Shown here: one piece after another, positions 1-64,000 of the stretch | Position numbering within the stretch: the stretch's first letter is position 1 | Layout of the letters: each line of letters begins with the position of its first letter | Assembly: GCA_035631875.1 (NCBI GenBank) | Contig: DASQHX010000010.1 | Location: 62,001-126,000, forward strand | Direction of reading: 5' to 3' | Length of the DNA stretch: 64,000 bases | Source: Nitrosopumilaceae archaeon | GTDB lineage: Archaea > Thermoproteota > Nitrososphaeria > Nitrososphaerales > Nitrosopumilaceae | Notes under the pieces: model-generated | What the model was told of the DNA's origin: nothing | The model's database searches: none | Seen by the model: the letters and a program-made list of their open reading frames with translations, nothing else | Translations under genes and position numbers: made by a program

Positions 1-433
1 GCAGTTCGTGGTTCATGAGAGTAACACAACCAATTTCTTTTTTCAATCCTTTTGTGACAAGACTGTCTACTGATTCTTTTGCTTTTTGAATTTTTTCTAT
101 CTCTGTTTTTAGCTCTTCTACAGCTTTGAAGTAAAGTTCAAGTTCACCTTTTAGTCCAAGTCCATCATAAACTGAAATAGCTCCATAATCAAGCCAATTT
201 GCTTTATTGTTCTTTTTCTTTACTGGTTTTTTCTTTTTTGGATCTGTTGGACCTTCTAATTTTGTTTTTAAATCTGCAAGATCCTCAGGATTTGTTGATT
301 GATCTCCTCTGATTTTTTCCCCGATTAATTTTGAATATTCTTCTGATTGTTTCTTGAGCTCATCAAGGTATTGTTGTAATGACGTTTGGAGTTCTTCTAT
401 TGTTCTAAAACGCATTATTTGTCCTGTTTGCAT
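1..433 (-). CDS. Partial coiled-coil protein, C-terminus off the window
   Basis: An open frame runs without a stop from an ATG at 433 to the window edge (about 144 codons). The visible part is very rich in Lys and Glu, with a long predicted coiled coil near the N-terminus and another near the edge, separated by a KKKKPVKKK-type basic linker. It begins one base after the stop of the preceding gene, so the two are surely cotranscribed. A second ATG at 415 (MRFRT) is an alternative start. I do not recognise the family. Its position at the end of the minor-pilin operon suggests a cytoplasmic accessory role, but this is inference from context. Confidence 0.7.
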   Translation of the reverse strand, partial: MQTGQIMRFRTIEELQTSLQQYLDELKKQSEEYSKLIGEKIRGDQSTNPEDLADLKTKLEGPTDPKKKKPVKKKNNKANWLDYGAISVYDGLGLKGELELYFKAVEELKTEIEKIQKAKESVDSLVTKGLKKEIGCVTLMNHEL

Positions 434-434
434 G

Positions 435-926
435 TTATCTTTCCACTTCTCCTATGTGTATAGAAGTATCAGTAACAACACTTTCCATATTTGAATATGG
501 CAAGCGCTGTAATTTTTTTGTTGCAGCACGCAGAGTTGCAATTTTTTTGTCCTTATGCATCCTATCTGACTTTGCCATATTAATTATTGTAGGGATGGCA
601 TACCGCAATACATTTGCAGTCTCATCCAAAGTAAGCTGGTCAAACCGTTTTTGTTCACATTTAAAATTAGGCTTTGTTATAAAAATGTCAAGTGTTGGAG
701 TAAGCAAAGCTCTTGTTTCTGGAGCAAGATTTAGGAGTGCAGGGTTTAAATCAATTGAAAATCCCAGAAAATTAGTGATTACTTTTAATGAATTGTACAG
801 GTCGTCAATTACGTTAGTTTTCTCCTTGTCTAATTCGTAAACCTGAACTGCTTCATTAACCAAGTCCTCCATTGTCTTTACTGCTTCTGCTAGACTATCG
901 TCTTGCACATTGCTGTCAGATGACAT
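435..926 (-). CDS. Hypothetical soluble helical protein in minor-pilin operon
   Basis: 163 residues, acidic N-terminus, no signal peptide or membrane segment, mostly helical by composition. I do not recognise a domain. It lies downstream of two pilin-like genes and directly upstream of the partial coiled-coil gene (1-bp gap). It has its own TATA box about 24 nt before the ATG, which implies a leaderless transcript and supports this start. A role with the pilus is possible only from context. Confidence 0.75.
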   Translation of the reverse strand: MSSDSNVQDDSLAEAVKTMEDLVNEAVQVYELDKEKTNVIDDLYNSLKVITNFLGFSIDLNPALLNLAPETRALLTPTLDIFITKPNFKCEQKRFDQLTLDETANVLRYAIPTIINMAKSDRMHKDKKIATLRAATKKLQRLPYSNMESVVTDTSIHIGEVER

Positions 927-944
927 TAAAGAAAAATGCCCATT

Positions 945-954
945 TTTATATAAA
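945..954 (-). promoter_or_regulatory. TATA box for the gene starting at 926
   Basis: On the minus strand the element reads TTTATATAAA and is centred about 24 nt before the ATG at 926. That spacing is typical of a leaderless archaeal promoter. Confidence 0.6.
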
Positions 955-1034
955 TAAGATGTGTATGTAAGATAAAATTACAACCTGTTTTTCAGATCTA
1001 TACCATATCATTGTAGTTTTTAATATTATGAGAA

Positions 1035-1838
1035 CTATTTCACTGACCAAACAGTATCAGTACCATTATTTCCGAAAACTCCATTTTGTAGGTTAGCGGT
1101 ACATGTTACATGATTGGCTACATTGGTTGACGAATTGGTTATAGCGTATACGTATTTAAAAAAAGCCGTACCCCCACTTTGCAAATAAGGATATGAAGGT
1201 GGCAAGGGTCCAGATTTTGCTGTGTAAGAGTCTACACCAAATGCCCTGCATGAAAAATTTGGTTGCAGATTTGTTAACAGATTGCTACTTGTCATATTAT
1301 TTACAATCACAAAAAGGAATGTTGCATTATTACCAGTACGTACTGAACTTGGAACTGCTTCAAGTTGTAACCAAAGAGGTTTTACTCCAGGAGAACCCAT
1401 TGAAAATTGCATTGAATTTCCTCTACTTGTTATTAATTTCAAATTATATGAATAAAGTGGGTTTGCCCCTACGGGCATGCTCAGGCCTATGTTTTTTAGA
1501 ATTGAGCCTGGAGAGACAATACAATTATGACAATTATAGCTATTAGTCCAATCAACAACATTTGTAGTTGTATTTTGTACCCACATTCTTGTTATGTTTA
1601 TTGGAAGACTTCCACTGTTTGAAATAGCAACATTGAACCTTCCGTTAGTAATTTGGACACTGTATATGTCAAATTTTTCTTTACCTGTATCAATCATCAT
1701 TTGATTTTTTGCTAAAACTGATTGGTTAAAGCTATCTAAAACATTTAGACTAAATGTTACATATCCAACAGTAGTTACAATTGCAATTATTGCAAAAACC
1801 ATACCTACTACACTACTTAAGCCTCTTCTTGATTTCAT
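1035..1838 (-). CDS. Type IV pilin-like (minor pilin) protein
   Basis: 267 residues. It begins with a short basic segment, then SRRG followed by LSSVVG and a roughly 20-residue hydrophobic helix. This is a class III (prepilin/archaellin) signal, with cleavage expected after the Gly. The rest is a beta-rich, Asn/Ser/Thr-rich extracellular domain. It is a full-length paralogue of the first 265 residues of the 399-residue protein at 14248-15447. Its start overlaps the end of the preceding pilin-like gene by 4 bp, so the two are translationally coupled. It is likely a minor pilin or pseudopilin processed by the prepilin peptidase at 13511. Confidence 0.85.
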   Translation of the reverse strand: MKSRRGLSSVVGMVFAIIAIVTTVGYVTFSLNVLDSFNQSVLAKNQMMIDTGKEKFDIYSVQITNGRFNVAISNSGSLPINITRMWVQNTTTNVVDWTNSYNCHNCIVSPGSILKNIGLSMPVGANPLYSYNLKLITSRGNSMQFSMGSPGVKPLWLQLEAVPSSVRTGNNATFLFVIVNNMTSSNLLTNLQPNFSCRAFGVDSYTAKSGPLPPSYPYLQSGGTAFFKYVYAITNSSTNVANHVTCTANLQNGVFGNNGTDTVWSVK

Positions 1839-2311
1839 GGTGTCACTCTGGTTGTAACTATTGAACCGCGTTGGGTAATTACAGACATGTTGATAGAGGA
1901 TCCATTATGCCAATTGATTTGTGGTTGCACCCATGTGAAATTACCTGGAAGTATTGTTCCTAATGCCTTAGGAACTGTATAACAATTCGTCGAAGGGATA
2001 CACGTATTATTGAATTTTATTTGTGTGACATTTACTCCGATGCTTCCAACATTACGCAGAGTGATGTTAATACCTGATAATCCGCTGACTGGAATATGAT
2101 GCCTAAACCAAACATTTTCTATGGATAGATACTCACTAAGTGTATTACTTTTGCTTGAAGCAGAAGAAGCTAGATTAGATTCAGTTGTTATAACACTACT
2201 ATGAGACCATGCAACAAGTGTGACCCCTAATATTGTTGTACCAGTAAGCAACATTGCACCCACAATTGCTGAGCTTATTCCTCTTCTAGACTTGAGATGT
2301 CTCATTGTCAT
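1835..2311 (-). CDS. Type IV pilin-like (minor pilin) protein
   Basis: 158 residues with the class III signal SRRG/ISSAIV followed by a hydrophobic helix (residues about 12-30) and a small beta-rich domain with a C...C pair. It is a paralogue of the 158-residue protein at 17013-17489 and of the N-terminal third of the fibro-slime protein at 15463-17016. It is the first gene of a coupled pair and overlaps the next by 4 bp. Likely a minor pilin. An alternative start, MKSRRG, lies four codons in. Confidence 0.85.
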   Translation of the reverse strand: MTMRHLKSRRGISSAIVGAMLLTGTTILGVTLVAWSHSSVITTESNLASSASSKSNTLSEYLSIENVWFRHHIPVSGLSGINITLRNVGSIGVNVTQIKFNNTCIPSTNCYTVPKALGTILPGNFTWVQPQINWHNGSSINMSVITQRGSIVTTRVTP

Positions 2312-2371
2312 GTTACAAAAAGGAGTAAAACGGATATTATCGGTATGTATGTGTTAAAGTTGAACTTACAT

Positions 2372-2902
2372 TCAACTCTTTATAACAGGTTCTTGTAATG
2401 TTTCTTGTTCTGTCAGTTTTTCTAACTCTTCCTGTATTTCAGCTGTGGTTTTTGGCTCATTTACATTGTTTTGTTCCTGAGCTAGTTCTACTGAATTATC
2501 ACTGGTTTGTTCAATCACGGGCTCTGTACCTTCTTTGTTAATTGCTGAAACCTCTGATAGTTTGTAAGCTGGACATGGTATTTGCATGCTTTTTGAAATT
2601 ATGTAAAAAAGTGGAAAAATTTCTTGGTATATGATATTTACGATATGTGGAATTTTTTTTTCATCAAGACCAAGATATTTTGGTAATTCTGATTGATTAG
2701 TAAAAATTATAGCAATTCCCTCTACACTGATTTTTGTATTTGTTGGATTTGAAAGAAGAACAAATTTGTATTTTAATTTGACATCAGTTTCTGTATTTTC
2801 TAATTCATCAAGTGCTGCTTCTATGTCATATTTGACAAATGAATTTTGGTCATTTCTTAATTTGGAAATGACTAAGGAGGTTAACTCTATTTTCGGGTTC
2901 AT
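2372..2902 (-). CDS. Hypothetical cytoplasmic protein, SecB-like outline
   Basis: 176 residues. Residues 1-80 look beta-rich. They are followed by a helix and a hydrophobic stretch with two prolines (FPLFYIIS...PCPAYKL), then an acidic Glu/Gln-rich tail. The order of strands, helix and Pro-containing C-terminal segment faintly resembles the SecB chaperone, but no diagnostic identity is claimed. It is first in the minus-strand operon with the minor pilins and diverges from the MoxR gene. A chaperone that keeps pilin precursors soluble would fit this place, as inference only. Confidence 0.7.
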   Translation of the reverse strand: MNPKIELTSLVISKLRNDQNSFVKYDIEAALDELENTETDVKLKYKFVLLSNPTNTKISVEGIAIIFTNQSELPKYLGLDEKKIPHIVNIIYQEIFPLFYIISKSMQIPCPAYKLSEVSAINKEGTEPVIEQTSDNSVELAQEQNNVNEPKTTAEIQEELEKLTEQETLQEPVIKS

Positions 2903-2997
2903 ATTAATTTAAATAAAAATTCATCTCACTTAACATACTGTCTGTAGTTTAATAATACACATCATAGAATTAAGTACGCCTGAATGATAATCAATTC

Positions 2998-4011
2998 ATG
3001 AGTGGAGTTGGAAACCAATTAAATAGTAGAACCAAAGAGTTTAGTACTGCTAAAATTAGCGATGAAAAATTTACTTTAAATCTTAAAATTTCACAATTAA
3101 AACGTGATACGCATGCTCTTTCCAAAAATTATGATATAAAAAAATATCTTGATTCGACTAAATTTACATTTAATCCAGAAATATCAGAGCTCATACCAAA
3201 AGACACTCCGGCATATCTTGATAACGGCGAAAAATATGTTGAAAGAATAGGTAGAGCACTTGCCTTTTTTAGGCAGGTTGCACTGATTGGACCAAGCGGT
3301 ACTGGAAAAACTCACATAGTCTATCTTGTAGCTGAACTTGCAGGTCTTCCATTATGGGAAATTAACTGTGGTTTACAAACATCTGTGTTTGATCTTTTTG
3401 GAAGATATATTGGACTTGGAAAAGAAAATTGGATAGACGGACTTATTACCTCCTGGTGCAGAAATGGCGGAATATTATACCTAGATGAAGCTAACATGAT
3501 GAAACAAGATGTTGCAACCAAGCTTAATCCTATACTTGATCAAAGAGGACACATGGTATTAACTGAAAAAGATAACGAAATAATACAACGCCATAAAGAT
3601 GCATTTCTTATAATTAGTATGAACCCTGTATCGTCAGAATTTGCAGGAACTAAACCTATTAACGCTGCAATGAGACGAAGAATGAGTGTCTGGTTAAACT
3701 TTGATTATATGAGCGTTGGAACTAAAATAGATGAAAAAGAAATAGGTCTTATTGTAAAGATAACTGGTGTGCAAAGACAAATTGCAGAAAAGATTGTAAA
3801 GGTAGGAGCTGAACTAAGAAGACAGTATAAATCTGGCGAACTTCCTTATGGTCCATCTATTGGTGACCTGATCAACTGGGCAAAAATAGTGGCTGATGGT
3901 GCATCCATATTAGATGCCGGACAAGAAACAATAATTGCAATGACAAGTGATGAACCTGAGATTCAACAAATAGTTAGAAAGCTAGTTTGTAAGTTTGCTG
4001 AAATCACATGA
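2998..4011 (+). CDS. MoxR-type AAA+ ATPase (CbbQ/NorQ/GvpN-like)
   Basis: 337 residues. Walker A GPSGTGKT is at 98-105, Walker B LYLDEAN around D163-E164, sensor-1 Asn209 sits in the ISMNP segment, and an Arg cluster lies at 226-228. The layout matches the CbbQ/NirQ/NorQ/GvpN branch of MoxR ATPases, which remodel or activate partner complexes with a VWA-domain protein. The next gene encodes such a VWA protein and overlaps by 4 bp. Within the pilus locus the pair may act as a chaperone for pilus or surface assembly. That substrate assignment is inference. Confidence 0.9.
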   Translation: MSGVGNQLNSRTKEFSTAKISDEKFTLNLKISQLKRDTHALSKNYDIKKYLDSTKFTFNPEISELIPKDTPAYLDNGEKYVERIGRALAFFRQVALIGPSGTGKTHIVYLVAELAGLPLWEINCGLQTSVFDLFGRYIGLGKENWIDGLITSWCRNGGILYLDEANMMKQDVATKLNPILDQRGHMVLTEKDNEIIQRHKDAFLIISMNPVSSEFAGTKPINAAMRRRMSVWLNFDYMSVGTKIDEKEIGLIVKITGVQRQIAEKIVKVGAELRRQYKSGELPYGPSIGDLINWAKIVADGASILDAGQETIIAMTSDEPEIQQIVRKLVCKFAEIT

Positions 4012-5594
4012 TCGAAAAGCGAGAGACATTTTTTGATGTCGTTTATGATATTTTTTATAAAGTGGCAAACCAAACCCCTGAAAACGTTAGTTTTTTGTTC
4101 TCATATGAAGCAAATTACCCCTTGATTAACTTTAGACCACAGCTTGAACTAACTATGCCGTTACCAAAAATTCAGGATGGGAATTTTGTTTTTGAAGGTA
4201 TGGTTTTTGAGAATTCGGATAAAGGGAAGGCCGCTCTCTGGGGGCTGTTTTTGGCCTCGATCTATCACCTAGCAGCGCACGCAGCTGTTTCAAGGTACCA
4301 TGTTTATGCACAATGGTGTAAAAAAAAGACAGCAGATGTTTGTTGGAAGGTAATTGATTTTATTGAGGATATTGCAGTAGAGAAACACTTATCTGATAAT
4401 TATCCTGAAATTTGGAAGAATATAGTGAATATTAACACTAGTCTAATTTCTACACGTAACGATCAAAAAATCATTATACAAAAAAATAATTCTGATGAGA
4501 AAAAAAACTCAAAACTATATTGTATTGGTGATGAAGAAAGAATTGAAAAAATGAGACAAGAGATTCTTTCAACGGGAGTAAACCAAACCAATGAAGAAAA
4601 TACACTGTCCTATGCCGATGCATTATATGCTTCAAGAGGTCTAATTTCACAAAATGTTTTTCCATATGTAGAACATCATAACGATAAACAATTCATAAAA
4701 TTTGAAAAAAAGGGTGTTGAATTTAAAGTAGATGGATTATTTGAGAAAAATATAATATTATTAAATGAACTATGGGAGGAAAATGAAAAACAGAAATCCA
4801 AATTGCTTAGAAGATTTAAAAAAGGATTAAAGGGATTGAGTTTTGACTCAGTTATTATTCCGCCTGGTGATTTGCATAAATTTGAGGAAATAAGAATAAA
4901 AATTCTTCCCATGCTAAGAAAAATCCGTCAACAAGTGCGTATGATAGTTAATGTAGAAGACGATCCAAAATCTGATGAACTTGGCATAGTAAACATGCAA
5001 TTTGCAATACAAGCAATTGCATCAGAAAATACTAGTATGGATATTTATGATAGAGATACATTTAGACGAGCTGAAGAAGCTTGGTTAATTTTAGTAGATA
5101 CTAGTGCAAGCATGAAACTAAAATTTGATAAAATTAAAGAATTTGCAATATGTATTGCAGAGGCTGCCACCGAACTTACTGGAAAACCAGATGCTTGGGG
5201 CATGTACAGCTTTGATAACAATATTACAATTCTTAAAGATTTTAATGAGAAATACAATAATGAAGTAAAGGCAAGAATAGGATCTTTGAAGGGAGGCGGA
5301 CTATCTCTGCTTCCAGATGCTTTAGAGTTTTCTAGCAGAATTCTTGCATCAGACGCAAGAGAGAAAAAACATATCTTCATTCTTACTGATGGACATCCAT
5401 CGGGATATGACCAAATTGAGAAGCGTTTTGCCAAGGTTGTAAAAGTGATAGAAATGTCAAGTACATCACTTATAGCAGTGGGATTATCAAAGAAAATGGC
5501 TCGTAATTTCAGGAATTCTGTAAAAGGCTCTGATTTAAAACAACTTGTATCTAACTTTATTGCTGCGTATAGGGCTGTTTCTCTTGATATGTAA
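4008..5594 (+). CDS. VWA-domain protein, NorD/CbbO-like partner of MoxR
   Basis: 528 residues. The C-terminal von Willebrand A domain has the MIDAS motif DTSAS at 364-368, followed by a downstream TDG segment. The N-terminal half has a His-rich helix and an FIEDIAVEKHL segment that resembles the conserved helix of NorD/CbbO proteins. It forms a coupled operon with the upstream MoxR ATPase through an ATGA overlap. The last 18 nt of this gene are part of the repeat found again before the second pilin, so the duplicated block reaches back into this coding sequence. Confidence 0.88.
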   Translation: MIEKRETFFDVVYDIFYKVANQTPENVSFLFSYEANYPLINFRPQLELTMPLPKIQDGNFVFEGMVFENSDKGKAALWGLFLASIYHLAAHAAVSRYHVYAQWCKKKTADVCWKVIDFIEDIAVEKHLSDNYPEIWKNIVNINTSLISTRNDQKIIIQKNNSDEKKNSKLYCIGDEERIEKMRQEILSTGVNQTNEENTLSYADALYASRGLISQNVFPYVEHHNDKQFIKFEKKGVEFKVDGLFEKNIILLNELWEENEKQKSKLLRRFKKGLKGLSFDSVIIPPGDLHKFEEIRIKILPMLRKIRQQVRMIVNVEDDPKSDELGIVNMQFAIQAIASENTSMDIYDRDTFRRAEEAWLILVDTSASMKLKFDKIKEFAICIAEAATELTGKPDAWGMYSFDNNITILKDFNEKYNNEVKARIGSLKGGGLSLLPDALEFSSRILASDAREKKHIFILTDGHPSGYDQIEKRFAKVVKVIEMSSTSLIAVGLSKKMARNFRNSVKGSDLKQLVSNFIAAYRAVSLDM

Positions 5595-5692
5595 GTCAAA
5601 AATACATACTAGATCAGATAATAGAGCAGCTCCTTCAACTATGTAATAAGATATGTTCCCAATCAGAACAAAGAATAGAAAAGCAATCAGCG
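5583..5692 (+). repeat. Copy 1 of identical 110-bp pilin leader repeat
   Basis: Identical to 6662-6771 over 110 bp; the match extends to 5577/6656 with one mismatch. It holds the end of the VWA gene, the pilin 5' leader with an AAAATACATA TATA-like element, and the first 13-14 codons of the pilin. In the leader an ATG at 5641 is followed at once by two TAA codons in frame with the real start at 5653, making a start-stop element. Confidence 0.95.
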
Positions 5693-6342
5693 CTGTACTG
5701 ACCACCATAATTATCTTGGTCGCCTCTATAGTATTAGGAACAGGTGTGGTAGTTTATAGTACAAGCCTTTTCCAAAGCGGAGGATCGCAGCAAGCAATTC
5801 AAGTACAAGGACTAAAGGGATGGGTAGCATCCAACTTTACTCAAGGTTATTCATGGGGAGCTTTTGCTGTAAAAAATACAGGAGACAAGCTTGTGTCAAT
5901 CAATTCAATCACACTACGAGGTGTAGCCGTTCCATACACTAACATGTATTCTGACATAAATCAGACACAGACAGCTGCTAACTTTCAATCTCAGCTCATA
6001 ACAACAGGGATTAATAGTCTAGGAAATATGCAATCTAATCCTCTCACTGCATATCAAGTCGCTACTTGTCCAGCTGTTGTCACCACCAATGGTCTGCCAA
6101 ACGAAATTACTATCAGTGAAAACGGCACATCTGATGTAATACCTGCACCCTATTCCAGAGTACAGTTATGCCTTCTGCAGCAAAGTGGACCAGTTTCATT
6201 GTTACCTGGTAATATAGCGATTATCTACTTCAAGGATCCTAATGGACTGTATGGTACAACTGATGTAGGTGTCACATCTACAGTTAGTGTTCTAGCAGGA
6301 ACTGCGCCAGTTGCGCAAACAATCAGACTAGGAAGCAGTTAG
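5653..6342 (+). CDS. Major type IV pilin / archaellin-like subunit 1
   Basis: 229 residues. The class III signal reads KNRKA/ISAVLT followed by a hydrophobic helix to about residue 33, then an extracellular domain rich in Gly, Ser, Thr and Asn with two Cys. It is a tandem paralogue of the gene at 6732 (same length class, identical leader and first residues, diverged body). The start at 5653 is supported by the shared leader. A T-rich stretch follows the stop, which suggests a transcript end and high separate expression. Prepilin peptidase, motor ATPase and platform genes lie downstream. Confidence 0.88.
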   Translation: MFPIRTKNRKAISAVLTTIIILVASIVLGTGVVVYSTSLFQSGGSQQAIQVQGLKGWVASNFTQGYSWGAFAVKNTGDKLVSINSITLRGVAVPYTNMYSDINQTQTAANFQSQLITTGINSLGNMQSNPLTAYQVATCPAVVTTNGLPNEITISENGTSDVIPAPYSRVQLCLLQQSGPVSLLPGNIAIIYFKDPNGLYGTTDVGVTSTVSVLAGTAPVAQTIRLGSS

Positions 6343-6661
6343 AATTCAAATTCCAAACTCCTTTTTTTATTATTTTTATCAAATAAATAGTCTGTCTAAA
6401 TGAACAAATTGTCTGCAATTTTAACAATACCAGTACAGATTTTTGAAGATTTTATCAATCGATTTCTACTCTTGTTTGATAGAGGAAAGGATTTTTTCTT
6501 ATGCAACATCTGAATTATTAAATACCGTATCTTTTCGGAGGGAGAAAAATCTCAAAGAATTTGTTTTTTTGGGTAGTTACAAATCATAGGTATTATTACC
6601 GTACTTTTTGGTCAGGTGGCTTGTCACTCAAAATCATCCTTTCCACACACACGTGGTTTCC
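6343..6661. other. Intergenic spacer between tandem pilins
   Basis: It starts with a T-rich run (6362-6376) that could terminate transcription of the first pilin. The remaining roughly 280 bp show no convincing ORF or RNA. The right end carries an 18-bp fragment of the VWA gene tail (from 6656), the left boundary of the duplicated block. Confidence 0.6.
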
Positions 6662-6771
6662 CTTGATATGTAAGTCAAAAATACATACTAGATCAGATAA
6701 TAGAGCAGCTCCTTCAACTATGTAATAAGATATGTTCCCAATCAGAACAAAGAATAGAAAAGCAATCAGCG
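6662..6771 (+). repeat. Copy 2 of identical 110-bp pilin leader repeat
   Basis: Identical to 5583-5692, with an offset of 1,079 bp. Here the VWA gene tail, including its ATG-TAA end, is a non-coding relic. This shows that the copy arose by duplicating a segment starting inside the VWA gene, or by later gene conversion. Confidence 0.95.
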
Positions 6772-7448
6772 TAGTAATGACAACACTGATTATCTTAGTT
6801 GCTTCCGTAGTTTTGGGAACAGGAGTTGTATTATATGGTACAAGCCTTTTCCAGACAGGAGGACAGACTCAGGCCATCGCAACCCAAGGTGTCAAGATGT
6901 GGGTAAATGCCACATGTACTGGTGCAGCAGCTAATGGATGTCCAGCTAATACCGTAGCATGGGGTGCAGCAGCTATTAGAAACAGTGGAGACGTACTTGT
7001 ATCTGTCAATACAATACAGGTACGTGGTGTTATAATACCATTCAGCAGCTGGTATGTTGATACCAATAGTTCTCATACATCAGCCAACTTCCAAGCTCAG
7101 TTCATCTCAACAGGTACCTCAGTGTCTGGAATGATGCGCCAAAATGCATTTGCGTTTGGCCAAACAGCCACTTGTCCGACTCAGGTTCTGACAGCCGGTA
7201 TCCCCAATGAAATCACAATCAACGAACAGGGCACTCCTGATGCAACAGGCCAGCCATATTCGACCACGATGCTTTGTCTGAAACAAGCTTCAGGTCCTAT
7301 TGCATTAACACCTGGTGCTCAAATGATCGTCTACTTCAACGTGCCTGGCAGCGTAATTGGTCCAGTAGATTCTGGTTCTCAAGTAACTGCTAGCATCTTA
7401 GCAGGTAACGTCGGTGGACCAGCATCAATAACGGTAGCTAACTCCTAG
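6732..7448 (+). CDS. Major type IV pilin / archaellin-like subunit 2
   Basis: 238 residues, with the same N-terminus as the first pilin (MFPIRTKNRKAIS) and then a hydrophobic helix. The extracellular domain carries two extra Cys in a CTGAAANGC segment not present in copy 1. Base composition is visibly more GC-rich than in neighbouring genes, fitting a highly expressed structural protein. A hairpin plus T-tract follows, separating it from the ATPase gene. It may be the main filament subunit, with copy 1 as an alternative; which is used cannot be told from the sequence. Confidence 0.88.
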   Translation: MFPIRTKNRKAISVVMTTLIILVASVVLGTGVVLYGTSLFQTGGQTQAIATQGVKMWVNATCTGAAANGCPANTVAWGAAAIRNSGDVLVSVNTIQVRGVIIPFSSWYVDTNSSHTSANFQAQFISTGTSVSGMMRQNAFAFGQTATCPTQVLTAGIPNEITINEQGTPDATGQPYSTTMLCLKQASGPIALTPGAQMIVYFNVPGSVIGPVDSGSQVTASILAGNVGGPASITVANS

Positions 7449-7449
7449 A

Positions 7450-7488
7450 GGGCGCCTAAAATGCCCAAAACCTTCTTTTTTCATTTTT
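7450..7488 (+). terminator. Putative terminator after pilin 2
   Basis: A short GGGC/GCCC hairpin (7450-7453 with 7463-7466) is followed by T-rich runs at 7476-7481 and 7484-7488. It would set pilin mRNA apart from the lower-abundance machinery mRNA. The stem is short. Confidence 0.45.
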
Positions 7489-7502
7489 GTAGGGAATAAA
7501 AT

Positions 7503-9047
7503 ATGAAAGAAAGAAAGACAAAAACAGAGGAATTGACAAGTTTCTTATCAAATAATCTTGTTGATGAAAATCAAAACCAAGTTCCAAGTGGTTATAAAGT
7601 AATTGACAGATACGAATTAAATCCACCTTTTAGCTATGCACTTATTCTTTACAACAATGAAAAATCAGACTATCTGTATTTTGTCGATGAGCTAAAGCTA
7701 AACTCTGAGGAAGAAATAATCTTTCAAAGACTATATCATCTTATAGAGGAAAGTTTAGAGTCCACAGACGAGTCAAAAGGTGCTCCTAATTTTGAAGATC
7801 AACTAAACATGGTGATGAAAGAAAATGCAAAAATGTTTCTTAATATCTCTAGTGCAAGTCTTGAGAAGGTAAAATATTATTTAAGAAGGGACGTTAGCGG
7901 ATTTAGCATTATTGAACCAATAATGCGTGATGTAAACATTGAAGATGTTAGTTGTAGTGGTAGCAACAACCCAATTTACATTTGGCACAGAAAGTATGAT
8001 AGCATACCAACGAACATTCAATTCAACTCTGAAGAAAAACTAAATTCATTTATTTCAAGAATAGTTTTTAGAGCTGGCAAGCACGTTAGTGCAGCTTTTC
8101 CAATTACTGATTTAGCATTGCAGGGAAATCATAGAATTTCCGTGTTATATCAAAAAGAAGTTACACCTAAAGGAACAAGCTTTACAATAAGAAAGTTTAG
8201 AGATGATCCATATACTGTAATAGATCTTATCAAATATGGAACAATAAATCTGTCAATAGCAGCTTATCTTTGGATGTTGATACAAGAAAAGATGTCATTT
8301 ATAGTAATAGGACCAACTGGAAGTGGTAAAACAACAATTCTTAACGCCATACTAGGTCTTGTTGATCCAGAATACAAAATTTTTTCAGTTGAAGATGTAT
8401 CTGAAATAAATATCAACCATGAAAACTGGTTTACACTAGTGTCAAGATCAGGTTTTGGCTTGGGAGGAGAAGGTGAAATTGGATTATATGATCTAATAAA
8501 AGCAGGAGTAAGACACAGGCCTGATTATATTGTAGTTGGAGAAATTAGAGGTTCTGAAGCGTACGTTATGTTTCAGGCTATGGCTACAGGACATGGTGGT
8601 CTGTGTACTATGCACGCAGACAGCCTGGATTCTGCAATAAAAAGATTAGAGCAAAAACCGATGGATATTCCACCTGCGTATATTTCATTGATGAATTGTG
8701 CAGTAGTGATTAAAAGAATCAAAGAAAAAACTACAGGGCAAAGTAGTAGAAGAACAACGATGATATCTGAAATTGCTAACAACGTACCACCATTTACTGC
8801 ATTTTCTTGGAATCCAAAATCAGATTACTTTACAGAAAATCTTTCGTCTAGCATATTATTCCAGAGAATGGCAGATGCAACAGGAAGGGATTTACAACAA
8901 ATTTTAGAAGAACATCAGAAAAGAATTACAATTTTGAAATGGATGGTTGAAAATGATATTAGAAATTATAAAGATGTTTCAGAATTAGTCGGAAAATATT
9001 ATCGGGATCCTGAATCAATAATGAAAAAAATAGAAGAGACAAATTAG
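7503..9047 (+). CDS. Type IV pilus / archaellum-type secretion ATPase
   Basis: 514 residues. It is a GspE/VirB11 superfamily ATPase with Walker A GPTGSGKT at 270-277, a Walker B segment DYIVVGEIRG at 341-350, and a His box GHGGLCTMHAD at 363-373. Such hexameric ATPases power subunit insertion or extraction at the cytoplasmic face of the platform. The next gene, 4 bp on, encodes the platform, the usual pairing (ArlI/ArlJ, UpsE/UpsF, AapE/AapF). An archaellum would normally also have ArlH next to it; none is seen, so a pilus is favoured. A GGGA purine run precedes the ATG. Confidence 0.92.
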   Translation: MKERKTKTEELTSFLSNNLVDENQNQVPSGYKVIDRYELNPPFSYALILYNNEKSDYLYFVDELKLNSEEEIIFQRLYHLIEESLESTDESKGAPNFEDQLNMVMKENAKMFLNISSASLEKVKYYLRRDVSGFSIIEPIMRDVNIEDVSCSGSNNPIYIWHRKYDSIPTNIQFNSEEKLNSFISRIVFRAGKHVSAAFPITDLALQGNHRISVLYQKEVTPKGTSFTIRKFRDDPYTVIDLIKYGTINLSIAAYLWMLIQEKMSFIVIGPTGSGKTTILNAILGLVDPEYKIFSVEDVSEININHENWFTLVSRSGFGLGGEGEIGLYDLIKAGVRHRPDYIVVGEIRGSEAYVMFQAMATGHGGLCTMHADSLDSAIKRLEQKPMDIPPAYISLMNCAVVIKRIKEKTTGQSSRRTTMISEIANNVPPFTAFSWNPKSDYFTENLSSSILFQRMADATGRDLQQILEEHQKRITILKWMVENDIRNYKDVSELVGKYYRDPESIMKKIEETN

Positions 9048-9051
9048 TAAT

Positions 9052-10536
9052 ATGCTGTCTTTACAAAAACTCGGACGAGCAGACCATGAGAAAAAACAAG
9101 CCAAGAAAATAGAAAAAGAATTACCGTATTTTATTACAATAGTAACGTTGCTTGCAACAAGCGGATTAGGACCATACTCAATTCTACACAAGATAAAAGA
9201 TCTTAATCTTTTACCTGCAGTACGACACGAATCAATAAAAATTATTAAACGAATCGATATGCTTGGGCTAGATCCACTTACTGTATTGAGCCAAGCAAAA
9301 GAAAAAACCTCATCTAGATTACTTGGAGATTTTCTCGCAGGCTATGTGTCTGCAATTCAGAGTGGTGGAAATGTAATAAATTATCTGAAAAGCAAGATGT
9401 CAAGCTCCTTTGAAATGCTTGAGGCCAAAGAAAAAGGATCAATAGAAAAGATAAGTGGAATTGTACATGCTTACCTTACCATGCAGATAGTAATATTGGC
9501 TGTATTCATTCTAGTGGCAGCTGTAGGTTCAAATCCGTTATCAATAACTCCCGGAGCTAGTACAGCAGCTAATTTCAGTCCACCTTATCAGATATTGATA
9601 TTTCCGCCAATAATGTCACTAGTGTTCCTCAAAGTTGCACAGAGGTTTAATTATTCCAACATTAGCGAACTTCCGGTAAAAAAGATACTTAGATTTGGCT
9701 TGCCAGCAATGCTGATTTCCATAATTCTGGTTTTCAGTAATATTCTGTCTAGTTTTCATGCTAATGCATATGTTGTTGGCATAGGACTAGTGGCCGCATC
9801 ACTATGGCCTGCTTTACGTTTCCAAAAAATATATACAAAAAATCTGGATGCTGAAACAGCCACACCGCAAATTTTGCGTGATATAACAGAAGCAAGAAAG
9901 TCAGGACTAGGCCCAGAAAAATGCATCATACGTGCCTGCAAGAGAAAAGATTACAGAACGTTTAACGTTATAGCAAACACAATATCAAATAAATTAGAAT
10001 GGGGTATACCCATGAATAATATCTTTGATTCACTTTATAGTGAAGTAAAGAATTTCCAAGTACTTGTTAGTTTTAGAATATTATTTGAGATAATTACTTC
10101 TGGTGGAGGAAATGTAACCACCCTTGATTCACTAGCTGACACTAGTGAAAAAATCTATGACATTGAAAAAAACAAGCGCGAAATGCTCAAACCATACATC
10201 ATGGTAGGTTTTATGTTAATTACTATAACTGGATTTACTACCCTATTAACTATAGACTCGTTTGCATCAATTAATCAACAATCACGACCAGGCAGTGCGC
10301 AGTTAAGCAGTGAATATATTGAGCAAACAAAATCTTTCTTTGATCTTATTTGTATGGCAGTTATTGTACAGGCTTGGCTTGCCGGCTTGTTTATTGGTAA
10401 AATTACAAAAGGTGCATTTTCAGGCGGATTTCTTTTTTCTATAATTCTTGTCATAATTACAATGGTGTCAGTAGATATGATACAAATACATATTATCAAT
10501 ATCAGCTCGATCATGAAAAGTTCAACTCCGATCTAA
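9052..10536 (+). CDS. TadC/ArlJ-like pilus assembly platform protein
   Basis: 494 residues with two T2SF-type cytoplasmic regions, each followed by hydrophobic segments (about 145-165, 175-255, 380-405, 425-490; roughly seven membrane helices). This is the layout of archaeal ArlJ/TadC proteins, the membrane core onto which pilins are added. It starts 4 bp after the ATPase gene. Family membership is recognised from the architecture and the ATPase pairing. Confidence 0.88.
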   Translation: MLSLQKLGRADHEKKQAKKIEKELPYFITIVTLLATSGLGPYSILHKIKDLNLLPAVRHESIKIIKRIDMLGLDPLTVLSQAKEKTSSRLLGDFLAGYVSAIQSGGNVINYLKSKMSSSFEMLEAKEKGSIEKISGIVHAYLTMQIVILAVFILVAAVGSNPLSITPGASTAANFSPPYQILIFPPIMSLVFLKVAQRFNYSNISELPVKKILRFGLPAMLISIILVFSNILSSFHANAYVVGIGLVAASLWPALRFQKIYTKNLDAETATPQILRDITEARKSGLGPEKCIIRACKRKDYRTFNVIANTISNKLEWGIPMNNIFDSLYSEVKNFQVLVSFRILFEIITSGGGNVTTLDSLADTSEKIYDIEKNKREMLKPYIMVGFMLITITGFTTLLTIDSFASINQQSRPGSAQLSSEYIEQTKSFFDLICMAVIVQAWLAGLFIGKITKGAFSGGFLFSIILVIITMVSVDMIQIHIINISSIMKSSTPI

Positions 10537-10597
10537 GTATGTCATTTAAAGAGTCATACCGTCGCTTATATCGCATTTTTAGATACAAAATATTGAT

Positions 10598-13015
10598 TTG
10601 AAAGTAGCCTTGACCTTGGTTTTAATGGGAATTATTGTATTTTCTACTGGTGCGTATGGACAAACTCCAAGTGAATTAAGCTACAGACTCATTCCAAATA
10701 AAATATTACAAAACAGTGAAGGAGTTTTACAGGTATATGACAATTCTGATGCTGCTCCAAAAAACATAGAAAAATTAGTGGCCACATCATCAGATTCCTC
10801 TATAATACAAATATCTGGAATAGAACAAGATGAAAATAATTTTGTAACAGATGTAAAGATAAAAACAGGAAATGCGGGAACTGCAAACATTGCACTTGCA
10901 GCACCAGGGTTTTCACCAAAAGAATTTGCTATTACTGTGTATAGTAATAATGATGTCCCAACAAAACTTTTAATTAAAACAACACCTAATACGTTCTCCG
11001 CTACAGGTCCACAAGAAGGATATGTCTCCGTAGAACTTGTTAATGATGCTAATTTCCCAACAAGAGCAGCTGAAGATACTCCAGTAACACTGTCAACATC
11101 AAATAGTGATATTTTAAATTTAAAAAATAATACAGTTGTAATAAAAAAAGGTGATTATTTTGTAATTACTCAATTTGAAGTAAAAAAAGGCGGTAGTGCA
11201 CAGATATTGGCATCAGCGCCATCACTGCAAACTGTAAGTAGTACAATAACTGTTACTAGTAACACAAATCAACAATCAATTCAGCTATTTGTTTATCCTA
11301 ATAACATTAATGATTATTATAATTCTAATGCTTATGTAATAGTTCAACTCCACGATTCTGCAGGAAATCCAGCACGTGCAACAAGTGACATACCTATTTC
11401 TGTACAAATTACTGATACTTCTCAAAACGCGATTGTAAATACTAGTACACAAACTCCATTAATGTCTTCAGATGAACCTCTTGTGATTAAGAAGGGTTCC
11501 TATTGGGGATATTCAAAACTAGTTGTCAATTCTGGTACTAGTGATACATTTAGCATCAGTATTTCAGCGAAAGATTACACAGTTCCGGCATCAATATCTG
11601 TGACACCAAAACCTGGTCAACTTTATGATACTAAATCTGCAAAAATAGATCTTTTGCCAATCTTAGCTACCGGACAAAAAGAATTAGTCGGAGTTTTACA
11701 TTTGGAGGACAATAATGGTAATCCTGTTATAGCCAGTAACGATTTTCTAACAACGGTGGATTCGTCAGACCAGACTTCACTTTCAATAGATAAGGTACAA
11801 ATGAATAAAGGAGAAGATGCAGCCCTTGTATTTGGTAATGTAGGAAACACACCAAACGCAGTCACATTAAATGTACTAACACAAACTGTTCAGACACTCA
11901 GTCCAACAATAACAGTTCCAACGCAGAAAACTTATACGCTTGTTGCAGAATCGCTCATTCCTTACGTGTTTTCACATGATAATTATCCCACTGCAGTATA
12001 CATGTTAGATAGCAGTAATGCTCTTACAACTTTCCCAAAAGATTTGAACACTTTCATTACTCCAAACGACTATGTACAAATTGAATCTAAACCATTGTTA
12101 GCGGATCAATCAATCATATCACTAAATACTCAATCATTAAAGGAGGGAACAACCACAGTTTCGCTTATGGCAGGAGATTATCAGAGTAAAATAAAAGTCA
12201 ATAATCTTTCTTCAAAACCTTCCTCCGTTTTTGTAGATTATCCTTCAAAATTATTATCAAATCTAAATAATACCTTCTCTATACAACTTCTTAATTCACA
12301 ACAATTGCCAGTTTTTGCTGATCACGACATGAATCTTAAACTTGTTTCATCCAATCCATCAATAAATGTGCCAGAGAGCGTGACCGTTAAAAAAGGTGAG
12401 TATTATTCATTATTTGATGTAGATGCCAATAATGCCGGTACTACAGAACTTGCTATTTTATCAAACGAACTCCCATTAACAAAATATGATATTAGTTTTA
12501 CCAGTTTAACTCCTCAAGTAAGTATTGCTTCAAACGATTATGTAGACCCAAATACAGTTTTTGTTGCTACAGTTAATGCAATGTATCAGGGAGTTCCATT
12601 GAATGGAATGAAGGTAGATTGGAGTGTAACTGGGGCTGCAATCCAGAACAAGGATTCTTTAACAGATAAAGATGGTAACGCAAAGATCTCATTACTTGCA
12701 CAAGATCCTAAAACGATAAACCTTGTGGCTACAGTATCAGGAGCAGTGTTTGGTGCAACACCTGCCAGTAAAACTATAAATGTAAATCAGCCATTAGGTT
12801 CTACGATAGGGTCCAATACAACACCAAACTCCACTTCATTTAGCCTGTTTGGAATTAACCCGATGTTTATTCTCATCCCAGTAGCAGCTGCTGCAGCAGG
12901 GGGCATTATAATTCTCAAAAAGAAGAACATGCTTGATGGCATTACAGAAAAAATCAGCATCATGGAAAAAATTTCCGGAATAAAGGATAGAATAACTCAG
13001 TTACGTGAAAAATAG
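10598..13015 (+). CDS. Large secreted Ig-like repeat protein with C-terminal anchor
   Basis: 805 residues from a TTG start that lies about 30 nt after a TTATAT promoter element. An N-terminal signal peptide ends near residue 22. The body has about five or six beta-sandwich repeats that share a K(K/E)G-aromatic turn (IKKGDYF, IKKGSYW, MNKGEDA, VKKGEYY), like bacterial Ig-like/invasin folds. One transmembrane helix near residue 760 is followed by a basic cytoplasmic tail of about 35 residues. It could be a pilus-base or cell-envelope scaffold, or an S-layer-associated adhesin. Placement between platform and peptidase genes argues for a pilus link. Confidence 0.85.
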   Translation: MKVALTLVLMGIIVFSTGAYGQTPSELSYRLIPNKILQNSEGVLQVYDNSDAAPKNIEKLVATSSDSSIIQISGIEQDENNFVTDVKIKTGNAGTANIALAAPGFSPKEFAITVYSNNDVPTKLLIKTTPNTFSATGPQEGYVSVELVNDANFPTRAAEDTPVTLSTSNSDILNLKNNTVVIKKGDYFVITQFEVKKGGSAQILASAPSLQTVSSTITVTSNTNQQSIQLFVYPNNINDYYNSNAYVIVQLHDSAGNPARATSDIPISVQITDTSQNAIVNTSTQTPLMSSDEPLVIKKGSYWGYSKLVVNSGTSDTFSISISAKDYTVPASISVTPKPGQLYDTKSAKIDLLPILATGQKELVGVLHLEDNNGNPVIASNDFLTTVDSSDQTSLSIDKVQMNKGEDAALVFGNVGNTPNAVTLNVLTQTVQTLSPTITVPTQKTYTLVAESLIPYVFSHDNYPTAVYMLDSSNALTTFPKDLNTFITPNDYVQIESKPLLADQSIISLNTQSLKEGTTTVSLMAGDYQSKIKVNNLSSKPSSVFVDYPSKLLSNLNNTFSIQLLNSQQLPVFADHDMNLKLVSSNPSINVPESVTVKKGEYYSLFDVDANNAGTTELAILSNELPLTKYDISFTSLTPQVSIASNDYVDPNTVFVATVNAMYQGVPLNGMKVDWSVTGAAIQNKDSLTDKDGNAKISLLAQDPKTINLVATVSGAVFGATPASKTINVNQPLGSTIGSNTTPNSTSFSLFGINPMFILIPVAAAAAGGIIILKKKNMLDGITEKISIMEKISGIKDRITQLREK

Positions 13016-13016
13016 A

Positions 13017-13262
13017 TTACTTTCTTACAAATAATCCCAAGTGATTCAAGTTTTGTAAAAATGATTGTCCTATATCATGTCGACTAATCATATACAAAGA
13101 AAAAAATCCCTCAAAGTATGTACTAAAGTGTTCCGCGATAGTAAGATGAACTAGATTCATTCCTTCTAAGATCAAAATTGCAGATATGCTAGATAAAACT
13201 ACAGAATAATATATTCCATATTTACGAGTTTTGGGATTGTGTAACGATGCAAATAGTTTCAT
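13017..13262 (-). CDS. Small hypothetical membrane protein
   Basis: 81 residues with one clear hydrophobic segment (about 16-40) and a second weak one. No family recognised. Its reality is supported by a TATA box (TATAT at about 13285-13292) about 27 nt before the ATG and by an inverted repeat placed just upstream of that box. The same arrangement is seen at the 74-residue gene at 22887-23111. It is convergent with the Ig-like gene, with one base between the two stop codons. Confidence 0.5.
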   Translation of the reverse strand: MKLFASLHNPKTRKYGIYYSVVLSSISAILILEGMNLVHLTIAEHFSTYFEGFFSLYMISRHDIGQSFLQNLNHLGLFVRK

Positions 13263-13284
13263 ATTTTTACTAATTACTTTTTAG

Positions 13285-13314
13285 AATATAAGATTGGTCT
13301 TCCAGTTTTGGAAA
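13285..13314 (-). promoter_or_regulatory. TATA box plus inverted-repeat operator candidate
   Basis: CTTCCA-GTTT-TGGAAA lies at 13299-13314, immediately upstream of a TATA element at 13285-13292 for the gene starting at 13262. It differs at one arm position from the perfect copy at 24797-24812 and has the same 4-nt spacer. Confidence 0.5.
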
Positions 13315-13510
13315 TAATGAAATTTAATCAAATTTAAAAAATAACGTTTAGAAATCAAGCAAATTTTTTCTGATCTAATATTTATTTAATAACTACAGTC
13401 TTAACAAAATATTACACACTGTATCATCCAACAAAGCTTCAAATATTTCAGGTAGTACGGTAATTATTTTTGAGATCTCATAATTTATCTAAGAAACATA
13501 AGGCAATAGC

Positions 13511-14215
13511 ATGGCAGAATTAGTTTTTGATATTCATAATCTACAGATCTTTTCAGCACTTGTCATGCTTGGAATTGCTTCTGTATTGGATATCTGGAAG
13601 CGAGAAATTCATGACATTTTATGGATTGCCTTTGGGGCTGTTGCTATTTTATTAATCATATTTTCACCAAGTCCTCTTGATTCTCTGAAAACAAGTGGAT
13701 TTTCCTTAATTATTGCCCCTGTTGTCATAATCATATGGAGAACTGGCCTTTTTGGAGGGGCAGATGCACTAGGATTGATAGTCTTGGCAGCATTAGCGCC
13801 TCAGGCAATTTTGTCTCATGGTATTGTTACTCCTTTTACCACCTTGACAAACGCTGCTATATTTTCAATTACACCGATATTTGCAAACGTTATTCGTAAT
13901 ATTGTATCTATTTCTTTACACAAAAATATTTTTGATGGGTTTGAAGAAACCAGACTAAAAAAGATACTGGCTATCTTTCTTGGATATCGCGCTAAAAATC
14001 CAAAATATAGCTTTCCAATCGAAAAGAAAGAAGGTAATCTCAGAAAGCTTGATTTTTCATTCCATCATGCAGAAAATGCCCAATTTTGTTCCACCTCAGA
14101 TACTTGGGTGACTCCAGGTATACCATACATATTATACATAACTGCCGGATTTGTATTTCAACTATTATCTGGAGATATTATTTTTAATGTAATACATAAT
14201 GTCAAAGTGATTTAA
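13511..14215 (+). CDS. Prepilin/preflagellin aspartic peptidase (PibD/ArlK type)
   Basis: 234 residues, multi-spanning. The two catalytic aspartates of the GxGD/A24 family are visible: D27 in the SVLDIWKREI segment and D85 in the FGGAD motif. It cleaves class III signal peptides after Gly/Ala before the hydrophobic helix, so all seven pilin-like proteins of this window are likely substrates. It sits downstream of the pilus machinery with its own upstream region. The C-terminal extension after about residue 140 is soluble and longer than in minimal PibD. Confidence 0.88.
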   Translation: MAELVFDIHNLQIFSALVMLGIASVLDIWKREIHDILWIAFGAVAILLIIFSPSPLDSLKTSGFSLIIAPVVIIIWRTGLFGGADALGLIVLAALAPQAILSHGIVTPFTTLTNAAIFSITPIFANVIRNIVSISLHKNIFDGFEETRLKKILAIFLGYRAKNPKYSFPIEKKEGNLRKLDFSFHHAENAQFCSTSDTWVTPGIPYILYITAGFVFQLLSGDIIFNVIHNVKVI

Positions 14216-14247
14216 TTATTAATTCAGTGTCAATTATAATCTCTTTT

Positions 14248-15447
14248 CTAAGTAGGATCAAATTCGACTGTAAACGTAACATCTCCATTTGGTAGGAGAT
14301 TTGAAAATTGTATCGCCATGGCAACTGTATCTCCAGCAATAACACTTACTGAATGTGTTTTATCAGGACATGATGTTCCAGTAGTACAAGTGACTCCAGA
14401 TGATACCCCATTCTTGTATAGCGTCAAAGTAGCAGTACCTGTACCAGTTCCTTTATTCACGTACAAGTCTTTGAATGTACCATTAATTGGCATAATAATG
14501 CTTTTTAGATTATAAGTTGAACTTGGTTTGCTATCTCCAAAAAATCTCAAATAATTTAATGATGTGCTGGATATTGTGCCATTTAATCCTCCTCCCATAA
14601 TTGTTTTTATGATCGGAAGCCCTTGAATCTGGGTGATGGTAGCGTTTCTTGAGACAGAATTTCCAAGATAGCCATTTTGAAGTGATGCAGTAAAGTTGAT
14701 TCCTTGTCCACTATTTCCTGAAATATTATAAACCCATTTGAAATATGCAGTGTCTCCTTTTTGTAATATTGGATATGTTGATGGTTCTGGGCCTGAAATC
14801 ATTGTTGTAGTAGCACCAATAGGAGTTGCAATACTAAGATTTGGTGCAAGGTTTGTTAATATTCCATTATTTGACATATTATTTGTAACCGCAAAAAGTA
14901 TTGTTGTATCAAACCCCGTTGAAATCTTATCAGGTAAAACAAAAAGCTGGAGATAAAGAGGTTTTTGACTTGCAGAATTTACCAAAAACTCTTTGGTGTT
15001 TCCTCTTTCTGTTACTAGGGATATATCATATGCCTGAGAAGGTTTCGCAGTAAGTTGGAGGTTCTCGCCTATCTTGGTAAGAGTTTGCCCTGGCGCTACA
15101 ATTTGGTTTATAGTAAATTTTGTGGTAGGCCATGTAGGATCTGTTTTATTTTGAATCCATAATCTAGTAATGTTTACAGGAAGTTGACCCGTATTTTGTA
15201 TTGTAATGTTGAATTTGTTATTGTCTTTAGTAACACCTGTGATTTCAAAAGCTTCGTTATTTCTGTTTATGTTGTCTTGGCCTTTACCAATAACGGCTAC
15301 TCCAAATTGATCTATCTGATTCATACTATAAATTACATAAGATGCAATTGAGGTGAAGATTATAATAAAAAATACGCTTCCTATTACAGTACTTATTCCT
15401 TTTCTATCTCTCATCTCTTTTCCAAATATTGTGTTATGATGTTTCAT
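14248..15447 (-). CDS. Minor pilin with extra C-terminal beta domain
   Basis: 399 residues. The class III signal RDRKG/ISTVIG is followed by a hydrophobic helix (about 18-43). Residues 45-275 are paralogous to the 267-residue protein at 1035-1838. Residues about 285-399 form an added beta-rich domain containing GTFKDLYV and TLYKNGV motifs and a CTTGTSC loop. From memory this resembles jelly-roll domains of phage and bacterial surface proteins, possibly ligand-binding. It is third in the operon 17489 to 14248. Likely an exposed minor pilin. Confidence 0.85.
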   Translation of the reverse strand: MKHHNTIFGKEMRDRKGISTVIGSVFFIIIFTSIASYVIYSMNQIDQFGVAVIGKGQDNINRNNEAFEITGVTKDNNKFNITIQNTGQLPVNITRLWIQNKTDPTWPTTKFTINQIVAPGQTLTKIGENLQLTAKPSQAYDISLVTERGNTKEFLVNSASQKPLYLQLFVLPDKISTGFDTTILFAVTNNMSNNGILTNLAPNLSIATPIGATTTMISGPEPSTYPILQKGDTAYFKWVYNISGNSGQGINFTASLQNGYLGNSVSRNATITQIQGLPIIKTIMGGGLNGTISSTSLNYLRFFGDSKPSSTYNLKSIIMPINGTFKDLYVNKGTGTGTATLTLYKNGVSSGVTCTTGTSCPDKTHSVSVIAGDTVAMAIQFSNLLPNGDVTFTVEFDPT

Positions 15448-15462
15448 TTTTTGATCGGATCC

Positions 15463-17016
15463 TTATTTTGTATTGGTAAAGGTGCAAGTAGTTATTCCTC
15501 TTGGTACTGTAATTGTAATCTCAGTGGAATTTGGAAGAGTATATCCATTATTGCACTGTCTACCAATTAGTGTCCATCCTGGAGGTATCAATTCGTTGAC
15601 AGTATATTTGCCTGGATCTACAAAAAACGCGCTTGTAGTTCCAACACCATTTTGACCAAGTTGAATAGAAGTAGTTATTGCCATATCAGAACTTACAGTA
15701 TGACGTTCTGCATAAAAAAAATCAAAATCATAGGTACCACCAAGTGTAATACCAAGTAGGGCTTTCTGTTGGTCCAAGTTTAATACTTTATTTTCTGCAG
15801 CGTGTACTCCACCTAAATCAATAGCAAGTTTGTGATTAATGAAAACAAACACATCGTCATCACCAGTGAAGTTAAAAATTTCTCCACCTTGATATGTGAA
15901 TGTGGAATGAACCATAAATGTAAAACCATAATTATGGTATTTTCCAGATCCATCTTTACCGCTACAACTTGTTCCGATACCTTGGCAAAATAATTGGTTG
16001 TCTATAGGATAGAAACTATAGTTAGTATATTTCCAAATAGCAGGTTGTAATGGAAGTACTCTACCAAGTGTGAGGTTAAAATTTTCCCATTTGTTTACGC
16101 CAGGAGTATCATGATACCATTGATTAAATCTGGTCATTCCATAGTTGAAGAGAGATCTGGTATGATTGTTATACACAGGCGTGTGATCGGCACCAAGATC
16201 GGGTAGAACTATGCCGTTAAAAGTTCCATTTGGCCAAGTATATCCAGTATAATTTCCAAAAGGACAGTTTGGTGGTTTAGAACAATCCATTTCGAAATCT
16301 GGGTCTCTTCCTTGTAGACTATCCCCTTTATCGTTTGATCCATTAAAATCACGAATTACACCCTGCATGATGAGATTTCCATTTTTATCTAGATTTGCTC
16401 CAGTGCTCCAACCTGTTGTATTTACATTAAATTTTCCTAAATCTCCATTGAAACTAAAATTACCGTTACCTAATTTTGAAACCTTATTGATAATTAACAC
16501 ACCGTCAGCTGGAGATATCAAATGGAAATGAAATATTGAACCTCGATCTGTTGTCACATAAACATCAAGAGGATCCCCTAACCAGTAATAGTGAACTACT
16601 CCTGTGTATATCCCATCTGGAACAATTCCTCCATTAGCAATATGTGTAATTTGGTGAGTTGGACCGTCGATTTCGATCTGAGTAACATGAAGGCCATCTT
16701 GACCGTTATTTTTCAGTACAAGGTTAAGGTTTTGATTAGGAGTATTGTACCAAAAATGTTCCAGTACAAGGGATTCTTTAACTTGATTTATTATATTAGA
16801 ATAAAAAGAACCTGTAGCTTGTTCTCTAGTGTGAAGATTACTCTGAGACCAGTAAACAGATGTTGTGCCCATGACAGAAACAGCTGAAAGCATAATTACT
16901 GTAGTAACAATACTTGAAATCCCTCTTCTGCTACTATAATGTGCCTTATCTTTGATACGTGGTACTGGTTTCTCAAAAATTGTTTTTACAATATTTAACT
17001 CATTTCCATTATTCAT
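15463..17016 (-). CDS. Fibro-slime/SpaA-domain minor pilin, likely tip adhesin
   Basis: 517 residues. The class III signal SSRRG/ISSIVT (28-38) and hydrophobic helix lead into a minor-pilin domain to about 170, homologous to the 158-residue gene upstream. Residues 173-201 (GNGNFSFNGDLG) look like the first strands of a SpaA-like domain. Residues about 205-455 are a fibro-slime domain, recognised by IRDF, DPDFE, HNYGFTF, GDDDVFVF, DLGGVH and FYAERHT. Residues 456-517 resume the SpaA-like fold with PGKYTVNE, PPGW and CTFTNTK. It overlaps the preceding gene by 4 bp. A carbohydrate- or surface-binding tip is inferred. Confidence 0.88.
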   Translation of the reverse strand: MNNGNELNIVKTIFEKPVPRIKDKAHYSSRRGISSIVTTVIMLSAVSVMGTTSVYWSQSNLHTREQATGSFYSNIINQVKESLVLEHFWYNTPNQNLNLVLKNNGQDGLHVTQIEIDGPTHQITHIANGGIVPDGIYTGVVHYYWLGDPLDVYVTTDRGSIFHFHLISPADGVLIINKVSKLGNGNFSFNGDLGKFNVNTTGWSTGANLDKNGNLIMQGVIRDFNGSNDKGDSLQGRDPDFEMDCSKPPNCPFGNYTGYTWPNGTFNGIVLPDLGADHTPVYNNHTRSLFNYGMTRFNQWYHDTPGVNKWENFNLTLGRVLPLQPAIWKYTNYSFYPIDNQLFCQGIGTSCSGKDGSGKYHNYGFTFMVHSTFTYQGGEIFNFTGDDDVFVFINHKLAIDLGGVHAAENKVLNLDQQKALLGITLGGTYDFDFFYAERHTVSSDMAITTSIQLGQNGVGTTSAFFVDPGKYTVNELIPPGWTLIGRQCNNGYTLPNSTEITITVPRGITTCTFTNTK

Positions 17017-17489
17017 GGCGGTAGTGCCTGTGTTGAAATTGTTGTACCTCTTACTGTAGTGACCTGAATGTTAGTAAGCACATTACTACTATATGCATAT
17101 GGAACTAGTATTGATCCTGTTCTTTGTGGTAAAATTGTCTGATTGCCATAATGAAATTGAATGGTTTTGGTTGATGTACTAAACTGTATTTGTGTAACAT
17201 TTAGGCCAACACTACCCTGATTATTCAAAGTGATGTTAACTGCTGGAACAGATTTACCTGGACAGTTACTTTGAATTTGACAAAACCAGATTTTTTCTAT
17301 TATTAAATTTTCATTAATTTGATTTACATTGTTAGAAAAAGATCTTGCCATAGTTCCTTCATTACCAAAAATGTTTGAATGTCCCCATGCGACAACTCCG
17401 CTACCCATGACAGCGACAGTTGTAAGCATTATAACAGTTGTAACTATAGTAGCTAGTCCTCGTCTAGACCTTTTCCGCACTCTTTTCAT
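17013..17489 (-). CDS. Type IV pilin-like (minor pilin) protein
   Basis: 158 residues. A strongly basic N-terminus with the class III signal SRRG/LATIVT is followed by a hydrophobic helix and a small beta-rich domain with a Cys pair. It is a paralogue of 1835-2311. It is first gene of the operon that continues with the fibro-slime pilin and the 399-residue minor pilin; the stop overlaps the next start by 4 bp. Confidence 0.85.
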   Translation of the reverse strand: MKRVRKRSRRGLATIVTTVIMLTTVAVMGSGVVAWGHSNIFGNEGTMARSFSNNVNQINENLIIEKIWFCQIQSNCPGKSVPAVNITLNNQGSVGLNVTQIQFSTSTKTIQFHYGNQTILPQRTGSILVPYAYSSNVLTNIQVTTVRGTTISTQALPP

Positions 17490-17585
17490 ATGAGAATGTA
17501 CATAGATTCTCTATTGTACAATTGCATGTCATTTTTACATACATGCAGACTCCCATTTTTGGGAATAAGGCAGATATTGTTGTTT

Positions 17586-17714
17586 TTAGGGTCTTTGTTC
17601 AGTAAGGTAATAATGCAGTTCCGTATAGCACTCAACACAGCATTCTTGTTCGTTCGTATGTTCACAATTGTATGTTTTTTTTGGATCTTGACCACATTTG
17701 GTACATGTTGTCAT
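17586..17714 (-). CDS. Small Cys-rich zinc-binding protein
   Basis: 42 residues (MTTCTKCGQD...). CTKC near the start, an NCEH segment and CCVEC give at least six Cys plus His, enough for a zinc ribbon. The start ATG at 17714 and stop at 17586 are read from the sequence. It belongs to a set of very short Cys-rich genes in this window. Two longer overlapping frames here lack such features and are taken as shadows. Function unknown. Confidence 0.6.
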   Translation of the reverse strand: MTTCTKCGQDPKKTYNCEHTNEQECCVECYTELHYYLTEQRP

Positions 17715-17728
17715 TTATAGATAACCTG

Positions 17729-18121
17729 CTATCGGGATTTTTTAATCTTGATACCACCCAAAATCGCAATAATTATTCCAATACCAACAACTGCCCCAAA
17801 TTCTCTCTTTCCTTCTGACGGAATAGCGTTTCCTTGTAATGCAAAGATTATGGCTACTCCTAGTATCATTAATACCCCTCCAATAATGATCAAACTTCCC
17901 AAACCACGAGATGATTCCTTTCTTGTAATGAAAAATGATATTACAAGCATAGCTGCTGGTATTATTCCAAATATTGCACCTCTTGTTTTAACATCAATGT
18001 TTAGGAAAGCTGTATTTTGAACACCGAGATTTTCGTTTATTGCCATGATTGAATCTGCCCCATAGATTGCAAGCATTACAATTGATATAACAGACATAAT
18101 TATTGCTGCCTTTAGTGCCAT
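17729..18121 (-). CDS. Hypothetical four-helix membrane protein
   Basis: 130 residues with four hydrophobic segments (about 5-25, 48-65, 73-93, 108-125) and a short basic C-terminus KIKKSR. I do not recognise the family. It lies 14 bp upstream of the start of the small zinc-binding gene on the same strand and is likely cotranscribed with it. Confidence 0.75.
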   Translation of the reverse strand: MALKAAIIMSVISIVMLAIYGADSIMAINENLGVQNTAFLNIDVKTRGAIFGIIPAAMLVISFFITRKESSRGLGSLIIIGGVLMILGVAIIFALQGNAIPSEGKREFGAVVGIGIIIAILGGIKIKKSR

Positions 18122-18255
18122 AGTTTTGCTACTCCATTTACAATTAATAAACCTATGAAATTTTTATGTTAAGATATTATTATATTCTAATTTTGATTGA
18201 CTTCAAAAATCAATCTTACAAATGTTTTAATTGTAAAAAGATCATCATCTATTCT

Positions 18256-18375
18256 ATGCAAATTCTTATTTTATCCTGTGACATGGGAAAAAGACTAAAA
18301 CCTATGACTGGGCAAATACCAAAACGACTAGTTCAATTAAATAATATTCAAATAATAGAATGTGTAAAAAAATGA
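18256..18375 (+). pseudogene. N-terminal remnant of sugar nucleotidyltransferase
   Basis: 39 codons reading ...LILSCDMGKRLKPMTG followed by IPKRLV and NIQIIE. This is the start of the NTP_transferase (RmlA/GlmU-type) fold: the Gly-rich G(D/K)GxRLxPxT loop and the IPKxLV motif. The Gly before the loop Asp is replaced by Cys. The frame then stops, and nothing of the remaining roughly 200 residues follows. A longer upstream reading exists but does not resemble the family. I read this as a gene relic. Confidence 0.6.
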
Positions 18376-18418
18376 AATCATTAAACTATGAGAATTTTAT
18401 AATAAAAAATGATACATT

Positions 18419-19390
18419 ATGAGAATTGCTTATAGCTTAGGTTCTGTACTGTCTATAAATGAAGTACTCGAGTGTTCCAAAATTTTATCCAGATATAATC
18501 CTGATTCGGTATGGATTCCTGAGACATGGGGCATGGAAGGATTGTCTATGCTTTCAACGGTATCACAAATTATCAAAAATTCAAAAATTGGCTCATCTAT
18601 AATCAACATCTATTCCAGAACTCCATCCCTTATTGCTATGGGTGCAGCTACCATTGATACCCTCTCAAATGGCAGGCTAATACTTGGATTGGGTACGAGT
18701 AGTGAATCCATCATACAAGAATGGCACGGTCTTGAGTTTAATCAACCTGTTCAGAGAATGCGTGAATATGTAGAAATAATAAGATTGATAATGTCAGGAA
18801 ATAAAATAAATTATGATGGAAAATTATTTCATCTAAAAAATTTTACATTATTAATAAAACCAACAAGAAAAGAAATTCCGATTTATTTGGCTGCTGTAAA
18901 CCAGAAAATGGTTGAATTGACATGGGAGATAGCTGATGGCGTGATATTCTACTTACGGCCGATTTTAGAGCTTCAAAACACCATACAAAAAATGCAATCA
19001 AAGAAAAAAATCGAGGTATCAAGTCAATTTATCACATGTATATCTGAAGATAGTGAAAAAGCTATAAATCGTGCAAAAAAAACACTTGCATTTTACATAT
19101 CTGTAGGAAAAATTTATAGAGAATTTTTAGCAAAAAATGGATTTGCAAAAGAAATTCAAGAAATATATGATGAATATAAAAAATCAGGATTTCGTACAAA
19201 CTACAAACTAGTCTCTACTAACATGCTTGATTCACTGACAATTTGTGGCATCCCTGAAGAGTGTAAGAAAAAACTAGATAGATTTGTAAAAACTGGTGTT
19301 TCGTTACCAATAATACAGTTTAATCCAGTAGGCGAAGTCACGAAATCCTTTAAACTGCTCGTTTCCACGCTATCAGGTAACAAAAATTGA
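18419..19390 (+). CDS. Luciferase-like F420-dependent oxidoreductase
   Basis: 323 residues. It is a TIM-barrel of the bacterial luciferase/LLM family: DSVWIPETWG at the N-terminus, NGRLILGLGT in the middle, and a conserved QPVQRMREYVEIIR helix. Archaeal members usually use coenzyme F420, which Nitrososphaerota make. The substrate is unknown. Its last codons overlap the next gene (thiolase) by 4 bp, so the two are coupled. Confidence 0.88.
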   Translation: MRIAYSLGSVLSINEVLECSKILSRYNPDSVWIPETWGMEGLSMLSTVSQIIKNSKIGSSIINIYSRTPSLIAMGAATIDTLSNGRLILGLGTSSESIIQEWHGLEFNQPVQRMREYVEIIRLIMSGNKINYDGKLFHLKNFTLLIKPTRKEIPIYLAAVNQKMVELTWEIADGVIFYLRPILELQNTIQKMQSKKKIEVSSQFITCISEDSEKAINRAKKTLAFYISVGKIYREFLAKNGFAKEIQEIYDEYKKSGFRTNYKLVSTNMLDSLTICGIPEECKKKLDRFVKTGVSLPIIQFNPVGEVTKSFKLLVSTLSGNKN

Positions 19391-20496
19391 GAAGAGTGGG
19401 AATTGGAGGGTTTGGCCTCACAAAATTCAACAAAGATGATGTTTCAATTGAATCACTAATGCTATCATCGATAAAATCGCTTTTTGATACATCTCAAAAT
19501 TTAACTCAAAATGATGTTGATGTTGTTCTTACATCAACTAATGATAATAGCAAGTATTTAGCAAATATCATGTCTGAGCTTGCTGGAATTTCCCCAAAAA
19601 TATCGCACTCTATTGAGAGTTTATGCAATTCTGGTGCGAATAGTGTGATTTCAGCATATTCATACATTGCTTCAGGTTTAGCAGATGTTGCGTTGGTAGT
19701 TGGTGCAGAAAAATTTGATAATCCAGGGCTAGTTTTAGAATGGGACGCATCACGTGGTCAATACAAACATCCTGTATACTGGTCATCTATGTTTACAAGA
19801 TCTCATATGAGAAAATATGGTACTACCATGGAAGACCTTGCTATAGTCTCTGCTAAAAATCACAAAAATGCGTTAGAAAACCCGCATGCCTATTTTGATA
19901 AAGAATATTCTGTTGATGATGTAATGCAATCAAAAAATATTACTGACGATGTTCGTATTTTAGATTGTTCTTTTCCATGTAACGGCTCTGCCGCAATTCT
20001 ACTTGTATCAGAAGAATCAATAAAAAAATTTACGGATTGTCCTGTTTGGCTGGCTGGAATGGGTCAAAAAACAATCTCTGCAGGATTTACAAAAAACGAG
20101 GATCTTACTAAACTGCAATCCACAAAATACGCCGCTAATACTGCATATGTGATGTCAAAAAAAGAGCCTAAAGACATTGATGTTGCTGAGGTTCATGATG
20201 CATTTAGCATATGTGAAATTATGGAAGTCGAAGACTTGGGTTTTGTAGAAAAAGGAAAAGGAAATCAATTTGTTAGAACCATGTATGATACTCAAAATAA
20301 GAAAATTAATCCCCGAGGAGGATTGCTAGGTTCCGGTCATCCTTTAGGAGCTACTGGAATAGCACAAGTTGTAGAAATTAGTCAACAGCTTCAAAACAAA
20401 GCAGGAAAACGTCAAGTTGAAGGAGCCAAAGTAGGTCTAGTTCAAAACATGTCTGCAGCTGCCACTTCTTCAACAGTTCTTGTTTTTGAATCATGA
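19387..20496 (+). CDS. Thiolase (SCP2/acetyl-CoA acetyltransferase-like)
   Basis: 369 residues from a TTG start. The nucleophile region is ESLCNSG (C80), and the C-terminal GHPLGATG motif carries H318. Archaeal thiolases of this type work with a DUF35 zinc/OB protein, and that gene follows with a 4-bp overlap. Possible roles are acetoacetyl-CoA formation or cleavage in the mevalonate or 3HP/4HB pathways. The partner oxidoreductase upstream suggests instead a dedicated acyl-CoA pathway. Confidence 0.88.
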   Translation: MRRVGIGGFGLTKFNKDDVSIESLMLSSIKSLFDTSQNLTQNDVDVVLTSTNDNSKYLANIMSELAGISPKISHSIESLCNSGANSVISAYSYIASGLADVALVVGAEKFDNPGLVLEWDASRGQYKHPVYWSSMFTRSHMRKYGTTMEDLAIVSAKNHKNALENPHAYFDKEYSVDDVMQSKNITDDVRILDCSFPCNGSAAILLVSEESIKKFTDCPVWLAGMGQKTISAGFTKNEDLTKLQSTKYAANTAYVMSKKEPKDIDVAEVHDAFSICEIMEVEDLGFVEKGKGNQFVRTMYDTQNKKINPRGGLLGSGHPLGATGIAQVVEISQQLQNKAGKRQVEGAKVGLVQNMSAAATSSTVLVFES

Positions 20497-20816
20497 ATCA
20501 ATTTAAAAATGAACTAAAAAACGGCAAATTTGTCTGTAGCGAATGTCCAAAATGCAACAAACTTGTCTGGCCTCCAAGTGATTTTTGTAATGTTTGTTTT
20601 AGTAAGGTAAAATGGAGACAAGTATCTAAAAAGTGTAAGATAATAGAATTCTCAAAGAAAGATAACATCTTTTTTTGTATAGCTGAATTTGAAAATACAA
20701 TCAGAGTGATGGGGGAGTTAAAAACCGGGTTAAAAATTCCGTCAGTAGGCCATGATATTGATCTTGTAAAATGTGATTATACTGATAAGGAAAAATTCTT
20801 TTTCCAATTAAATTAA
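20493..20816 (+). CDS. DUF35 zinc-ribbon/OB-fold acyl-CoA-associated protein
   Basis: 107 residues. An N-terminal zinc ribbon CPKC...CNVC is followed by a short beta-barrel region. This is the DUF35 (OB-fold) layout of proteins that bridge thiolases to other acyl-CoA enzymes in archaea. It overlaps the thiolase gene by 4 bp. It is shorter than typical (about 130), with a reduced OB part. Confidence 0.82.
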   Translation: MNQFKNELKNGKFVCSECPKCNKLVWPPSDFCNVCFSKVKWRQVSKKCKIIEFSKKDNIFFCIAEFENTIRVMGELKTGLKIPSVGHDIDLVKCDYTDKEKFFFQLN

Positions 20817-20830
20817 TTACAAGTTAATTG

Positions 20831-21631
20831 TCAAACCATTTTATCAAATTCTTTAATTTTATTATCCTTCTTGAATATCTGAATGTGATTATAGATACCA
20901 AATGAAAACATGATATATGACCACATGAATAAAATATCTACAGGATGACCAGTATAATACGAATTATTAAGTGTAAAATATTGAAATCCTGTATCAGCAA
21001 TCACTTCAAATATAATTCCAATCAACAATAAAGTCCATAGAAAATTTACTTCTCCTCTAAAAAATAAAAAAATTCCAATCATTGCAGGTATGATTATTAT
21101 AGAATCTGCAATAGGATATGTTGCGCCCAATATAATTGCAAACTTATTTTCATTAGAATTATTATCAATTGTCATATACAAATTTGGAATTAGAATGGAT
21201 ACTGCAATTAGTGAAGTCAAAAGTATCATTTTTCTTGAAATTAATTTTTTGAATGGTTTTAGATAATATATTGAAAATAAAAATAAAAATGGATATCCTG
21301 CAATATAAAATACATCTGCAGATGATGGAAATGGGTTTGTATGAAACACGAGTTCATAAATTGACCATGTGGTCTCTGCAATAAACCATGAAATGGCAGT
21401 TCCTGTGAATAATAACCACGCCTTACCATGATTACCTGATTTTCTGAATCGTGATGACATGATTATTGATAAAAAAACAAAGACCCCTGTTAGCGGAATG
21501 TAAGTAAAATCAGTTACTACCTTAACTACATTTTTTCCAAAAAATGTTGCCAGCATTATTCCAAGACCTGTTATCAAAAGGCATGTAAATAATGACTTGT
21601 ATTCTTGTAATTTCTCTAAATTATTTTGCAA
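20831..21631 (-). CDS. Eight-helix membrane sensor-like protein (copy A)
   Basis: 266 residues with about eight membrane helices. The motif around helices 3-4 (TTWSIYELV...FPSSADVFYIAGYP) recurs in weaker form around helices 7-8 (HPVDILFMWSYI), suggesting an internal 4+4 duplication. From memory this motif occurs in N-terminal membrane domains of some bacterial GGDEF and histidine kinase proteins; here it stands alone. It is a paralogue of 23291-24091. It follows a small helical-domain gene by 2 bp and a TrmB-like regulator. A sensor or signalling role is inferred. Confidence 0.82.
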   Translation of the reverse strand: MQNNLEKLQEYKSLFTCLLITGLGIMLATFFGKNVVKVVTDFTYIPLTGVFVFLSIIMSSRFRKSGNHGKAWLLFTGTAISWFIAETTWSIYELVFHTNPFPSSADVFYIAGYPFLFLFSIYYLKPFKKLISRKMILLTSLIAVSILIPNLYMTIDNNSNENKFAIILGATYPIADSIIIIPAMIGIFLFFRGEVNFLWTLLLIGIIFEVIADTGFQYFTLNNSYYTGHPVDILFMWSYIMFSFGIYNHIQIFKKDNKIKEFDKMV

Positions 21632-21633
21632 AT

Positions 21634-21921
21634 TTACTCACTTATTGCAGTAACAAAGACTTCGATTGGTTTTTCTGTTATGTATTCATTTAGTTCATTT
21701 TTTATTGCATCCACAATTGTAATATGTGCATTACCAAAGATTTTTTTCAAAACTTTGTTTAAATATTCTGGATGCTCATAGCATTCTGGTAAATAGCAAT
21801 TGTAGTCTTTTGATAATTGTTTTATGACTTTCTCATAAATTGGCTGACCAATTCCACGTAACACCTTTTCAACAGCAAGACTAACCATGGCTTTTCTTAA
21901 TTGGTTTTGATCAATATTCAT
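21634..21921 (-). CDS. Small helical regulator-like domain protein (module A)
   Basis: 95 residues, helical. Its pattern (KVLKKIFGNAHITIVDAI) matches the N-terminal 80-90 residues of the 207-residue regulator at 24099-24722 (TVLREFFGEGAEGLERQF). Here the DNA-binding part is absent, and a separate TrmB-type regulator lies just upstream. It is followed after 2 bp by membrane copy A. It likely links the regulator to the membrane protein. Confidence 0.75.
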   Translation of the reverse strand: MNIDQNQLRKAMVSLAVEKVLRGIGQPIYEKVIKQLSKDYNCYLPECYEHPEYLNKVLKKIFGNAHITIVDAIKNELNEYITEKPIEVFVTAISE

Positions 21922-21936
21922 AGTATTAACACTTCA

Positions 21937-22785
21937 TTATTGAAGATGTCTAGAATTTGACCATATGTAACCAAATAATAACTGCATTGTGTAAATCATT
22001 GAAGTTGAATCAGTCCACATTGCTATTACATTTTGTGGAGATTCGCTCACATTTTTCATGAATAAGAGCAATTCATTGTCATCTTTTATAATAAAACAAA
22101 GATTTTCTTTGATCTTACTTGGAGTTTTCTTTACTTTAGTTATTAATTTTTGATCAAAAATATATGTCGTTTTTTTAGATGATGATGTAATTAACTTCGC
22201 TTCAATTTTTGAATCGGTTATGAGTTCTAGAAAACCAGAATGATAAAACTTCATGAAATCCTTTTCTGATCCTAAAATTAGAAGTTCATTTTTTGTTTTT
22301 GATATCATTTCATTTATTTTTCCAGTCATTTGATTTACTCCTTGAAGCATTTGGAATTTTCCTTCCTTCGAATCATTTTGATCAATTTTGAAATTTGGTA
22401 TCGTATTCCAAAGATCTACCAAACCTTTTTCTTGATTTTCTAGTGTTTTGACTCGTTCTTTTTCAGTATTAATCAATACTCCCATTGCTTTATCAAGTGC
22501 TAACGCTGAAAACTTAATCGGGTGTTGAAATGTTGCAGATACTATGCCTTTGTTTTGAAGATGGGTAAGAAGATGATATGTCTCAGTTCTTGGCACCTTT
22601 AGGGTTTTGCTTACCTGTGTTGCAGTACTTGGACCATATTTTTCTAAAAACAAAAAAACCTTGGATTGATTAGAAGTTAGACCGAATTTAGATAGTTCAT
22701 TCTTAAGTTTTTCTAGCAACATTTCATAATCGTATGATTTTGACTCTAACGTGGAATCTAATAATGAATTAGTCTCGCTTGTCAT
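21937..22785 (-). CDS. TrmB-family transcriptional regulator
   Basis: 282 residues. The winged helix at about 30-95 (GLTSNQSKVFLFLEKYGP...VPRTETYHLLTHLQNKGI) is typical of TrmB regulators. A coiled segment follows (about 105-130) and then a C-terminal effector-like domain. It is first in the operon with the 95- and 266-residue genes. An interrupted palindrome at 22808-22826, just before its start, could be an autoregulatory site. Confidence 0.85.
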   Translation of the reverse strand: MTSETNSLLDSTLESKSYDYEMLLEKLKNELSKFGLTSNQSKVFLFLEKYGPSTATQVSKTLKVPRTETYHLLTHLQNKGIVSATFQHPIKFSALALDKAMGVLINTEKERVKTLENQEKGLVDLWNTIPNFKIDQNDSKEGKFQMLQGVNQMTGKINEMISKTKNELLILGSEKDFMKFYHSGFLELITDSKIEAKLITSSSKKTTYIFDQKLITKVKKTPSKIKENLCFIIKDDNELLLFMKNVSESPQNVIAMWTDSTSMIYTMQLLFGYIWSNSRHLQ

Positions 22786-22807
22786 ATGAATAACAGACTA
22801 ATCTAGT

Positions 22808-22826
22808 AGATCCTCTTTAGAGATCT
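22808..22826. promoter_or_regulatory. Near-palindrome upstream of TrmB-like gene
   Basis: AGATCCTCT-TT-AGAGATCT is a palindrome with one extra base in the left arm. It lies 23-41 nt before the ATG at 22785 and would overlap the TATA region. An operator is likely by position only. Confidence 0.4.
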
Positions 22827-22886
22827 GCATGTATTAGTTAATTACATACAAGAAAAATAGGATAAAACGTGCTTTGTTTTAATTAT

Positions 22887-23111
22887 TTATTCTCTAACTT
22901 CTTCTGCCATTCGTATTACCGCATCTGTAATCTTTGAAAATTGTACCTGAGTCTCTACATCCATACTGTCTTTAGATTTTGTTCTTATTATTTTCATCAT
23001 TGTTTTTATGATGAATGTTGGCTCTAAGTTGGAGTTTTCTAGTGAAAATCCTCTTATTAGATCATTTCTTTGAGAAACCTCGCATTGTTTTTGTGTAGTT
23101 ATTCTTAACAT
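22887..23111 (-). CDS. Small hypothetical protein under operator-type promoter
   Basis: 74 residues, basic in the middle, helical C-terminus; no family recognised. A TATA-like element (TTTTATC on the minus strand, about 30 nt before the ATG) and an inverted repeat just upstream of it support the start and resemble the promoter of the 81-residue gene at 13017-13262. Confidence 0.6.
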   Translation of the reverse strand: MLRITTQKQCEVSQRNDLIRGFSLENSNLEPTFIIKTMMKIIRTKSKDSMDVETQVQFSKITDAVIRMAEEVRE

Positions 23112-23137
23112 TGTTATTTTTTATTTAGAGTACTTTA

Positions 23138-23167
23138 GATAAAAGGTTGTTCTGCCAAAATTGGAAA
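23138..23167 (-). promoter_or_regulatory. TATA box plus inverted-repeat operator candidate
   Basis: The TATA element lies near 23138-23146. Directly upstream, at 23152-23167, is CTGCCA-AAAT-TGGAAA, a two-mismatch form of the 24797-24812 palindrome with the same spacer length. Confidence 0.4.
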
Positions 23168-23290
23168 TATGTTTACTACATATACAGCATTCTGTAATAA
23201 AAAAAAATAACATGTTGTATTTTAGATTAAAATTTTATATTATATTTATAACTAATTATATTATTAAAAATATAAAAATAATTTTAAATG
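23168..23290. other. Extremely AT-rich intergenic stretch
   Basis: About 120 bp that is almost entirely A and T, especially 23230-23290. It lies between membrane copy B (stop) and the 74-residue gene's promoter. No ORF, no origin-type repeats seen. Confidence 0.5.
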
Positions 23291-24091
23291 TTAAATTGTT
23301 TTTTGATGTTTGTATAATGCATAAGTAATTATCATGTATCCACTATACCAAAATAAATTGACCGGATGTGTTAGTGTGTATTGATTAAACGTATCAAGAT
23401 AAGAATACCACACATCACCAAAAGTCAAGAGTATTACACCTATTAACAAAACAAGCCAAGAAACCCCTAAAACACCTTGTCGGAACACTCTAGCTCCTAG
23501 CATGGTGCCAGACAAAATCGAAGAACCCAAGATTACATAAATCAATCCACTATAGAAACCAAAATTAGCCTCACCTTGTTTTTGAAATGAAATTATGGAA
23601 TAAACTAATGTAATGACAATTGGGATAGCAATTACCCATGATTTGGTGAGGGTACCAATTTTTGGCTTGAAAAATCTTATATTTAATATTAAATGTGCCA
23701 TAATTAACGGATAAAATGCGTAGAAGAATAGATCTGCAGCTGTAAAAGTTGTATCATAACCTAATACATCATACATGCCATAAACAGCTTCTCCAATAAA
23801 ATTCATGGCAAATCCTATAGTTAAAACAAGATATGATTTTCCAAATACACGTGACCCCCAATATCTTTTTACTACAAAAAATGCAGCAATTGAAGAAATT
23901 AATGGATTAATGACAGAAATGACGTCAATTAGATGTGCAGCATCGTCTGGATTTGGAAAAGCTGCATATAGATATATTTGAAATGCACCCACTATTCCAA
24001 AAATTACTAATAATAACTTTGGATCAATTGGACTGCTAATCTTTTCTGGTACTATACCGGGTTTTTCAGAATTCTTTCTCCAATGCAACAT
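23291..24091 (-). CDS. Eight-helix membrane sensor-like protein (copy B)
   Basis: 266 residues, the same length and helix layout as copy A at 20831-21631. It has the repeated motifs GEAVYGMYDVL...AADLFFYAFYP around helices 3-4 and FGDVWYSYLD...HPVNLFWYSGY around helices 7-8. It starts 7 bp after the 207-residue regulator, so regulator and membrane protein form a two-gene module. No catalytic output domain is attached. A role as a membrane sensor read out by the cytoplasmic partner is inferred. Confidence 0.82.
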   Translation of the reverse strand: MLHWRKNSEKPGIVPEKISSPIDPKLLLVIFGIVGAFQIYLYAAFPNPDDAAHLIDVISVINPLISSIAAFFVVKRYWGSRVFGKSYLVLTIGFAMNFIGEAVYGMYDVLGYDTTFTAADLFFYAFYPLIMAHLILNIRFFKPKIGTLTKSWVIAIPIVITLVYSIISFQKQGEANFGFYSGLIYVILGSSILSGTMLGARVFRQGVLGVSWLVLLIGVILLTFGDVWYSYLDTFNQYTLTHPVNLFWYSGYMIITYALYKHQKTI

Positions 24092-24098
24092 TGAAGAG

Positions 24099-24722
24099 TT
24101 ACCTGCATTGTACTACTTGAATTACAGAGCTTTTTTCTATTGACTCTTTTGCAAGCAAAACCTTGACAACTACCTTGTTTTTTTCTATATTGATTGTCAC
24201 ATTTTCAAATATAGATTTGTATTTGCTTACCTTTTTCCCATCATGGGTAGTAACATAACCATTAACTGCCAGTAAACCATTGTCAATTAGTGCATTTACT
24301 TTTCTATAACCCGATGTTTGCGGTATTTTTGCAATTTCAAGAATTTCAGAAATAATTCTTGATTCCCCTAAAACAACATTCAAAATGTTTTTCTTATCTT
24401 CATCTCCGAATGACTCTAGGATCAATTTGGCAAGGGATGGATCTTCTATTGCAACCCAATTGATGTCTTGTGTCTTTGATTGTTCTAATGTAACAACATT
24501 CTCTAAAAATTGCCTCTCTAACCCTTCAGCTCCTTCTCCAAAAAATTCTCTTAATACGGTATCTAATTTAGTAAAATCTCCTATTGCCTGTGTAAGATTT
24601 ATGCCATATTTTTCAAAGAGACGATCTTCAACTTTTTGTAATGTTTTTTTGCCAAGATTCTCTTTAATAGTAGAATCCAGCGATCTTGCAATTAGACTAT
24701 CTAATCCTGACATTACGTACAT
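24099..24722 (-). CDS. Winged-helix regulator with module-specific N-terminal domain
   Basis: 207 residues. The N-terminal 90 residues are homologous to the 95-residue protein of module A. Residues about 115-175 look like a winged helix (NVVLGESRIISEILEIAKIPQTSGYRK is its recognition region in shortened reading: ISEILEIAK then TSGYRKVNAL). The protein joins in one chain what module A splits between two genes. The start may be the ATG at 24713, about 28 nt from a TATA-like element. Confidence 0.78.
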   Translation of the reverse strand: MYVMSGLDSLIARSLDSTIKENLGKKTLQKVEDRLFEKYGINLTQAIGDFTKLDTVLREFFGEGAEGLERQFLENVVTLEQSKTQDINWVAIEDPSLAKLILESFGDEDKKNILNVVLGESRIISEILEIAKIPQTSGYRKVNALIDNGLLAVNGYVTTHDGKKVSKYKSIFENVTINIEKNKVVVKVLLAKESIEKSSVIQVVQCR

Positions 24723-24796
24723 GATAACGATAGAGGAGTTAAAATCAAGGTGTATGTCTCATTATATTATGACAATACTTATTACTGCTTACGATA

Positions 24797-24812
24797 TTTC
24801 CAAATATGGAAA
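24797..24812. promoter_or_regulatory. Perfect inverted repeat over a start codon
   Basis: TTTCCA-AATA-TGGAAA spans the ATG (24806) of the HEAT-repeat gene and lies in the divergent region with the module B regulator. It is the perfect member of a set of four similar sites (13299, 23152, 24797, 26839). Over a leaderless start codon it would fit a repressor site. Confidence 0.55.
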
Positions 24813-25309
24813 TGATCCATATTATTCTTGATGAGGGTAAACTTAGACACCTACCATTCAGAGTAAGGCTCGATAAATGCACTACGATTATAAAAAATGA
24901 AATTGACGAATCTCTTCGTTGGGATGCAGTATGGCTAGCAGGCGAAATTGCAGAAATGAACCCTGGCACTCCATTATTTGACGAAGTGGCAGATCTAATG
25001 GGGTGGGTATTAAAAAATGATAACAACGGGGTTGTAAAACACGAAGCATGTTATCAGATTGCTGCTAGAAATATGAGAAATAAGATCCCAGATTTGGTTC
25101 AAACTGCCTTAAATGACAAGAGCACAATTGCAAAGCATGAAGCGATTGAGTCTTTAGGATTAATGCGTGCGTTCGATTCTAAGGACATGATCGCAAACAG
25201 CCTCAAAGATTCAAACCCTGATGTACGTGAAACTGCAGCTTTTGTTATGAAAAGATTGGAAAGGTTACAGAGCATAAAAGAAAAATATGTACCATCTAAA
25301 GTAATCTAA
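24806..25309 (+). CDS. HEAT-repeat protein
   Basis: 167 residues made of helical HEAT-type repeats. KHEACYQIAARN, KHEAIESLGLM and VRETAAFVMKRL each mark the second helix of a repeat, similar to PBS-lyase/deoxyhypusine-hydroxylase-type scaffolds. No catalytic HE metal pairs complete enough for an enzyme call. A TATA-like element lies about 29 nt upstream of the ATG. Likely a protein-interaction scaffold. Confidence 0.8.
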   Translation: MEMIHIILDEGKLRHLPFRVRLDKCTTIIKNEIDESLRWDAVWLAGEIAEMNPGTPLFDEVADLMGWVLKNDNNGVVKHEACYQIAARNMRNKIPDLVQTALNDKSTIAKHEAIESLGLMRAFDSKDMIANSLKDSNPDVRETAAFVMKRLERLQSIKEKYVPSKVI

Positions 25310-25359
25310 GTCAATAATAAATTTAATCAATCATCAAAGACCAAAAATAGAAAAACATG

Positions 25360-25869
25360 TTAAAATTTAGATTTATGATTTTTTACTTCACGCAATATGA
25401 TAAATGGTGTTTTTTGTGATTCTTGTGGTAGAATTAATTCTGTATTATTAGCAAAAGTTTCCATATCATCATAAACTCCATTTAACTCCATATCCTTTTC
25501 TAAAGCTTGTAAATAATTTTCACTCCATTTCCAGTCACTATTAGGATTACATGAATATACTATCCAATGGTATTTTTCATCGATCAGCCGTATGTCAAAC
25601 GGGTATGCTCTACAATCAAATGGTCTATTTTCATAAACTGAACACATTTTTTTGGATTCGTCCCAAAAAACACAAACATTTGAATTATTTTTTTTCTTAA
25701 CAGCTAGTACTTTTTTATTTTTAATTGTGACTTCCTGAAGATACTCACTTCCAGATTTTCCAATGGATTTTAATCCACTTAAATCATGTGAAAATACTAA
25801 TGGTACTGAAGAATTTGTACAACATCCCTGGTGTTGGCAACTGCTACATAGTTTAGTAAAACTAATCAT
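25360..25869 (-). CDS. YkgJ-type zinc/iron cysteine-cluster protein
   Basis: 169 residues. An N-terminal CSSCQHQGCC cluster, a central CVFW segment and an RPFDCRAYPF motif are diagnostic of the YkgJ/UPF0153 family, which binds a zinc or iron ion through Cys residues. Function in archaea is not established. It overlaps the upstream DMT transporter gene by 8 bp. Confidence 0.85.
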   Translation of the reverse strand: MISFTKLCSSCQHQGCCTNSSVPLVFSHDLSGLKSIGKSGSEYLQEVTIKNKKVLAVKKKNNSNVCVFWDESKKMCSVYENRPFDCRAYPFDIRLIDEKYHWIVYSCNPNSDWKWSENYLQALEKDMELNGVYDDMETFANNTELILPQESQKTPFIILREVKNHKSKF

Positions 25870-26845
25870 GTTTTATTTCATTATCTCCTACAGTCAATTT
25901 TTGTCCACCGCTATTCAATCTATTTCTTAGCAAGTAAATGCCGAGAAATGCTAAACTTACAGAAATAATGCTAGCCATAGTTATGCTTTCATGTAAAAAT
26001 ACTCCTGAAAAAACAACTCCAAAAGCTGAATTTATAGAATAAATGAGAATTGTTCTTACGGCTCCTATCAGTTTTAATCCTGTAATGAAAAGAGCTGTAG
26101 ACATACCTATGCTAACTATACCTATAATTGCAATAGCTGGCATGTGTGTAATATCAATTTTAAATGGAATCTGAAAGCCTAGAATCAAACACAAAGCAAA
26201 TAATCCAGCTAAAAATGAAGCCAACTGAGTTATTCTTTGTGAACCCAACCTACTACTAATATGATGTGATATGTTAATATCGAGTGCCCAAAATAATCCT
26301 GCTAAGAGAAGTAAGACATCTCCGAAAACTATTTTTGTCATAGATATTCCATTGCTGTAGAAATCATAGCCAATTGGTAAAACTACCATTCCAATTATTA
26401 TCATTGCAAAGGGAATTCGTTCCATTTTTTGAAGTTTTTCACGGAAAATTATAATAGCTATCAAAATTGAAAACATTATTTCACCATTATTAAGAACTGA
26501 TGCATTTAATGCAGTAGAGTCACGTAGTCCAAAAAAATATGTAATTAATGCGGAACTTTCAGCTATTCCAATTAATGTTAAGAAAAGTAAATCTTTTTTT
26601 CTAATTTTTTTAATTGAACCATTTTTTCTAGTAAATGGGGAAAAAAACAATCCGTTGATGATAAAAATAAAGAAAGATACCGTAATAGGGTTTAATTCAG
26701 TAGTTATCTGGTCATTTGGTACCAACAACGCTTTTGAAAGAATCTGGCGTAATGCCTCTAATGTTGCTGCGATAATTACAACCAAATATCCTAGCGTGCT
26801 AGGAGATGAAAGTTTGACTTTTCTTATATCATACCTTATTCCCAT
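25862..26845 (-). CDS. EamA/DMT-family transporter
   Basis: 327 residues with ten hydrophobic segments arranged as two EamA repeats of five. This fits drug/metabolite transporter exporters of amino acids or other small metabolites. The substrate cannot be told. An inverted repeat of the TTTCCA/TGGAAA set covers its start codon. Confidence 0.87.
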   Translation of the reverse strand: MGIRYDIRKVKLSSPSTLGYLVVIIAATLEALRQILSKALLVPNDQITTELNPITVSFFIFIINGLFFSPFTRKNGSIKKIRKKDLLFLTLIGIAESSALITYFFGLRDSTALNASVLNNGEIMFSILIAIIIFREKLQKMERIPFAMIIIGMVVLPIGYDFYSNGISMTKIVFGDVLLLLAGLFWALDINISHHISSRLGSQRITQLASFLAGLFALCLILGFQIPFKIDITHMPAIAIIGIVSIGMSTALFITGLKLIGAVRTILIYSINSAFGVVFSGVFLHESITMASIISVSLAFLGIYLLRNRLNSGGQKLTVGDNEIKHD

Positions 26846-26854
26846 ATTTGGAAA
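26839..26854. promoter_or_regulatory. Inverted repeat over start codon of DMT gene
   Basis: TTCCCA-TATT-TGGAAA, one mismatch from a perfect palindrome, overlaps the ATG at 26845 (minus strand). Sixteen of seventeen bases around the start match the site at the HEAT-repeat gene, although the two proteins are unrelated. Confidence 0.5.
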
Positions 26855-27082
26855 TCACGCTAGAGGTTAATATTCTTAAACCAAATCCCATTCACGTAAT
26901 GTGTCAAAAAATGTCATTTCTTCATGGTTTTTGAGGATTTTACATCGATAAGAAACAAAAAATATCTACAAGACATACGACCTAAAACTGCGGATTAAAC
27001 ACACCGGAATCTTGGAAAGGTGTATGTGATTTTCTAACACTTACAGCTTGTTATATCAAAAACAAATCCTTTTGATTTTAAA

Positions 27083-27385
27083 TTGAGTAAAACCATTTCA
27101 AGACGTAGTCATATTGGTGTAATTGGCCTTATCATAAGTATCACGGCAGTAATATCGATTTTTGCATATTTTTTTCTCTATTCTAATACGAACATCGGGT
27201 TTATTGGAAATAATATGATATCAAATAATAATGATTTGACAAATCATTCAACTGATGGTAACAATTCCACATTAAATTTAGACGGCAATACATCATCTAT
27301 CTTAGTAGCAGTATGGATTGGGTTGATGATCTTAGGAAGTTATCTGCTTTTTCATATTCACTTTAAGGTTTTATCAAAGGAGTAA
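27083..27385 (+). CDS. Small two-helix membrane protein
   Basis: 100 residues from a TTG start. Two membrane helices (about 12-33 and 72-92) are separated by an Asn/Ser/Thr-rich loop with several N-glycosylation sequons, likely outside the cell. No family recognised. It is followed after 5 bp by a small Cys/His-rich gene. Confidence 0.65.
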   Translation: MSKTISRRSHIGVIGLIISITAVISIFAYFFLYSNTNIGFIGNNMISNNNDLTNHSTDGNNSTLNLDGNTSSILVAVWIGLMILGSYLLFHIHFKVLSKE

Positions 27386-27390
27386 CGGTT

Positions 27391-27501
27391 TTGTTCATAG
27401 CTTTAGAATGTAAAGATAGTAAACATCAAGAGTGTTTAACCATTCCATGTGATTGTCATTGTCATAAACTACATATGGTTTATGAGAGAATGATAAACTA
27501 A
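27391..27501 (+). CDS. Very small Cys/His-rich protein
   Basis: 36 residues from a TTG start five bases after the preceding stop. It contains C7, C15, C20, C22, C24 and five His, with a PCDCHCHK core. Metal binding is likely. It is one of several such mini-proteins here. Confidence 0.5.
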   Translation: MFIALECKDSKHQECLTIPCDCHCHKLHMVYERMIN

Positions 27502-27549
27502 TTTGCATTAATATAGTTGATGCAATTTTAAACTGTAAAATAATCTAAT

Positions 27550-27882
27550 TTATGGAAATTTTAGTGTGGATTTTTCTAGTTCTAAAATTGGAACGTATAA
27601 TGACATACCGTCATTACCAATTTTATCGACAAAGCTAAATTCTCCAGATAATCTCTTTAACTCTATGAATTTTTTATTTGGTTTCTCTTTTGTGGCCATA
27701 TAGTGAACTGTACTAGCGCCTACGCCTGCTGTTTGAAGAAATAAGATATCTTGATTATTGTATTCGATATGATAGAGTAGTGGAATGGCTCCCAAGACGG
27801 ATTGCGAGGAATAAAGTATTACCTTTAAAAGGTCTTCATAGGTTTTGTATTTTAGATAGGTTATAGACTCTCCTTGTGACAT
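27550..27882 (-). CDS. Hypothetical small protein
   Basis: 110 residues, mixed alpha/beta, no membrane segment. A cluster GVGASTVHYMATKEKPNKKFIEL and a C-terminal IGNDGMSLYVPILELE are notable but I do not recognise a family. Confidence 0.7.
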   Translation of the reverse strand: MSQGESITYLKYKTYEDLLKVILYSSQSVLGAIPLLYHIEYNNQDILFLQTAGVGASTVHYMATKEKPNKKFIELKRLSGEFSFVDKIGNDGMSLYVPILELEKSTLKFP

Positions 27883-28052
27883 ATTTTGAAGTGATTTTAA
27901 GGTGACATATTAATCCTAAGCACTGGTCAAATTTTTTAAAACACACATCAAATTATGCGCCACTCAAAACAAAATGTACACCTCTAGTAGACTAAATTTA
28001 GCTTAAAACCAGCTTTTATGCCCAAGTATTACATAATTACCAGTAATTCTAT

Positions 28053-28694
28053 ATGGCAAGAATTGACTGTATAATGGTGTCATTAAAAAGAAAAAATTCT
28101 ATAAAAAAATCAATTATAATAAACAATGTAAATCACATGTCAAAATCAGAGTCTGAAAAAATAAATGCTGACAGTCAACTTCAAAGCAGTATTAATAAAA
28201 AAATTGCTAGAACAAGGCGACAACGTGGATATAATTGGGAAGATACGTTGGTAAAACGATTCAATGCGACTCATGGTTGGAAGGCATTTAGACTTGGTTC
28301 GCCAAGTGTGGCATTACCAGATATCTTGGCAGTAAGTACTGGTGAAAACACCATTTTTACCATAGAAGCAAAATCTGGAACTGGAACGACACTTCCTGTT
28401 CCATATGATCAAATCATACGATGCTTAAAATGGATTAATACATTTGAGCTTTATAAAACAAGAAAAATGATTCTTGCATTCAAGTTTCTTTCCAAAAAAA
28501 GAATAGGAACTGGAAAATACGAACGTCGGCAACTTAGAGAGTTTTACAAAGTATGGGATGAATTAAATCCTATAACAGATTGTGTTTGCACATATGATGG
28601 AAAAACATATGCACTCATAAATGGAAAAAGGCAGAAGCTTGAACTTGAAAACTATCAAATGCCATTTAAATCAAAACATTTGATATACCAATAG
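28053..28694 (+). CDS. hjc: Archaeal Holliday junction resolvase (Hjc-like)
   Basis: 213 residues. The nuclease core runs from about residue 58: RGYNWEDTLVKRF, then FRLGSPSVALPDILA, then FTIEAKSG. The E, D and E-x-K residues match the PD-(D/E)XK site of Hjc. It cuts four-way junctions in recombination. The core is preceded by a basic extension. Internal ATG codons at 28068 and 28137 are possible starts; a TATA-like element about 36 nt before 28053 keeps the long form possible. Confidence 0.83.
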   Translation: MARIDCIMVSLKRKNSIKKSIIINNVNHMSKSESEKINADSQLQSSINKKIARTRRQRGYNWEDTLVKRFNATHGWKAFRLGSPSVALPDILAVSTGENTIFTIEAKSGTGTTLPVPYDQIIRCLKWINTFELYKTRKMILAFKFLSKKRIGTGKYERRQLREFYKVWDELNPITDCVCTYDGKTYALINGKRQKLELENYQMPFKSKHLIYQ

Positions 28695-28736
28695 TATCGA
28701 ATACTTCTTTAATGACTATTTACTTCATTTAAGATA

Positions 28737-29096
28737 ATGAGCTTTGAGAACTTTGTTGATGAAAGAAGTCTAATAAGTCATGATGCATTTGGCAATAAGG
28801 AGATTAAGCTTAAACTACTAGAAGTAGAAGACGACACACCAGATCATGTATGGAGGTTTGGAGTAAGAGTTAAAGTAAAAAAAATTCTCATCACTATAAA
28901 ACACATTCAAACTCAACAGATTGAAGAAGGTGAATTTGATCTAAACGCAATTGAAAAAGAAATGAAAGAAAAAAGACACTATAGTTCAACAAACAGATGG
29001 ATACAAACAACAGATGTGAAAAATGGTTACATACTTAACACAAGACATTCACCTTTACTTAGCGATGCAGTGGCACTAGATTACATCGTAATCTAA
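28737..29096 (+). CDS. Hypothetical protein
   Basis: 119 residues, mixed fold, charged, no signal peptide or metal motif; family not recognised. It follows the resolvase gene by 42 bp on the same strand and overlaps the convergent flavoprotein gene by 4 bp. Confidence 0.72.
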   Translation: MSFENFVDERSLISHDAFGNKEIKLKLLEVEDDTPDHVWRFGVRVKVKKILITIKHIQTQQIEEGEFDLNAIEKEMKEKRHYSSTNRWIQTTDVKNGYILNTRHSPLLSDAVALDYIVI

Positions 29097-29992
29097 TCAG
29101 ATAACACATGCAATAATGGATTTAATCTTGAGGACTTCCAAATATGATTTTTAATACTTGGTTTTAATCTACCTTCAAACAAAACAAAATTAATTCTTTG
29201 AATCTTCTTTTTATTTTTTAAAATCAATCTTTTTAATATTGGAATATTGTTTATTGTTGTACTCAAACCTAATTTTCGTAGGTAAGAATCAAGCACTGTC
29301 AAATACTCTGTTCCTCTTTTAGGCACAATAAATGGAATTGTTAAATATGATGTGTTTTTAGCTTGTTTCAAAACAAGAACTTTATTGTTAGATTTTATTA
29401 TGAGGCCAACACATTTTAACACAAATTTGCCTTTTGACATACTAAAAAACCAATCAAAAACATCATCATCTACAGTTATTACTTTCCTGAAAGGCTCTAT
29501 TAGCGAACCAATTTGAAAATACCTGCCAGAATGATATATCAGTGGTTTTTTTGTTTTATCATATGAAATTGCGACAGCTTTGCCTACAACCATGGTATGA
29601 TCACCTAATTTTTTCATTGTAACTAATTTACATTCAACATTAATTATACAACCTGCAATCATTGGAGATTTTATTTTTCTTGAAGGTAAGAATTCAAAAG
29701 CCTCTTTGACTTTCAATTTATCAATTTCTTTTCTAGAGTAACCACCTGCAATGTTTACTGCCATAGTTTGCCCCTCAGAGGAAACATTTATTCCGAATTC
29801 CTTTGTTTTTTTAATATTTTTAAAGGTTGCAGAATTTTCATGGATAAAGACTGCCATGAGCATTGGCTTGTATGAAATCTGCATTGTCCATTCTGCAGCC
29901 ATGATATTTTGTCCATAGGGACCAAAAGAAGTAATCAGACTAATTCCTGTTGTAAAATATCGTTGTGCCTTTTCTGTTATTCTTCTGTTCAA
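29093..29992 (-). CDS. Flavin reductase-like protein fused to decayed Nudix-like domain
   Basis: 299 residues. Residues 1-165 form a flavin reductase (HpaC-like, FMN split barrel) domain, with segments NIMAAEWTMQIS and FGINVSS and a PLIYHSGRYFQIG end. Residues about 195-299 resemble a Nudix fold (VGLIIKSNNKVLVLKQ as first strands, INFVLFEGRL later). The helix that should carry the Nudix box has lost its REXXEE glutamates (LDSYLRKLGL). The second domain is therefore likely non-catalytic and may bind a nucleotide. Confidence 0.8.
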   Translation of the reverse strand: MNRRITEKAQRYFTTGISLITSFGPYGQNIMAAEWTMQISYKPMLMAVFIHENSATFKNIKKTKEFGINVSSEGQTMAVNIAGGYSRKEIDKLKVKEAFEFLPSRKIKSPMIAGCIINVECKLVTMKKLGDHTMVVGKAVAISYDKTKKPLIYHSGRYFQIGSLIEPFRKVITVDDDVFDWFFSMSKGKFVLKCVGLIIKSNNKVLVLKQAKNTSYLTIPFIVPKRGTEYLTVLDSYLRKLGLSTTINNIPILKRLILKNKKKIQRINFVLFEGRLKPSIKNHIWKSSRLNPLLHVLSD

Positions 29993-30042
29993 TTTTATTA
30001 ATTCACAGTTGTTCTGTTATTAGTTGTTTGTTTACAGAAACC

Positions 30043-30049
30043 TTTATGA
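30043..30049 (+). promoter_or_regulatory. TATA box deciding the start at 30073
   Basis: TTTATGA is centred about 27 nt before the ATG at 30073. It places transcription start at or near that codon and argues against longer readings starting at 29965 or 30046. Confidence 0.5.
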
Positions 30050-30072
30050 AAGTAGGATTGAAGAGTGCAGAC

Positions 30073-30429
30073 ATGATAAGTCAAGAAATAACGGTTAATG
30101 GAAAAAAATTCCGTTTAACCATGACTGATCAATTATTAATGGATGTAAGGCGCCTAAAGGCATTATACAATGCAGCCTATGAAGATCCAGAAAGCTTTGA
30201 GGAAGTAAGCTCTGCAATATCAAACACAATAAATCAGATTGCTACCGCGGTGGAACCGCCAGTATCTGACAGTGATTTAGATGGCATGATACAGTCCATA
30301 ATGAAGGCAGTAGATGAAAAAGCGAAAGAGACAGATGAAGCAAAAACAAAACATGCTGAAGATACAGCTAGATCTGCAAAAAAAGCAGCAAAACATGTAC
30401 CTAAAACTACCAGAAAATCAAAAAAGTAA
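30073..30429 (+). CDS. Hypothetical protein with Lys-rich tail
   Basis: 118 residues from the promoter-supported ATG. The N-terminal half is mixed (ITVNGKKFRLTMTDQLLMDVRRL), then an acidic helix, then a tail of Lys/Ala/Thr repeats (HAEDTARSAKKAAKHVPK) that could contact nucleic acid. No family recognised. Confidence 0.7.
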   Translation: MISQEITVNGKKFRLTMTDQLLMDVRRLKALYNAAYEDPESFEEVSSAISNTINQIATAVEPPVSDSDLDGMIQSIMKAVDEKAKETDEAKTKHAEDTARSAKKAAKHVPKTTRKSKK

Positions 30430-30501
30430 TAATTTGTTGAGTTATAAATCAGGAAAATGTTCCCCGTATGGGTTATATCATCTAAAAACCATTAATTAAT
30501 T

Positions 30502-30615
30502 ATGCAAACGCATTGTGAATGTGGTATTTGTGGACATGTTTCTGAAAGTGAATGCATCATAAAAGAATGCAAATGTTGTCTTAATTTTCATACAAGATCA
30601 GGACCTAAAAAGTAA
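30502..30615 (+). CDS. Very small Cys-rich zinc-binding protein
   Basis: 37 residues: HCECGICGH at 4-12, then C18, then CKCC at 23-26, and a basic end. The seven Cys and three His suggest a small zinc cluster. The reading frame is clean from ATG to TAA. Function unknown. Confidence 0.6.
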   Translation: MQTHCECGICGHVSESECIIKECKCCLNFHTRSGPKK

Positions 30616-30758
30616 CTTTATTTTCTTTTTACACTATTCTGTTATGTTAGTAATAAAACAATCATTTTGTTGTGATTTATTTAGAAATTAATAAATGCCA
30701 TAAAGATGACAAAATGCCTTGCTCTAGATTTAAATAAGTACTATCTACAGTTTCCATA

Positions 30759-32090
30759 TTGCAATCCGGAGCTTTGCAAAAATGTATTGAGCCTACATGC
30801 GGTTTAGAGTATCCTATTTCTAATATTAGAATAGAATGTGATCGTGGTCACTTATTAGATATAAAATACAAAGACACACCACCTACTTCACTTAAAGAGG
30901 TATTTTATAAGAGAAGAAATCATGCCAATGATATTTTTAATGAAAGTGGTGTTTGGCGATTCAGAGAACTGTTAAACTTTTGTCAAATAGATACTGAAAA
31001 TTTTGAAGAATATTCAAAATACCTTGTTTCGTTGGATGGCGCTGAAGGAAGATTATCAAAACCATACCACATGTCAAAGGTTTCGGATTATGTTGGACTC
31101 CAAAATCTACTGCTTCAACCAGAGGGATACAATCCCAGTGGATCGTTCAAAGATAACGGGATGTCTACTGCAGTTACCCATGCCAAACTTGTTAACATAA
31201 ACAAAATTATCTGTGCCTCTACAGGTAACACCTCTGCATCTGCTGCAATGTATGCAGCAAATGAGAATATTGAATGTGATGTATATATTCCGGCAGGAGA
31301 GGTAGCACCTGGAAAGCTAAGCCAAGCATTTCAATTCGGAGCTCAAGTGATTGAGATAAAAGGAAATTTTGATGATGCACTTTCTGCCTCGCTAAAAAAG
31401 GCAAGCGAGGTTGGAGGATATACAGTAAATTCCGTCAACCCGTTTCGAATAGAAGGGCAAAAAACCATCGTATTTAGAGCATTAGAACAACTAGATTGGA
31501 ATCCTCCTGACTGGATTGTATATCCAGGAGGTGCTCTAGGAAACACATCAAGCTGTGGCAAAAGTCTCATGGAACTCTATGAGTGGGGCTGGATAAAAAA
31601 AATTCCACGAATTGCAGTAATTAATTCTGAAGGTGCAAATACATTATATGCACTTTATAATGGAAAATTCGAGGATGCAAATCTGCGTTGGAATAAAGGA
31701 AAACCAGATGTTGAGATAATTAAAAGATATTACACATACATGGATAAAAATGGAATAAGGCCAAAAACAAAAGCTACTGCAATTCAAATTGCAAAACCAG
31801 CTAACATTCTCAAAGGTTTGCGAGCGCTTGAATATACAAACGGTACTGTAACTCAAGTCTCAGATCAAGAAATGATGGATGGAATGGCATTAGTTGGTTT
31901 GAATGGATTTGATTGTGAAATGGCGTCAGGTGCGGTTCCGGCAGGTGTTAAAAAATTAATAGGTGAAGAAATTATTAAAAAAGACGATGTTGTAGTTGGA
32001 ATACTAACAGGCCGGCAGAAAGATGCCAGTATTTCTGTAGATTATCACAAGAACCCTCAAAACAGGTTTGCAAATCCGCCACGAACTTAA
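30759..32090 (+). CDS. thrC: Threonine synthase
   Basis: 443 residues from a TTG start about 29 nt after a TTTAAATAA TATA box. PLP-dependent fold type II: the Schiff-base lysine is K131 in NPSGSFKDNGM, followed by ASTGNTSAS (phosphate loop) and a downstream GGALGN. A short zinc-ribbon-like CIEPTCG opens the protein. It converts O-phosphohomoserine to threonine, which could feed the ammonia-lyase at 58562. Confidence 0.92.
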   Translation: MQSGALQKCIEPTCGLEYPISNIRIECDRGHLLDIKYKDTPPTSLKEVFYKRRNHANDIFNESGVWRFRELLNFCQIDTENFEEYSKYLVSLDGAEGRLSKPYHMSKVSDYVGLQNLLLQPEGYNPSGSFKDNGMSTAVTHAKLVNINKIICASTGNTSASAAMYAANENIECDVYIPAGEVAPGKLSQAFQFGAQVIEIKGNFDDALSASLKKASEVGGYTVNSVNPFRIEGQKTIVFRALEQLDWNPPDWIVYPGGALGNTSSCGKSLMELYEWGWIKKIPRIAVINSEGANTLYALYNGKFEDANLRWNKGKPDVEIIKRYYTYMDKNGIRPKTKATAIQIAKPANILKGLRALEYTNGTVTQVSDQEMMDGMALVGLNGFDCEMASGAVPAGVKKLIGEEIIKKDDVVVGILTGRQKDASISVDYHKNPQNRFANPPRT

Positions 32091-33337
32091 GTTTCCTTTT
32101 CTATCTTGATCCTATTTGCTTGATTATTTACTACTTCTTCTACAATCATTTTAATTGAATCAATCTCAATTTTATCTCCTACTTTGGGGATGTCCTTTAG
32201 TTTATCATGCAAAAGACCACTAAGTGTAGAATAATCATCACCTTGAGGTATATCAGATTTTAATATCTCGTTTACAATATCAATTTCAACATCGCCACTT
32301 GCAAGCATAGTATTTTTGTCTAGGATTTTAAAATTCAATTCAATCTTGTCGGTTTCATCCATTATCTCTCCTACGATTTCTTCTAAGAGATCTTCTAATG
32401 TTACACATCCTTCAACGCCTCCAAATTCGTCTACCACTATGGCCATGTGAGTTTGTTTTCCTTGCATTTCTCTCAATAATTTACTAGTTTTTTGTTCTTG
32501 AGATACAAAAATTGGCTTTCTTGAAATAGATTCAAGGTTTATCATTTTATCTTCCTTTTCAAGATGTTTTAATAAATCTCTAACATGTAATATGCCAACA
32601 ATTTGATCAGTGGTTTCCTTGTATACTGGAATTCTAGAGAATCCACTTTTGCTAATCACAGGAAGAGCATCAAATAACAACATCGCTGATGGCAACATGA
32701 ACATTTTTGTTCTAGGAGTCATCACTGAATGGATTACAGTATCATCAAACTTTAACGCTCCATGTACAAGTTCTTTTTCATGTTTTTTCAATACCTTGTC
32801 CTCAAGACCTTGTTCTATAACACTGTAAATCTCTTGTTCTGTTATAGGTGGAGGGTGGTGTGAGCTTCCTGCAATCTGTAGCATCCCTCTTGTGATTTTT
32901 TCAAAAAGAATAACAAATGGATAAAATACATAGCTGAAAACCAAAATTATACCGCTGACTTTAAGTGAAATTTTTGTAGCGTTTGCAAAACAGTATGATT
33001 TTGGGGTTATTTCTCCAAAGACAAGGAGTATAAACGTCATAATTCCAATCGCTATGGCTAGACCATTACTGCCAAACAAACCTAAAGATATCTGAGTTGC
33101 CAATGCAGAAGAACCCACATTAGTTAAAGCATTTCCCAAGTTTATTGCTGCAAGCATTCTGCTGGGATTCGATTTTAATTTATATAATGATGAGGAACCT
33201 TTTGTTTTTTCTTTTACAAGCTGATTGACCTTTGCTTTACTGACTCCTACTAATGCAACTTCAGAACCACTAAAGAATCCTGAAAAACAAACAAGGATTG
33301 CGAGAAAAACTATATCTAAAATTAAATTTTGATTCAT
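32087..33337 (-). CDS. CNNM/CorC (HlyC) family transporter-associated protein
   Basis: 416 residues. An N-terminal DUF21/CNNM membrane domain (about 1-180, four hydrophobic segments with FSGFFSGSEVALV) is followed by two CBS domains (about 195-320) and a CorC/HlyC transporter-associated domain (about 335-416). The family is linked to Mg2+/Co2+ efflux. The stop overlaps the threonine synthase stop on the opposite strand by 4 bp. Confidence 0.88.
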   Translation of the reverse strand: MNQNLILDIVFLAILVCFSGFFSGSEVALVGVSKAKVNQLVKEKTKGSSSLYKLKSNPSRMLAAINLGNALTNVGSSALATQISLGLFGSNGLAIAIGIMTFILLVFGEITPKSYCFANATKISLKVSGIILVFSYVFYPFVILFEKITRGMLQIAGSSHHPPPITEQEIYSVIEQGLEDKVLKKHEKELVHGALKFDDTVIHSVMTPRTKMFMLPSAMLLFDALPVISKSGFSRIPVYKETTDQIVGILHVRDLLKHLEKEDKMINLESISRKPIFVSQEQKTSKLLREMQGKQTHMAIVVDEFGGVEGCVTLEDLLEEIVGEIMDETDKIELNFKILDKNTMLASGDVEIDIVNEILKSDIPQGDDYSTLSGLLHDKLKDIPKVGDKIEIDSIKMIVEEVVNNQANRIKIEKET

Positions 33338-33541
33338 GATGAGTTATTACCATCTAGTGCATACGATGTTGCAATCAAGTTAGAATCATATTTTCTAAAA
33401 TACGAATATATCATAATATTTGTAGACAAATTGTTGTATGTATTATACTAGTTCTCGACTCTTTTATAAGTTCACGTAAATCGCTACAATATAGTGAATG
33501 TCAAAAACTGATGCGGCAAGTTCGCCAATGATCAATTTTTC

Positions 33542-34591
33542 TCATTTCATTGAAAAATGTTCTTCGAGGATCTTTTTCTTTTCTTCCATGTGAAACAGCT
33601 CTTCAGTATGTTTGAATGCGTCATTTTTATTTCGTTTGAATAACATTGCTTGCATCAAAAGATGGTTTTCAGGTACCACTATTCCTGTTTGATCATCAGA
33701 ATAAGTGATTTTTATAATATCATCTTGAACTTCTAACATATCTGCATGTATGTGGATCATATTAGTGTCTTTGAAACTGAATTTTGTGGTTTCAGCAAAA
33801 TCTCTAATATTTTTTGTCCCTTTAGCAGTATACAAAATAGCAACACCATATTCATTTTTGAAAAGATCTAAAATTTCAGATGATGATGGAGCTGTTTCGT
33901 TAAATCTAACATCCATAGAATGTACATGCATCTGTCGTGTTGGCACTTTGAATGCACGTATAAACAATGGAGTATCTTTACCCATGTAGCTTTTCACATC
34001 ATCATTATGATGTGGTTTACGTGTCCATTCAATCGAATCTTTTACTTCGGTTGTAGAATCTTCCAAATCTGCCCATCTACGTATGAGTGTTGCATCAAAT
34101 CTTTTTATTTTCTTTCCATATTTTTCTTTGAGAGGTTGTAATATTCTTCCCATCCCTGTAACGTTACAACTTCCTTGCATAACGTATTTTTTATCAAATG
34201 CCTCAACATAATTTGCTCTAGAATTAAATATCACATCAGCAACTGCATTCTCGCCTGTAATTTTTTCCCCACCTTGGAAAATAGCTCTAACATTTTTTGG
34301 TTCATATAGATTTTTTTTATTGATATAACCATTTCCACCAGGAGCTGCGTCTATTATCAAATCACATTTTTCTAACGCATCTTCGATTGTACCAGATATC
34401 TTAAAATTTTTAAATTGTTCTAGTTTATTTTTTGGAACATAAACTCCAAATCCTCTTGAAATGGCGTCTCTAACTTTATCGTCTGGCGAGTATTTTCCAA
34501 TCCCTATTAACTCAACATCTGAATCTCCCGCAATAAATTGAGTAATTCTACTTCCTATGGAACCATAACCGTTAACAAAAACCTTTTTCAT
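33542..34591 (-). CDS. gap: Type II glyceraldehyde-3-phosphate dehydrogenase
   Basis: 349 residues. Rossmann motif NGYGSIGSR at 7-15, catalytic Cys142 in GSCNVTGM, and downstream IRRWADLED. The sequence is of the archaeal type II class. It interconverts 1,3-bisphosphoglycerate and glyceraldehyde-3-phosphate, here in the gluconeogenic direction, since the window also encodes the FBP aldolase/phosphatase. Confidence 0.94.
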   Translation of the reverse strand: MKKVFVNGYGSIGSRITQFIAGDSDVELIGIGKYSPDDKVRDAISRGFGVYVPKNKLEQFKNFKISGTIEDALEKCDLIIDAAPGGNGYINKKNLYEPKNVRAIFQGGEKITGENAVADVIFNSRANYVEAFDKKYVMQGSCNVTGMGRILQPLKEKYGKKIKRFDATLIRRWADLEDSTTEVKDSIEWTRKPHHNDDVKSYMGKDTPLFIRAFKVPTRQMHVHSMDVRFNETAPSSSEILDLFKNEYGVAILYTAKGTKNIRDFAETTKFSFKDTNMIHIHADMLEVQDDIIKITYSDDQTGIVVPENHLLMQAMLFKRNKNDAFKHTEELFHMEEKKKILEEHFSMK

Positions 34592-34668
34592 AATTTTTTT
34601 ACTATGGTGCCCACTTATTTAGATAACCCTAACAAGAACTAAATATCGCAAAAAACTTTCTTAGATTA

Positions 34669-35364
34669 TTGAAGATTCATGGCCCATCTGTTGGAGTAGG
34701 TATAGCTATTACAGGCATAACAGTATTTGTCATATTTATAATAATGGGATCAGGATTTGTCAATTCTGCGGATACAACAAAAACTCAAAGTAATGATAAC
34801 GGAAAATTTCAGATGAGCCTACTCTCAGACAATACGTCACCTATACTTGGATCAAAAGATGCACCTATTACAATGGTGGAGTTTGGGGATTACCAATGTT
34901 TTTACTGTAATCAATTCTATCATACTACAGAACCAGATATTGTGAAAAATTATGTAAATACAGGCAAAGTAAAACTTGTTTTCAAAGATTTGACAATAAT
35001 TGGTCAGGATTCAATAAATGCTGCTCATGCTGCACATTGTGCTCAGGAGAAAGGAAAGTTCTGGGAATATCATGATATGTTGTACAATAATTGGGCGGGG
35101 GAAAATACAGGGTGGGCCTCTTCAAAAAACCTACTGGCATTTGCTACCCAAGTCAATATTACAGCATCTGACTTTAATGCCTGTATGACTGACGCCAGAT
35201 ATATTTCCGTAGTACAAGGTAGCGTATCAGATGCACATACACTAGGATTAACAGGTACCCCTGATTTTTTCATCATAGGGCCTGATAATTCTATAACTAA
35301 AATTGTTGGTGCTCAGCCATATGCTGCATTTGATGATATTTTCAAGTCAAAACTCAAAATATAG
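34669..35364 (+). CDS. Membrane-anchored DsbA-like thioredoxin-fold protein
   Basis: 231 residues from a TTG start. The N-terminal membrane helix (about 8-30) is followed by a thioredoxin fold with CFYC at 77-80 and a cis-Pro loop GTPDFFI. This is the DsbA/thioredoxin_4 type, placed outside the membrane to form or rearrange disulfides. It could serve Cys-containing surface proteins such as the pilins. Confidence 0.88.
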   Translation: MKIHGPSVGVGIAITGITVFVIFIIMGSGFVNSADTTKTQSNDNGKFQMSLLSDNTSPILGSKDAPITMVEFGDYQCFYCNQFYHTTEPDIVKNYVNTGKVKLVFKDLTIIGQDSINAAHAAHCAQEKGKFWEYHDMLYNNWAGENTGWASSKNLLAFATQVNITASDFNACMTDARYISVVQGSVSDAHTLGLTGTPDFFIIGPDNSITKIVGAQPYAAFDDIFKSKLKI

Positions 35365-35468
35365 TACAATTTTTGCATCTGATCTACAAAAGTGAATAAA
35401 AATTATGATTTAGAGGATCAAATTTAACCCTCAAAATCCTTATATTTGTAAGGTCGAAGGTGTAGCTA

Positions 35469-36863
35469 TTGACCGTAGGAATTGATGATATTGCTCTCTA
35501 TATTCCAAGACTGTTTGTAGATGCAAGAGATTTTGCAAAAGCACGAGGAATGGACCCAGACAAGCTCCAGCGCGGGCTAGGCATATCTAAAATGGCCATG
35601 GTGGACACAAACCAGGACCCTGCATGCATGGCGGCAAATGCTTGTTTAAGAATAATGGAGAGAGGCAAGCTGGCTCCAAAGGATGTCGGTAGGCTGTATG
35701 TTGCCACAGAATCATCATTAGATGAATCAAAGGCAATGAATTCATACGTTATTGGCATGCTTGAACAAATCTATGGTGATGATTCTTTTGGCCATTGTGG
35801 CGGAATAGAATGCAAATTTGCATGTGTAAGCGGTTCTTATGCGTTGTATGATAATTCTAATTGGATAAGAGCAGGAGAATCTGGAGGAAAATCTGCAATT
35901 GTTGTTGTTTCCGATATAGCAAAATACGACCTTGGTTCAAGCGGTGAATACACACAGGGTGCAGGAGCAATTGCCATGCTTGTTAATGATAATCCTAGAA
36001 TCATGCAATTTGATCCTAAAGTTACATCCACATCAATTAAAAATGAATACGATTTCTATAGACCATTTGGAAAGGAAACACCAATAGTACATGGACAGTA
36101 TTCGAATCTGCTTTATATGATCCAGGTAAAGAAAGCCTTGATGTCATACAAAGAAAAGGCGCTATCAACAGGATTAATGAAACTAAAAGATGGAGAGACT
36201 ATTTTGGATTATATTGACTTTCTTAACATGCATTTGCCATATAGTAACATGGGAAAGAAAGCGTTATCATATCTCATAAGACATGAATGGAGAAAACTAC
36301 CGCGCTGGAAAAAAATAATTGAAAAAATGGGCATGGAAGAACCAATTCCAAAAGATCCGCGAGGCACTATTGAATCAGTATTGGCAGATTCTGAATTTAT
36401 GGCAAAAGATCACGAGTTTACTAAAAAATTTGCCAAAACAGAAGAATTCCAAGACGTATATGAACAAAAACTTGCTAGTTCACTTATTGCATCACAGATG
36501 ATTGGTAATCTTTACACTGCATCACTTTATCTTGGATTTAGAAGTTGTTTAGAGTTCGAATTCCAAAAAGGCACAGATCTTGAAGGAAAGCGAGTCGGAT
36601 TTGGCTCATACGGTAGTGGAAGTAGTGCTATGGTGTTTAGTGGAGTGATTTTGCCAACGTATAAAGAAATTGTAAAAGATATGAATTTGGAATCAGAGAT
36701 GGGAAATAGAATAAAGCTTTCATTAGAGGAATATGAGGAAATTCATGAAAACAAACGTGGACCAAACGAAAATCTTTTGGATAGTAAAAAAGAATTTGTC
36801 TTAGTCGATGTAGAAAGTAGCCCAGAAATAAAAGGACAGCGTAAATACGTATACAAAGAATAA
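35469..36863 (+). CDS. Hydroxymethylglutaryl-CoA synthase
   Basis: 464 residues from a TTG start; a TTATATTT element lies about 27 nt upstream. Thiolase-like fold with catalytic Glu81 in VATESSLDES and nucleophile region ECKFACVSG (C119). It makes HMG-CoA from acetoacetyl-CoA and acetyl-CoA for mevalonate and isoprenoid lipid synthesis. Unlike many archaea, the thiolase and DUF35 genes are not adjacent but at 19387-20816. Confidence 0.92.
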   Translation: MTVGIDDIALYIPRLFVDARDFAKARGMDPDKLQRGLGISKMAMVDTNQDPACMAANACLRIMERGKLAPKDVGRLYVATESSLDESKAMNSYVIGMLEQIYGDDSFGHCGGIECKFACVSGSYALYDNSNWIRAGESGGKSAIVVVSDIAKYDLGSSGEYTQGAGAIAMLVNDNPRIMQFDPKVTSTSIKNEYDFYRPFGKETPIVHGQYSNLLYMIQVKKALMSYKEKALSTGLMKLKDGETILDYIDFLNMHLPYSNMGKKALSYLIRHEWRKLPRWKKIIEKMGMEEPIPKDPRGTIESVLADSEFMAKDHEFTKKFAKTEEFQDVYEQKLASSLIASQMIGNLYTASLYLGFRSCLEFEFQKGTDLEGKRVGFGSYGSGSSAMVFSGVILPTYKEIVKDMNLESEMGNRIKLSLEEYEEIHENKRGPNENLLDSKKEFVLVDVESSPEIKGQRKYVYKE

Positions 36864-36925
36864 TACAAAGTAGAATCCTGAAAATAACCAAAAAGGATAT
36901 AAAATCAAACATACAAAAATCATCT

Positions 36926-37051
36926 ATGCAAGAACGTTCAATGCCAATTTGTTTTACAACTGATCAGTACAAAAAGATCGAAGAGATTGCAAAACGAAGA
37001 GGAATGCTAGACACAAGTCAACTTATTGAAGAAGTATTAAGTGAAGTTTAA
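36926..37051 (+). CDS. Small ribbon-helix-helix-like protein
   Basis: 41 residues with PICFTTDQYKKIEEIAKRRG followed by SQLIEEVL. A beta strand and two helices match the ribbon-helix-helix (CopG/MetJ-like) DNA-binding outline. Read directly from ATG to TAA. Possible small regulator. Confidence 0.6.
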   Translation: MQERSMPICFTTDQYKKIEEIAKRRGMLDTSQLIEEVLSEV

Positions 37052-37094
37052 AACTACAATATCTTCTTTTTTCATTTTATATTAAAACATAAAA

Positions 37095-37454
37095 TTACAA
37101 TATTGTTTCATTATCCTTTTTCCATGCGGGATATACTATGCACAAAAATTTCAAATCCTCAGAACCAACATTTTCAATATGTTGTTTTGAGCCTGGTGAG
37201 ACAAAAATTGCATCTCCTGCTTCTACACTATTTGACTCGTCATCGATGTGTAACATGCCTCTTCCTTCCAATATGTAATACACTTCTGATGTTTTCATTA
37301 TGTGAGACAGTGTAGATTTTCCGTGAGGTAAATTAACATATGCTAAACTATATCGAATTCTATTTACTACGTGTTGAGGATTAAGTAGGTCATAAATTAT
37401 CGCACCTTCATTTCCAGTAATTTTTTCAGAGTTTTTCTGATTTTTTATTATCAT
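37095..37454 (-). CDS. Cupin-domain protein
   Basis: 119 residues. The double-stranded beta-helix has motif 1 GKSTLSHIMKTSEVYYILEG and motif 2 PGSKQHIENVG. The metal ligands are only partly conserved: one His in motif 1 and one in motif 2. Substrate unknown. Confidence 0.85.
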   Translation of the reverse strand: MIIKNQKNSEKITGNEGAIIYDLLNPQHVVNRIRYSLAYVNLPHGKSTLSHIMKTSEVYYILEGRGMLHIDDESNSVEAGDAIFVSPGSKQHIENVGSEDLKFLCIVYPAWKKDNETIL

Positions 37455-37575
37455 AAATTTATTCTAAATTGTAAAATTAACCAGATATAGGTTTATCAGA
37501 TGATTAAATACATTTTTGCATTAATATTGAAATTTTATTCCTAATGTTTTTTTAACCGATTCTCATAACAAATTT

Positions 37576-37986
37576 ATGGGAATCTTAAATCGTAAGCCTT
37601 CCTTTTGTGCTGTTTGTAAACAAAGTATTACACATAAACACAAACCAAAAAGAGAATGGGATGTGGAAGGACCATTATGCGGAGATTGTTACATTGGTCA
37701 AATGCAAAAATATTATGATCTTAGCGTTAAACAAAAATGTGTTATATGCGGTATAGAAAAAAATATCCCAGATTTATGGGAACCAAAATATTCATGGGAG
37801 ATGAAAGGATTACTCTGTAAAACTTGTTTTGATAAAAAAGATACAGAATACAATAAATCAAAGACATTTTGTGGCAATTGTGGCAAAAAACTGGGAGTCA
37901 TACGATACAATCCAAAACGACAATGGCCACTGCAAGGTCAATTATGTAGGGAATGCTGGGATACTCAAAAGGCAAAGCTAGGTTAA
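37576..37986 (+). CDS. Triple zinc-knuckle repeat protein
   Basis: 136 residues with three tandem copies of about 43 residues. Each has CxxC, then P-(K/R)-x-x-W or similar, then LCxxC: CAVC...LCGDC, CVICG...LCKTC, CGNCG...LCREC. Each repeat is a complete four-Cys zinc site. It is followed after 1 bp by a C2H2 protein, likely one operon. Confidence 0.82.
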   Translation: MGILNRKPSFCAVCKQSITHKHKPKREWDVEGPLCGDCYIGQMQKYYDLSVKQKCVICGIEKNIPDLWEPKYSWEMKGLLCKTCFDKKDTEYNKSKTFCGNCGKKLGVIRYNPKRQWPLQGQLCRECWDTQKAKLG

Positions 37987-37987
37987 G

Positions 37988-38191
37988 ATGCATCTTTTTA
38001 AAAAATTCAAATGTGAAAAATGTCAAAAAAAATTCAAACAATCTGAAGAGTTAATGCAACATGAACAAGTAGTTCATGGAAAAGATATTCCGTATGAATG
38101 TAAGGAATGTCGTCAATCATTTACAAGTATGGAGCAGATGAGAACACATCTACAAAGAAATCATTCTTACAGTGGAAAAAGAGATGTCTAG
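37988..38191 (+). CDS. Two-finger C2H2 zinc finger protein
   Basis: 67 residues with two classical C2H2 fingers: CEKCQKKF...HEQVVH and CKECRQSF...HLQRNH. Such short C2H2 proteins occur in Nitrososphaerota and may bind nucleic acid. It overlaps the convergent Rpo12 gene by 4 bp. Confidence 0.85.
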   Translation: MHLFKKFKCEKCQKKFKQSEELMQHEQVVHGKDIPYECKECRQSFTSMEQMRTHLQRNHSYSGKRDV

Positions 38192-38397
38192 AGAGCTTTT
38201 ACTGTTTTTACAATCGGTGGACGTAGTTTGTTAAAAACACGAAATCCACAAATACATTTTATTTCAGGCAACCTGCTTAATTCAGATTGGCTAACTTGTG
38301 TACCGCATCTTAAGCATGAATAAACTACACTAAAACTTGCTTGTTGTTGTGGTTTTGATTCTGCTTCTTCAACAATTGGAGTTTCTTCAGTTGCCAT
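38188..38397 (-). CDS. rpoP: DNA-directed RNA polymerase subunit P (Rpo12)
   Basis: 69 residues. A C-terminal zinc ribbon (CLRCG...IKCICGFRVFNKLRPP) matches Rpo12/Rpb12. There is an acidic N-terminal extension of about 25 residues. It bridges Rpo3 and the large subunit in the polymerase core. Confidence 0.85.
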   Translation of the reverse strand: MATEETPIVEEAESKPQQQASFSVVYSCLRCGTQVSQSELSRLPEIKCICGFRVFNKLRPPIVKTVKAL

Positions 38398-38439
38398 ACA
38401 TTTTTATCAAATTATCTGTAATTTTAAGGTTTAACAGAA

Positions 38440-38748
38440 TTATTTTAGTGTGAGTTCAATGTAGACATCATTTGGAATTTTTATCCTCATTAATTGTCTA
38501 ATTGCTCTGTCATCAGCTGTAAGATCTATTACACGTCTATGTATCCGCATTTCCCATTTCTCATAAGTATTGGTGCCTTGGCCGCATGGAGATTTACGGG
38601 TTACAACGTTTAATCTTTTTACTGGCAATGGTGTTGGTCCTTTTACTTTGACACCTGTTTTTTCACCAATTCCTTTGATTTCAGTACACACGCCATCAAG
38701 TCTGGGCAAACTGGTGCTTGTTAATTTGATTCGGGCCAGTTGTGTCAA
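38440..38748 (-). CDS. rpsJ: 30S ribosomal protein S10
   Basis: 102 residues with the S10 signature KSPCGQGTNTYEKWEMRIH and the usual length. It lies 8 bp downstream of the EF-1alpha gene, the standard archaeal order. Confidence 0.95.
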   Translation of the reverse strand: MTQLARIKLTSTSLPRLDGVCTEIKGIGEKTGVKVKGPTPLPVKRLNVVTRKSPCGQGTNTYEKWEMRIHRRVIDLTADDRAIRQLMRIKIPNDVYIELTLK

Positions 38749-38756
38749 TCAGACCA

Positions 38757-40061
38757 CTATTTGGTGAATTTTTCAGTAATTTCTTTTACAACGCCAGCTG
38801 CAATTGTTGCACCCATATCTCTGAGTGCAAACCTTCCTAATTCAGGAAAGTCTTGGAAGGTTTCAATTGGTATTGGCCTGACTGGTCTGATTCTCACTAT
38901 TGCAGAATCACCTGCTTTTAGAAACTTTGGATCTTTTTCTTCTTCTGCACCTGTTTGTGGATTAATTTTTGATTCAAATGCAACGATAGTTGCTGCAACT
39001 TGAGCTGTATGTGCATGCATAACTGGTGTATATCCAGGCGCAAGTGCTGTTGGATGATGAATTACAATGATTTGAGCTCTGAATTCTTTTGCAACATTTG
39101 GTGGACTATCTGGGGTTCCAATTACATCTCCTCTTTTGATATCTTTCTTTTCAATACCTCGGAGGTTAAAACCAATGTTGTCACCTGCTTCTGCAGATTC
39201 CATTTGAGTGTGATGAGTTTCAATTGTTTTAATTTCTCCTAGTGCTCCTGATGGCATGACGATAATCTTCATACCTGCTTTAGCAACACCAGTTTCAACA
39301 CGACCTACTGGAACTGTACCTACACCGGTAATGGTATAAACGTCTTGGATTGGAATTCTTAATGATTTGCCAATTGGTTTTTCTGGTAATTTGAAATCAT
39401 CAAAGGTTTCAAGAAGAGTCTTTCCTGTCCACCATTTCATGTTATCTGATTTTTTTACAAGGTTATCTCCCTTCCATCCTGATACTGGTACAACTGGAAC
39501 ATTTTCTAATTTATAGCCTACAGACTTGATCAATTTTTCTGCCTTTTCTTTTGCTACTTTGAATGCTTGTTCAGAATAATTACTATCATCCATCTTGTTA
39601 ATTGCTACAATTAATTGACCCACACCTAGAGTTCTCAAAAGGAAAGCGTGTTCTCTTGCTTGGCCTCCTGGGGCAATTGCAGTATCGGTTTCACCTTCCT
39701 TTGCTGACAGTACTAGAATAGCACAATCTGCTTCAGAAGCACCAGTAATCATGTTTTTAATAAAGTCTCTATGTCCAGGCGCATCAATTAATGTAAAGAA
39801 GTATTTTGGGGTTTCAAATTTTTGAAAAGCTAAATCGATTGTAATACCTCTCTCTCTTTCGTCCTTGATATTGTCCATGACCCATGCATACTTGAAGGTA
39901 TCACCCTTTCCAGTCTTTTCAGATTCTGCAGCATGTGAAGCAATGGTTCGCTCATCAATTAGACCAAGGTCCATTAACATATGTCCCATGGTTGTTGACT
40001 TGCCGTTATCAATGTGACCTGTAACTATCATGTTCAAGTGTGGTTTTTTACTTGCACTCAT
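38757..40061 (-). CDS. tuf: Translation elongation factor EF-1alpha
   Basis: 434 residues. G1 GHIDNGKST at 15-23, G3 DAPGHRDF, G4 NKMD, then the two beta-barrel domains. It delivers aminoacyl-tRNA to the ribosome. It is first gene of the EF-1alpha/S10 operon, with Rpo12 behind. Confidence 0.96.
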   Translation of the reverse strand: MSASKKPHLNMIVTGHIDNGKSTTMGHMLMDLGLIDERTIASHAAESEKTGKGDTFKYAWVMDNIKDERERGITIDLAFQKFETPKYFFTLIDAPGHRDFIKNMITGASEADCAILVLSAKEGETDTAIAPGGQAREHAFLLRTLGVGQLIVAINKMDDSNYSEQAFKVAKEKAEKLIKSVGYKLENVPVVPVSGWKGDNLVKKSDNMKWWTGKTLLETFDDFKLPEKPIGKSLRIPIQDVYTITGVGTVPVGRVETGVAKAGMKIIVMPSGALGEIKTIETHHTQMESAEAGDNIGFNLRGIEKKDIKRGDVIGTPDSPPNVAKEFRAQIIVIHHPTALAPGYTPVMHAHTAQVAATIVAFESKINPQTGAEEEKDPKFLKAGDSAIVRIRPVRPIPIETFQDFPELGRFALRDMGATIAAGVVKEITEKFTK

Positions 40062-40206
40062 AACGAACCCTTCTAGGCATGGGCTTTATTACCATTTCGA
40101 TTTTTTCGGTTTCTTTTCAATAAATTTTGAATAATTTACTGATCGTACCTTTTTGAATTATTATTTTTCACATACTATAAATCAAAGTGATTTCTGACTA
40201 GGATTA

Positions 40207-41535
40207 TTGAAAATCACTGTTACAGTAATCAAAGCTGATGTTGGTGGAATAGGTGGACATACAAGACCAAGTGATGGATTACTAAATGCAGTAAAAAATA
40301 TCGTAAAACCCCAAGTAAGAAATGATGGAAAAGGACTCTTAATTGATCATTACATCGGATATTGTGGTGATGACATACACATTGTTATGACTCATACAAA
40401 AGGAGTTGACAATAGAGAGATTCATCAATTAGCTTGGAAAGCATTTGAGGCTGCAACCCAAGTTGCAAAAAATGAAGGACTGTATGGCGCAGGTCAAGAT
40501 CTTCTAAAAGATTCTTTTTCTGGAAATGTAAAAGGCATGGGACCGGGCGTTGCAGAAATGCAATTTGAGGAAAGACCAAATGAGGCTTTTACAATTTATG
40601 CTGCAGATAAGACAGAGCCTGGCGCATTTAATTATCCATTTTATAGAATGTTTGTAGATACTCTAAGTAACACAGGTTTAATCGTAAACCAAAATCTTGC
40701 AAGAGGTGTTAGGATAACTGTTATGGATGTTGAAAAAGGAAAGACTGCCCAGTTGAACATGTGGGAAGACAAACCTACACTTGAGGCAGCTTTAATGTAT
40801 CCTGGAAGATACGTGGTATCAGCAGTACATACTAAAGATAACCTTCCTATTCTTTCAGCATCAACAGATAGGCTACACAACATTGCAGGAAAATATGTTG
40901 GAAAAGATGATCCTATTTGTATTGTAAGAACGCAAAAAGACTTTCCTGCAACTGAAGAAGCAGGTGCCGCATTTAGTAATCCTCACTATGTAGCTGGCAA
41001 TACCAGAGGCAGTCATCACATGCCATTAATGCCAGTTAAACTAAATTCATCAGCAAGCATCAATTATGCAATACCAATTGTCAGCAGTCTTGTTTTTAGC
41101 ATGCACAACGGCAAACTAGTAGGACCTATTGACGGATTTGGAACAGCAGATTGGGATTACATCAGAACTATCGCGGTAAAACGAGCAATAGCAATGCGAA
41201 GTCAGGGCTTTGTCCATCCTGCTACACTGGTTCCTTCAGAATTAGAATATGCTGAAGGATACAGAGCTAGAATGAGTATACTTTGGAGCAGAATGAGACC
41301 AATACCATCAGGTAATGCTTCAAAACAATTTCAAAAAACAAATCAACCACAACACCCAAAGCAAACCCATCCACAACAAAATAAACCAAATCAATTAAAA
41401 CCACTGCAACACAAGCCAACTCATCCGCAGCACAAACCACAGCATAAACCAGATCAACCAAAACCTGCTCAAACAAAAGAACCTCCAAAATCAAAACCAA
41501 CAGAAAAACCAAAAACTGAAAAACAGACAAAATAA
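40207..41535 (+). CDS. Fructose 1,6-bisphosphate aldolase/phosphatase with Lys/Pro/Gln-rich tail
   Basis: 442 residues from a TTG start about 30 nt after a TATAAAT box. Residues 1-368 are the class V bifunctional enzyme (DVGGIGGHTRPS at the N-terminus, GDDIHIVMTHTKG), which makes fructose-6-phosphate from triose phosphates in archaeal gluconeogenesis. Residues 369-442 are an added low-complexity tail of His, Gln, Lys and Pro with little else. Normal family length is about 365-385, so the tail is an unusual extra. Confidence 0.92.
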   Translation: MKITVTVIKADVGGIGGHTRPSDGLLNAVKNIVKPQVRNDGKGLLIDHYIGYCGDDIHIVMTHTKGVDNREIHQLAWKAFEAATQVAKNEGLYGAGQDLLKDSFSGNVKGMGPGVAEMQFEERPNEAFTIYAADKTEPGAFNYPFYRMFVDTLSNTGLIVNQNLARGVRITVMDVEKGKTAQLNMWEDKPTLEAALMYPGRYVVSAVHTKDNLPILSASTDRLHNIAGKYVGKDDPICIVRTQKDFPATEEAGAAFSNPHYVAGNTRGSHHMPLMPVKLNSSASINYAIPIVSSLVFSMHNGKLVGPIDGFGTADWDYIRTIAVKRAIAMRSQGFVHPATLVPSELEYAEGYRARMSILWSRMRPIPSGNASKQFQKTNQPQHPKQTHPQQNKPNQLKPLQHKPTHPQHKPQHKPDQPKPAQTKEPPKSKPTEKPKTEKQTK

Positions 41536-41596
41536 TAATTCAGTTTGTAAATAATTTACTGTTCATTTTATCAAAATTAGAATTTTATTATACTAT

Positions 41597-42058
41597 GTGA
41601 TAGATATTTTGTTGACTAGAAAGATTCAGATTTTGGTAATAGGACATAATGAAAATGGGTCTACTCCTGAAACTGAAAAAATCGCATATGAGACAGGTCT
41701 AGAAATTGCCAAATCAGGAGCTGTTCTTATCACAGGAGGTCTAGGCGGCGTAATGCATGCAGCATGCCATGGTGCAAAAGATGGAGGGGGACTTACTGTA
41801 GGAATAATACCACAAAACGATCCATCTTTTGCAAACGAATATTGTGACATTATTATTCCAACTGGAATTGGCTTAGCCAGAGATTTTCTTAATGCACTAG
41901 CTGGGGACGGAGTCATCATTGTAGGAGGTGGTTCAGGCACACTTTCTGAAACATGTGCAGCATACATGTACAAAAAACCTATTGCCGCGATAAAAAATAG
42001 CGGCGGAATAGCAGATAGATTTGCAGACCAATACCTTGATCATAGAAAAAATGTATGA
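41597..42058 (+). CDS. TIGR00725/LOG-like Rossmann protein, frameshifted C-terminus
   Basis: 153 residues. GGLGGVMHAACHGAKDGGG and GGGSGTLSE are the nucleotide-binding loops of the LOG-like/TIGR00725 family. The GTG start is given; a TTG at 41612 is better placed relative to a TATTATA element. Translation stops after YLDHRKNV, but the expected end of the family (IVGVNSPKEAVKYILEKI) lies just downstream in another frame (42055-42123). One more A in the A-run at 42045-42052 would join them. Confidence 0.8.
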   Translation: MIDILLTRKIQILVIGHNENGSTPETEKIAYETGLEIAKSGAVLITGGLGGVMHAACHGAKDGGGLTVGIIPQNDPSFANEYCDIIIPTGIGLARDFLNALAGDGVIIVGGGSGTLSETCAAYMYKKPIAAIKNSGGIADRFADQYLDHRKNV

Positions 42059-42123
42059 TAGTTGGGGTAAATTCTCCAAAAGAAGCTGTAAAATATATTT
42101 TAGAAAAAATTAATGCTTCATAG
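42055..42123 (+). pseudogene. Out-of-frame C-terminal piece of the LOG-like gene
   Basis: Reads MIVGVNSPKEAVKYILEKIN then AS and TAG, matching the expected end of the upstream gene. It overlaps the 3' end of the convergent dehydrogenase gene by 14 bp. Either a real one-base deletion or a homopolymer sequencing error. Confidence 0.65.
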
Positions 42124-43252
42124 ATACAAGTAGGGGATCTGGTTCATAAAATTGGCCGTATTTTTTAGCTTGTTCATTTAACGTGGCAACTATGTTTGAG
42201 ATGCCAAGTTCTTTTCCAGTTTCAAAAAGTGGTCTTTTAAGTCCCATCCCAAGTTGTAATGCTTTTTCAATTTCCGGTATATCGCTTGCTTGATTTGTGA
42301 CAAGCCACGCTGCATTGTTTAGCATGTTTGCAACAAGTTCAATTGGATCGAATCTTTTTGCCAACTCTTCTGACAAGGGAATACGCTCATACTTGTCTCC
42401 AGAATATTCATAAAATCCGGAACCAGTTTTTTGTCCTAGTTTTTTATTATCAAAGAGTTCTTGAATTTTAGGATGTGGATTTATTACTTTTTTGTCTCTC
42501 AGATACATCTCAATTGTTGCTTTGTGAATCACATCCAAGCCTGTGAAATCAGCAAGCTCAAAAATTCCCATAGGAAAACCAAGCTTGAATTTCACTGCAG
42601 AATCAATTTCTGTCATGGATGCATGACTTCTATCCATGGCCCATGCTGCTTCGTGTACTAGTGGGATAAATATCCTGTTTACAATAAATCCCGCAACATC
42701 TTTTTTGCATAAAACCGGTTCTTTTGAAACTGATTTCACAAAATTGATTGTTAATTCAACCAATTCTTTTGAAGTTTTTTGTCCTGGGATTACTTCAACT
42801 AGTTTCATAAGTTGAGGAGGATTAAAAAAATGAATTCCGATGAATCTTTCTGGTCTTGTAGTTGTATTTGCTATTTCTGTAATTGGTAGAGTACTAGTAT
42901 TTGATGCAAATACTGTTTTTTTATCTGCTACCTTATCTACCTCAGTGTAGACTTTTTTCTTTAGTTCCATTATTTCTGGAACTGCCTCAATCATCAAGTC
43001 GCAATTTTGTAGTGCTTTTGCAAGATCAACTTCTGGTATGATTCTTGAAAATATCTTATCTGCGTCTTGTTGTGATAGTTTTTGTTTTGATACAAGCTTA
43101 TCAAGACTCCATTTTATTTTCTCCATTGCTTTATCCAAAAATTGTTTTTCTACGTCTCTAAGGATGACATTATATCCTGACATGGCGGAAACTTGGGCAA
43201 TGCCATGCCCCATAATACCAGAACCTAATATTGTGATATTTTTTATTTCCAT
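42110..43252 (-). CDS. 3-hydroxyacyl-CoA dehydrogenase
   Basis: 380 residues. Rossmann GSGIMGHGIA at 10-19, catalytic His in the GIHFFNPP segment, and the C-terminal dimer domain duplicated once (HAD_N, HAD, second HAD). It oxidises 3-hydroxyacyl-CoA with NAD. In Nitrososphaerota such an enzyme can serve the 3-hydroxypropionate/4-hydroxybutyrate cycle or fatty acid breakdown; the sequence alone does not decide. Confidence 0.92.
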   Translation of the reverse strand: MEIKNITILGSGIMGHGIAQVSAMSGYNVILRDVEKQFLDKAMEKIKWSLDKLVSKQKLSQQDADKIFSRIIPEVDLAKALQNCDLMIEAVPEIMELKKKVYTEVDKVADKKTVFASNTSTLPITEIANTTTRPERFIGIHFFNPPQLMKLVEVIPGQKTSKELVELTINFVKSVSKEPVLCKKDVAGFIVNRIFIPLVHEAAWAMDRSHASMTEIDSAVKFKLGFPMGIFELADFTGLDVIHKATIEMYLRDKKVINPHPKIQELFDNKKLGQKTGSGFYEYSGDKYERIPLSEELAKRFDPIELVANMLNNAAWLVTNQASDIPEIEKALQLGMGLKRPLFETGKELGISNIVATLNEQAKKYGQFYEPDPLLVSMKH

Positions 43253-43330
43253 TAAAAAATGAATTATTAGATCCCTTTCTAAGTTATTCGGTCTCTGAGA
43301 TTTTAATTATATCACATATCAAGAGATCAA

Positions 43331-43585
43331 CTATAAACCATCTATGATTGATTTTAAATGAGCAGGCAAATCTGGAAGTTCTCCTGTATGACTAACGTTG
43401 TTTTGCAAAACATCAGGTCCTATCCTGCGAACCTTCTGAGTTCCAATCAGTGTATCAATGCCTCTCTCTATGTCTTTGAGTGGCAAAATATTTTCGAGTT
43501 TTCCAATCAAAATGTTTTCAATTTCATACTTGTTTATGGCATATTGAAGTAAAATTAGTCGATCATTTAACGAAAGATTTTCCAT
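43331..43585 (-). CDS. Small hypothetical protein
   Basis: 84 residues, helical, with the pattern ENLSLNDRLILLQYAINKY and a later LPLKDIERGIDTLIG. No family recognised. It lies divergent to the nuclease-like gene at 43618. Confidence 0.7.
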   Translation of the reverse strand: MENLSLNDRLILLQYAINKYEIENILIGKLENILPLKDIERGIDTLIGTQKVRRIGPDVLQNNVSHTGELPDLPAHLKSIIDGL

Positions 43586-43617
43586 TTAGTTAGAATCCAT
43601 GTGTACAATAAAAAAGG

Positions 43618-44343
43618 TTGCTAAAATCTAATCAGTTGAGCATAGCTATCTTCTTAAAACCCAAAAACAAAGATAATCAGATTTTGGACGTAGAAAAATT
43701 CACAGACGATGTTTATACAATTGCACAGCGACTATCTGCAGGAAAATCTCCCGAGATAAAATCAAAAATAAATTTTGTTCGCGAAAGACTAATTGAATTA
43801 TATACTCAAAATCTTGTAAAAATAAACCATTCTGTACTTGAAATAATATGTGCTTCAAATCTTATCGCTGAAGGATATACAGTAGATATTGAACAACACC
43901 TTTCTGATATACTAGTTTGCGATGTATTTGCAAACAAGGGAGATGGAACATTCATTATGGAAATTGAGACAGGGTTCACACCTCCTGACCATGCTTTAGA
44001 TACCATAGATTACTATGTTGCCAGAATTGCAAGCAAAATATCAAGATACAGTAAATATTGTTCTAAATTTGCGTTAGCAACACCAGTTGTTGGAATTTTG
44101 CCAATCCCAAAATTATTCTTAAAACCACCGATCAAAAGAACTCCTGCAGAAATACAAAAAATAAAAAATCTTTGCGATAGATTTTACAAGAGCCCACCTA
44201 TTGATCTTGATGATATCTTAAATGCCAGATTACATTCAGTTTATTTAATAAATATCGACAAATGCTTTGCAAAACAATTAGATCCCTATGCATATCTTGA
44301 GCTAACGGAAAAATTACAGGAAAAAAGCGAATTAGATTTGTAA
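43618..44343 (+). CDS. Conserved-looking protein, possible PD-(D/E)XK nuclease fold
   Basis: 241 residues. The core has VDIEQHLSDILVCDVF, then GTFIMEIETG, then DTIDYYVARIASK. An Asp in a beta strand followed by an E-x-E strand resembles a restriction-endonuclease-like active site, but the usual Lys is missing, so this is a guess. TTG at 43618 or the in-frame TTG at 43636 could be the start; the second is better spaced from a TATA-like element. Confidence 0.72.
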   Translation: MLKSNQLSIAIFLKPKNKDNQILDVEKFTDDVYTIAQRLSAGKSPEIKSKINFVRERLIELYTQNLVKINHSVLEIICASNLIAEGYTVDIEQHLSDILVCDVFANKGDGTFIMEIETGFTPPDHALDTIDYYVARIASKISRYSKYCSKFALATPVVGILPIPKLFLKPPIKRTPAEIQKIKNLCDRFYKSPPIDLDDILNARLHSVYLINIDKCFAKQLDPYAYLELTEKLQEKSELDL

Positions 44344-44350
44344 ACTGTAA

Positions 44351-44479
44351 TTATGGTTTTTTAGAATTACGTCTTTTTTCCATACAAATTTTAATTTCAT
44401 CTGGCGCATGCTCTTTAATTGGTTTTCCACACATTGCACAAGTTGGATTTGGTTGTATTGGTTTACGTTCAAATTTCAT
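44351..44479 (-). CDS. Very small zinc-ribbon-like protein
   Basis: 42 residues, basic, with CAMCGKPIKEH and a later IC. CxxC...H...C could hold one zinc. The start ATG at 44479 and stop at 44351 are read directly. Confidence 0.58.
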   Translation of the reverse strand: MKFERKPIQPNPTCAMCGKPIKEHAPDEIKICMEKRRNSKKP

Positions 44480-44516
44480 AATCTGTTTTATCGTTTAGAA
44501 GATACGATTACTAATA

Positions 44517-44864
44517 TTATGAGTTTTGTTGTGCATTTTTTAGTTGCATAATTGAACGCAAAATAAGGCTTGAGATGCCAATATGTGTTGTAAGAAAACT
44601 AGCTGTTTCTTCTATCGCATTATTTCCTCTATACCCTTCATCATAGGTAATTTCGATTTCACCTTTATCAGTCTCAATGTATGCAGTAATAAGCGAATAG
44701 GGACCAAGTTTTTCATCTTTATTTTGTATGTAAAGATTCAAGTGAATGTTTTTTACCATGTAGCCTTGTTCGATAAAATTTCCAGAAGATAAAATGACGA
44801 TTGTTTTATCAGGGATTTTGTTTATTCTTTCAGGACTAGCAACGTCTATAACTTTCACTACCAT
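44517..44864 (-). CDS. Hypothetical protein
   Basis: 115 residues, mixed beta and helix, no motif recognised. The C-terminal helix has THIGISSLILRSIMQL. Same strand as the RAM-domain gene upstream, 30 bp apart. Confidence 0.7.
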   Translation of the reverse strand: MVVKVIDVASPERINKIPDKTIVILSSGNFIEQGYMVKNIHLNLYIQNKDEKLGPYSLITAYIETDKGEIEITYDEGYRGNNAIEETASFLTTHIGISSLILRSIMQLKNAQQNS

Positions 44865-44894
44865 ATAATGACAGATCTTTCTAAATAATTTTGC

Positions 44895-45149
44895 TTACTT
44901 TTCTTCGTCAACGGTTCCACCCTGTCCATAAATTGCAGGCATGGTGAGTGTACTGGTGATATGTGGCGTGTTCCGAACTTTTGATATTGCAGAATCTATT
45001 TTTGATACATTATCTGCATATATTTTAACAAAAACATCGTATTTTCCCATAACGCCATTTACTTCTACTACTTCAGGTAGTGCCTTGATTATTTCTATAA
45101 CATCTTTTTCACGTCCAGGAACACATGTTGCTAAAATGTATGCCAGCAT
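44895..45149 (-). CDS. Stand-alone Lrp/AsnC effector (RAM) domain protein
   Basis: 84 residues from the ATG at 45149, about 28 nt after a TTTTTATT TATA box. The longer reading from TTG at 45158 is less likely. Beta-alpha-beta-beta-alpha-beta fold with LPEVVEVNGVMGKYDVFVKI typical of the Lrp/AsnC ligand-binding domain, without a DNA-binding part. Such single domains bind amino acids or pair with full regulators. Confidence 0.82.
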   Translation of the reverse strand: MLAYILATCVPGREKDVIEIIKALPEVVEVNGVMGKYDVFVKIYADNVSKIDSAISKVRNTPHITSTLTMPAIYGQGGTVDEEK

Positions 45150-45169
45150 GTGATACAAAAGAAAATTTA

Positions 45170-45952
45170 CTAATAAAAAGGCTTCTTGATTTTTGTTTTA
45201 GTTGATAGAAAAACAATACCTAGAACACTAATAGTTAAAATCAGCATTGCAACTGGACCAAATTCTGGAATCACTGTAGTGCCAAATATTTGTAGTTGTG
45301 TTGCATCTACAGGTATCATGCAATCCATTATTCTGTCAGATGGTGTCTCTATTTGTGTACACTGTGAAATTAAACCATCAATTTTTGCAACTAACAAAGA
45401 ACCAGGTGCATCTATGATTATCTTTGGAATCTGGAATTCCTGCATTACAGAACCGCTAGATATTGCACTTGCATTAACGTTAACAGTAACGGAATTATCT
45501 ACAGTTGAAATTGAAACATCACTATATTTAATCAAATTAGTATTATTGCCTCTAACTTTGATGGCGTAATCACCAACTGGAATTAGTTGCATTTGGCTTA
45601 CCTGAACTGCAAATGATGTTTTTCCGCTCTGATCACCATATTTTATTTCAACATCATAAGTGCCAGGAGTAGCATCCTCCCCTATCACGAAATCATGAGT
45701 AAACAGATTATTGGATAAAGTAACCTGACCCACTTCATAAACATTACCAATGGGATTTCGAACTATAATTGTTGCAGGATTATTATCAACAACTTTTGCT
45801 ACAGAACCTGAAATGATGACTTTGTCACCTAGTTGGTAAACAGGTTTGTTTGTAGTTGCAATTATTCCAGTTGATCCTACTTGTGCATTTACATTATTTA
45901 CAATAAAAATAGCAAGAACTGTTATCATCAAAAGTGTGATGGCTAGTCGCAT
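45170..45952 (-). CDS. PEFG-CTERM surface protein
   Basis: 260 residues. A signal peptide (about 1-23) is followed by beta-sandwich domains (NKPVYQLGDKVIISG) and the C-terminal sorting signal: PEFG at 229-232, then a hydrophobic helix and a basic end. PEFG-CTERM signals are handled by archaeosortases, which cut and anchor the protein to the cell surface. The role of the protein itself is unknown. Confidence 0.88.
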   Translation of the reverse strand: MRLAITLLMITVLAIFIVNNVNAQVGSTGIIATTNKPVYQLGDKVIISGSVAKVVDNNPATIIVRNPIGNVYEVGQVTLSNNLFTHDFVIGEDATPGTYDVEIKYGDQSGKTSFAVQVSQMQLIPVGDYAIKVRGNNTNLIKYSDVSISTVDNSVTVNVNASAISSGSVMQEFQIPKIIIDAPGSLLVAKIDGLISQCTQIETPSDRIMDCMIPVDATQLQIFGTTVIPEFGPVAMLILTISVLGIVFLSTKTKIKKPFY

Positions 45953-46006
45953 GAAGATTTTGGTGAATTTTTATTGTATTTAATTGTAGGTTTACAAGTG
46001 TTGACG

Positions 46007-47518
46007 CTATAGATATGCATCTAGCCCTGTTTTTTTAGATACCCCAGATTGTTGTTTTTCTAAAACCTTTGACATTTTATCCCCCATGTTTTTAGCTGCC
46101 GTCACTTTTCTTTTTCCAATCCAATAATATGTCTCATCAACAGTATCTTTTGCAATAAGAACAACCAGACGACCAGTGTCTTTTCTACCTGTACGACCCT
46201 TTCTTTGTATGTATCGGATTGAACTTGGCACATTATCAAAAAAAACAACAAGGTTTACCTCTGAAATATCTAATCCTTCTTCACCAACACGAGTAGCAAC
46301 TAGTACTTTGTATTCACCATCCCGAAATTTTTGTACTGTCTCAATCTGTTTTTTTTGTTTAAGTCCTGTTTCACCTGCTTTGCCAATTAAAAACCCTGCA
46401 GCAATTCCCATTTCAATTAGTTTTTGATGTATCACATCCACTGAATCTCTGTAACTAGTAAAAACAAGTGCCTTACCTTGAAGTGACTCTATGATTTCTT
46501 TTAATTTTATTATTTTGGAATGTTCAATTCCTTTTGATTTAGCAAGTTTTGCAAGTCGTATAGCTTTGGCAAAATTCAAATCATTTTCAAAAAGATCTTT
46601 TATTCCAATTCCTTTTTTCTCTTGTGTACGCTCACAAAATCTCAAAAACGATGTAATGCCATGAGATTCCAGAACATTTAGTGCATGAATTATCCTTATT
46701 GCTGTAAAAAGCGGTTTTGCAGCCTTCCTATTTTGTCGTATTACAAATTCTCTTGCACGTAAGAGTTGGGATAATGATTTACTATCAGAGAGGTTCAGAC
46801 CAGCTCTTCGTAAATCTTGATATCGTGATTCAAGTGCAGCTTTGATACACAATTGAATCTCTTTCATCTCTGATGGAAGATCAACTGTAATCCATTGAGT
46901 ATTAGTTTGTTGAACATATGGTATTACATCAGGACTTTCTTCATTTCTTTGTGCTATGCTTGTAATTTTTAAAATATTAAGAATTTCAGTTGCTTTATCT
47001 TTTTCGCTTGGTAGTGTGGCCGTCATACCTAAAATTCGCACATCAGAAGTTTGGAATCTTTCTGCAATTCCAGAATATGCATAGTCACCTATAGTCCGAT
47101 GTGCTTCATCAAAGATTAACAAGTTAAATTGATCCGGTGATACAATTTGTCTGTCAAGATCATTTTTTGTAATCTCCGGAGTAGCGCAGATTACGCTGTT
47201 TACCCATAATTTTTTTCTTTTTGTAACGAGATCTTCGCCTGTTATTAGTGCAATATCATCTATGAGAAGATTTTTTTTTAAAAATTCGTAATGTTGGTGT
47301 GCTAGAACTCTGGTCGGAGCAAGAAATAATATGCCTCCTGTTCTCCTTGATAAAAACTCGGCAATAACCTGTAATGCTACCGTTGTTTTTCCCAATCCAG
47401 TAGGAAGAACTACCAGACAGTTTTCTTTTATTGCCTGATTTGCAAGGTTTACCTGGTATTCTCTATATTCTATCGATTCAGGCTTGATTAACTTGTGTTC
47501 AAAATACTGTGAATCCAA
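46007..47518 (-). CDS. Hef/FANCM-type SF2 helicase without nuclease domain
   Basis: 503 residues. Walker A LPTGLGKTT (38-46), DEAH box, TATLPSE motif III and the QRKGRTGR motif VI form two RecA domains with the Hef-type insertion between them. It remodels stalled forks and branched DNA. Euryarchaeal Hef has a C-terminal XPF nuclease; here the protein ends soon after the helicase core. Confidence 0.9.
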   Translation of the reverse strand: MDSQYFEHKLIKPESIEYREYQVNLANQAIKENCLVVLPTGLGKTTVALQVIAEFLSRRTGGILFLAPTRVLAHQHYEFLKKNLLIDDIALITGEDLVTKRKKLWVNSVICATPEITKNDLDRQIVSPDQFNLLIFDEAHRTIGDYAYSGIAERFQTSDVRILGMTATLPSEKDKATEILNILKITSIAQRNEESPDVIPYVQQTNTQWITVDLPSEMKEIQLCIKAALESRYQDLRRAGLNLSDSKSLSQLLRAREFVIRQNRKAAKPLFTAIRIIHALNVLESHGITSFLRFCERTQEKKGIGIKDLFENDLNFAKAIRLAKLAKSKGIEHSKIIKLKEIIESLQGKALVFTSYRDSVDVIHQKLIEMGIAAGFLIGKAGETGLKQKKQIETVQKFRDGEYKVLVATRVGEEGLDISEVNLVVFFDNVPSSIRYIQRKGRTGRKDTGRLVVLIAKDTVDETYYWIGKRKVTAAKNMGDKMSKVLEKQQSGVSKKTGLDAYL

Positions 47519-47700
47519 TTAAATTCATCTTCTTTTAGACAAGTAAAAAGTTTCTTTCAATTTCATCTTTGTAATATTCTATGTATATGAATACGAGGTT
47601 ATAACGATCACAAAAGTACTGACTGAACATAATATGTAACATCACATAATAGACCTCACAATATTGAAATTAGCTGTATGATGTGCATTTATTATGAAAC
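47519..47700. other. Divergent promoter region, no gene seen
   Basis: 182 bp between the helicase start and the 447-residue gene. AT-rich, with short possible TATA elements but no ORF or RNA I can support. Confidence 0.4.
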
Positions 47701-49044
47701 TTGTCGAGGAATGTAAATTTGGAACCTCTTGAATTCTGTGATCTTTGTTTTCAGCGAGGAAAGACCAATCTCTGTGAAACCTACAAAAATACATTTACAA
47801 AAATCAGTCCATTACATTTCACACAGCAAACAAGACTAGATAAAATTCTAACTAGATTAGAAATAAGACCGCGATTAATAGACAGACGTTGGACATGTGT
47901 TGTTGATTCGTCAAAACGAGCAGAGTTTCTTGATTCATTATGGGGAATCAGCATTACCATGCACACGTTAAATGATCACGTAAAGGTCCTGACAAAATTA
48001 TACAAGCCTGACTCAAGAAGATTGGGAGCACTTGAAGAGTTTGAGCTTCCAAGTCCAGAATCATGGGAGGAGTTTAATCCCAAATCAAGGGTTTGGGACA
48101 TGATCAAAGTCAAACAAAAAAACACAAAGTTTTTTGCCAAAGTTAATCTTGGCAATATTTTAAAACATTCCAGTTTTGAAGGAACGAGTTATTTTCGTGC
48201 GTATTTAAATAATGATTTACCAGTACTTGCTCCCATGGAAAAACGTGGTGCGTACAACATCATGGCTACCATTACAGAACCTACCGCGGCATACTGGAAA
48301 ACAGATAGTACAAATGAACGTGGATTTATTGAAAATAAACAATTAATCAACATTCCTGATGAAATTTTCAATATTTTAAGAAGATTGGGAACTACTGACA
48401 AAAGAATTCCAGAAATGTTAATTTTTGAATATGCTGATTATGAAATTGTAAAAACAATTCTAGGATGCATTAAGATAGACTTGATAAAATCTACTGATAC
48501 TATGACCGCATTATTTGAAAAAACTTCGGTGACACCAATAATAATTGAAAATTTAGAAAAAGAACGCCTTCAAGCTATGTTGGACATAATCACAGAAATT
48601 GGTGGTAAAATTGAAAGCGAGAATGAACATTTTACTATCTCAGGAAAAAAAGGTTCAGTAAAACTAACTTTTGTAGATAATGACAAAAGCATTCAGGACG
48701 GTATTGAAATCCGAATTTCAATATCTGCATTTGAAGATCCTGCCAGATTTACAGAAATTTTATACATGATAAAAAAAAGGCTCGGCCTTCAGGATCTGCC
48801 TCTTGAAACCATGGTCAGTCAACATTGGCCAATAATCACAGATTCGGATTTACAATATGTAGTACAATCCGCAATTTCATGGTGGGCAAGTAACTCTGTC
48901 TTGGCATCAAACATAATTGGTGAAAAAAATAAATTTGCCAAAGTTAAAGAATGGTTTTCCAAAATTAAAGAAGGTAAAATCAGATCAAACTTAGATACCA
49001 TAACACTAGGAAAGATTATCAAATTCAAAGAAGCTAAACAATAA
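47701..49044 (+). CDS. Hypothetical protein upstream of dCMP deaminase and PolB
   Basis: 447 residues from a TTG start. The N-terminal CDLCFQRGKTNLCETY could bind zinc; the rest is mixed alpha/beta with no recognised motif. It ends 26 bp before the dCMP deaminase gene, which in turn lies 9 bp before DNA polymerase B. A role in DNA metabolism is suggested by this operon only. Confidence 0.75.
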   Translation: MSRNVNLEPLEFCDLCFQRGKTNLCETYKNTFTKISPLHFTQQTRLDKILTRLEIRPRLIDRRWTCVVDSSKRAEFLDSLWGISITMHTLNDHVKVLTKLYKPDSRRLGALEEFELPSPESWEEFNPKSRVWDMIKVKQKNTKFFAKVNLGNILKHSSFEGTSYFRAYLNNDLPVLAPMEKRGAYNIMATITEPTAAYWKTDSTNERGFIENKQLINIPDEIFNILRRLGTTDKRIPEMLIFEYADYEIVKTILGCIKIDLIKSTDTMTALFEKTSVTPIIIENLEKERLQAMLDIITEIGGKIESENEHFTISGKKGSVKLTFVDNDKSIQDGIEIRISISAFEDPARFTEILYMIKKRLGLQDLPLETMVSQHWPIITDSDLQYVVQSAISWWASNSVLASNIIGEKNKFAKVKEWFSKIKEGKIRSNLDTITLGKIIKFKEAKQ

Positions 49045-49070
49045 TGTACTAGTTAAAACATAAAATCAAT

Positions 49071-49610
49071 ATGAACAAACCCTTTGAGCGTCCAACGTGG
49101 GATGAATATTTTATGCTGCAGGCAGAATTAGCAAAGCTTCGCTCAAACTGTATAACAAGACAGGTAGGAGCTGTAATAGTACGTGATCACAGGCAGATAG
49201 CAACTGGATATAATGGGACCCCACCAGGTGTAACAAATTGCTATGAGGGAGGCTGTAAGCGATGCATCTTACGCAGTGAGGGAAAACTACAGTCAGGAGA
49301 GGGTCTTGACAGATGCATTTGCAATCACGCAGAGGCAAACGCCATAATGAATTGTGCCATACTAGGAGTTGGTTCTGGCACAAAAGATACCACACTTTAT
49401 ACTACTTTTGCAACATGTCTTGAATGCAGTAAAATGGCAATTACAATTGGAATCCAACGCATTGTTTGCCTTGGTTCATATCCAGAAACTGATTTTAATC
49501 TTTTAAAAGAAGCAGGAATTCAAATAGATACTTTAGATAAGAAAAAAATGCAATATTGGATAAACATTCTGCTTGAGGATACGGAAATGAATCTTATCCC
49601 AACAAATTAG
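49071..49610 (+). CDS. Deoxycytidylate (dCMP) deaminase-like
   Basis: 179 residues. Zinc site HAEANAI (His-Ala-Glu) and ATCLEC (two Cys); the usual Pro before the first Cys is Thr here. The early RSNCITRQVGAVIVRD is typical of dCMP deaminases, which make dUMP for thymidylate synthesis. Just upstream of PolB by 9 bp. Confidence 0.88.
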   Translation: MNKPFERPTWDEYFMLQAELAKLRSNCITRQVGAVIVRDHRQIATGYNGTPPGVTNCYEGGCKRCILRSEGKLQSGEGLDRCICNHAEANAIMNCAILGVGSGTKDTTLYTTFATCLECSKMAITIGIQRIVCLGSYPETDFNLLKEAGIQIDTLDKKKMQYWINILLEDTEMNLIPTN

Positions 49611-49619
49611 GTATAACAT

Positions 49620-52184
49620 ATGCAACAAAATATCATTGGTGCGGTAGATGAAGTAACAACAACAATGCCGCCGGCATTACTTGTTTCTGCGACATATGAC
49701 GGCCAAAAAAAATCCGTGATTCTAAAATTCTATGAACCTAATTCAAAGAAAATTCTCTTGTGGACAGACAATACTGGTCATAAACCATACTGTTATTCCA
49801 AACTAGATCCTGAAGAGCTGAAATTTTTATCAGATAGAAAAGATGTATTGGAATTAAAAAAAATTGAAAAAATAGATCTTCTCAAAGATAGAACGATCAA
49901 TGTAACAAAAATCATAGTTACAGATCCGCTTGCCATAGGAGGTACTCAGACAGATAAGAGCATCAGAAACATAATTGAAACTTGGGAATCTGACATAAAA
50001 TATTACGAGAATTATCTTTATGATTATTCTCTAATTGTTGGCAAATATTATACCATTACAAATGGCAAGTTAGAAGAATACAGCTATAAAATTCCAGATG
50101 AAGTTCAACTTGCGCTAAAAGGGTTATTGTATGACAAAGTCACAAACATGGGAATTATTGATTCTAAAGAGTTTCAAGATCACATATCAGATTGGGCAAA
50201 TTTGCTAAACCAACCAATCCCAAAAATTAGAAGAGTTAGTTTTGACATAGAGGTAGAATCCGAGACAGGAAGAATTCCTGACGCAAAAATAGCTGATAAA
50301 AAAATCACAGCAGTCGGATTTTCTGGAAGCGACGGTCTAAAACAAGTCTTTGTATTACAAAAGAAAGACAAACAACCTGGAAAAAGCGAACTTTCCTCTG
50401 ACATCAAAGTTTCGTTTTATGATGAAGACAAAGAAAAAGAAATGATACGAGACACTTTCAAGATTTTAACAGACTATCCATTTGTAATTACCTACAACGG
50501 TGACGATTTTGATATGCCATATATTTACAATCGGGCTGAAAGACTTGGGATAGATTCTAAAGAAATTCCACTAATAATGATGAGGGACTCTGCAACTCTA
50601 AAGCATGGAGTGCATCTTGATTTGTACAGGACGTTTTCAAACCGTTCATTTCAGATTTATGCATTTAGTCACAAGTACAATGATTTTTCACTAAATAGTG
50701 TTTCAGAAGGATTGCTAAATGAATCAAAAATTGATTATGATGGGGAGCTTGATGATCTTTCATTATACGAGCTTGCAAATTATTGTTACAATGATGCAAA
50801 GCTAACACAAAATCTGACAAGCTTTAACAACGACCTGCTAATGGATTTGCTAGTTGTCATAACTAGAATTGCGAGAATGCCAATCGATGATATTTCAAGA
50901 ATGGGAGTATCACAATGGATTCGTAGCTTGTTTTATTTTGAACACAGAAAACATAATTTTTTGATTCCACAAAGGCAGGAGCTTGATCAAAAATCTCCAT
51001 CTGTATCTACAGAAGCAATAATAAAAGACAAGAAATACCGCGGAGGTCTAGTTGTGGAACCAACCGCTGGAATTCATTTTGATGTATCCGTAATGGACTT
51101 TGCAAGCCTGTATCCTAGTATAATCAAGGTACGCAATCTCTCATATGAGACAGTAAGATGTGTTCATGATGAATGCAAGAAAAACACCATTCCTGGGACA
51201 AATCATTGGGTGTGTACACGTAAAAATGGCCTTACTGCAGTTTTAATTGGCTCTTTGCGGGATTTGCGAGTAAATTATTACAAAAGCCTTGCAAAAAATC
51301 CATCACTTGATGAAAATCAAAAACAATTGTATACGGTAGTAAGTCAAGCACTCAAAGTCATACTCAATGCAAGCTATGGTGTAATGGGCGCAGAGATATT
51401 TCCTCTTTATTGTTTGCCAGTAGCAGAGGCAACCACCGCCGTTGGCAGATATACAATTTTAGAAACAATTGAAAAATGCAAATCAGTTGGCATCGAAGTA
51501 TTATACGGTGATACTGATTCATTATTCCTAAAAGATCCTACAAAAGATCAGATTCAAACTGTTGTAAGCTGGGCAAAAGAACAATTTGGTGTTGACTTGG
51601 ATCTTGACAAAGAATACAGGTATGTGGTATTAAGTACAAGAAAGAAAAACTATCTAGGAGTACAAAATGATGGCAAAGTTGATGTCAAAGGACTTACTGG
51701 GAAAAAATCTCACACACCTCCATTTATTCGAACTCTGTTTTATGAAATTTTAGAAATTTTGTCCAAAGTAAAAACAACACAAGAGTTTACTGAATCAAAA
51801 GAAAAAATCAGCGAGATGATAGCAGGTTATGCAAAAAAATTAAAAGCAAAACAAATTCCACTAGCTGAGCTTGCATTTAATGTAATGATAAGCAAAGCAC
51901 CGTCAGAATATGTGAAGACCATTCCACAGCACATCCGTGCAGCCAAACTTTTGGAGCAGATTAGAGAGATAAAAAAAGGCGACATCATATCATATGTGAA
52001 AATAATTAACAAGCCAGGTGTCAAGCCCGTTGAACTAGCAAGACCAGATGAAATTGACTCTGCAAAATACATGGAATTTATGGAAAGTACTTTTGATCAA
52101 ATTCTCTCGTCCATGGACCTTGATTTTGCCACCCTCATTGGGGCACCAAAGCAGACAGGATTAGACCAGTTCTTTTGGAACTAA
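49620..52184 (+). CDS. Family B DNA polymerase
   Basis: 854 residues. Exonuclease site FDIEVE and later YNGDDFD. Polymerase motif A DFASLYPSI starts at D493, and motif C YGDTDS has D631/D633. The replicative archaeal PolB layout is complete, ending in a PIP-like GLDQFFWN that should bind PCNA. It is probably translated from the same mRNA as the dCMP deaminase. Confidence 0.95.
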   Translation: MQQNIIGAVDEVTTTMPPALLVSATYDGQKKSVILKFYEPNSKKILLWTDNTGHKPYCYSKLDPEELKFLSDRKDVLELKKIEKIDLLKDRTINVTKIIVTDPLAIGGTQTDKSIRNIIETWESDIKYYENYLYDYSLIVGKYYTITNGKLEEYSYKIPDEVQLALKGLLYDKVTNMGIIDSKEFQDHISDWANLLNQPIPKIRRVSFDIEVESETGRIPDAKIADKKITAVGFSGSDGLKQVFVLQKKDKQPGKSELSSDIKVSFYDEDKEKEMIRDTFKILTDYPFVITYNGDDFDMPYIYNRAERLGIDSKEIPLIMMRDSATLKHGVHLDLYRTFSNRSFQIYAFSHKYNDFSLNSVSEGLLNESKIDYDGELDDLSLYELANYCYNDAKLTQNLTSFNNDLLMDLLVVITRIARMPIDDISRMGVSQWIRSLFYFEHRKHNFLIPQRQELDQKSPSVSTEAIIKDKKYRGGLVVEPTAGIHFDVSVMDFASLYPSIIKVRNLSYETVRCVHDECKKNTIPGTNHWVCTRKNGLTAVLIGSLRDLRVNYYKSLAKNPSLDENQKQLYTVVSQALKVILNASYGVMGAEIFPLYCLPVAEATTAVGRYTILETIEKCKSVGIEVLYGDTDSLFLKDPTKDQIQTVVSWAKEQFGVDLDLDKEYRYVVLSTRKKNYLGVQNDGKVDVKGLTGKKSHTPPFIRTLFYEILEILSKVKTTQEFTESKEKISEMIAGYAKKLKAKQIPLAELAFNVMISKAPSEYVKTIPQHIRAAKLLEQIREIKKGDIISYVKIINKPGVKPVELARPDEIDSAKYMEFMESTFDQILSSMDLDFATLIGAPKQTGLDQFFWN

Positions 52185-52268
52185 GTGTATTGTTTTAAAC
52201 TATTGAGTGTAATTAGGTTATTCTAATATTCATACAATTTATAAGAGGATCTTGCAATTTTTATAAAT

Positions 52269-52433
52269 ATGCGAAAAGATTCATGTAGGTCATGCGGAGA
52301 AATATTGCAAGAATTTCAATCTTGCCCCGACTGTAAAGAATGCATCCAATTCAAATGCCTACGCTGTAGGAAAACAGGAGAAATCCAAATACATCCAAAA
52401 TGCAGAATGCCAGGCAATGCTATTGCAAACTAG
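52269..52433 (+). CDS. Small zinc-ribbon protein
   Basis: 54 residues with four Cys pairs or singles: CRSCG, CPDC, KC/LRC and PKC. Two zinc ribbons are possible. Clean frame from ATG to TAG. Function unknown; similar small ribbons bind RNA or act as partners. Confidence 0.65.
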   Translation: MRKDSCRSCGEILQEFQSCPDCKECIQFKCLRCRKTGEIQIHPKCRMPGNAIAN

Positions 52434-52518
52434 ATTTAGTTTGTCTTAATATTAATTTTAAAAAACATTTCTGTAGTATACTATTATATGATGTAATATT
52501 GACAGCCCATCTAGTAAA

Positions 52519-53388
52519 ATGAGTTACCTTGATCTTTACATGAATAGAAATCCTCTGATAACTAGTCCAAATGAAGAAGGCGATGTTTCTGCAATAGTAT
52601 ATGGAGTTCCATTTGATTCAACACACTCCTTTAGACCAGGAACCAGATTTGGACCAGATGCGATAAGACTTGCACTAAACAATATAGAGATATTTTCCAC
52701 TAGATTTAATGTTGATTTGGAAAGCGTCAATATTGAAGACTTGGGAAATACAAGACATACAGTTGTTGCAGCAGAAGTTATAGACATGGTAGGAAAGATA
52801 ACTGCTGAACTTGCCAAAAGAGAAAAACAGTTAATCATCTTAGGTGGAGAGCATTCAATTACTTATGGAACATACATGAGTTTTCCAAAAGAGACGGGCT
52901 ACATTGTCTTTGATGCACATTATGATTTACGTGATGAATTTGCAGATATCAAACTCAGTCATGCAGCATACCTTAGAAGAATAATTGAAACACGTGGAGC
53001 TGAAAACATTATTCATGTTGGTGCAAGATCCTTTGTAAAAGAAGAGCTTGCATTCAAAGAAGAGCATAAAGTGAGAACCATCACGGATAAAGATATTCGT
53101 GAGGGAAAAGGTCCAAAGCTAGTAAAAGATGCAGTCTCTACGTTTGACAAAATTTACCTCAGTGTAGATTTGGATGTATTAGACCCTGCATTTGCACCAG
53201 GTGTTGGAAACCCAGAAGCATTGGGCATCACCTCAAGAGAACTCTTTGACATGATATATTCCTTAGAAGAGAAAAACATACCATGTATGGACATAGTGGA
53301 ACTTTGCCCGCCATATGATAATGGTGCAACTGCGTCACTTGCTGCAAAGCTAATGTCCGAAGTCATTGCCATGAATATTTCACATTAA
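52519..53388 (+). CDS. Agmatinase / ureohydrolase
   Basis: 289 residues. Metal ligands GGEHS, DAHYD and SVDLDVLDP match the ureohydrolase family; the agmatinase-type spacing and length are normal. It converts agmatine to putrescine and urea. A TATTATATG element lies upstream. Confidence 0.9.
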   Translation: MSYLDLYMNRNPLITSPNEEGDVSAIVYGVPFDSTHSFRPGTRFGPDAIRLALNNIEIFSTRFNVDLESVNIEDLGNTRHTVVAAEVIDMVGKITAELAKREKQLIILGGEHSITYGTYMSFPKETGYIVFDAHYDLRDEFADIKLSHAAYLRRIIETRGAENIIHVGARSFVKEELAFKEEHKVRTITDKDIREGKGPKLVKDAVSTFDKIYLSVDLDVLDPAFAPGVGNPEALGITSRELFDMIYSLEEKNIPCMDIVELCPPYDNGATASLAAKLMSEVIAMNISH

Positions 53389-53422
53389 GAAACAAGATAA
53401 GCAAGACTCACTAATATCAAAC

Positions 53423-53653
53423 ATGAAATTAGATGAACACGAGATTATGAAAAAGGGCATGGGTTTTTTGGAAGACGGCAAATATGAAGAAGCTCTTGAT
53501 TGTTTTGAAAAAATATTATCATCCAATCCAAATGATCCTGACATTTGGAACAAGAAAGGCGTTGCACTTCGTAGTCTTGGTAGATATGATGAAGCAATAG
53601 AATCTTTTAACAAAGCTCTTGAGATCACCCCAAGAGACTTGGATGCATCATGA
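53423..53653 (+). CDS. Small TPR protein
   Basis: 76 residues with two tetratricopeptide repeats (KGMGFLEDGKYEEALDCFEK and KGVALRSLGRYDEAIESFNK). A minimal protein-interaction module, 34 bp behind the agmatinase gene. Confidence 0.85.
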   Translation: MKLDEHEIMKKGMGFLEDGKYEEALDCFEKILSSNPNDPDIWNKKGVALRSLGRYDEAIESFNKALEITPRDLDAS

Positions 53654-53688
53654 TTTTATTGGAAAAGTTATAAAATAATTTTTTACAT

Positions 53689-55536
53689 TTATACCATAAT
53701 TTGCGGTCGTTTTGAAAGATGCTTGTTCATGTTTAATCGCATAAATGGTTTTCCCAGAGTTTCTTCTTTTATTGATTTTATCAATTCGTCAACCAAAAGA
53801 ATCTTTGCGTCAGCAGACTTCCTATCTCTGATACCTATTTTTTCAGCATTTACCTCTTTTTCACCAATAACAATGATGTATCGTATCCATTCTGTTTCCG
53901 CATCACGAATGCTTTTTCCAACGCTTTCGTTTCTGTCATCAATATCTACCCGTATATCGTTTGTTGATATTTTTTCTGCCAGTTTTTCACAATAATTGAG
54001 AAATTCTGGTTTTACAGGAATAAGTCTAACTTGTGTTGGTGCAAGCCATAAAGGAAATTGCGGTTTTTTTCCTTCACTGATATCTTTTGCTGCCTTTTCA
54101 AGTAGTGCATAAATTACTCTTTCAATGGCACCGCTTGGAGAGTTATGTAGTATGATTGGATTTAGTGGTTTGTTGTTTTCATCTATAAATTCAATGTTGT
54201 AGCGTTTACCGTTTTCAACATCGATTTGATCTGTAGATAGTGCAGATGCTTTTCCCATACTGTCTACATAATTAAATTCCCATTTTAGTACAAAATAGAA
54301 GAATCGCTCCTTCCACATCTCAACTAGTACTGGTTTTCCAATCTTTTTTACAAGCTCCTCAATTAAAGATTTATTTTCATTGTAAAATTCTTCAGTAAAT
54401 CTGATTGCCATTTCAAGATCAGCTTCTTCCATGCCTATACCTTTGATGACTTCCCTTGATAGATCAAATCTTTTTCTAAATTCTTCTTTGGCTTGTTCCA
54501 TATCTTTGCACATGGCATGGCAATCAGGCATTGTAAATGCACGTAATCTTCTCAGACCTACTAGTTCTCCTGATTGTTCTTTTCTGAAGCTATATCTTGT
54601 CAATTCGTATAGTTTTAGCGGCATGTTTTTGTATGATAGCTGAAAGTCTTTTGCCATTAAAAATTGGCCAAAACAAGCTGCAAATCGTAAAAAGAGTTGC
54701 TTTCCCTCAGAATTGATGTTATACTGTCGTGCTGGAAATCTGTGAAAATAGCTCTCCATGCTAGGATGGTGAGAGTCATACATGATAGGTGTCTCAACTT
54801 CCAATCCTCCATACTCCATTACCTTGTCTGTGACATATCGCTCTAGGAGAGATTTTATCAGTCTGCCATTTGGGAAAAATCTCATGTTTCCAGAATCTGA
54901 TGCTGGTTCATAGTCAGCTATGGCCATTTTTTTCATCAATCTGACATGTGGAGGAGGTTCGTCAACAGATCTTTTCTTTGCAGCTTCATATTTTGCTAAA
55001 ACTTCAAGACCGGGATGTTTTGCAAAATTAAATTCCTCAACTTTATGCATCTTTCCATCAGTTGTCATGATATGCCAATACGATTGGATTTTTGATTCTG
55101 CCTTGACAGCGTCTGAAGTAGAATCTTTATCATCTACAGTAATTGTTTTAGAGTTTTCTGCCAAAGGATGACCTTTGACTTGAATTTTGTAAGACTTGGT
55201 CCACCCAAAAGGAGCTCTTGACACTTCAAGATCCGTGACAAGTGATTCCATTTCTTTTAATATTGATAATGCAGTACTTGGGGATGCAAGCTTTGAGCTA
55301 AGATGTGCATACGGATATAATAATAATTTTTTGCATCCTACTTTTTTCATTGATTCTGTGATTTCTGAGATTGCTTTTTTTGCAACAATGGAATTATCTC
55401 CGTCTTCAATTGCTACAAATGCCACTACAACCTCGTCTATTTTTTTGGAAGAAGGTTCAATCTCCTCAGCTGACTTTATCTCCTTTTTTACAGGTGTAAA
55501 TTCAATACTATCGCAATGAAGTTGTAGTATGCGCAT
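53689..55536 (-). CDS. thrS: Threonyl-tRNA synthetase, archaeal type
   Basis: 615 residues. The N-terminal editing domain of D-aminoacyl deacylase fold (1-about 140, MRILQLHCDSIEF) is typical of archaeal ThrRS. The class II catalytic core follows (RFFPNGRLIKSLLERY; motif 2 TRYSFRKEQSGEL) and then the anticodon-binding domain (LWLAPTQVRLIPV). A tRNA gene for Val lies just upstream. Confidence 0.94.
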   Translation of the reverse strand: MRILQLHCDSIEFTPVKKEIKSAEEIEPSSKKIDEVVVAFVAIEDGDNSIVAKKAISEITESMKKVGCKKLLLYPYAHLSSKLASPSTALSILKEMESLVTDLEVSRAPFGWTKSYKIQVKGHPLAENSKTITVDDKDSTSDAVKAESKIQSYWHIMTTDGKMHKVEEFNFAKHPGLEVLAKYEAAKKRSVDEPPPHVRLMKKMAIADYEPASDSGNMRFFPNGRLIKSLLERYVTDKVMEYGGLEVETPIMYDSHHPSMESYFHRFPARQYNINSEGKQLFLRFAACFGQFLMAKDFQLSYKNMPLKLYELTRYSFRKEQSGELVGLRRLRAFTMPDCHAMCKDMEQAKEEFRKRFDLSREVIKGIGMEEADLEMAIRFTEEFYNENKSLIEELVKKIGKPVLVEMWKERFFYFVLKWEFNYVDSMGKASALSTDQIDVENGKRYNIEFIDENNKPLNPIILHNSPSGAIERVIYALLEKAAKDISEGKKPQFPLWLAPTQVRLIPVKPEFLNYCEKLAEKISTNDIRVDIDDRNESVGKSIRDAETEWIRYIIVIGEKEVNAEKIGIRDRKSADAKILLVDELIKSIKEETLGKPFMRLNMNKHLSKRPQIMV

Positions 55537-55588
55537 GTTTTGTTTCTTTTTTTGTTATCGACTTAAATGTTATGAAAATATTAAAAAT

Positions 55589-55660
55589 GGATCGGAAGGG
55601 ATTTGAACCCCTGACCACCGCAGTGTGAGTGCGGTATCCTACCAGCTAGACCACCGATCC
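55589..55660 (-). tRNA. tRNA-Val (anticodon CAC)
   Basis: On the minus strand a 72-nt cloverleaf is seen. The acceptor stem is GGATCGG/CCGATCC, the D arm GTCTAGCTGGTAGGAT, and the anticodon stem CCGCA/TGCGG with loop CTCACAC. The T arm contains GTTCAAATC. The anticodon CAC reads GUG codons. No intron and no encoded CCA. An ACTAAATAATA element about 25 nt upstream is a likely promoter. Confidence 0.93.
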
Positions 55661-55732
55661 GAGATAATCTAGGAACGAGTATTATTTAGTTGTTGAAAAT
55701 AGTCAATTTGTCCTTTAATTTTTTATTTTAAT

Positions 55733-56311
55733 TTAGTCATTTAGTTTTAACAATATTTTGGCCACATTATAACCAATTTTTTTGACTTGGTCTTCTTGTT
55801 TTTTGTCTTTTAATGTGCCATCCTCATTGAAAGCCTCGTGAGCTTTTGCTATTGCTATTTGGTCTGGTAGTACTATGACTCCAATGTTTCCAAGTATAGA
55901 CCTCACATGGACTAGCCCTCTAAGACCGCCAAGCATTCCTGGAGAAGCGCTCATTATTCCCGCAACCTTATTTTTAAAACAAGCTAAAGGAATTTCACTT
56001 TCTGATTGACGCGATGCCCAATCAATTGTATTTTTAAAAACTGCAGAGATGGAGCTGTTATACTCTGGTGAAGAAATAAGAAATCCTTGGTGTGTTAACA
56101 TCAAATCCTTGAGCTTACGTGCATTAGAAGGAAGCCCATCTTTTTGCTCCAAATCTCCATCATAAATTGGCATTGGAAAATCTCTAAGATCAATTACTGT
56201 GACATCTGCACCTCCTTCTGTTGCACCAGTAGAAGCTATTTTGACTAGTTTTTTATTATATGAATCAGTTCTAGTGCTTCCTGCAAATGCAAGGATTTTT
56301 GGTTTTGTCAA
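55733..56311 (-). CDS. NADPH-dependent FMN reductase
   Basis: 192 residues, flavodoxin-like fold. FAGSTRTDSYNKKL binds the FMN phosphate, and SPEYNSSISAVFKNTIDW is the flavin-ring loop. Matches the ArsH/azoreductase-like FMN reductase family. Likely reduces flavin or quinones. Confidence 0.88.
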   Translation of the reverse strand: MTKPKILAFAGSTRTDSYNKKLVKIASTGATEGGADVTVIDLRDFPMPIYDGDLEQKDGLPSNARKLKDLMLTHQGFLISSPEYNSSISAVFKNTIDWASRQSESEIPLACFKNKVAGIMSASPGMLGGLRGLVHVRSILGNIGVIVLPDQIAIAKAHEAFNEDGTLKDKKQEDQVKKIGYNVAKILLKLND

Positions 56312-56358
56312 ATTAAATCAATTTTGACTTATATTGTTCCTAGTCTGATATAAAATAG

Positions 56359-56760
56359 ATGGCTTTGGAAGCTCATCAAAGATTACTAAATTCATTAGCA
56401 AAATCTATGGAAGACTTTGGAATAACCATTACACATTTGGATATTGATGGAACCCCAGAATATTTTGATGAAAAATATAGAAAATTACCTGCTCCAAAAG
56501 AAAGAGATGGGTACAAACCAGATATAGAAGGAATGAAAGGAATTCTGAGGCACCTGGGTGAGGCAAAAATTAAGATCAAAGATGACGAAAATTTTGTTCC
56601 CCAGTTTAGGGCATTTACTAGTCTAGAGATGAACGGCAAGGAGATTCCGCTTCATGTTGCAGTACCAAAGTCTCTTAAAAAAGAACTGGAAAAAAAGTTG
56701 TACAAATTAAATCTTTATAAAAAGTACAAAAATGGTACGATCAAGATCTGGGCAGAATGA
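56359..56760 (+). CDS. Hypothetical protein
   Basis: 133 residues, mixed alpha/beta, basic C-terminus, no metal or signal motif recognised. It lies upstream of the Nramp gene but is separated from it by a promoter with operators. Confidence 0.72.
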   Translation: MALEAHQRLLNSLAKSMEDFGITITHLDIDGTPEYFDEKYRKLPAPKERDGYKPDIEGMKGILRHLGEAKIKIKDDENFVPQFRAFTSLEMNGKEIPLHVAVPKSLKKELEKKLYKLNLYKKYKNGTIKIWAE

Positions 56761-56812
56761 TCACATGAGATTATTTGGAAAAAATAACACCCATATTTAG
56801 ATCCACCCAATC

Positions 56813-56858
56813 AATTTAGATTAAGCTAAATTATGTAGCCTAAGCTAAATGTTATATG
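56813..56858 (+). promoter_or_regulatory. Tandem metal-type operators and TATA box of Nramp gene
   Basis: AATTTAG-ATTAAG-CTAAATT at 56813-56832 is a perfect 7-bp inverted repeat. A second, imperfect copy at 56833-56850 (ATGTAG-CCTAAG-CTAAAT) follows with centres 19 bp apart. A GTTATATG TATA element (56851-56858) abuts the second copy. Layout resembles DtxR/MntR-type repression of manganese or iron uptake. Confidence 0.6.
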
Positions 56859-56886
56859 AGGATTGGGCCATAATGCAATTATTACA

Positions 56887-58137
56887 ATGCGCTCATCCAA
56901 TTCAAAAATATCTCATTTTAGGAGTATTTTTAGAAAATTCATTGCGTATTCTGGTCCTGCATTAATAGTAAGCATAGCATATATGGATCCTGGAAATTAT
57001 GGAACGGATCTACAAGGTGGCGCTGCTTTTGGCTATTCGTTACTCTGGGTTGTATGGCTTTCAAGTGCTATAGCGATGCTAGTCCAGTATTTATCTGGAA
57101 AATTAGGAATTGCTACAGAAAAAAGTATGGCAGAAATTTTGCGGGAAAAATTAGGTAGAAAGTTATTCATCATCCCATATTGGTTAAGTGCAGAAGTTGC
57201 AGCTGCCGCAACAGACCTTGCAGAATATCTTGGAACAGTCATTGCATTGAATTTATTGTTTGGTGTGCCAATGATCTATGCTGCAATCTTTGGAGCTGCA
57301 GATGTTATCATCATATTAGCACTTACATCAAGAAGATTTCGTCTACTTGAACAGCTCTTTTTACTTTTTGTTTCAATCATAAGCTTTGGCTATGTCTATG
57401 AGCTGTTAGTAGCACCACCAACTATTCATGGAATACTTTCTGGTTCATTTTCTCCTCACTTTGTAAATTCTAATGCATTGTTTGTTGCAGTTGGCATAAT
57501 TGGCGCCACAGTAATGCCACATGTCGTCTTTTTACATTCTTTTCTTACAAAAGAAAAAGCAAGCGGCAAGATACTTGGGGAGAGAAGAAAGATGCGAAGA
57601 CTACATCTTGCCGAGACCATATTTTTGCTCACCATAGCTGCCTTGGTAAATGCGGCAATCTTACTAATGGCAGCTGTTGCATTCTATCCTAACAATTCTC
57701 AAATTCAATCAATCTCGGAAGCTTACAAAACACTTGTGCCTTTGTTAGGAGTATCTGCTGGAGTAGTTTTTGTGATTACTTTGCTTTCATCAGGTATTGC
57801 ATCATCTGCTGCAGGAACAATAGCAGGTCAAATAATAATGGAGGGGTTTTTGGGAAAAAAAGTCAACATGTGGCTGCGAAGAATAATTACAAGATTTGTA
57901 AATGTAATTCCAACCACTACTGCTATACTGCTTGGCTTTGATCCTTTGCACATACTAGTGTACAGTCAATTCATTCTGAGTCTGATGATACCAATTGCAG
58001 TAATACCAGTTGTCATACTTACAATGAACAAGAAATTAATGGGTGAGTTTGTGAACAGAAAAATTACAACCATAATTGCATCAGTTTTTGTAGGAATAAT
58101 CGTAGGATTTAACTCCTATTTGTTGTTAAGTTTATGA
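56887..58137 (+). CDS. Nramp-family divalent metal (Mn/Fe) transporter
   Basis: 416 residues from the ATG at 56887, chosen because the TATA box at 56851 would place the transcript start near 56880, after the TTG at 56863. About 11 membrane helices. Helix 1 holds the DPGN motif (YMDPGNYGTD); helix 6 has MPHVVFLHS in place of the usual MPHNLYLHS, keeping the Met metal ligand. It imports Mn2+ or Fe2+ with protons. Confidence 0.9.
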   Translation: MRSSNSKISHFRSIFRKFIAYSGPALIVSIAYMDPGNYGTDLQGGAAFGYSLLWVVWLSSAIAMLVQYLSGKLGIATEKSMAEILREKLGRKLFIIPYWLSAEVAAAATDLAEYLGTVIALNLLFGVPMIYAAIFGAADVIIILALTSRRFRLLEQLFLLFVSIISFGYVYELLVAPPTIHGILSGSFSPHFVNSNALFVAVGIIGATVMPHVVFLHSFLTKEKASGKILGERRKMRRLHLAETIFLLTIAALVNAAILLMAAVAFYPNNSQIQSISEAYKTLVPLLGVSAGVVFVITLLSSGIASSAAGTIAGQIIMEGFLGKKVNMWLRRIITRFVNVIPTTTAILLGFDPLHILVYSQFILSLMIPIAVIPVVILTMNKKLMGEFVNRKITTIIASVFVGIIVGFNSYLLLSL

Positions 58138-58233
58138 TTTAAGCAATAAAGATTTTGAATTATACTTCTGTTCAGTATGTGGGGTTTGAAATATTAAAAT
58201 TATTGGTGTTCATTTTCGGGGTTTGTAAAAATT

Positions 58234-58557
58234 CTAGATATCTGTAACTTTACTCTTTTGTTTATGCCTACCCCTGAAATAAAATGCAAGTGTTATTCCC
58301 AAAGGTGTAGTACCATAAATAATAGCACCAATGTTTAGATTGATTAGACCGTAAGGGAAATCATCAGGATGGTATATGTAAAACAAATTATTTCCTGATA
58401 TGATAATTAATTCCCAAAGAATTGATATGATGATATAGATTTTATATTTGGGTTTCATTTGAACTGCCCCTTTTGATGATGCTAGCTTGATAAGGCTTTC
58501 AATCTTATTTTGTCCTAAATCTAATTTTATTTCAGCTTGTTCAGTTAACTCAATCAA
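58234..58557 (-). CDS. Small membrane protein
   Basis: 107 residues. Two hydrophobic segments (about 38-60 and 70-92) follow a soluble N-terminal part, with a basic C-terminus RGRHKQKSK. No family recognised. It follows threonine ammonia-lyase by 4 bp on the same strand, likely one operon. Confidence 0.7.
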   Translation of the reverse strand: MIELTEQAEIKLDLGQNKIESLIKLASSKGAVQMKPKYKIYIIISILWELIIISGNNLFYIYHPDDFPYGLINLNIGAIIYGTTPLGITLAFYFRGRHKQKSKVTDI

Positions 58558-58561
58558 AATT

Positions 58562-59836
58562 TTAGGTCATTATCTTAAATTGGATATTCCTTTCCTTCAG
58601 ATAGATTATTAATTTCTCGGCGTGTTTTTCATTTTCAGTCTCCAAACTTAAAGTTACACCTGCAGTGCCTGCTGGAATACTTGTGCTCAGTCTATCATGC
58701 ACTACTTCAACTATATTCACGCTTAGTGCAGAGATAACATCAACTACCTCTTTGAGTGCACCTGGTTTGTCTGTCAATACGATAAATATTTTCACCATTC
58801 TTCCCATTTCTGTAAGACCCTTGGCTACAATCTGCCCTAGCAAATACATGTCAACATTTCCACCTGAAAGTATTGGTACAACCTTCTTTCCTCTGGCAGG
58901 CTTTTTGTCAAGCAAATAAGCAAGACTTACTGCACCTGCAGGTTCCACTACCATCTTTGTTCTCTCCATCAAAAGAAACATGGCCTTGACTATCTGAGAA
59001 TCATCTACAAGAACTATGTCATCAATTAGTTCATTTATTATCTTAAATGTAAACTCGCCAGGTTTCTTCACAGAAATTCCATCTGCTATTGTCATTTGTC
59101 CTTTTACTGATTCTAGTTTTCCTGAATCAACAGATTTTTTCATTGCAGGAAATGCAGTAGATTGTACACCAATTACTTTGACTTTGGGTTTTTTTGTCTT
59201 GACTGCTTTTAATACACCTGCAGCTAATCCTCCACCGCCTATTGGTAGATAAATCTCGTCAACGTCTGGTAATGATTGCAAAATTTCCAATCCAATAACT
59301 CCCTGTGCTGCTATTACTTTTTCATCATCAAATGCATGGATTATTTGGGCACCTGTTTTTTGTGACAATTCTAATGCTTTGGACCATGATTCATCGTATA
59401 TGGTTCCAGATAGTACAACGTTTGCACCATATGATCTTGTTGCAGCAACTTTGGCAGGAGATGCAGTGATGGGCATCACTATGGTACATGGAATTTTTTC
59501 CAACGCAGATGCAAATGCAACTCCTTGTGCATGATTTCCTGCAGATGCTGCAATTACTCCTTTTCTCTTTTCGTCTTTTGACAAAGTAGCAATTTTTGCA
59601 TATGCACCTCTTACCTTAAATGAACCAGTCTTTTGTAGGCATTCTGATTTGAGATAAACCTTAGATCCCGTAATCTGGCTAAATGTAGCAGACATTTCCA
59701 TCGGAGTTTTGCGTATTACGCTACTCTGGATTTTTTGCGATTTTAGTATTTCATCAAAAGTAAGATTCATCAAATTCAACAGATCTCTTACTGTATATTT
59801 GGTTTCTTGCCAAACGTTGTTCGCTAAAGGGCGCAT
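58562..59836 (-). CDS. Threonine ammonia-lyase (threonine dehydratase)
   Basis: 424 residues. PLP lysine K74 in GSFKVRGAYAK, phosphate loop AASAGNHAQG, and GGGGLAAG. A C-terminal ACT-like domain (about 345-424) suggests allosteric control. It makes 2-oxobutanoate for isoleucine. The first 22 residues lack the conserved fold start, so the ATG at 59770 (MNLTFDEI) is a possible start. Confidence 0.92.
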   Translation of the reverse strand: MRPLANNVWQETKYTVRDLLNLMNLTFDEILKSQKIQSSVIRKTPMEMSATFSQITGSKVYLKSECLQKTGSFKVRGAYAKIATLSKDEKRKGVIAASAGNHAQGVAFASALEKIPCTIVMPITASPAKVAATRSYGANVVLSGTIYDESWSKALELSQKTGAQIIHAFDDEKVIAAQGVIGLEILQSLPDVDEIYLPIGGGGLAAGVLKAVKTKKPKVKVIGVQSTAFPAMKKSVDSGKLESVKGQMTIADGISVKKPGEFTFKIINELIDDIVLVDDSQIVKAMFLLMERTKMVVEPAGAVSLAYLLDKKPARGKKVVPILSGGNVDMYLLGQIVAKGLTEMGRMVKIFIVLTDKPGALKEVVDVISALSVNIVEVVHDRLSTSIPAGTAGVTLSLETENEKHAEKLIIYLKERNIQFKIMT

Positions 59837-59915
59837 GTATTTTTGATTTTAATGAAAAATTAACATAAAAAATACACAAAGAGGTCTTGTTTGAATAAAA
59901 TTTACATCGATCTGG

Positions 59916-59929
59916 AAAAGGCTAAATAC
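59916..59929 (+). promoter_or_regulatory. BRE/TATA promoter of candidate RNA
   Basis: AAAAG-GCTAAATAC: a purine-rich BRE followed by a TATA box centred near 59925, which predicts a start at about 59950. A 12-bp palindrome CACAGATCTGTG (59944-59955) sits at that start and could be an operator. Confidence 0.5.
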
Positions 59930-59954
59930 TATTTTGGATAGATCACAGATCTGT

Positions 59955-60024
59955 GTCAAGGGGTAGCGTGGCATCAACTCCCCATATGATGATGCCTTGC
60001 ATCCAGTTCCATAGGCCCCTTGAC
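59955..60024 (+). ncRNA. Candidate structured small RNA, about 70 nt
   Basis: GTCAAGGGG (59955-59963) pairs perfectly with CCCCTTGAC (60016-60024). Inside, GGCATCA (59970-59976) pairs with TGATGCC (59990-59996). A promoter lies 25-30 nt upstream, and no ORF fits. The size is tRNA-like, but no anticodon arm or T loop can be formed, so I do not call a tRNA. It is divergent from threonine ammonia-lyase and outside its likely leader. Type of RNA unknown. Confidence 0.5.
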
Positions 60025-60067
60025 TAAATTATAAAATTATAAAAAAGAACTAGAATATAAACAATTT

Positions 60068-60907
60068 TTAATTTTTCATTGCATCAAAAACTTTGTCCAT
60101 TCTTTCCAATAATTTTTCTTTTAGATTAGATGAAATTCTTGCTGGATCAAAACTTCCTTCTTTGGTTTCATTCTTTAAATGCTCAAGATCAAATTGGCAT
60201 AGACATCCCTCTTCTGCCCCTATCATCTTCATCTCATCAATCATCACTGGAACCGTATGATAAATCTCAATTAGCATGTTATCAAGCTCATTGAACAAAT
60301 CTGAACGTCTCTTTGTTAGTTGTGCAAAATTTTCATCCGTATTGGAATATACCTGCTCAATCATTTCTTTGGCAAGGTTATCATTTTGGAATAAAATTTC
60401 AAAGAGTTTTTGCTGATCTACTGTTTCATAACCTAGTTCTTTTAATTTTTCCTGAATTATTTGATCACCTTTTGGAGCAAGATTGATTTCCAATTCATTT
60501 ATCTTGTCAGTTATGTCTGCAAGTTCCTTTTGCACGTCAATTACTCTATGGTTTAGTTTGTAAAATAACAATGCATGATATTGTAGAGACATGTATCCTG
60601 AAAGAAGATAGTTTCCCTCTCTTGCTTCAAATCTAATAAAGATGCGCCGTAAATCTTTTTCATTGGAAGTAGATATATCCTGAGACCTCCAATCTGACAG
60701 TTTTTTTAATAACTCGCCATAAAAACGCCTAATCAATACAGGATCAAATGTATGTTGTTCAGAGACAGTGCCATCTCCTAGCATAACTTTCACATCCACA
60801 TTTTTTGTTAGATTCACTACATGTTCCAAAAATAATGACCTTATTTTCTGACTTTTTTCAGTCATTAATTTTATAAACTCATCTTGAGATTTAGCAGGAA
60901 TTTGCAC
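60068..60907 (-). CDS. Hypothetical coiled-coil protein
   Basis: 279 residues, soluble, helical, with a coiled coil at about 122-150 (VIDVQKELADITDKINELEI) and another near 205-225. A CLCQFDLEH segment near the end could bind metal. No family recognised. Confidence 0.72.
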   Translation of the reverse strand: MQIPAKSQDEFIKLMTEKSQKIRSLFLEHVVNLTKNVDVKVMLGDGTVSEQHTFDPVLIRRFYGELLKKLSDWRSQDISTSNEKDLRRIFIRFEAREGNYLLSGYMSLQYHALLFYKLNHRVIDVQKELADITDKINELEINLAPKGDQIIQEKLKELGYETVDQQKLFEILFQNDNLAKEMIEQVYSNTDENFAQLTKRRSDLFNELDNMLIEIYHTVPVMIDEMKMIGAEEGCLCQFDLEHLKNETKEGSFDPARISSNLKEKLLERMDKVFDAMKN

Positions 60908-60995
60908 AGTTTTTCCTTCTCAATCTCACTTAAATTTGATATGAAGAAATTCCATTTCTTTTTATATCAAATAGTATAAAATTTACATATCAACC

Positions 60996-61127
60996 ATGCC
61001 TAAGACGTCTTTTAAGAAGATAATTTGCTGGAACTGTAATGTAGAGATTGTCCAATATTTCGATATTAAATACAAAGGTCATCGTGGTAAATGTCCAGTT
61101 TGTGGAGTGAATTTTCCCCTTGAATAA
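60996..61127 (+). CDS. Small zinc-ribbon protein
   Basis: 43 residues with CWNC (11-14) and CPVC (33-36) framing a basic GHRGK turn, a standard four-Cys zinc ribbon. It lies 15 bp before the class III cyclase-like gene on the same strand, so both may share a transcript. Confidence 0.65.
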   Translation: MPKTSFKKIICWNCNVEIVQYFDIKYKGHRGKCPVCGVNFPLE

Positions 61128-61142
61128 AAGAGAGAGCAAATC

Positions 61143-61937
61143 TTGAGTGAGGGTCCAGTTGAAGAAAAATCAGAGCCAATATCTACTAATAACATAGTAG
61201 ACATGATGTTAGGTGCAGGTAGATCTGACGCCCTAGATACGGAATCGTTAATCAAGCAGACTCAAAAAAGAGTATGGAGTTCACTAAAGAAAGGCTATGA
61301 ATATGATTATTCAATAGACGAGTCTGACCAATTTTTGCGATCACATGTAGATATGAAACTACATATGATTGTGATCTTTGTAGACATTGTTGGATCTACA
61401 GAGATGACACTCCAGTTACCTGCAGAGAAACTGGCAATTATCATAAGTTCATTTTCTCAAGAAATGAGATATGTTATCAAACATCATGATGGTTATGTTC
61501 TAAAATATGTAGGTGATGCAGTAATAGGATATTTTGTGACAGAAGATAGCCCACTTTTGATAGCTGACAGCGCTGTGAACTGTGCAAGAACCATGATTGA
61601 CGTAATAGAAAGAGGAATAAATCCAATTCTTAGCGAATATGACTATCCAGAGATTCGTGCAAAGATTGGCATGGACTTTGGAGAAAACACCATAGTCAGA
61701 TACGGCTCTGATCAAACTAGATCGCATGTAGACATACTTGGTCCTGCAATGAGCATTGCCGCAAAGATAACAGCTCTTGCCAGACCAAATCAAATTCTAA
61801 TTGGGGAAGATGTTTATGATAAATTACATCCATCATTAAAACAATCATTCAAAGAAGTCGAGTGGCATGGAGACCAGTGGAACTATCATGACAGAGAAAC
61901 TGGAAGACTTTATCGTGTTTATGCTTTAATTGATTAA
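61143..61937 (+). CDS. Class III adenylate/guanylate cyclase homologue
   Basis: 264 residues from a TTG start. Metal Asp81 in FVDIVGST and Asp125 in KYVGDAV, with the base-reading Lys121 kept. The transition-state pair is changed: in DILGPAMSIAAKI the usual Asn is Ser204 and the usual Arg is Lys208. Activity may be weak or altered. No receptor domain attached; the N-terminal 70 residues are unassigned. Confidence 0.85.
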   Translation: MSEGPVEEKSEPISTNNIVDMMLGAGRSDALDTESLIKQTQKRVWSSLKKGYEYDYSIDESDQFLRSHVDMKLHMIVIFVDIVGSTEMTLQLPAEKLAIIISSFSQEMRYVIKHHDGYVLKYVGDAVIGYFVTEDSPLLIADSAVNCARTMIDVIERGINPILSEYDYPEIRAKIGMDFGENTIVRYGSDQTRSHVDILGPAMSIAAKITALARPNQILIGEDVYDKLHPSLKQSFKEVEWHGDQWNYHDRETGRLYRVYALID

Positions 61938-62083
61938 ACAGTAAATTTATCAGGACACTCAATGTGCTCGTAATGATGATCGGTAAACTTTTCACCTACA
62001 ACATACATTACAATTTTGTATAAATCAGTTGAAAGTATATTTTTTTTACATTTTATACAGCTCATAGATATTGTTTTTGTCAT
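61934..62083 (-). CDS. Very small CxxC protein
   Basis: 49 residues with CIKC at 9-12 and a C-terminal HHYEHIEC cluster, enough for one zinc site. ATG at 62083 lies 28 nt after a TTATAG TATA element. It overlaps the convergent cyclase-like gene by 4 bp. Confidence 0.6.
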   Translation of the reverse strand: MTKTISMSCIKCKKNILSTDLYKIVMYVVGEKFTDHHYEHIECPDKFTV

Positions 62084-62107
62084 TTTATCAAATGAGATCT
62101 GTGGCTT

Positions 62108-62133
62108 CTATAAGGATCAGCGATCAGCTGATC
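62108..62133 (-). promoter_or_regulatory. TATA box and GATCAGC repeat/palindrome
   Basis: Two adjacent GATCAGC copies (62115-62121, 62122-62128) end in the perfect palindrome GATCAGCTGATC (62122-62133), just upstream of the TATA element (about 62108-62114) of the gene at 61934. Position suggests a regulator site. Confidence 0.45.
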
Positions 62134-62231
62134 TTGATAAAAAATGACCATCGGTTGACAATCTGTTTTATGTATGATGCCTAATTTGTAACACGTAAAG
62201 GTGAAATAAGGGGGCAAAAAACCTCTAACAT

Positions 62232-62600
62232 ATGTGGAATATGGATACAAAAAAAATGTTAGAGTTTTACAACCAATACCAAAATATGGTAAACAGTCCA
62301 TTTGCATTTCCACGTATGCCACCAATGGCAAATCATCCTCGTGGGATATCTATGACTGGCAAGCTAAAAGATAGCATAGTTAGAGACAATTCAGTAATGA
62401 TGGAAAGATTGTCAGATTTTTACACAATGTTCCAACAATATGCAGCAGGACTTTTTGATTTAGCTCCAAACCAGTTTGGCCCATCTCACCCCATGCATAA
62501 AGGAGTAAATTCCGTAAATGCACTTCAAGTTGAAAACGAGCAACTAAAAAAAGAAAACGCCGTATTAAAAAAAGACTTGGAAAAACAAAAGCAAAAATAA
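62232..62600 (+). CDS. Hypothetical protein with C-terminal coiled coil
   Basis: 122 residues. The N-terminal third is Met/Pro/Asn-rich (FAFPRMPPMANHP); the C-terminal 30 residues are a short leucine-zipper-like coiled coil (ENEQLKKENAVLKKDLEK). This layout is loosely like phasin or PhaE-type granule proteins, but no claim is made. Confidence 0.72.
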   Translation: MWNMDTKKMLEFYNQYQNMVNSPFAFPRMPPMANHPRGISMTGKLKDSIVRDNSVMMERLSDFYTMFQQYAAGLFDLAPNQFGPSHPMHKGVNSVNALQVENEQLKKENAVLKKDLEKQKQK

Positions 62601-62637
62601 AATCCACCTTTATAAAGCCTAGAACGTCATATTGAGC

Positions 62638-63030
62638 ATGGTGAAGACCCCAGTTGAGAAATGGCAAGAAGATATTTCAGGTTATAGAAAAAAATGCCAA
62701 AAAATTCTTCTATCATCAAAATCGGTAAGATATGTAGGACTAATCAATGAATATGGAAGAACTATGACTGGAATAATAAGACCTGGTACCAAAATATATT
62801 TAAAATCAGAACCAGCTAGAAACGAATTCTTTCTAATTTCAACACTATTAACAATGAGACGCTCAAATGACAATGCAATAGGTAGTATGGATTGTGCAAT
62901 TTTCAAACATGACAAAGTTACTTTGATTGCATTCCAAAGAAATGAAGGAATTTATTATATTTCGGTGGATAAAAATGCGAGCCTAAGTTCTTTAGATAAA
63001 ATAATTAATAAAATCAAAAAATTAATTTAG
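62638..63030 (+). CDS. Hypothetical protein
   Basis: 130 residues from the ATG at 62638, which lies 26 nt after a TTTATAAA TATA box; a TTG two codons earlier is less likely. Mixed alpha/beta, no signal peptide or motif recognised. It overlaps the convergent VOC gene by 4 bp. Confidence 0.7.
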   Translation: MVKTPVEKWQEDISGYRKKCQKILLSSKSVRYVGLINEYGRTMTGIIRPGTKIYLKSEPARNEFFLISTLLTMRRSNDNAIGSMDCAIFKHDKVTLIAFQRNEGIYYISVDKNASLSSLDKIINKIKKLI

Positions 63031-63437
63031 AGTGGGGCAAACCCGTGGAATCCTCGTGCTTGTTTTACACTGTCTGGAGGCGCAGGTTCAAACAAAGATA
63101 TCATATATTTATCAGGATCCAAAACTATTGCGTTTGTACCTGGCTTGTGAGATTCAATGTCTCTGTATATTGTAACGTTTTGTGATTTGAGTTCTTGTAT
63201 TGCTGATTTAATGTCACCAACTACAAGACCAATTACAATGCCATTCTCAATAGACGTGCCCGTGTTTATCTTAGTTGTAGCAGGATGTAAAATAACCGTA
63301 GCACCTTGCTTTCCAAGTTCTACCCAGTTTTCTCTTTTGTTTTTAATTGGCATACCTATTATTTCATTATAAAATTTTACAGATTTTTCCAAGTTTGACA
63401 CAGCAATTATTACACTACCAAGGTGCTTTATGTTCAT
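63027..63437 (-). CDS. VOC-superfamily (glyoxalase-like) protein
   Basis: 136 residues with two beta-alpha-beta-beta-beta units: LGSVIIAVSNLEKSVKFYNE at the N-terminus and IGLVVGDIKSAIQEL in the middle, ending in ISLFEP. The final Glu and an early His are possible metal ligands. Reaction unknown. Confidence 0.85.
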   Translation of the reverse strand: MNIKHLGSVIIAVSNLEKSVKFYNEIIGMPIKNKRENWVELGKQGATVILHPATTKINTGTSIENGIVIGLVVGDIKSAIQELKSQNVTIYRDIESHKPGTNAIVLDPDKYMISLFEPAPPDSVKQARGFHGFAPL

Positions 63438-63474
63438 AATGAAGTTTGAATATACTTTGTTAAAAACCCTTATG

Positions 63475-63693
63475 CTATACTACTTGAATCATTGTTTCAG
63501 TTCTTTCCACACCTTTGATATTTTGGATTTCAGAGGTAACATCTTTTATCTGTGACAATGATTTAACTTCGATTAAAGCTACTGCGTCAAATTGACCACT
63601 TACTGGAAACGAATCATATACTGATTTTACCATTCGTAATCTTGCGGCAATAAGTTTTTTTGGAGACTTTACCAGTACTACTGCTTTTACCAT
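63475..63693 (-). CDS. Stand-alone Lrp/AsnC effector (RAM) domain
   Basis: 72 residues with VLVKSPKKLIAARLRM...FPVSGQFDAVALIEVKS typical of the Lrp/AsnC ligand-binding fold, no DNA-binding part. It overlaps the next similar gene upstream by 7 bp, so the pair may form a heteromer. Confidence 0.82.
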   Translation of the reverse strand: MVKAVVLVKSPKKLIAARLRMVKSVYDSFPVSGQFDAVALIEVKSLSQIKDVTSEIQNIKGVERTETMIQVV

Positions 63694-63926
63694 CCCAGGT
63701 TTACCTCCACCTCAATTAAAGTTTCAGTAGTAACAATTTCTCTAATCTTCTTAAAATCAATTACAACATTGTTAATGTCATCCATTGTTCCTTGAAGAAC
63801 TACAACAATATCAGCTCTGCCTGTTACAACCATTATTTCTCGTACCACCTTTCGAATTTTTCGAAGTGTTAGTAGTACATTGTCTACCTTGCCTGGTTTA
63901 ACAGTAATTAGACAAAGTGCGCGCAT
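63687..63926 (-). CDS. Stand-alone Lrp/AsnC effector (RAM) domain
   Basis: 79 residues (ALCLITVKPGKVDNVLLTL...VTGRADIVVVLQG), the same fold as the overlapping gene downstream. First of the pair. Confidence 0.82.
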   Translation of the reverse strand: MRALCLITVKPGKVDNVLLTLRKIRKVVREIMVVTGRADIVVVLQGTMDDINNVVIDFKKIREIVTTETLIEVEVNLGW

Positions 63927-63947
63927 TATTAGTAATATTATTTACGT

Positions 63948-64000
63948 ATGGATAAGTATGATCTTTTAAAAAATATAATTCATACAATAAATCAGTTGAA
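63948..64000 (+). CDS. Possible start of a gene running off the window
   Basis: ATG at 63948 opens MDKYDLLKNIIHTINQL without a stop to the edge (17 codons). Divergent from the RAM-domain pair. Too short to identify. Confidence 0.35.
   Translation, partial: MDKYDLLKNIIHTINQL

Follow-up and report, generated by a model that had tools for sequence, protein, structure and literature searches.

A pilus locus of a Nitrosopumilaceae archaeon encodes a 517-residue protein that we consider likely to be a minor pilin serving as an adhesin on an archaeal type IV pilus, in which a stalk domain split into two halves presents a probable glycan-binding domain. The gene lies in the window, by which we mean the whole stretch of 64,000 nucleotides analysed (contig DASQHX010000010.1, positions 62,001 to 126,000). 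Its features are listed below in the order of the protein, with residue numbers of the 517-aa product, a slash marking the predicted cleavage and the grounds for each assignment in brackets.

15463..17016, minus strand: modular pilin gene, 517 aa (class III signal, pilin module, split SpaA_4 domain, inserted fibro-slime/PA14 domain)
16921..17016, minus strand: leader to the predicted class III cleavage site, residues 1-32, ...SSRRG/ISS (sequence, TIGR02537, G32)
16846..16920, minus strand: hydrophobic N-terminal pilin helix, residues 33-57 (sequence; homology to adjacent pilins)
16513..16845, minus strand: pilin head domain, residues 58-168 (likeness to adjacent small pilin; Foldseek)
16411..16503, minus strand: SpaA_4 N half, residues 172-202, with invariant Lys178 (chimera scores; alignment to intact domain)
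15649..16410, minus strand: insert, residues 203-456, fibro-slime/PA14-type domain (TIGR02148, profile, models, tree)
15658..15939, minus strand: TIGR02148 fibro-slime core, residues 360-453 (TIGR02148 match)
15853..15861, minus strand: GDDDV aspartates, residues 386-388, at the position of the PA14-lectin DcisD calcium motif (putative calcium role)
15703..15711, minus strand: AER, residues 436-438, invariant, candidate second calcium-binding loop (putative role)
15466..15648, minus strand: SpaA_4 C half, residues 457-517, with invariant E475, C488, C511 and N515 (chimera scores; alignment to intact domain)

The open reading frame was found on the minus strand as an earlier, sequence-only reading had described it, and the class III pilin signal claimed there holds in part: the motif RRG/ISSIVTT (within SSRRG/ISSIVTTVIML) is recognisable by eye and plausible, and G32 is invariant across the ten aligned split-SpaA fibro-slime pilins, but the corresponding signal model, TIGR02537, has a cut-off of 20 bits and gives the signal 15.6. 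The minor-pilin domain named in the same reading is borne out by residues 26-169, which are 39% identical to the small pilin next door, and the head, modelled at low confidence, matched the P. calidifontis pilus 8fk7 in Foldseek. By domain searches and homology the protein thus combines a pilin module with a domain that is not pilus-specific, the composition of a modular pilin. Profile searches retrieved TIGR02148, PA14 and SpaA_4 in all ten members; an assembly artefact as the source of the architecture was ruled out, since other genomes show the identical domain order.

The insert carries a fibro-slime domain, as signatures in its translation had suggested. The NCBIfam model TIGR02148 matched residues 360-453 along its whole length (positions 1-90 of 90) at 110 bits (cut-off 45; E = 6e-32), and Pfam PA14 matched residues 360-452 at 28.3 bits (cut-off 24). 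The fibro-slime unit exceeds TIGR02148, which spans its C-terminal core alone; it begins at an IRDF...PDFE motif and measures ~240 aa in the 517-aa protein and ~200 aa in other proteins. AlphaFold2 modelled the core at pLDDT ~70-88, and its nearest Foldseek matches were MpPA14, MhPA14, Flo1, Flo5, Epa1 and a Kluyveromyces beta-glucosidase, with absolute TM-scores that were low because the model is confident only in part. Profile matches and models together support assignment of the unit to the PA14 lectin fold. In PA14 lectins the DcisD pair binds a sugar-holding calcium with the assistance of a second loop (PMC8092209, PMC6650083, PMC6218569). D387, D388 and E437 are invariant in all 21 archaeal fibro-slime domains aligned, and D387-D388 are tentatively placed at the DcisD strand turn by the 6qdi PA14 alignment, by the fold match and by motif spacing relative to the verified Flo1 sequence; comparison of the archaeal fibro-slime profile with Flo1 and Flo5 by hhalign gave no meaningful alignment and did not align the calcium motif. 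From sequence and models, the inserted domain is probably a calcium-dependent glycan-binding domain.

Within the family, TIGR02148 occurs in 18 of 250 genomes, and in a 398-genome sample of the phylum it is confined to this family. The pilin form was found in the window, in one genus-mate (MAG TA_20) and in genomes of the Nitrosotalea type, among them those of Ca. N. devanaterra and Ca. N. bavarica; the split-SpaA architecture is common to nine relatives from Nitrosotalea and its neighbours, which answers the question, raised by the first reading, of whether other archaeal pilins bear the domain. In a tree of fibro-slime domains those borne on pilins group together with support of 99/99, consistent with one insertion event. 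Elsewhere in the family a profile made from the archaeal inserts located the domain (~200 aa) in other genera, where the proteins that bear it are either secreted and as long as ~1,980 aa or shorter. Among these, a set of secreted proteins (L054-L060), some with two fibro-slime domains, is encoded at a conserved site of the chromosome, and several have a very large repeat protein as neighbour. Fibro-slime domains are also encoded on plasmids of Nostoc (47% identity to the archaeal domain) and Calothrix (38%), that of Nostoc sitting inside a very large RHS/Ig-repeat protein (L081:5900-6600). The domain had been taken as one described for Fibrobacter and slime moulds; its range is wider, and the archaeal and cyanobacterial copies rule out a restriction to those organisms. 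No relative was found among the viral contigs searched, which leaves a viral origin unsupported, and SpaA_4 queries run against plasmids and phages gave no match.

The gene is embedded in a cassette with the order small pilin, fibro-slime pilin, large pilin, which the window shares with eight relatives and which adjoins the pilus operon in most Nitrosotalea-type genomes; in a MAG from Centralia (L045) no pilus operon was seen in the 20 kb examined. Comparison of cassettes shows that their content varies. In a genome of the same genus (G004) the cassette occupies the equivalent position and lacks the fibro-slime gene, the small and large pilin genes overlapping directly, and the gene is therefore accessory. 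Nine loci (L084-L092) from four other genera (g3, g4, g14, g18) also have the cassette without the fibro-slime gene, and there the large pilin, 815-1055 aa, carries a LamG/ConA-like lectin domain, called by Pfam in three of the large pilins and in six more by a profile made from the Pfam-positive ones. LamG was looked for in all fibro-slime cassettes and found in none; a few loci (those of G004 and G045 and one of G052) have neither domain. Upstream of the window, the window's own genome encodes a second modular pilin of 975 aa (L082:3797-6724; G000:C10:55796-58723) with DUF2341 and a C-terminal LamG/ConA-like domain, so that the exchange holds by cassette and not by genome. A fibro-slime domain on one pilin and, in related archaea, LamG on the neighbouring one point to pili with exchangeable adhesive heads. 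More tentatively, we propose that ammonia-oxidising archaea have a single pilus locus whose minor-pilin cassette takes interchangeable lectin modules, either a PA14/fibro-slime module within the split SpaA domain or a LamG/ConA-like one borne by the large pilin, which lineages swap to suit the surface or partner; the PA14 version would perhaps have a covalent Lys178-Asn515 clamp. The conserved cassette and the replacement of one lectin-type module by another in sister genera also support the pilus adhesin proposed in the sequence-only reading.

A different use of the insert would be to bind no outside substrate and instead to fasten the pilus onto its own cell, through S-layer glycans or exopolysaccharide, or to join pili together, which would make the protein structural or cohesive. 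The secreted proteins of related archaea that carry the domain resemble surface-layer or matrix proteins, as such a role might entail; presentation on a split stalk of a pilin, and the LamG replacement in sister genera, better suit the binding of an outward ligand, and we judge docking to the own surface unlikely. The adhesin reading draws further on the genes with which the pilin is encoded, listed here with their grounds.

17013..17489, minus strand: small pilin (158 aa), cassette gene 1 (4-bp overlap with the fibro-slime pilin gene)
14248..15447, minus strand: large pilin (399 aa), cassette gene 3 (UpsA-like pilin N-terminus, 29 bits, cut-off 130)
13511..14215, plus strand: prepilin peptidase, FlaK-like (Arc_PepC_II / Peptidase_A24)
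10598..13015, plus strand: 805-aa Ig-like protein of the pilus locus, secreted/membrane (domain search, locus comparison)
9052..10536, plus strand: TadC/T2SSF platform protein (domain search)
7503..9047, plus strand: pilus assembly ATPase, T2SSE (domain search)
5653..7448, plus strand: two pilin genes (229 and 238 aa), probable major pilins (domain search: no specific family)
2998..5594, plus strand: MoxR-type AAA ATPase and VWA protein, conserved in the locus (domain search, locus comparison)
1035..2311, minus strand: second cassette, without a fibro-slime gene: small pilin 1835-2311, 267-aa pilin 1035-1838 (locus comparison)

The fibro-slime pilin is thus encoded together with a pilus ATPase, TadC and a prepilin peptidase, the equipment of an archaeal type IV pilus. 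The second small-/large-pilin cassette flanks the same operon on its other side. Residues ~280-399 of the large pilin at 14248-15447 resemble a small beta jelly-roll (GTGTATLTLYKNG...VIAGDTVAM), for which a family search gave no match; this C-terminal part may be a further binding head. Sulfolobales have substrate-binding proteins with pilin signals, and the 517-aa protein might likewise be a pilin-like, bindosome-like sugar-capture protein whose signal serves surface assembly and which is not a filament subunit, a thought encouraged by weak matches of the adjacent large pilin to BasA and UpsA. We hold this to be improbable: no transporter adjoins the fibro-slime pilin gene, and the locus is a full pilus operon of pilins, ATPase, TadC and peptidase.

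The stalk of the proposed adhesin is a SpaA_4 domain interrupted by the insert. In the intact protein Pfam SpaA_4 (PF24514) matches residues 424-517 at 30.7 bits (cut-off 27.3), the HMMER match overrunning into the C-terminal end of the fibro-slime domain. When residues 203-456 were deleted in silico, residues 172-202 joined to 457-517 and the chimera rescored, the SpaA_4 match rose to 45.4 bits and took in profile positions 2-107 of 107, the C half by itself scoring 28.2 bits; in three homologues the joined halves scored 43.4, 48.2 and 47.8 bits against 31.4, 31.1 and 29.3 for the C half alone. Thirty-two control chimeras with the same C half (20 with shuffled N halves, 12 with other stretches of the same protein) scored lower, the best at E = 3.2e-8 compared with 1.6e-11 for the true join. 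Against an intact SpaA_4 domain from another archaeon of the family (L070), itself scoring 60.3 bits, the N half lines up with positions 1-33 and the C half with positions 50-102; no other stretch of the protein fits positions 1-33 as well as the N half does, and its score is matched by three of 5000 shuffles. Since the halves align to consecutive parts of an intact domain, the insert occupies one domain loop. We therefore regard as confirmed, at the level of sequence profiles, that a SpaA_4 domain is split into two halves around an insert of ~254 aa; both halves lie where they had first been read by eye, and the controlled chimeras and the co-linearity support the reading of a domain insertion. 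That the segments are independent pieces of no common domain is very improbable: in its favour stand the low AlphaFold2 confidence for both (pLDDT < 50 in full-length and trimmed models, built from alignments of 10 sequences only) and the failure of a home-made SpaA profile, made from divergent archaeal repeats, to single out the N half, probably because its repeats form a different subgroup, and against it the chimera scores in four members, with all 32 controls lower, and the co-linearity of both halves with one intact archaeal domain.

Five residues of the split domain, K178, E475, C488, C511 and N515, are invariant across the ten members aligned; K178, E475 and N515 fall at what we take to be the positions where SpaA/CnaB domains of Gram-positives form Lys-Asn isopeptide bonds with the help of a catalytic Glu. 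Judging by these residues, a Lys178-Asn515 isopeptide bond could, hypothetically, form and, with a C488-C511 disulfide, clamp the N half to the C half under pulling force. In the assembly we envisage, the prepilin peptidase would cut the class III signal and the hydrophobic helix would pack into the filament, at its tip or close to it, leaving the extra domain turned outward as proposed by analogy with the modular pilins PilB and PilC. The split SpaA domain would act as a rigid bracket aiming the inserted domain outward, by analogy with RTX adhesins, and the insert would bind glycan through calcium held by D387 and D388 and by the second loop around E437. In sister genera the LamG/ConA-like lectin on the adjacent large pilin would fill the equivalent role.

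How ammonia-oxidising archaea attach to particles, roots and other cells is little understood, and the protein offers a well-defined candidate adhesin that can be expressed and that occurs in two named species, Ca. Nitrosotalea devanaterra and Ca. N. bavarica, with candidate residues for calcium, glycan and isopeptide chemistry that can be tested. Modular pilins, including bacterial ones with PA14, are already known, as are split-domain RTX adhesins. The open-access literature (subscription papers being outside our scope) yielded no description of archaeal fibro-slime/PA14 or lectin-bearing pilins, and the archaeal split-SpaA version and the swapping of modules appear to be undescribed. The protein would carry the bacterial principles of the modular pilin and of the split-domain adhesin over to archaea, combining both in a single molecule.

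Several known systems share parts of this design. In RrgA-type tip adhesins of sortase pili a VWA domain interrupts an arm of the Cna/SpaA type; the archaeal protein likewise has a putative adhesive domain interrupting a SpaA/CnaB-like stalk domain, but it has no sortase signal, its assembly would depend on a type IV pilin helix, and its insert is PA14-like. In Fibrobacter succinogenes, fibro-slime proteins annotated with PA14 have been tied, along with type IV pilins, to cellulose adhesion (PMC4668043, PMC6851124). The domain is common to those proteins and to the archaeal pilin; in Fibrobacter it is found on surface or secreted proteins that are distinct from the pilins, whereas the archaeal domain is part of a pilin. 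RTX adhesins with PA14/CBM lectins project ligand-binding domains from split domains (PMC12077191), among them calcium-dependent PA14 lectins (PMC8092209, PMC6650083), and here too a PA14-type domain, putatively a calcium-dependent lectin, would project from the beta-sandwich domain it interrupts. The RTX adhesins are giant, fibrillar, type I-secreted proteins with Ig-like split domains, in contrast to a pilin of ~50 kDa with a SpaA_4 prealbumin-like split domain. In Streptococcus sanguinis the extra domains of the modular pilins PilB and PilC are the parts that bind host proteins and glycans, and PA14 is listed among the modules of bacterial modular pilins (PMC8179133, PMC9934059). As in PilB and PilC, a pilin module for assembly bears a bulky, here putative, adhesive or lectin module, and three minor pilins are encoded together; unlike them, the protein described here is archaeal and its module sits inside a split SpaA domain instead of being joined by a linker, and it differs from the bacterial modular pilins in its fibro-slime subtype of PA14, in its signal and in its pilin family.

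Follow-up and report, generated by a model that had tools for sequence, protein, structure and literature searches.

The locus

The stretch of archaeal DNA analysed here, called the window, is 64,000 nucleotides long. One of its intergenic regions is bounded by two genes on the minus strand, both of which are syntenic in relatives. The first (58562..59836) encodes a PALP-family enzyme, probably threonine dehydratase (ilvA), with a weak ACT-domain match that scores below the Pfam cut-off. The second (60068..60907) encodes a protein of 279 amino acids for which no Pfam family was matched. This protein is present in 40 of the 61 genomes searched, and a gene with a nucleotide-cyclase domain lies near it at 61143-61937.

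Between the two genes lies a predicted small RNA gene on the plus strand, convergent with the 279-aa gene. Its 70-nt core (59955..60024) was delimited by folding and comparison. The core is closed by a 9-bp helix, P1, with its 5' strand at 59955..59963 (DNA GTCAAGGGG, RNA GUCAAGGGG) and its 3' strand at 60016..60024 (DNA CCCCTTGAC, RNA CCCCUUGAC). Inside it, a 7-bp helix, P2, is formed by GGCAUCA (DNA GGCATCA) at 59970..59976 and UGAUGCC (DNA TGATGCC) at 59990..59996. The P2 loop contains the motif CUCCCC (59978..59983), a proposed pairing or protein-binding site marked by its conservation and unpaired probability. Ahead of the RNA, on the same strand, are a TATA box, CTAAATA (59922..59928), and a BRE-like element, GGAAAA (59914..59919). 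Direct reading of the window confirms the BRE/TATA pair, the 9-bp closing helix and the 7-bp inner helix that a preliminary description of this DNA had reported. Behind the core, two T5 tracts on the plus strand (60065..60076) are, on sequence only, a possible termination site for a longer form of the RNA.

Relatives and distribution

Comparison with relatives confirms, at the level of sequence, that 59955-60024 on the plus strand belongs to a family of structured RNAs and is a real small non-coding RNA gene. When 61 genomes were searched at the nucleotide level, near copies came up in each of the other four of the genus (G001-G004), two each in G002 and G004, along with two distant members. 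A weak match in the same search (L006, in G037) has no helix, looks like coding sequence and was put down to chance. At E up to 1, a first covariance model, R1, matched 45 of 200 genomes, some noise included. By eye, its matches L051, L056, L058, L059 and L060 are noise, and L045, with neither TATA box nor CTCCCC, was left out.

Strongly diverged forms of the RNA were found in further genera by searching for the neighbouring protein and reading the syntenic spacers. These relatives are compact hairpins of 47-62 nt in which P1 is combined with an apical hairpin and a bulge that carries CUCCCC. The order ilvA, RNA, 279-aa gene recurs across many genera of a single archaeal family. The RNA is missing, by eye, from six syntenic loci (L096, L104, L105, L106, L107 and L113), and an unfiltered scan of these gave no convincing match, the best having an E of 0.31.

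A second covariance model, R2, comprises the promoter and P1 and was built from 15 sequences of nine genera. At E up to 0.5 it matched 20 of the 61 relatives and none of the 24 among these that belong to other families. Within the family it matched 131 of 250 genomes and 11 of 22 genera at E up to 0.01, which is about half. Across the class it matched 99 of 300 genomes and 11 of 69 genera, and among the matches listed all are of the same family. The counts below refer to 83 members, the number matched from 84 sources given; L030 (in G010, motif AACCUCUCC) has P1 and a TATA box and stands outside these counts because R2 does not match it at E 0.01. A pattern scan of named genomes returned 27 stretches, from Candidatus Nitrosotalea and unclassified Nitrosopumilales or Thaumarchaeota MAGs together with two chance repeats, L072 (Bacillota) and L082 (Coriobacteriaceae). 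Three stretches from viral contigs in a pattern scan have surroundings unlike those of the family and were likewise attributed to chance.

By R2 the window genome has a single copy; two further rows, at E 3.4 and 6.7, represent a match on the opposite strand and noise. Other genomes have up to four copies (G136), and in some of them the further copies occupy several unrelated loci. A paralogous class with the loop UACUCCCC (L165, L167 and L168) adjoins two genes that resemble, by eye, the archaeal aroA'/aroB' pair, and also lies near Alba-like and DNA-methyltransferase-like genes, again named by eye. Copies L164 and L169 lie near genes that look integrase-like or phage-Gp37/68-like, also by eye, which suggests spread on mobile elements.

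Predicted promoter and start

The TATA box of the window is kept in relatives, most of which also have an A-rich stretch ahead of it. Of the 83 members, 82 have a TATA-like box, its centre lying 27-31 nt ahead of P1 in 70 of these 82; the spacing was taken from an automatic anchor, and most of the shorter values come from anchoring on an earlier GTC or ATC. From the usual archaeal TATA spacing, which we take to apply here, the RNA is predicted to start within about 4 nt of P1, at about 59950-59952 in the window. An own promoter and an intergenic position are the marks of archaeal intergenic trans-acting sRNAs, and both are found here in the form of a conserved TATA box at near-fixed spacing, a predicted promoter.

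Between the TATA box and the start, the window has two GATC tetramers (59941-59944 and 59948-59951, without strand). Of the 83 members, 81 have GATC between TATA and P1, as compared with 2 of 30 tRNA upstream regions of the window genome (30 examined of the 40 tRNA genes found there). Since it is kept before the RNA and rare before tRNA genes, GATC may be the binding site for a regulator of the small RNA, a putative operator. The tetramers are overlapped by a 12-bp palindrome, CACAGATCTGTG (59944-59955), which the preliminary description had placed at the start of the RNA. The palindrome is indeed present in the window; its conservation does not extend far, as only close relatives such as L002, L003 and L004 have it whole, and even in L005, which is of the same genus, it is broken. 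Only its GATC core is conserved.

Structure and covariation

When 59950-60027 is folded alone, its energy is -29.3 kcal/mol (z -3.8), and none of 200 shuffles is equally good. For a slightly shorter cut, 59952-60027, z is -3.0 and two of 200 shuffles are equally good. As evidence for a structured RNA, the fold energy of the window RNA alone is suggestive only, and the real case is made by the relatives.

Over 84 aligned rows (82 distinct), 97.7% of P1 cells are paired, and double-sided changes occur at seven of eight pairs; slid controls are 34-61% paired. The covariation score of the whole modelled structure is 0.313 as against 0.219 in shuffles, none of 500 shuffles being as good, and sliding the partner by one base lowers its pairing from 86% to 54-61%. 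Three inner pairs of the 84-row model suit the compact class only and are 55% paired. For P2, counted over 42 distinct sequences from the window genus and the Nitrosotalea-like group, all six modelled pairs have double-sided changes and 96.2% of cells are paired. The preliminary description had proposed covariation of the paired bases as a check and named lack of conservation as the outcome that would speak against it. P1 and P2 both covary, and that outcome did not occur.

The 84 rows of alignment A9 come from 83 places, one row being an opposite-strand match of L034. A9 and a further alignment, A10, were fitted to models, so that pair counts from them lean towards the structure, and the models were built from family members, which therefore match by construction. 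The count that follows for 57 sequences was anchored without such fitting.

The types of base pair bear on the strand of the RNA. The P1 cells of the aligned family rows comprise 589 Watson-Crick pairs, 52 G-U, 6 A-C and 9 others; model-free anchoring of P1 in the 57 sequences gives 464, 35, 5 and 9. A G-U pair on the plus strand would read as A-C on the minus strand. Because G-U outnumbers A-C, selection acts on the plus-strand RNA. Fold energy, which is lower for the plus strand in 45 of 57 sequences, is weak evidence on this point.

These counts also bear on whether the element functions as RNA or as DNA. A DNA element without RNA function, such as an operator or a dispersed inverted repeat of the REP or MITE kind, might be suspected from the inverted-repeat ends and the dispersed copies, some of them beside the integrase- or phage-like genes identified by eye. 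The 52 G-U to 6 A-C pairs of the closing helix are, however, not expected of a DNA repeat; the locus is the same across genera, and the inner helix covaries too. A DNA element is accordingly very improbable.

Two mutually exclusive foldings are seen inside P1 in the window genus. One is P2; the other consists of an AACU/AGUU pairing and a hairpin, GAUGC-CUU-GCAUC. The AGUU lies in CAGUUCCAU (60004..60012, plus strand) and is able to pair with AACU at 59976-59979, in competition with P2. Conservation of CAGUUCCAU is confined to the window genus and some of the Nitrosotalea-like copies; the sequence is missing from most compact members and from the class whose 5' part is long. A conformational switch between the two inner foldings is conceivable in the window genus.

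Relation to known classes of RNA

An Rfam search, which had also been proposed at the outset, found no family of release 15 at the gathering score, either at the window element or at 16 further family loci. Two hits below the threshold look like chance.

Box C/D and box H/ACA guide sRNAs are small structured RNAs common in archaea. The present RNA lacks their defining boxes. Among the 84 aligned sequences, the C-box pattern RTGATGA (RUGAUGA in RNA) occurs in three and is followed by a D box, CUGA, in none; ANA directly after P1, and ACA within the next 8 nt, each occur in none.

A derived tRNA-like element had been put forward as one of two main options. The element does have nearly the length of a tRNA in the window (70 nt), and its TATA box is like that of the window's tRNA-Val gene. 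Neither ARAGORN nor the Rfam tRNA model (RF00005) calls a cloverleaf there, and the simplest relatives, bulged hairpins of 47-62 nt, are without one. The structure of the relatives refutes this reading, which can be set aside as next to impossible.

A 24-codon GTG...TAA frame runs through the window element and is kept in five of the closest copies (the window, L002, L003, L004 and L009), as might be expected if a small protein were encoded. Over the 83 members, however, the distances from one helix end to the other divide evenly among the three phases (28, 27 and 28, by approximate anchoring), and there is no common frame, which leaves a protein gene hardly credible. A cis-acting leader or riboswitch was also rejected: the RNA gene stands by itself, with a convergent gene next to it in the window, and the order is the same in syntenic relatives.

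The CUCCCC motif

The most conserved part of the RNA is CUCCCC, which is exact in 78 of the 83 members and replaced by other pyrimidine-rich sequence in the five exceptions. In the 78 members its mean unpaired probability is 0.89, as against 0.38 over all RNA positions, and it exceeds 0.8 in 66. One of the 78, L163, has CTCCCC by eye only within a P1 strand, its loop being UCUCCUC. In the window genus and the Nitrosotalea-like copies the motif lies in the P2 loop; in other genera it occupies a bulge between two stacked helices. Since its placement differs between these scaffolds, it is the motif that is kept, not the scaffold.

CUCCCC resembles the anti-Shine-Dalgarno (anti-SD) end of 16S rRNA, given as CACCUCCU; the 3' end of the 16S rRNA in the window genome is GGATCACCTCCT. 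The element is perhaps a free-standing regulatory RNA that presents CUCCCC for pairing with G-rich RNA sites in trans. This is our tentative preference, with a little under an even chance of being right. The comparison supplies a TATA box about 28-30 nt ahead, a closing helix near the predicted first bases and a CUCCCC that is held unpaired; transcription from the TATA promoter and pairing of CUCCCC with target RNAs are what we infer from these.

Under such a mechanism, the small RNA would be transcribed from its own TATA promoter and would fold through P1 from close to its predicted first bases. The exposed CUCCCC would serve as a seed for G-rich stretches of target RNAs in trans, such as GGGGAG, whether SD-like or other, and pairing would change the translation or stability of these RNAs. 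Because of the likeness to the anti-SD end, a block of ribosome binding would be the most likely form. The copies at several unrelated loci argue for action in trans. Absence from the six syntenic loci is as expected for an accessory regulator and not for a housekeeping RNA.

Targets were sought in the window genome itself. GGGGAG was found 3-12 nt ahead of ATG at 29 sites, as compared with 18 for the reversed pattern. About three of the GGGGAG sites look like true starts in a script reading of the open reading frames, those of GHMP/shikimate-kinase-like, nuoD-like and lysX-like genes (names from the translations, by eye). No clear regulon stood out among the SD-like sites in this ATG-pattern search. 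Six bases make a short seed, and the 16S rRNA gene itself contains GGGGAG three times.

With no clear regulon, protein binding is left as a serious rival to pairing in trans. An RNA-binding protein would in that case recognise CUCCCC, and the RNA would be a decoy, a scaffold or part of a ribonucleoprotein. A motif that stays fixed while its scaffold shifts from P2 loop to bulge is what a protein site would produce, and no target set stands out in the own-genome search. No candidate protein was found, however, and the 279-aa gene is also present where the syntenic locus is without the RNA. Overall, protein binding is somewhat unlikely.

A putative facing promoter behind the RNA

A second TATA-like box, TTTATAT on the minus strand, faces the RNA from behind at 60055..60061. 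A box of this kind recurs at a fixed distance behind P1 in all six members of the window genus, all six of genus g17, 22 of the 26 Nitrosotalea-like copies beside ilvA, and five of six and seven of seven members at two paralogous loci. In smaller groups the counts are 1 of 3, 1 of 4, 1 of 2, 2 of 4 and 0 of 1. Two genera that keep the RNA, g11 (0 of 14) and g19 (0 of 4), have no such box. From shuffled flanks, about one or less would be expected per group; members of a group are related, and the counts are not independent events. Of 30 tRNA flanks, 2 have a similar box anywhere within 70 nt. Since the paralogous copies stand beside other genes, the facing box is tied to P1 and not to the neighbouring gene.

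We read the facing box as a putative promoter of a full antisense RNA that would start near the end of P1; alternatively, it could be a 3' element of the sRNA itself. A more specific possibility, at present doubtful, is a convergent cassette, in which an sRNA with a CUCCCC seed is combined with a complete antisense RNA that exposes GGGGAG in a hairpin of its own, the two making contact loop to loop. The antisense start in this proposal is set by the TATA box about 30 nt behind the closing helix. The cassette would have been copied to further Nitrosotalea-like loci, some of them beside mobile elements. If this is true, the sRNA would be a global regulator in ammonia-oxidising archaea, and the antisense RNA an off-switch or sponge built into the same cassette.

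The same arrangement could instead act in cis, the RNA and the antisense RNA controlling each other or their neighbours and pairing in trans being secondary. A facing TATA at a fixed distance in five groups, also at loci with other neighbours, is in keeping with this. Its absence from two groups that keep the RNA (the 0 of 14 and 0 of 4 above) is not; in addition, the neighbours differ between copies, and the antisense RNA is a predicted one. Control in cis is therefore rather improbable as the main role.

Comparison with known systems

A regulatory RNA that presents CUCCCC for pairing in trans would have counterparts in other organisms. The cyanobacterial RNA Yfr1 carries a C-rich unpaired motif, and such motifs can pair with SD sequences. 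In the staphylococcal IsrR, according to the available part of its description, a short C-rich single-stranded motif is presented by hairpins (PMC9410917). The C-rich motif is shared with both; these RNAs are bacterial and not homologous to the present one, which may work like them and is not a member of either.

Nearer examples are the Methanosarcina mazei sRNA154 and sRNA162, described in the available text as archaeal intergenic trans-acting sRNAs with stable stem-loops (PMC5867862). The loop of sRNA154 carries an anti-ribosome-binding-site sequence, which provides an archaeal precedent for SD masking in that part of the paper (PMC5867862). The present RNA is like the pair in its intergenic position and stem-loops and like sRNA154 in a motif that resembles an anti-ribosome-binding-site sequence, as far as the excerpted description goes; the likeness is one of description, and no relation in sequence is claimed. 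It differs in that Methanosarcina belongs to another phylum and in that many copies of the present RNA have a facing promoter behind them.

No description of this RNA was found in the open-licence literature on Nitrosopumilus, Thaumarchaeota, Nitrosotalea and ammonia-oxidizing archaea, as represented by portions of main texts. The available part of an mdRNA-Seq paper contains no thaumarchaeal ncRNA description (PMC5069720), and in that of the N. limnia genome paper a single conserved noncoding RNA is mentioned, with no sequence given (PMC3043068). The terms Nitrosopumilus, crenarch and Cenarchaeum have no occurrences in PMC2864571. Covarying helices, a conserved TATA box, the lack of an Rfam match and the lack of a description in this literature thus support the other option of the preliminary description, a small RNA that is undescribed and has a promoter of its own. 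By Rfam and the open-licence literature, the window RNA belongs to a previously uncatalogued small RNA family.

Significance

The presence of the facing promoter in some genera and its absence from others is a natural experiment on the control of an sRNA by an antisense RNA in archaea. The archaeal family concerned includes abundant ammonia oxidisers of soils and oceans, and no conserved regulatory RNA of this ammonia-oxidising family is described in the parts of the open-licence literature searched. A covarying, family-wide RNA with one fixed unpaired motif is a testable entry to post-transcriptional control in this family.
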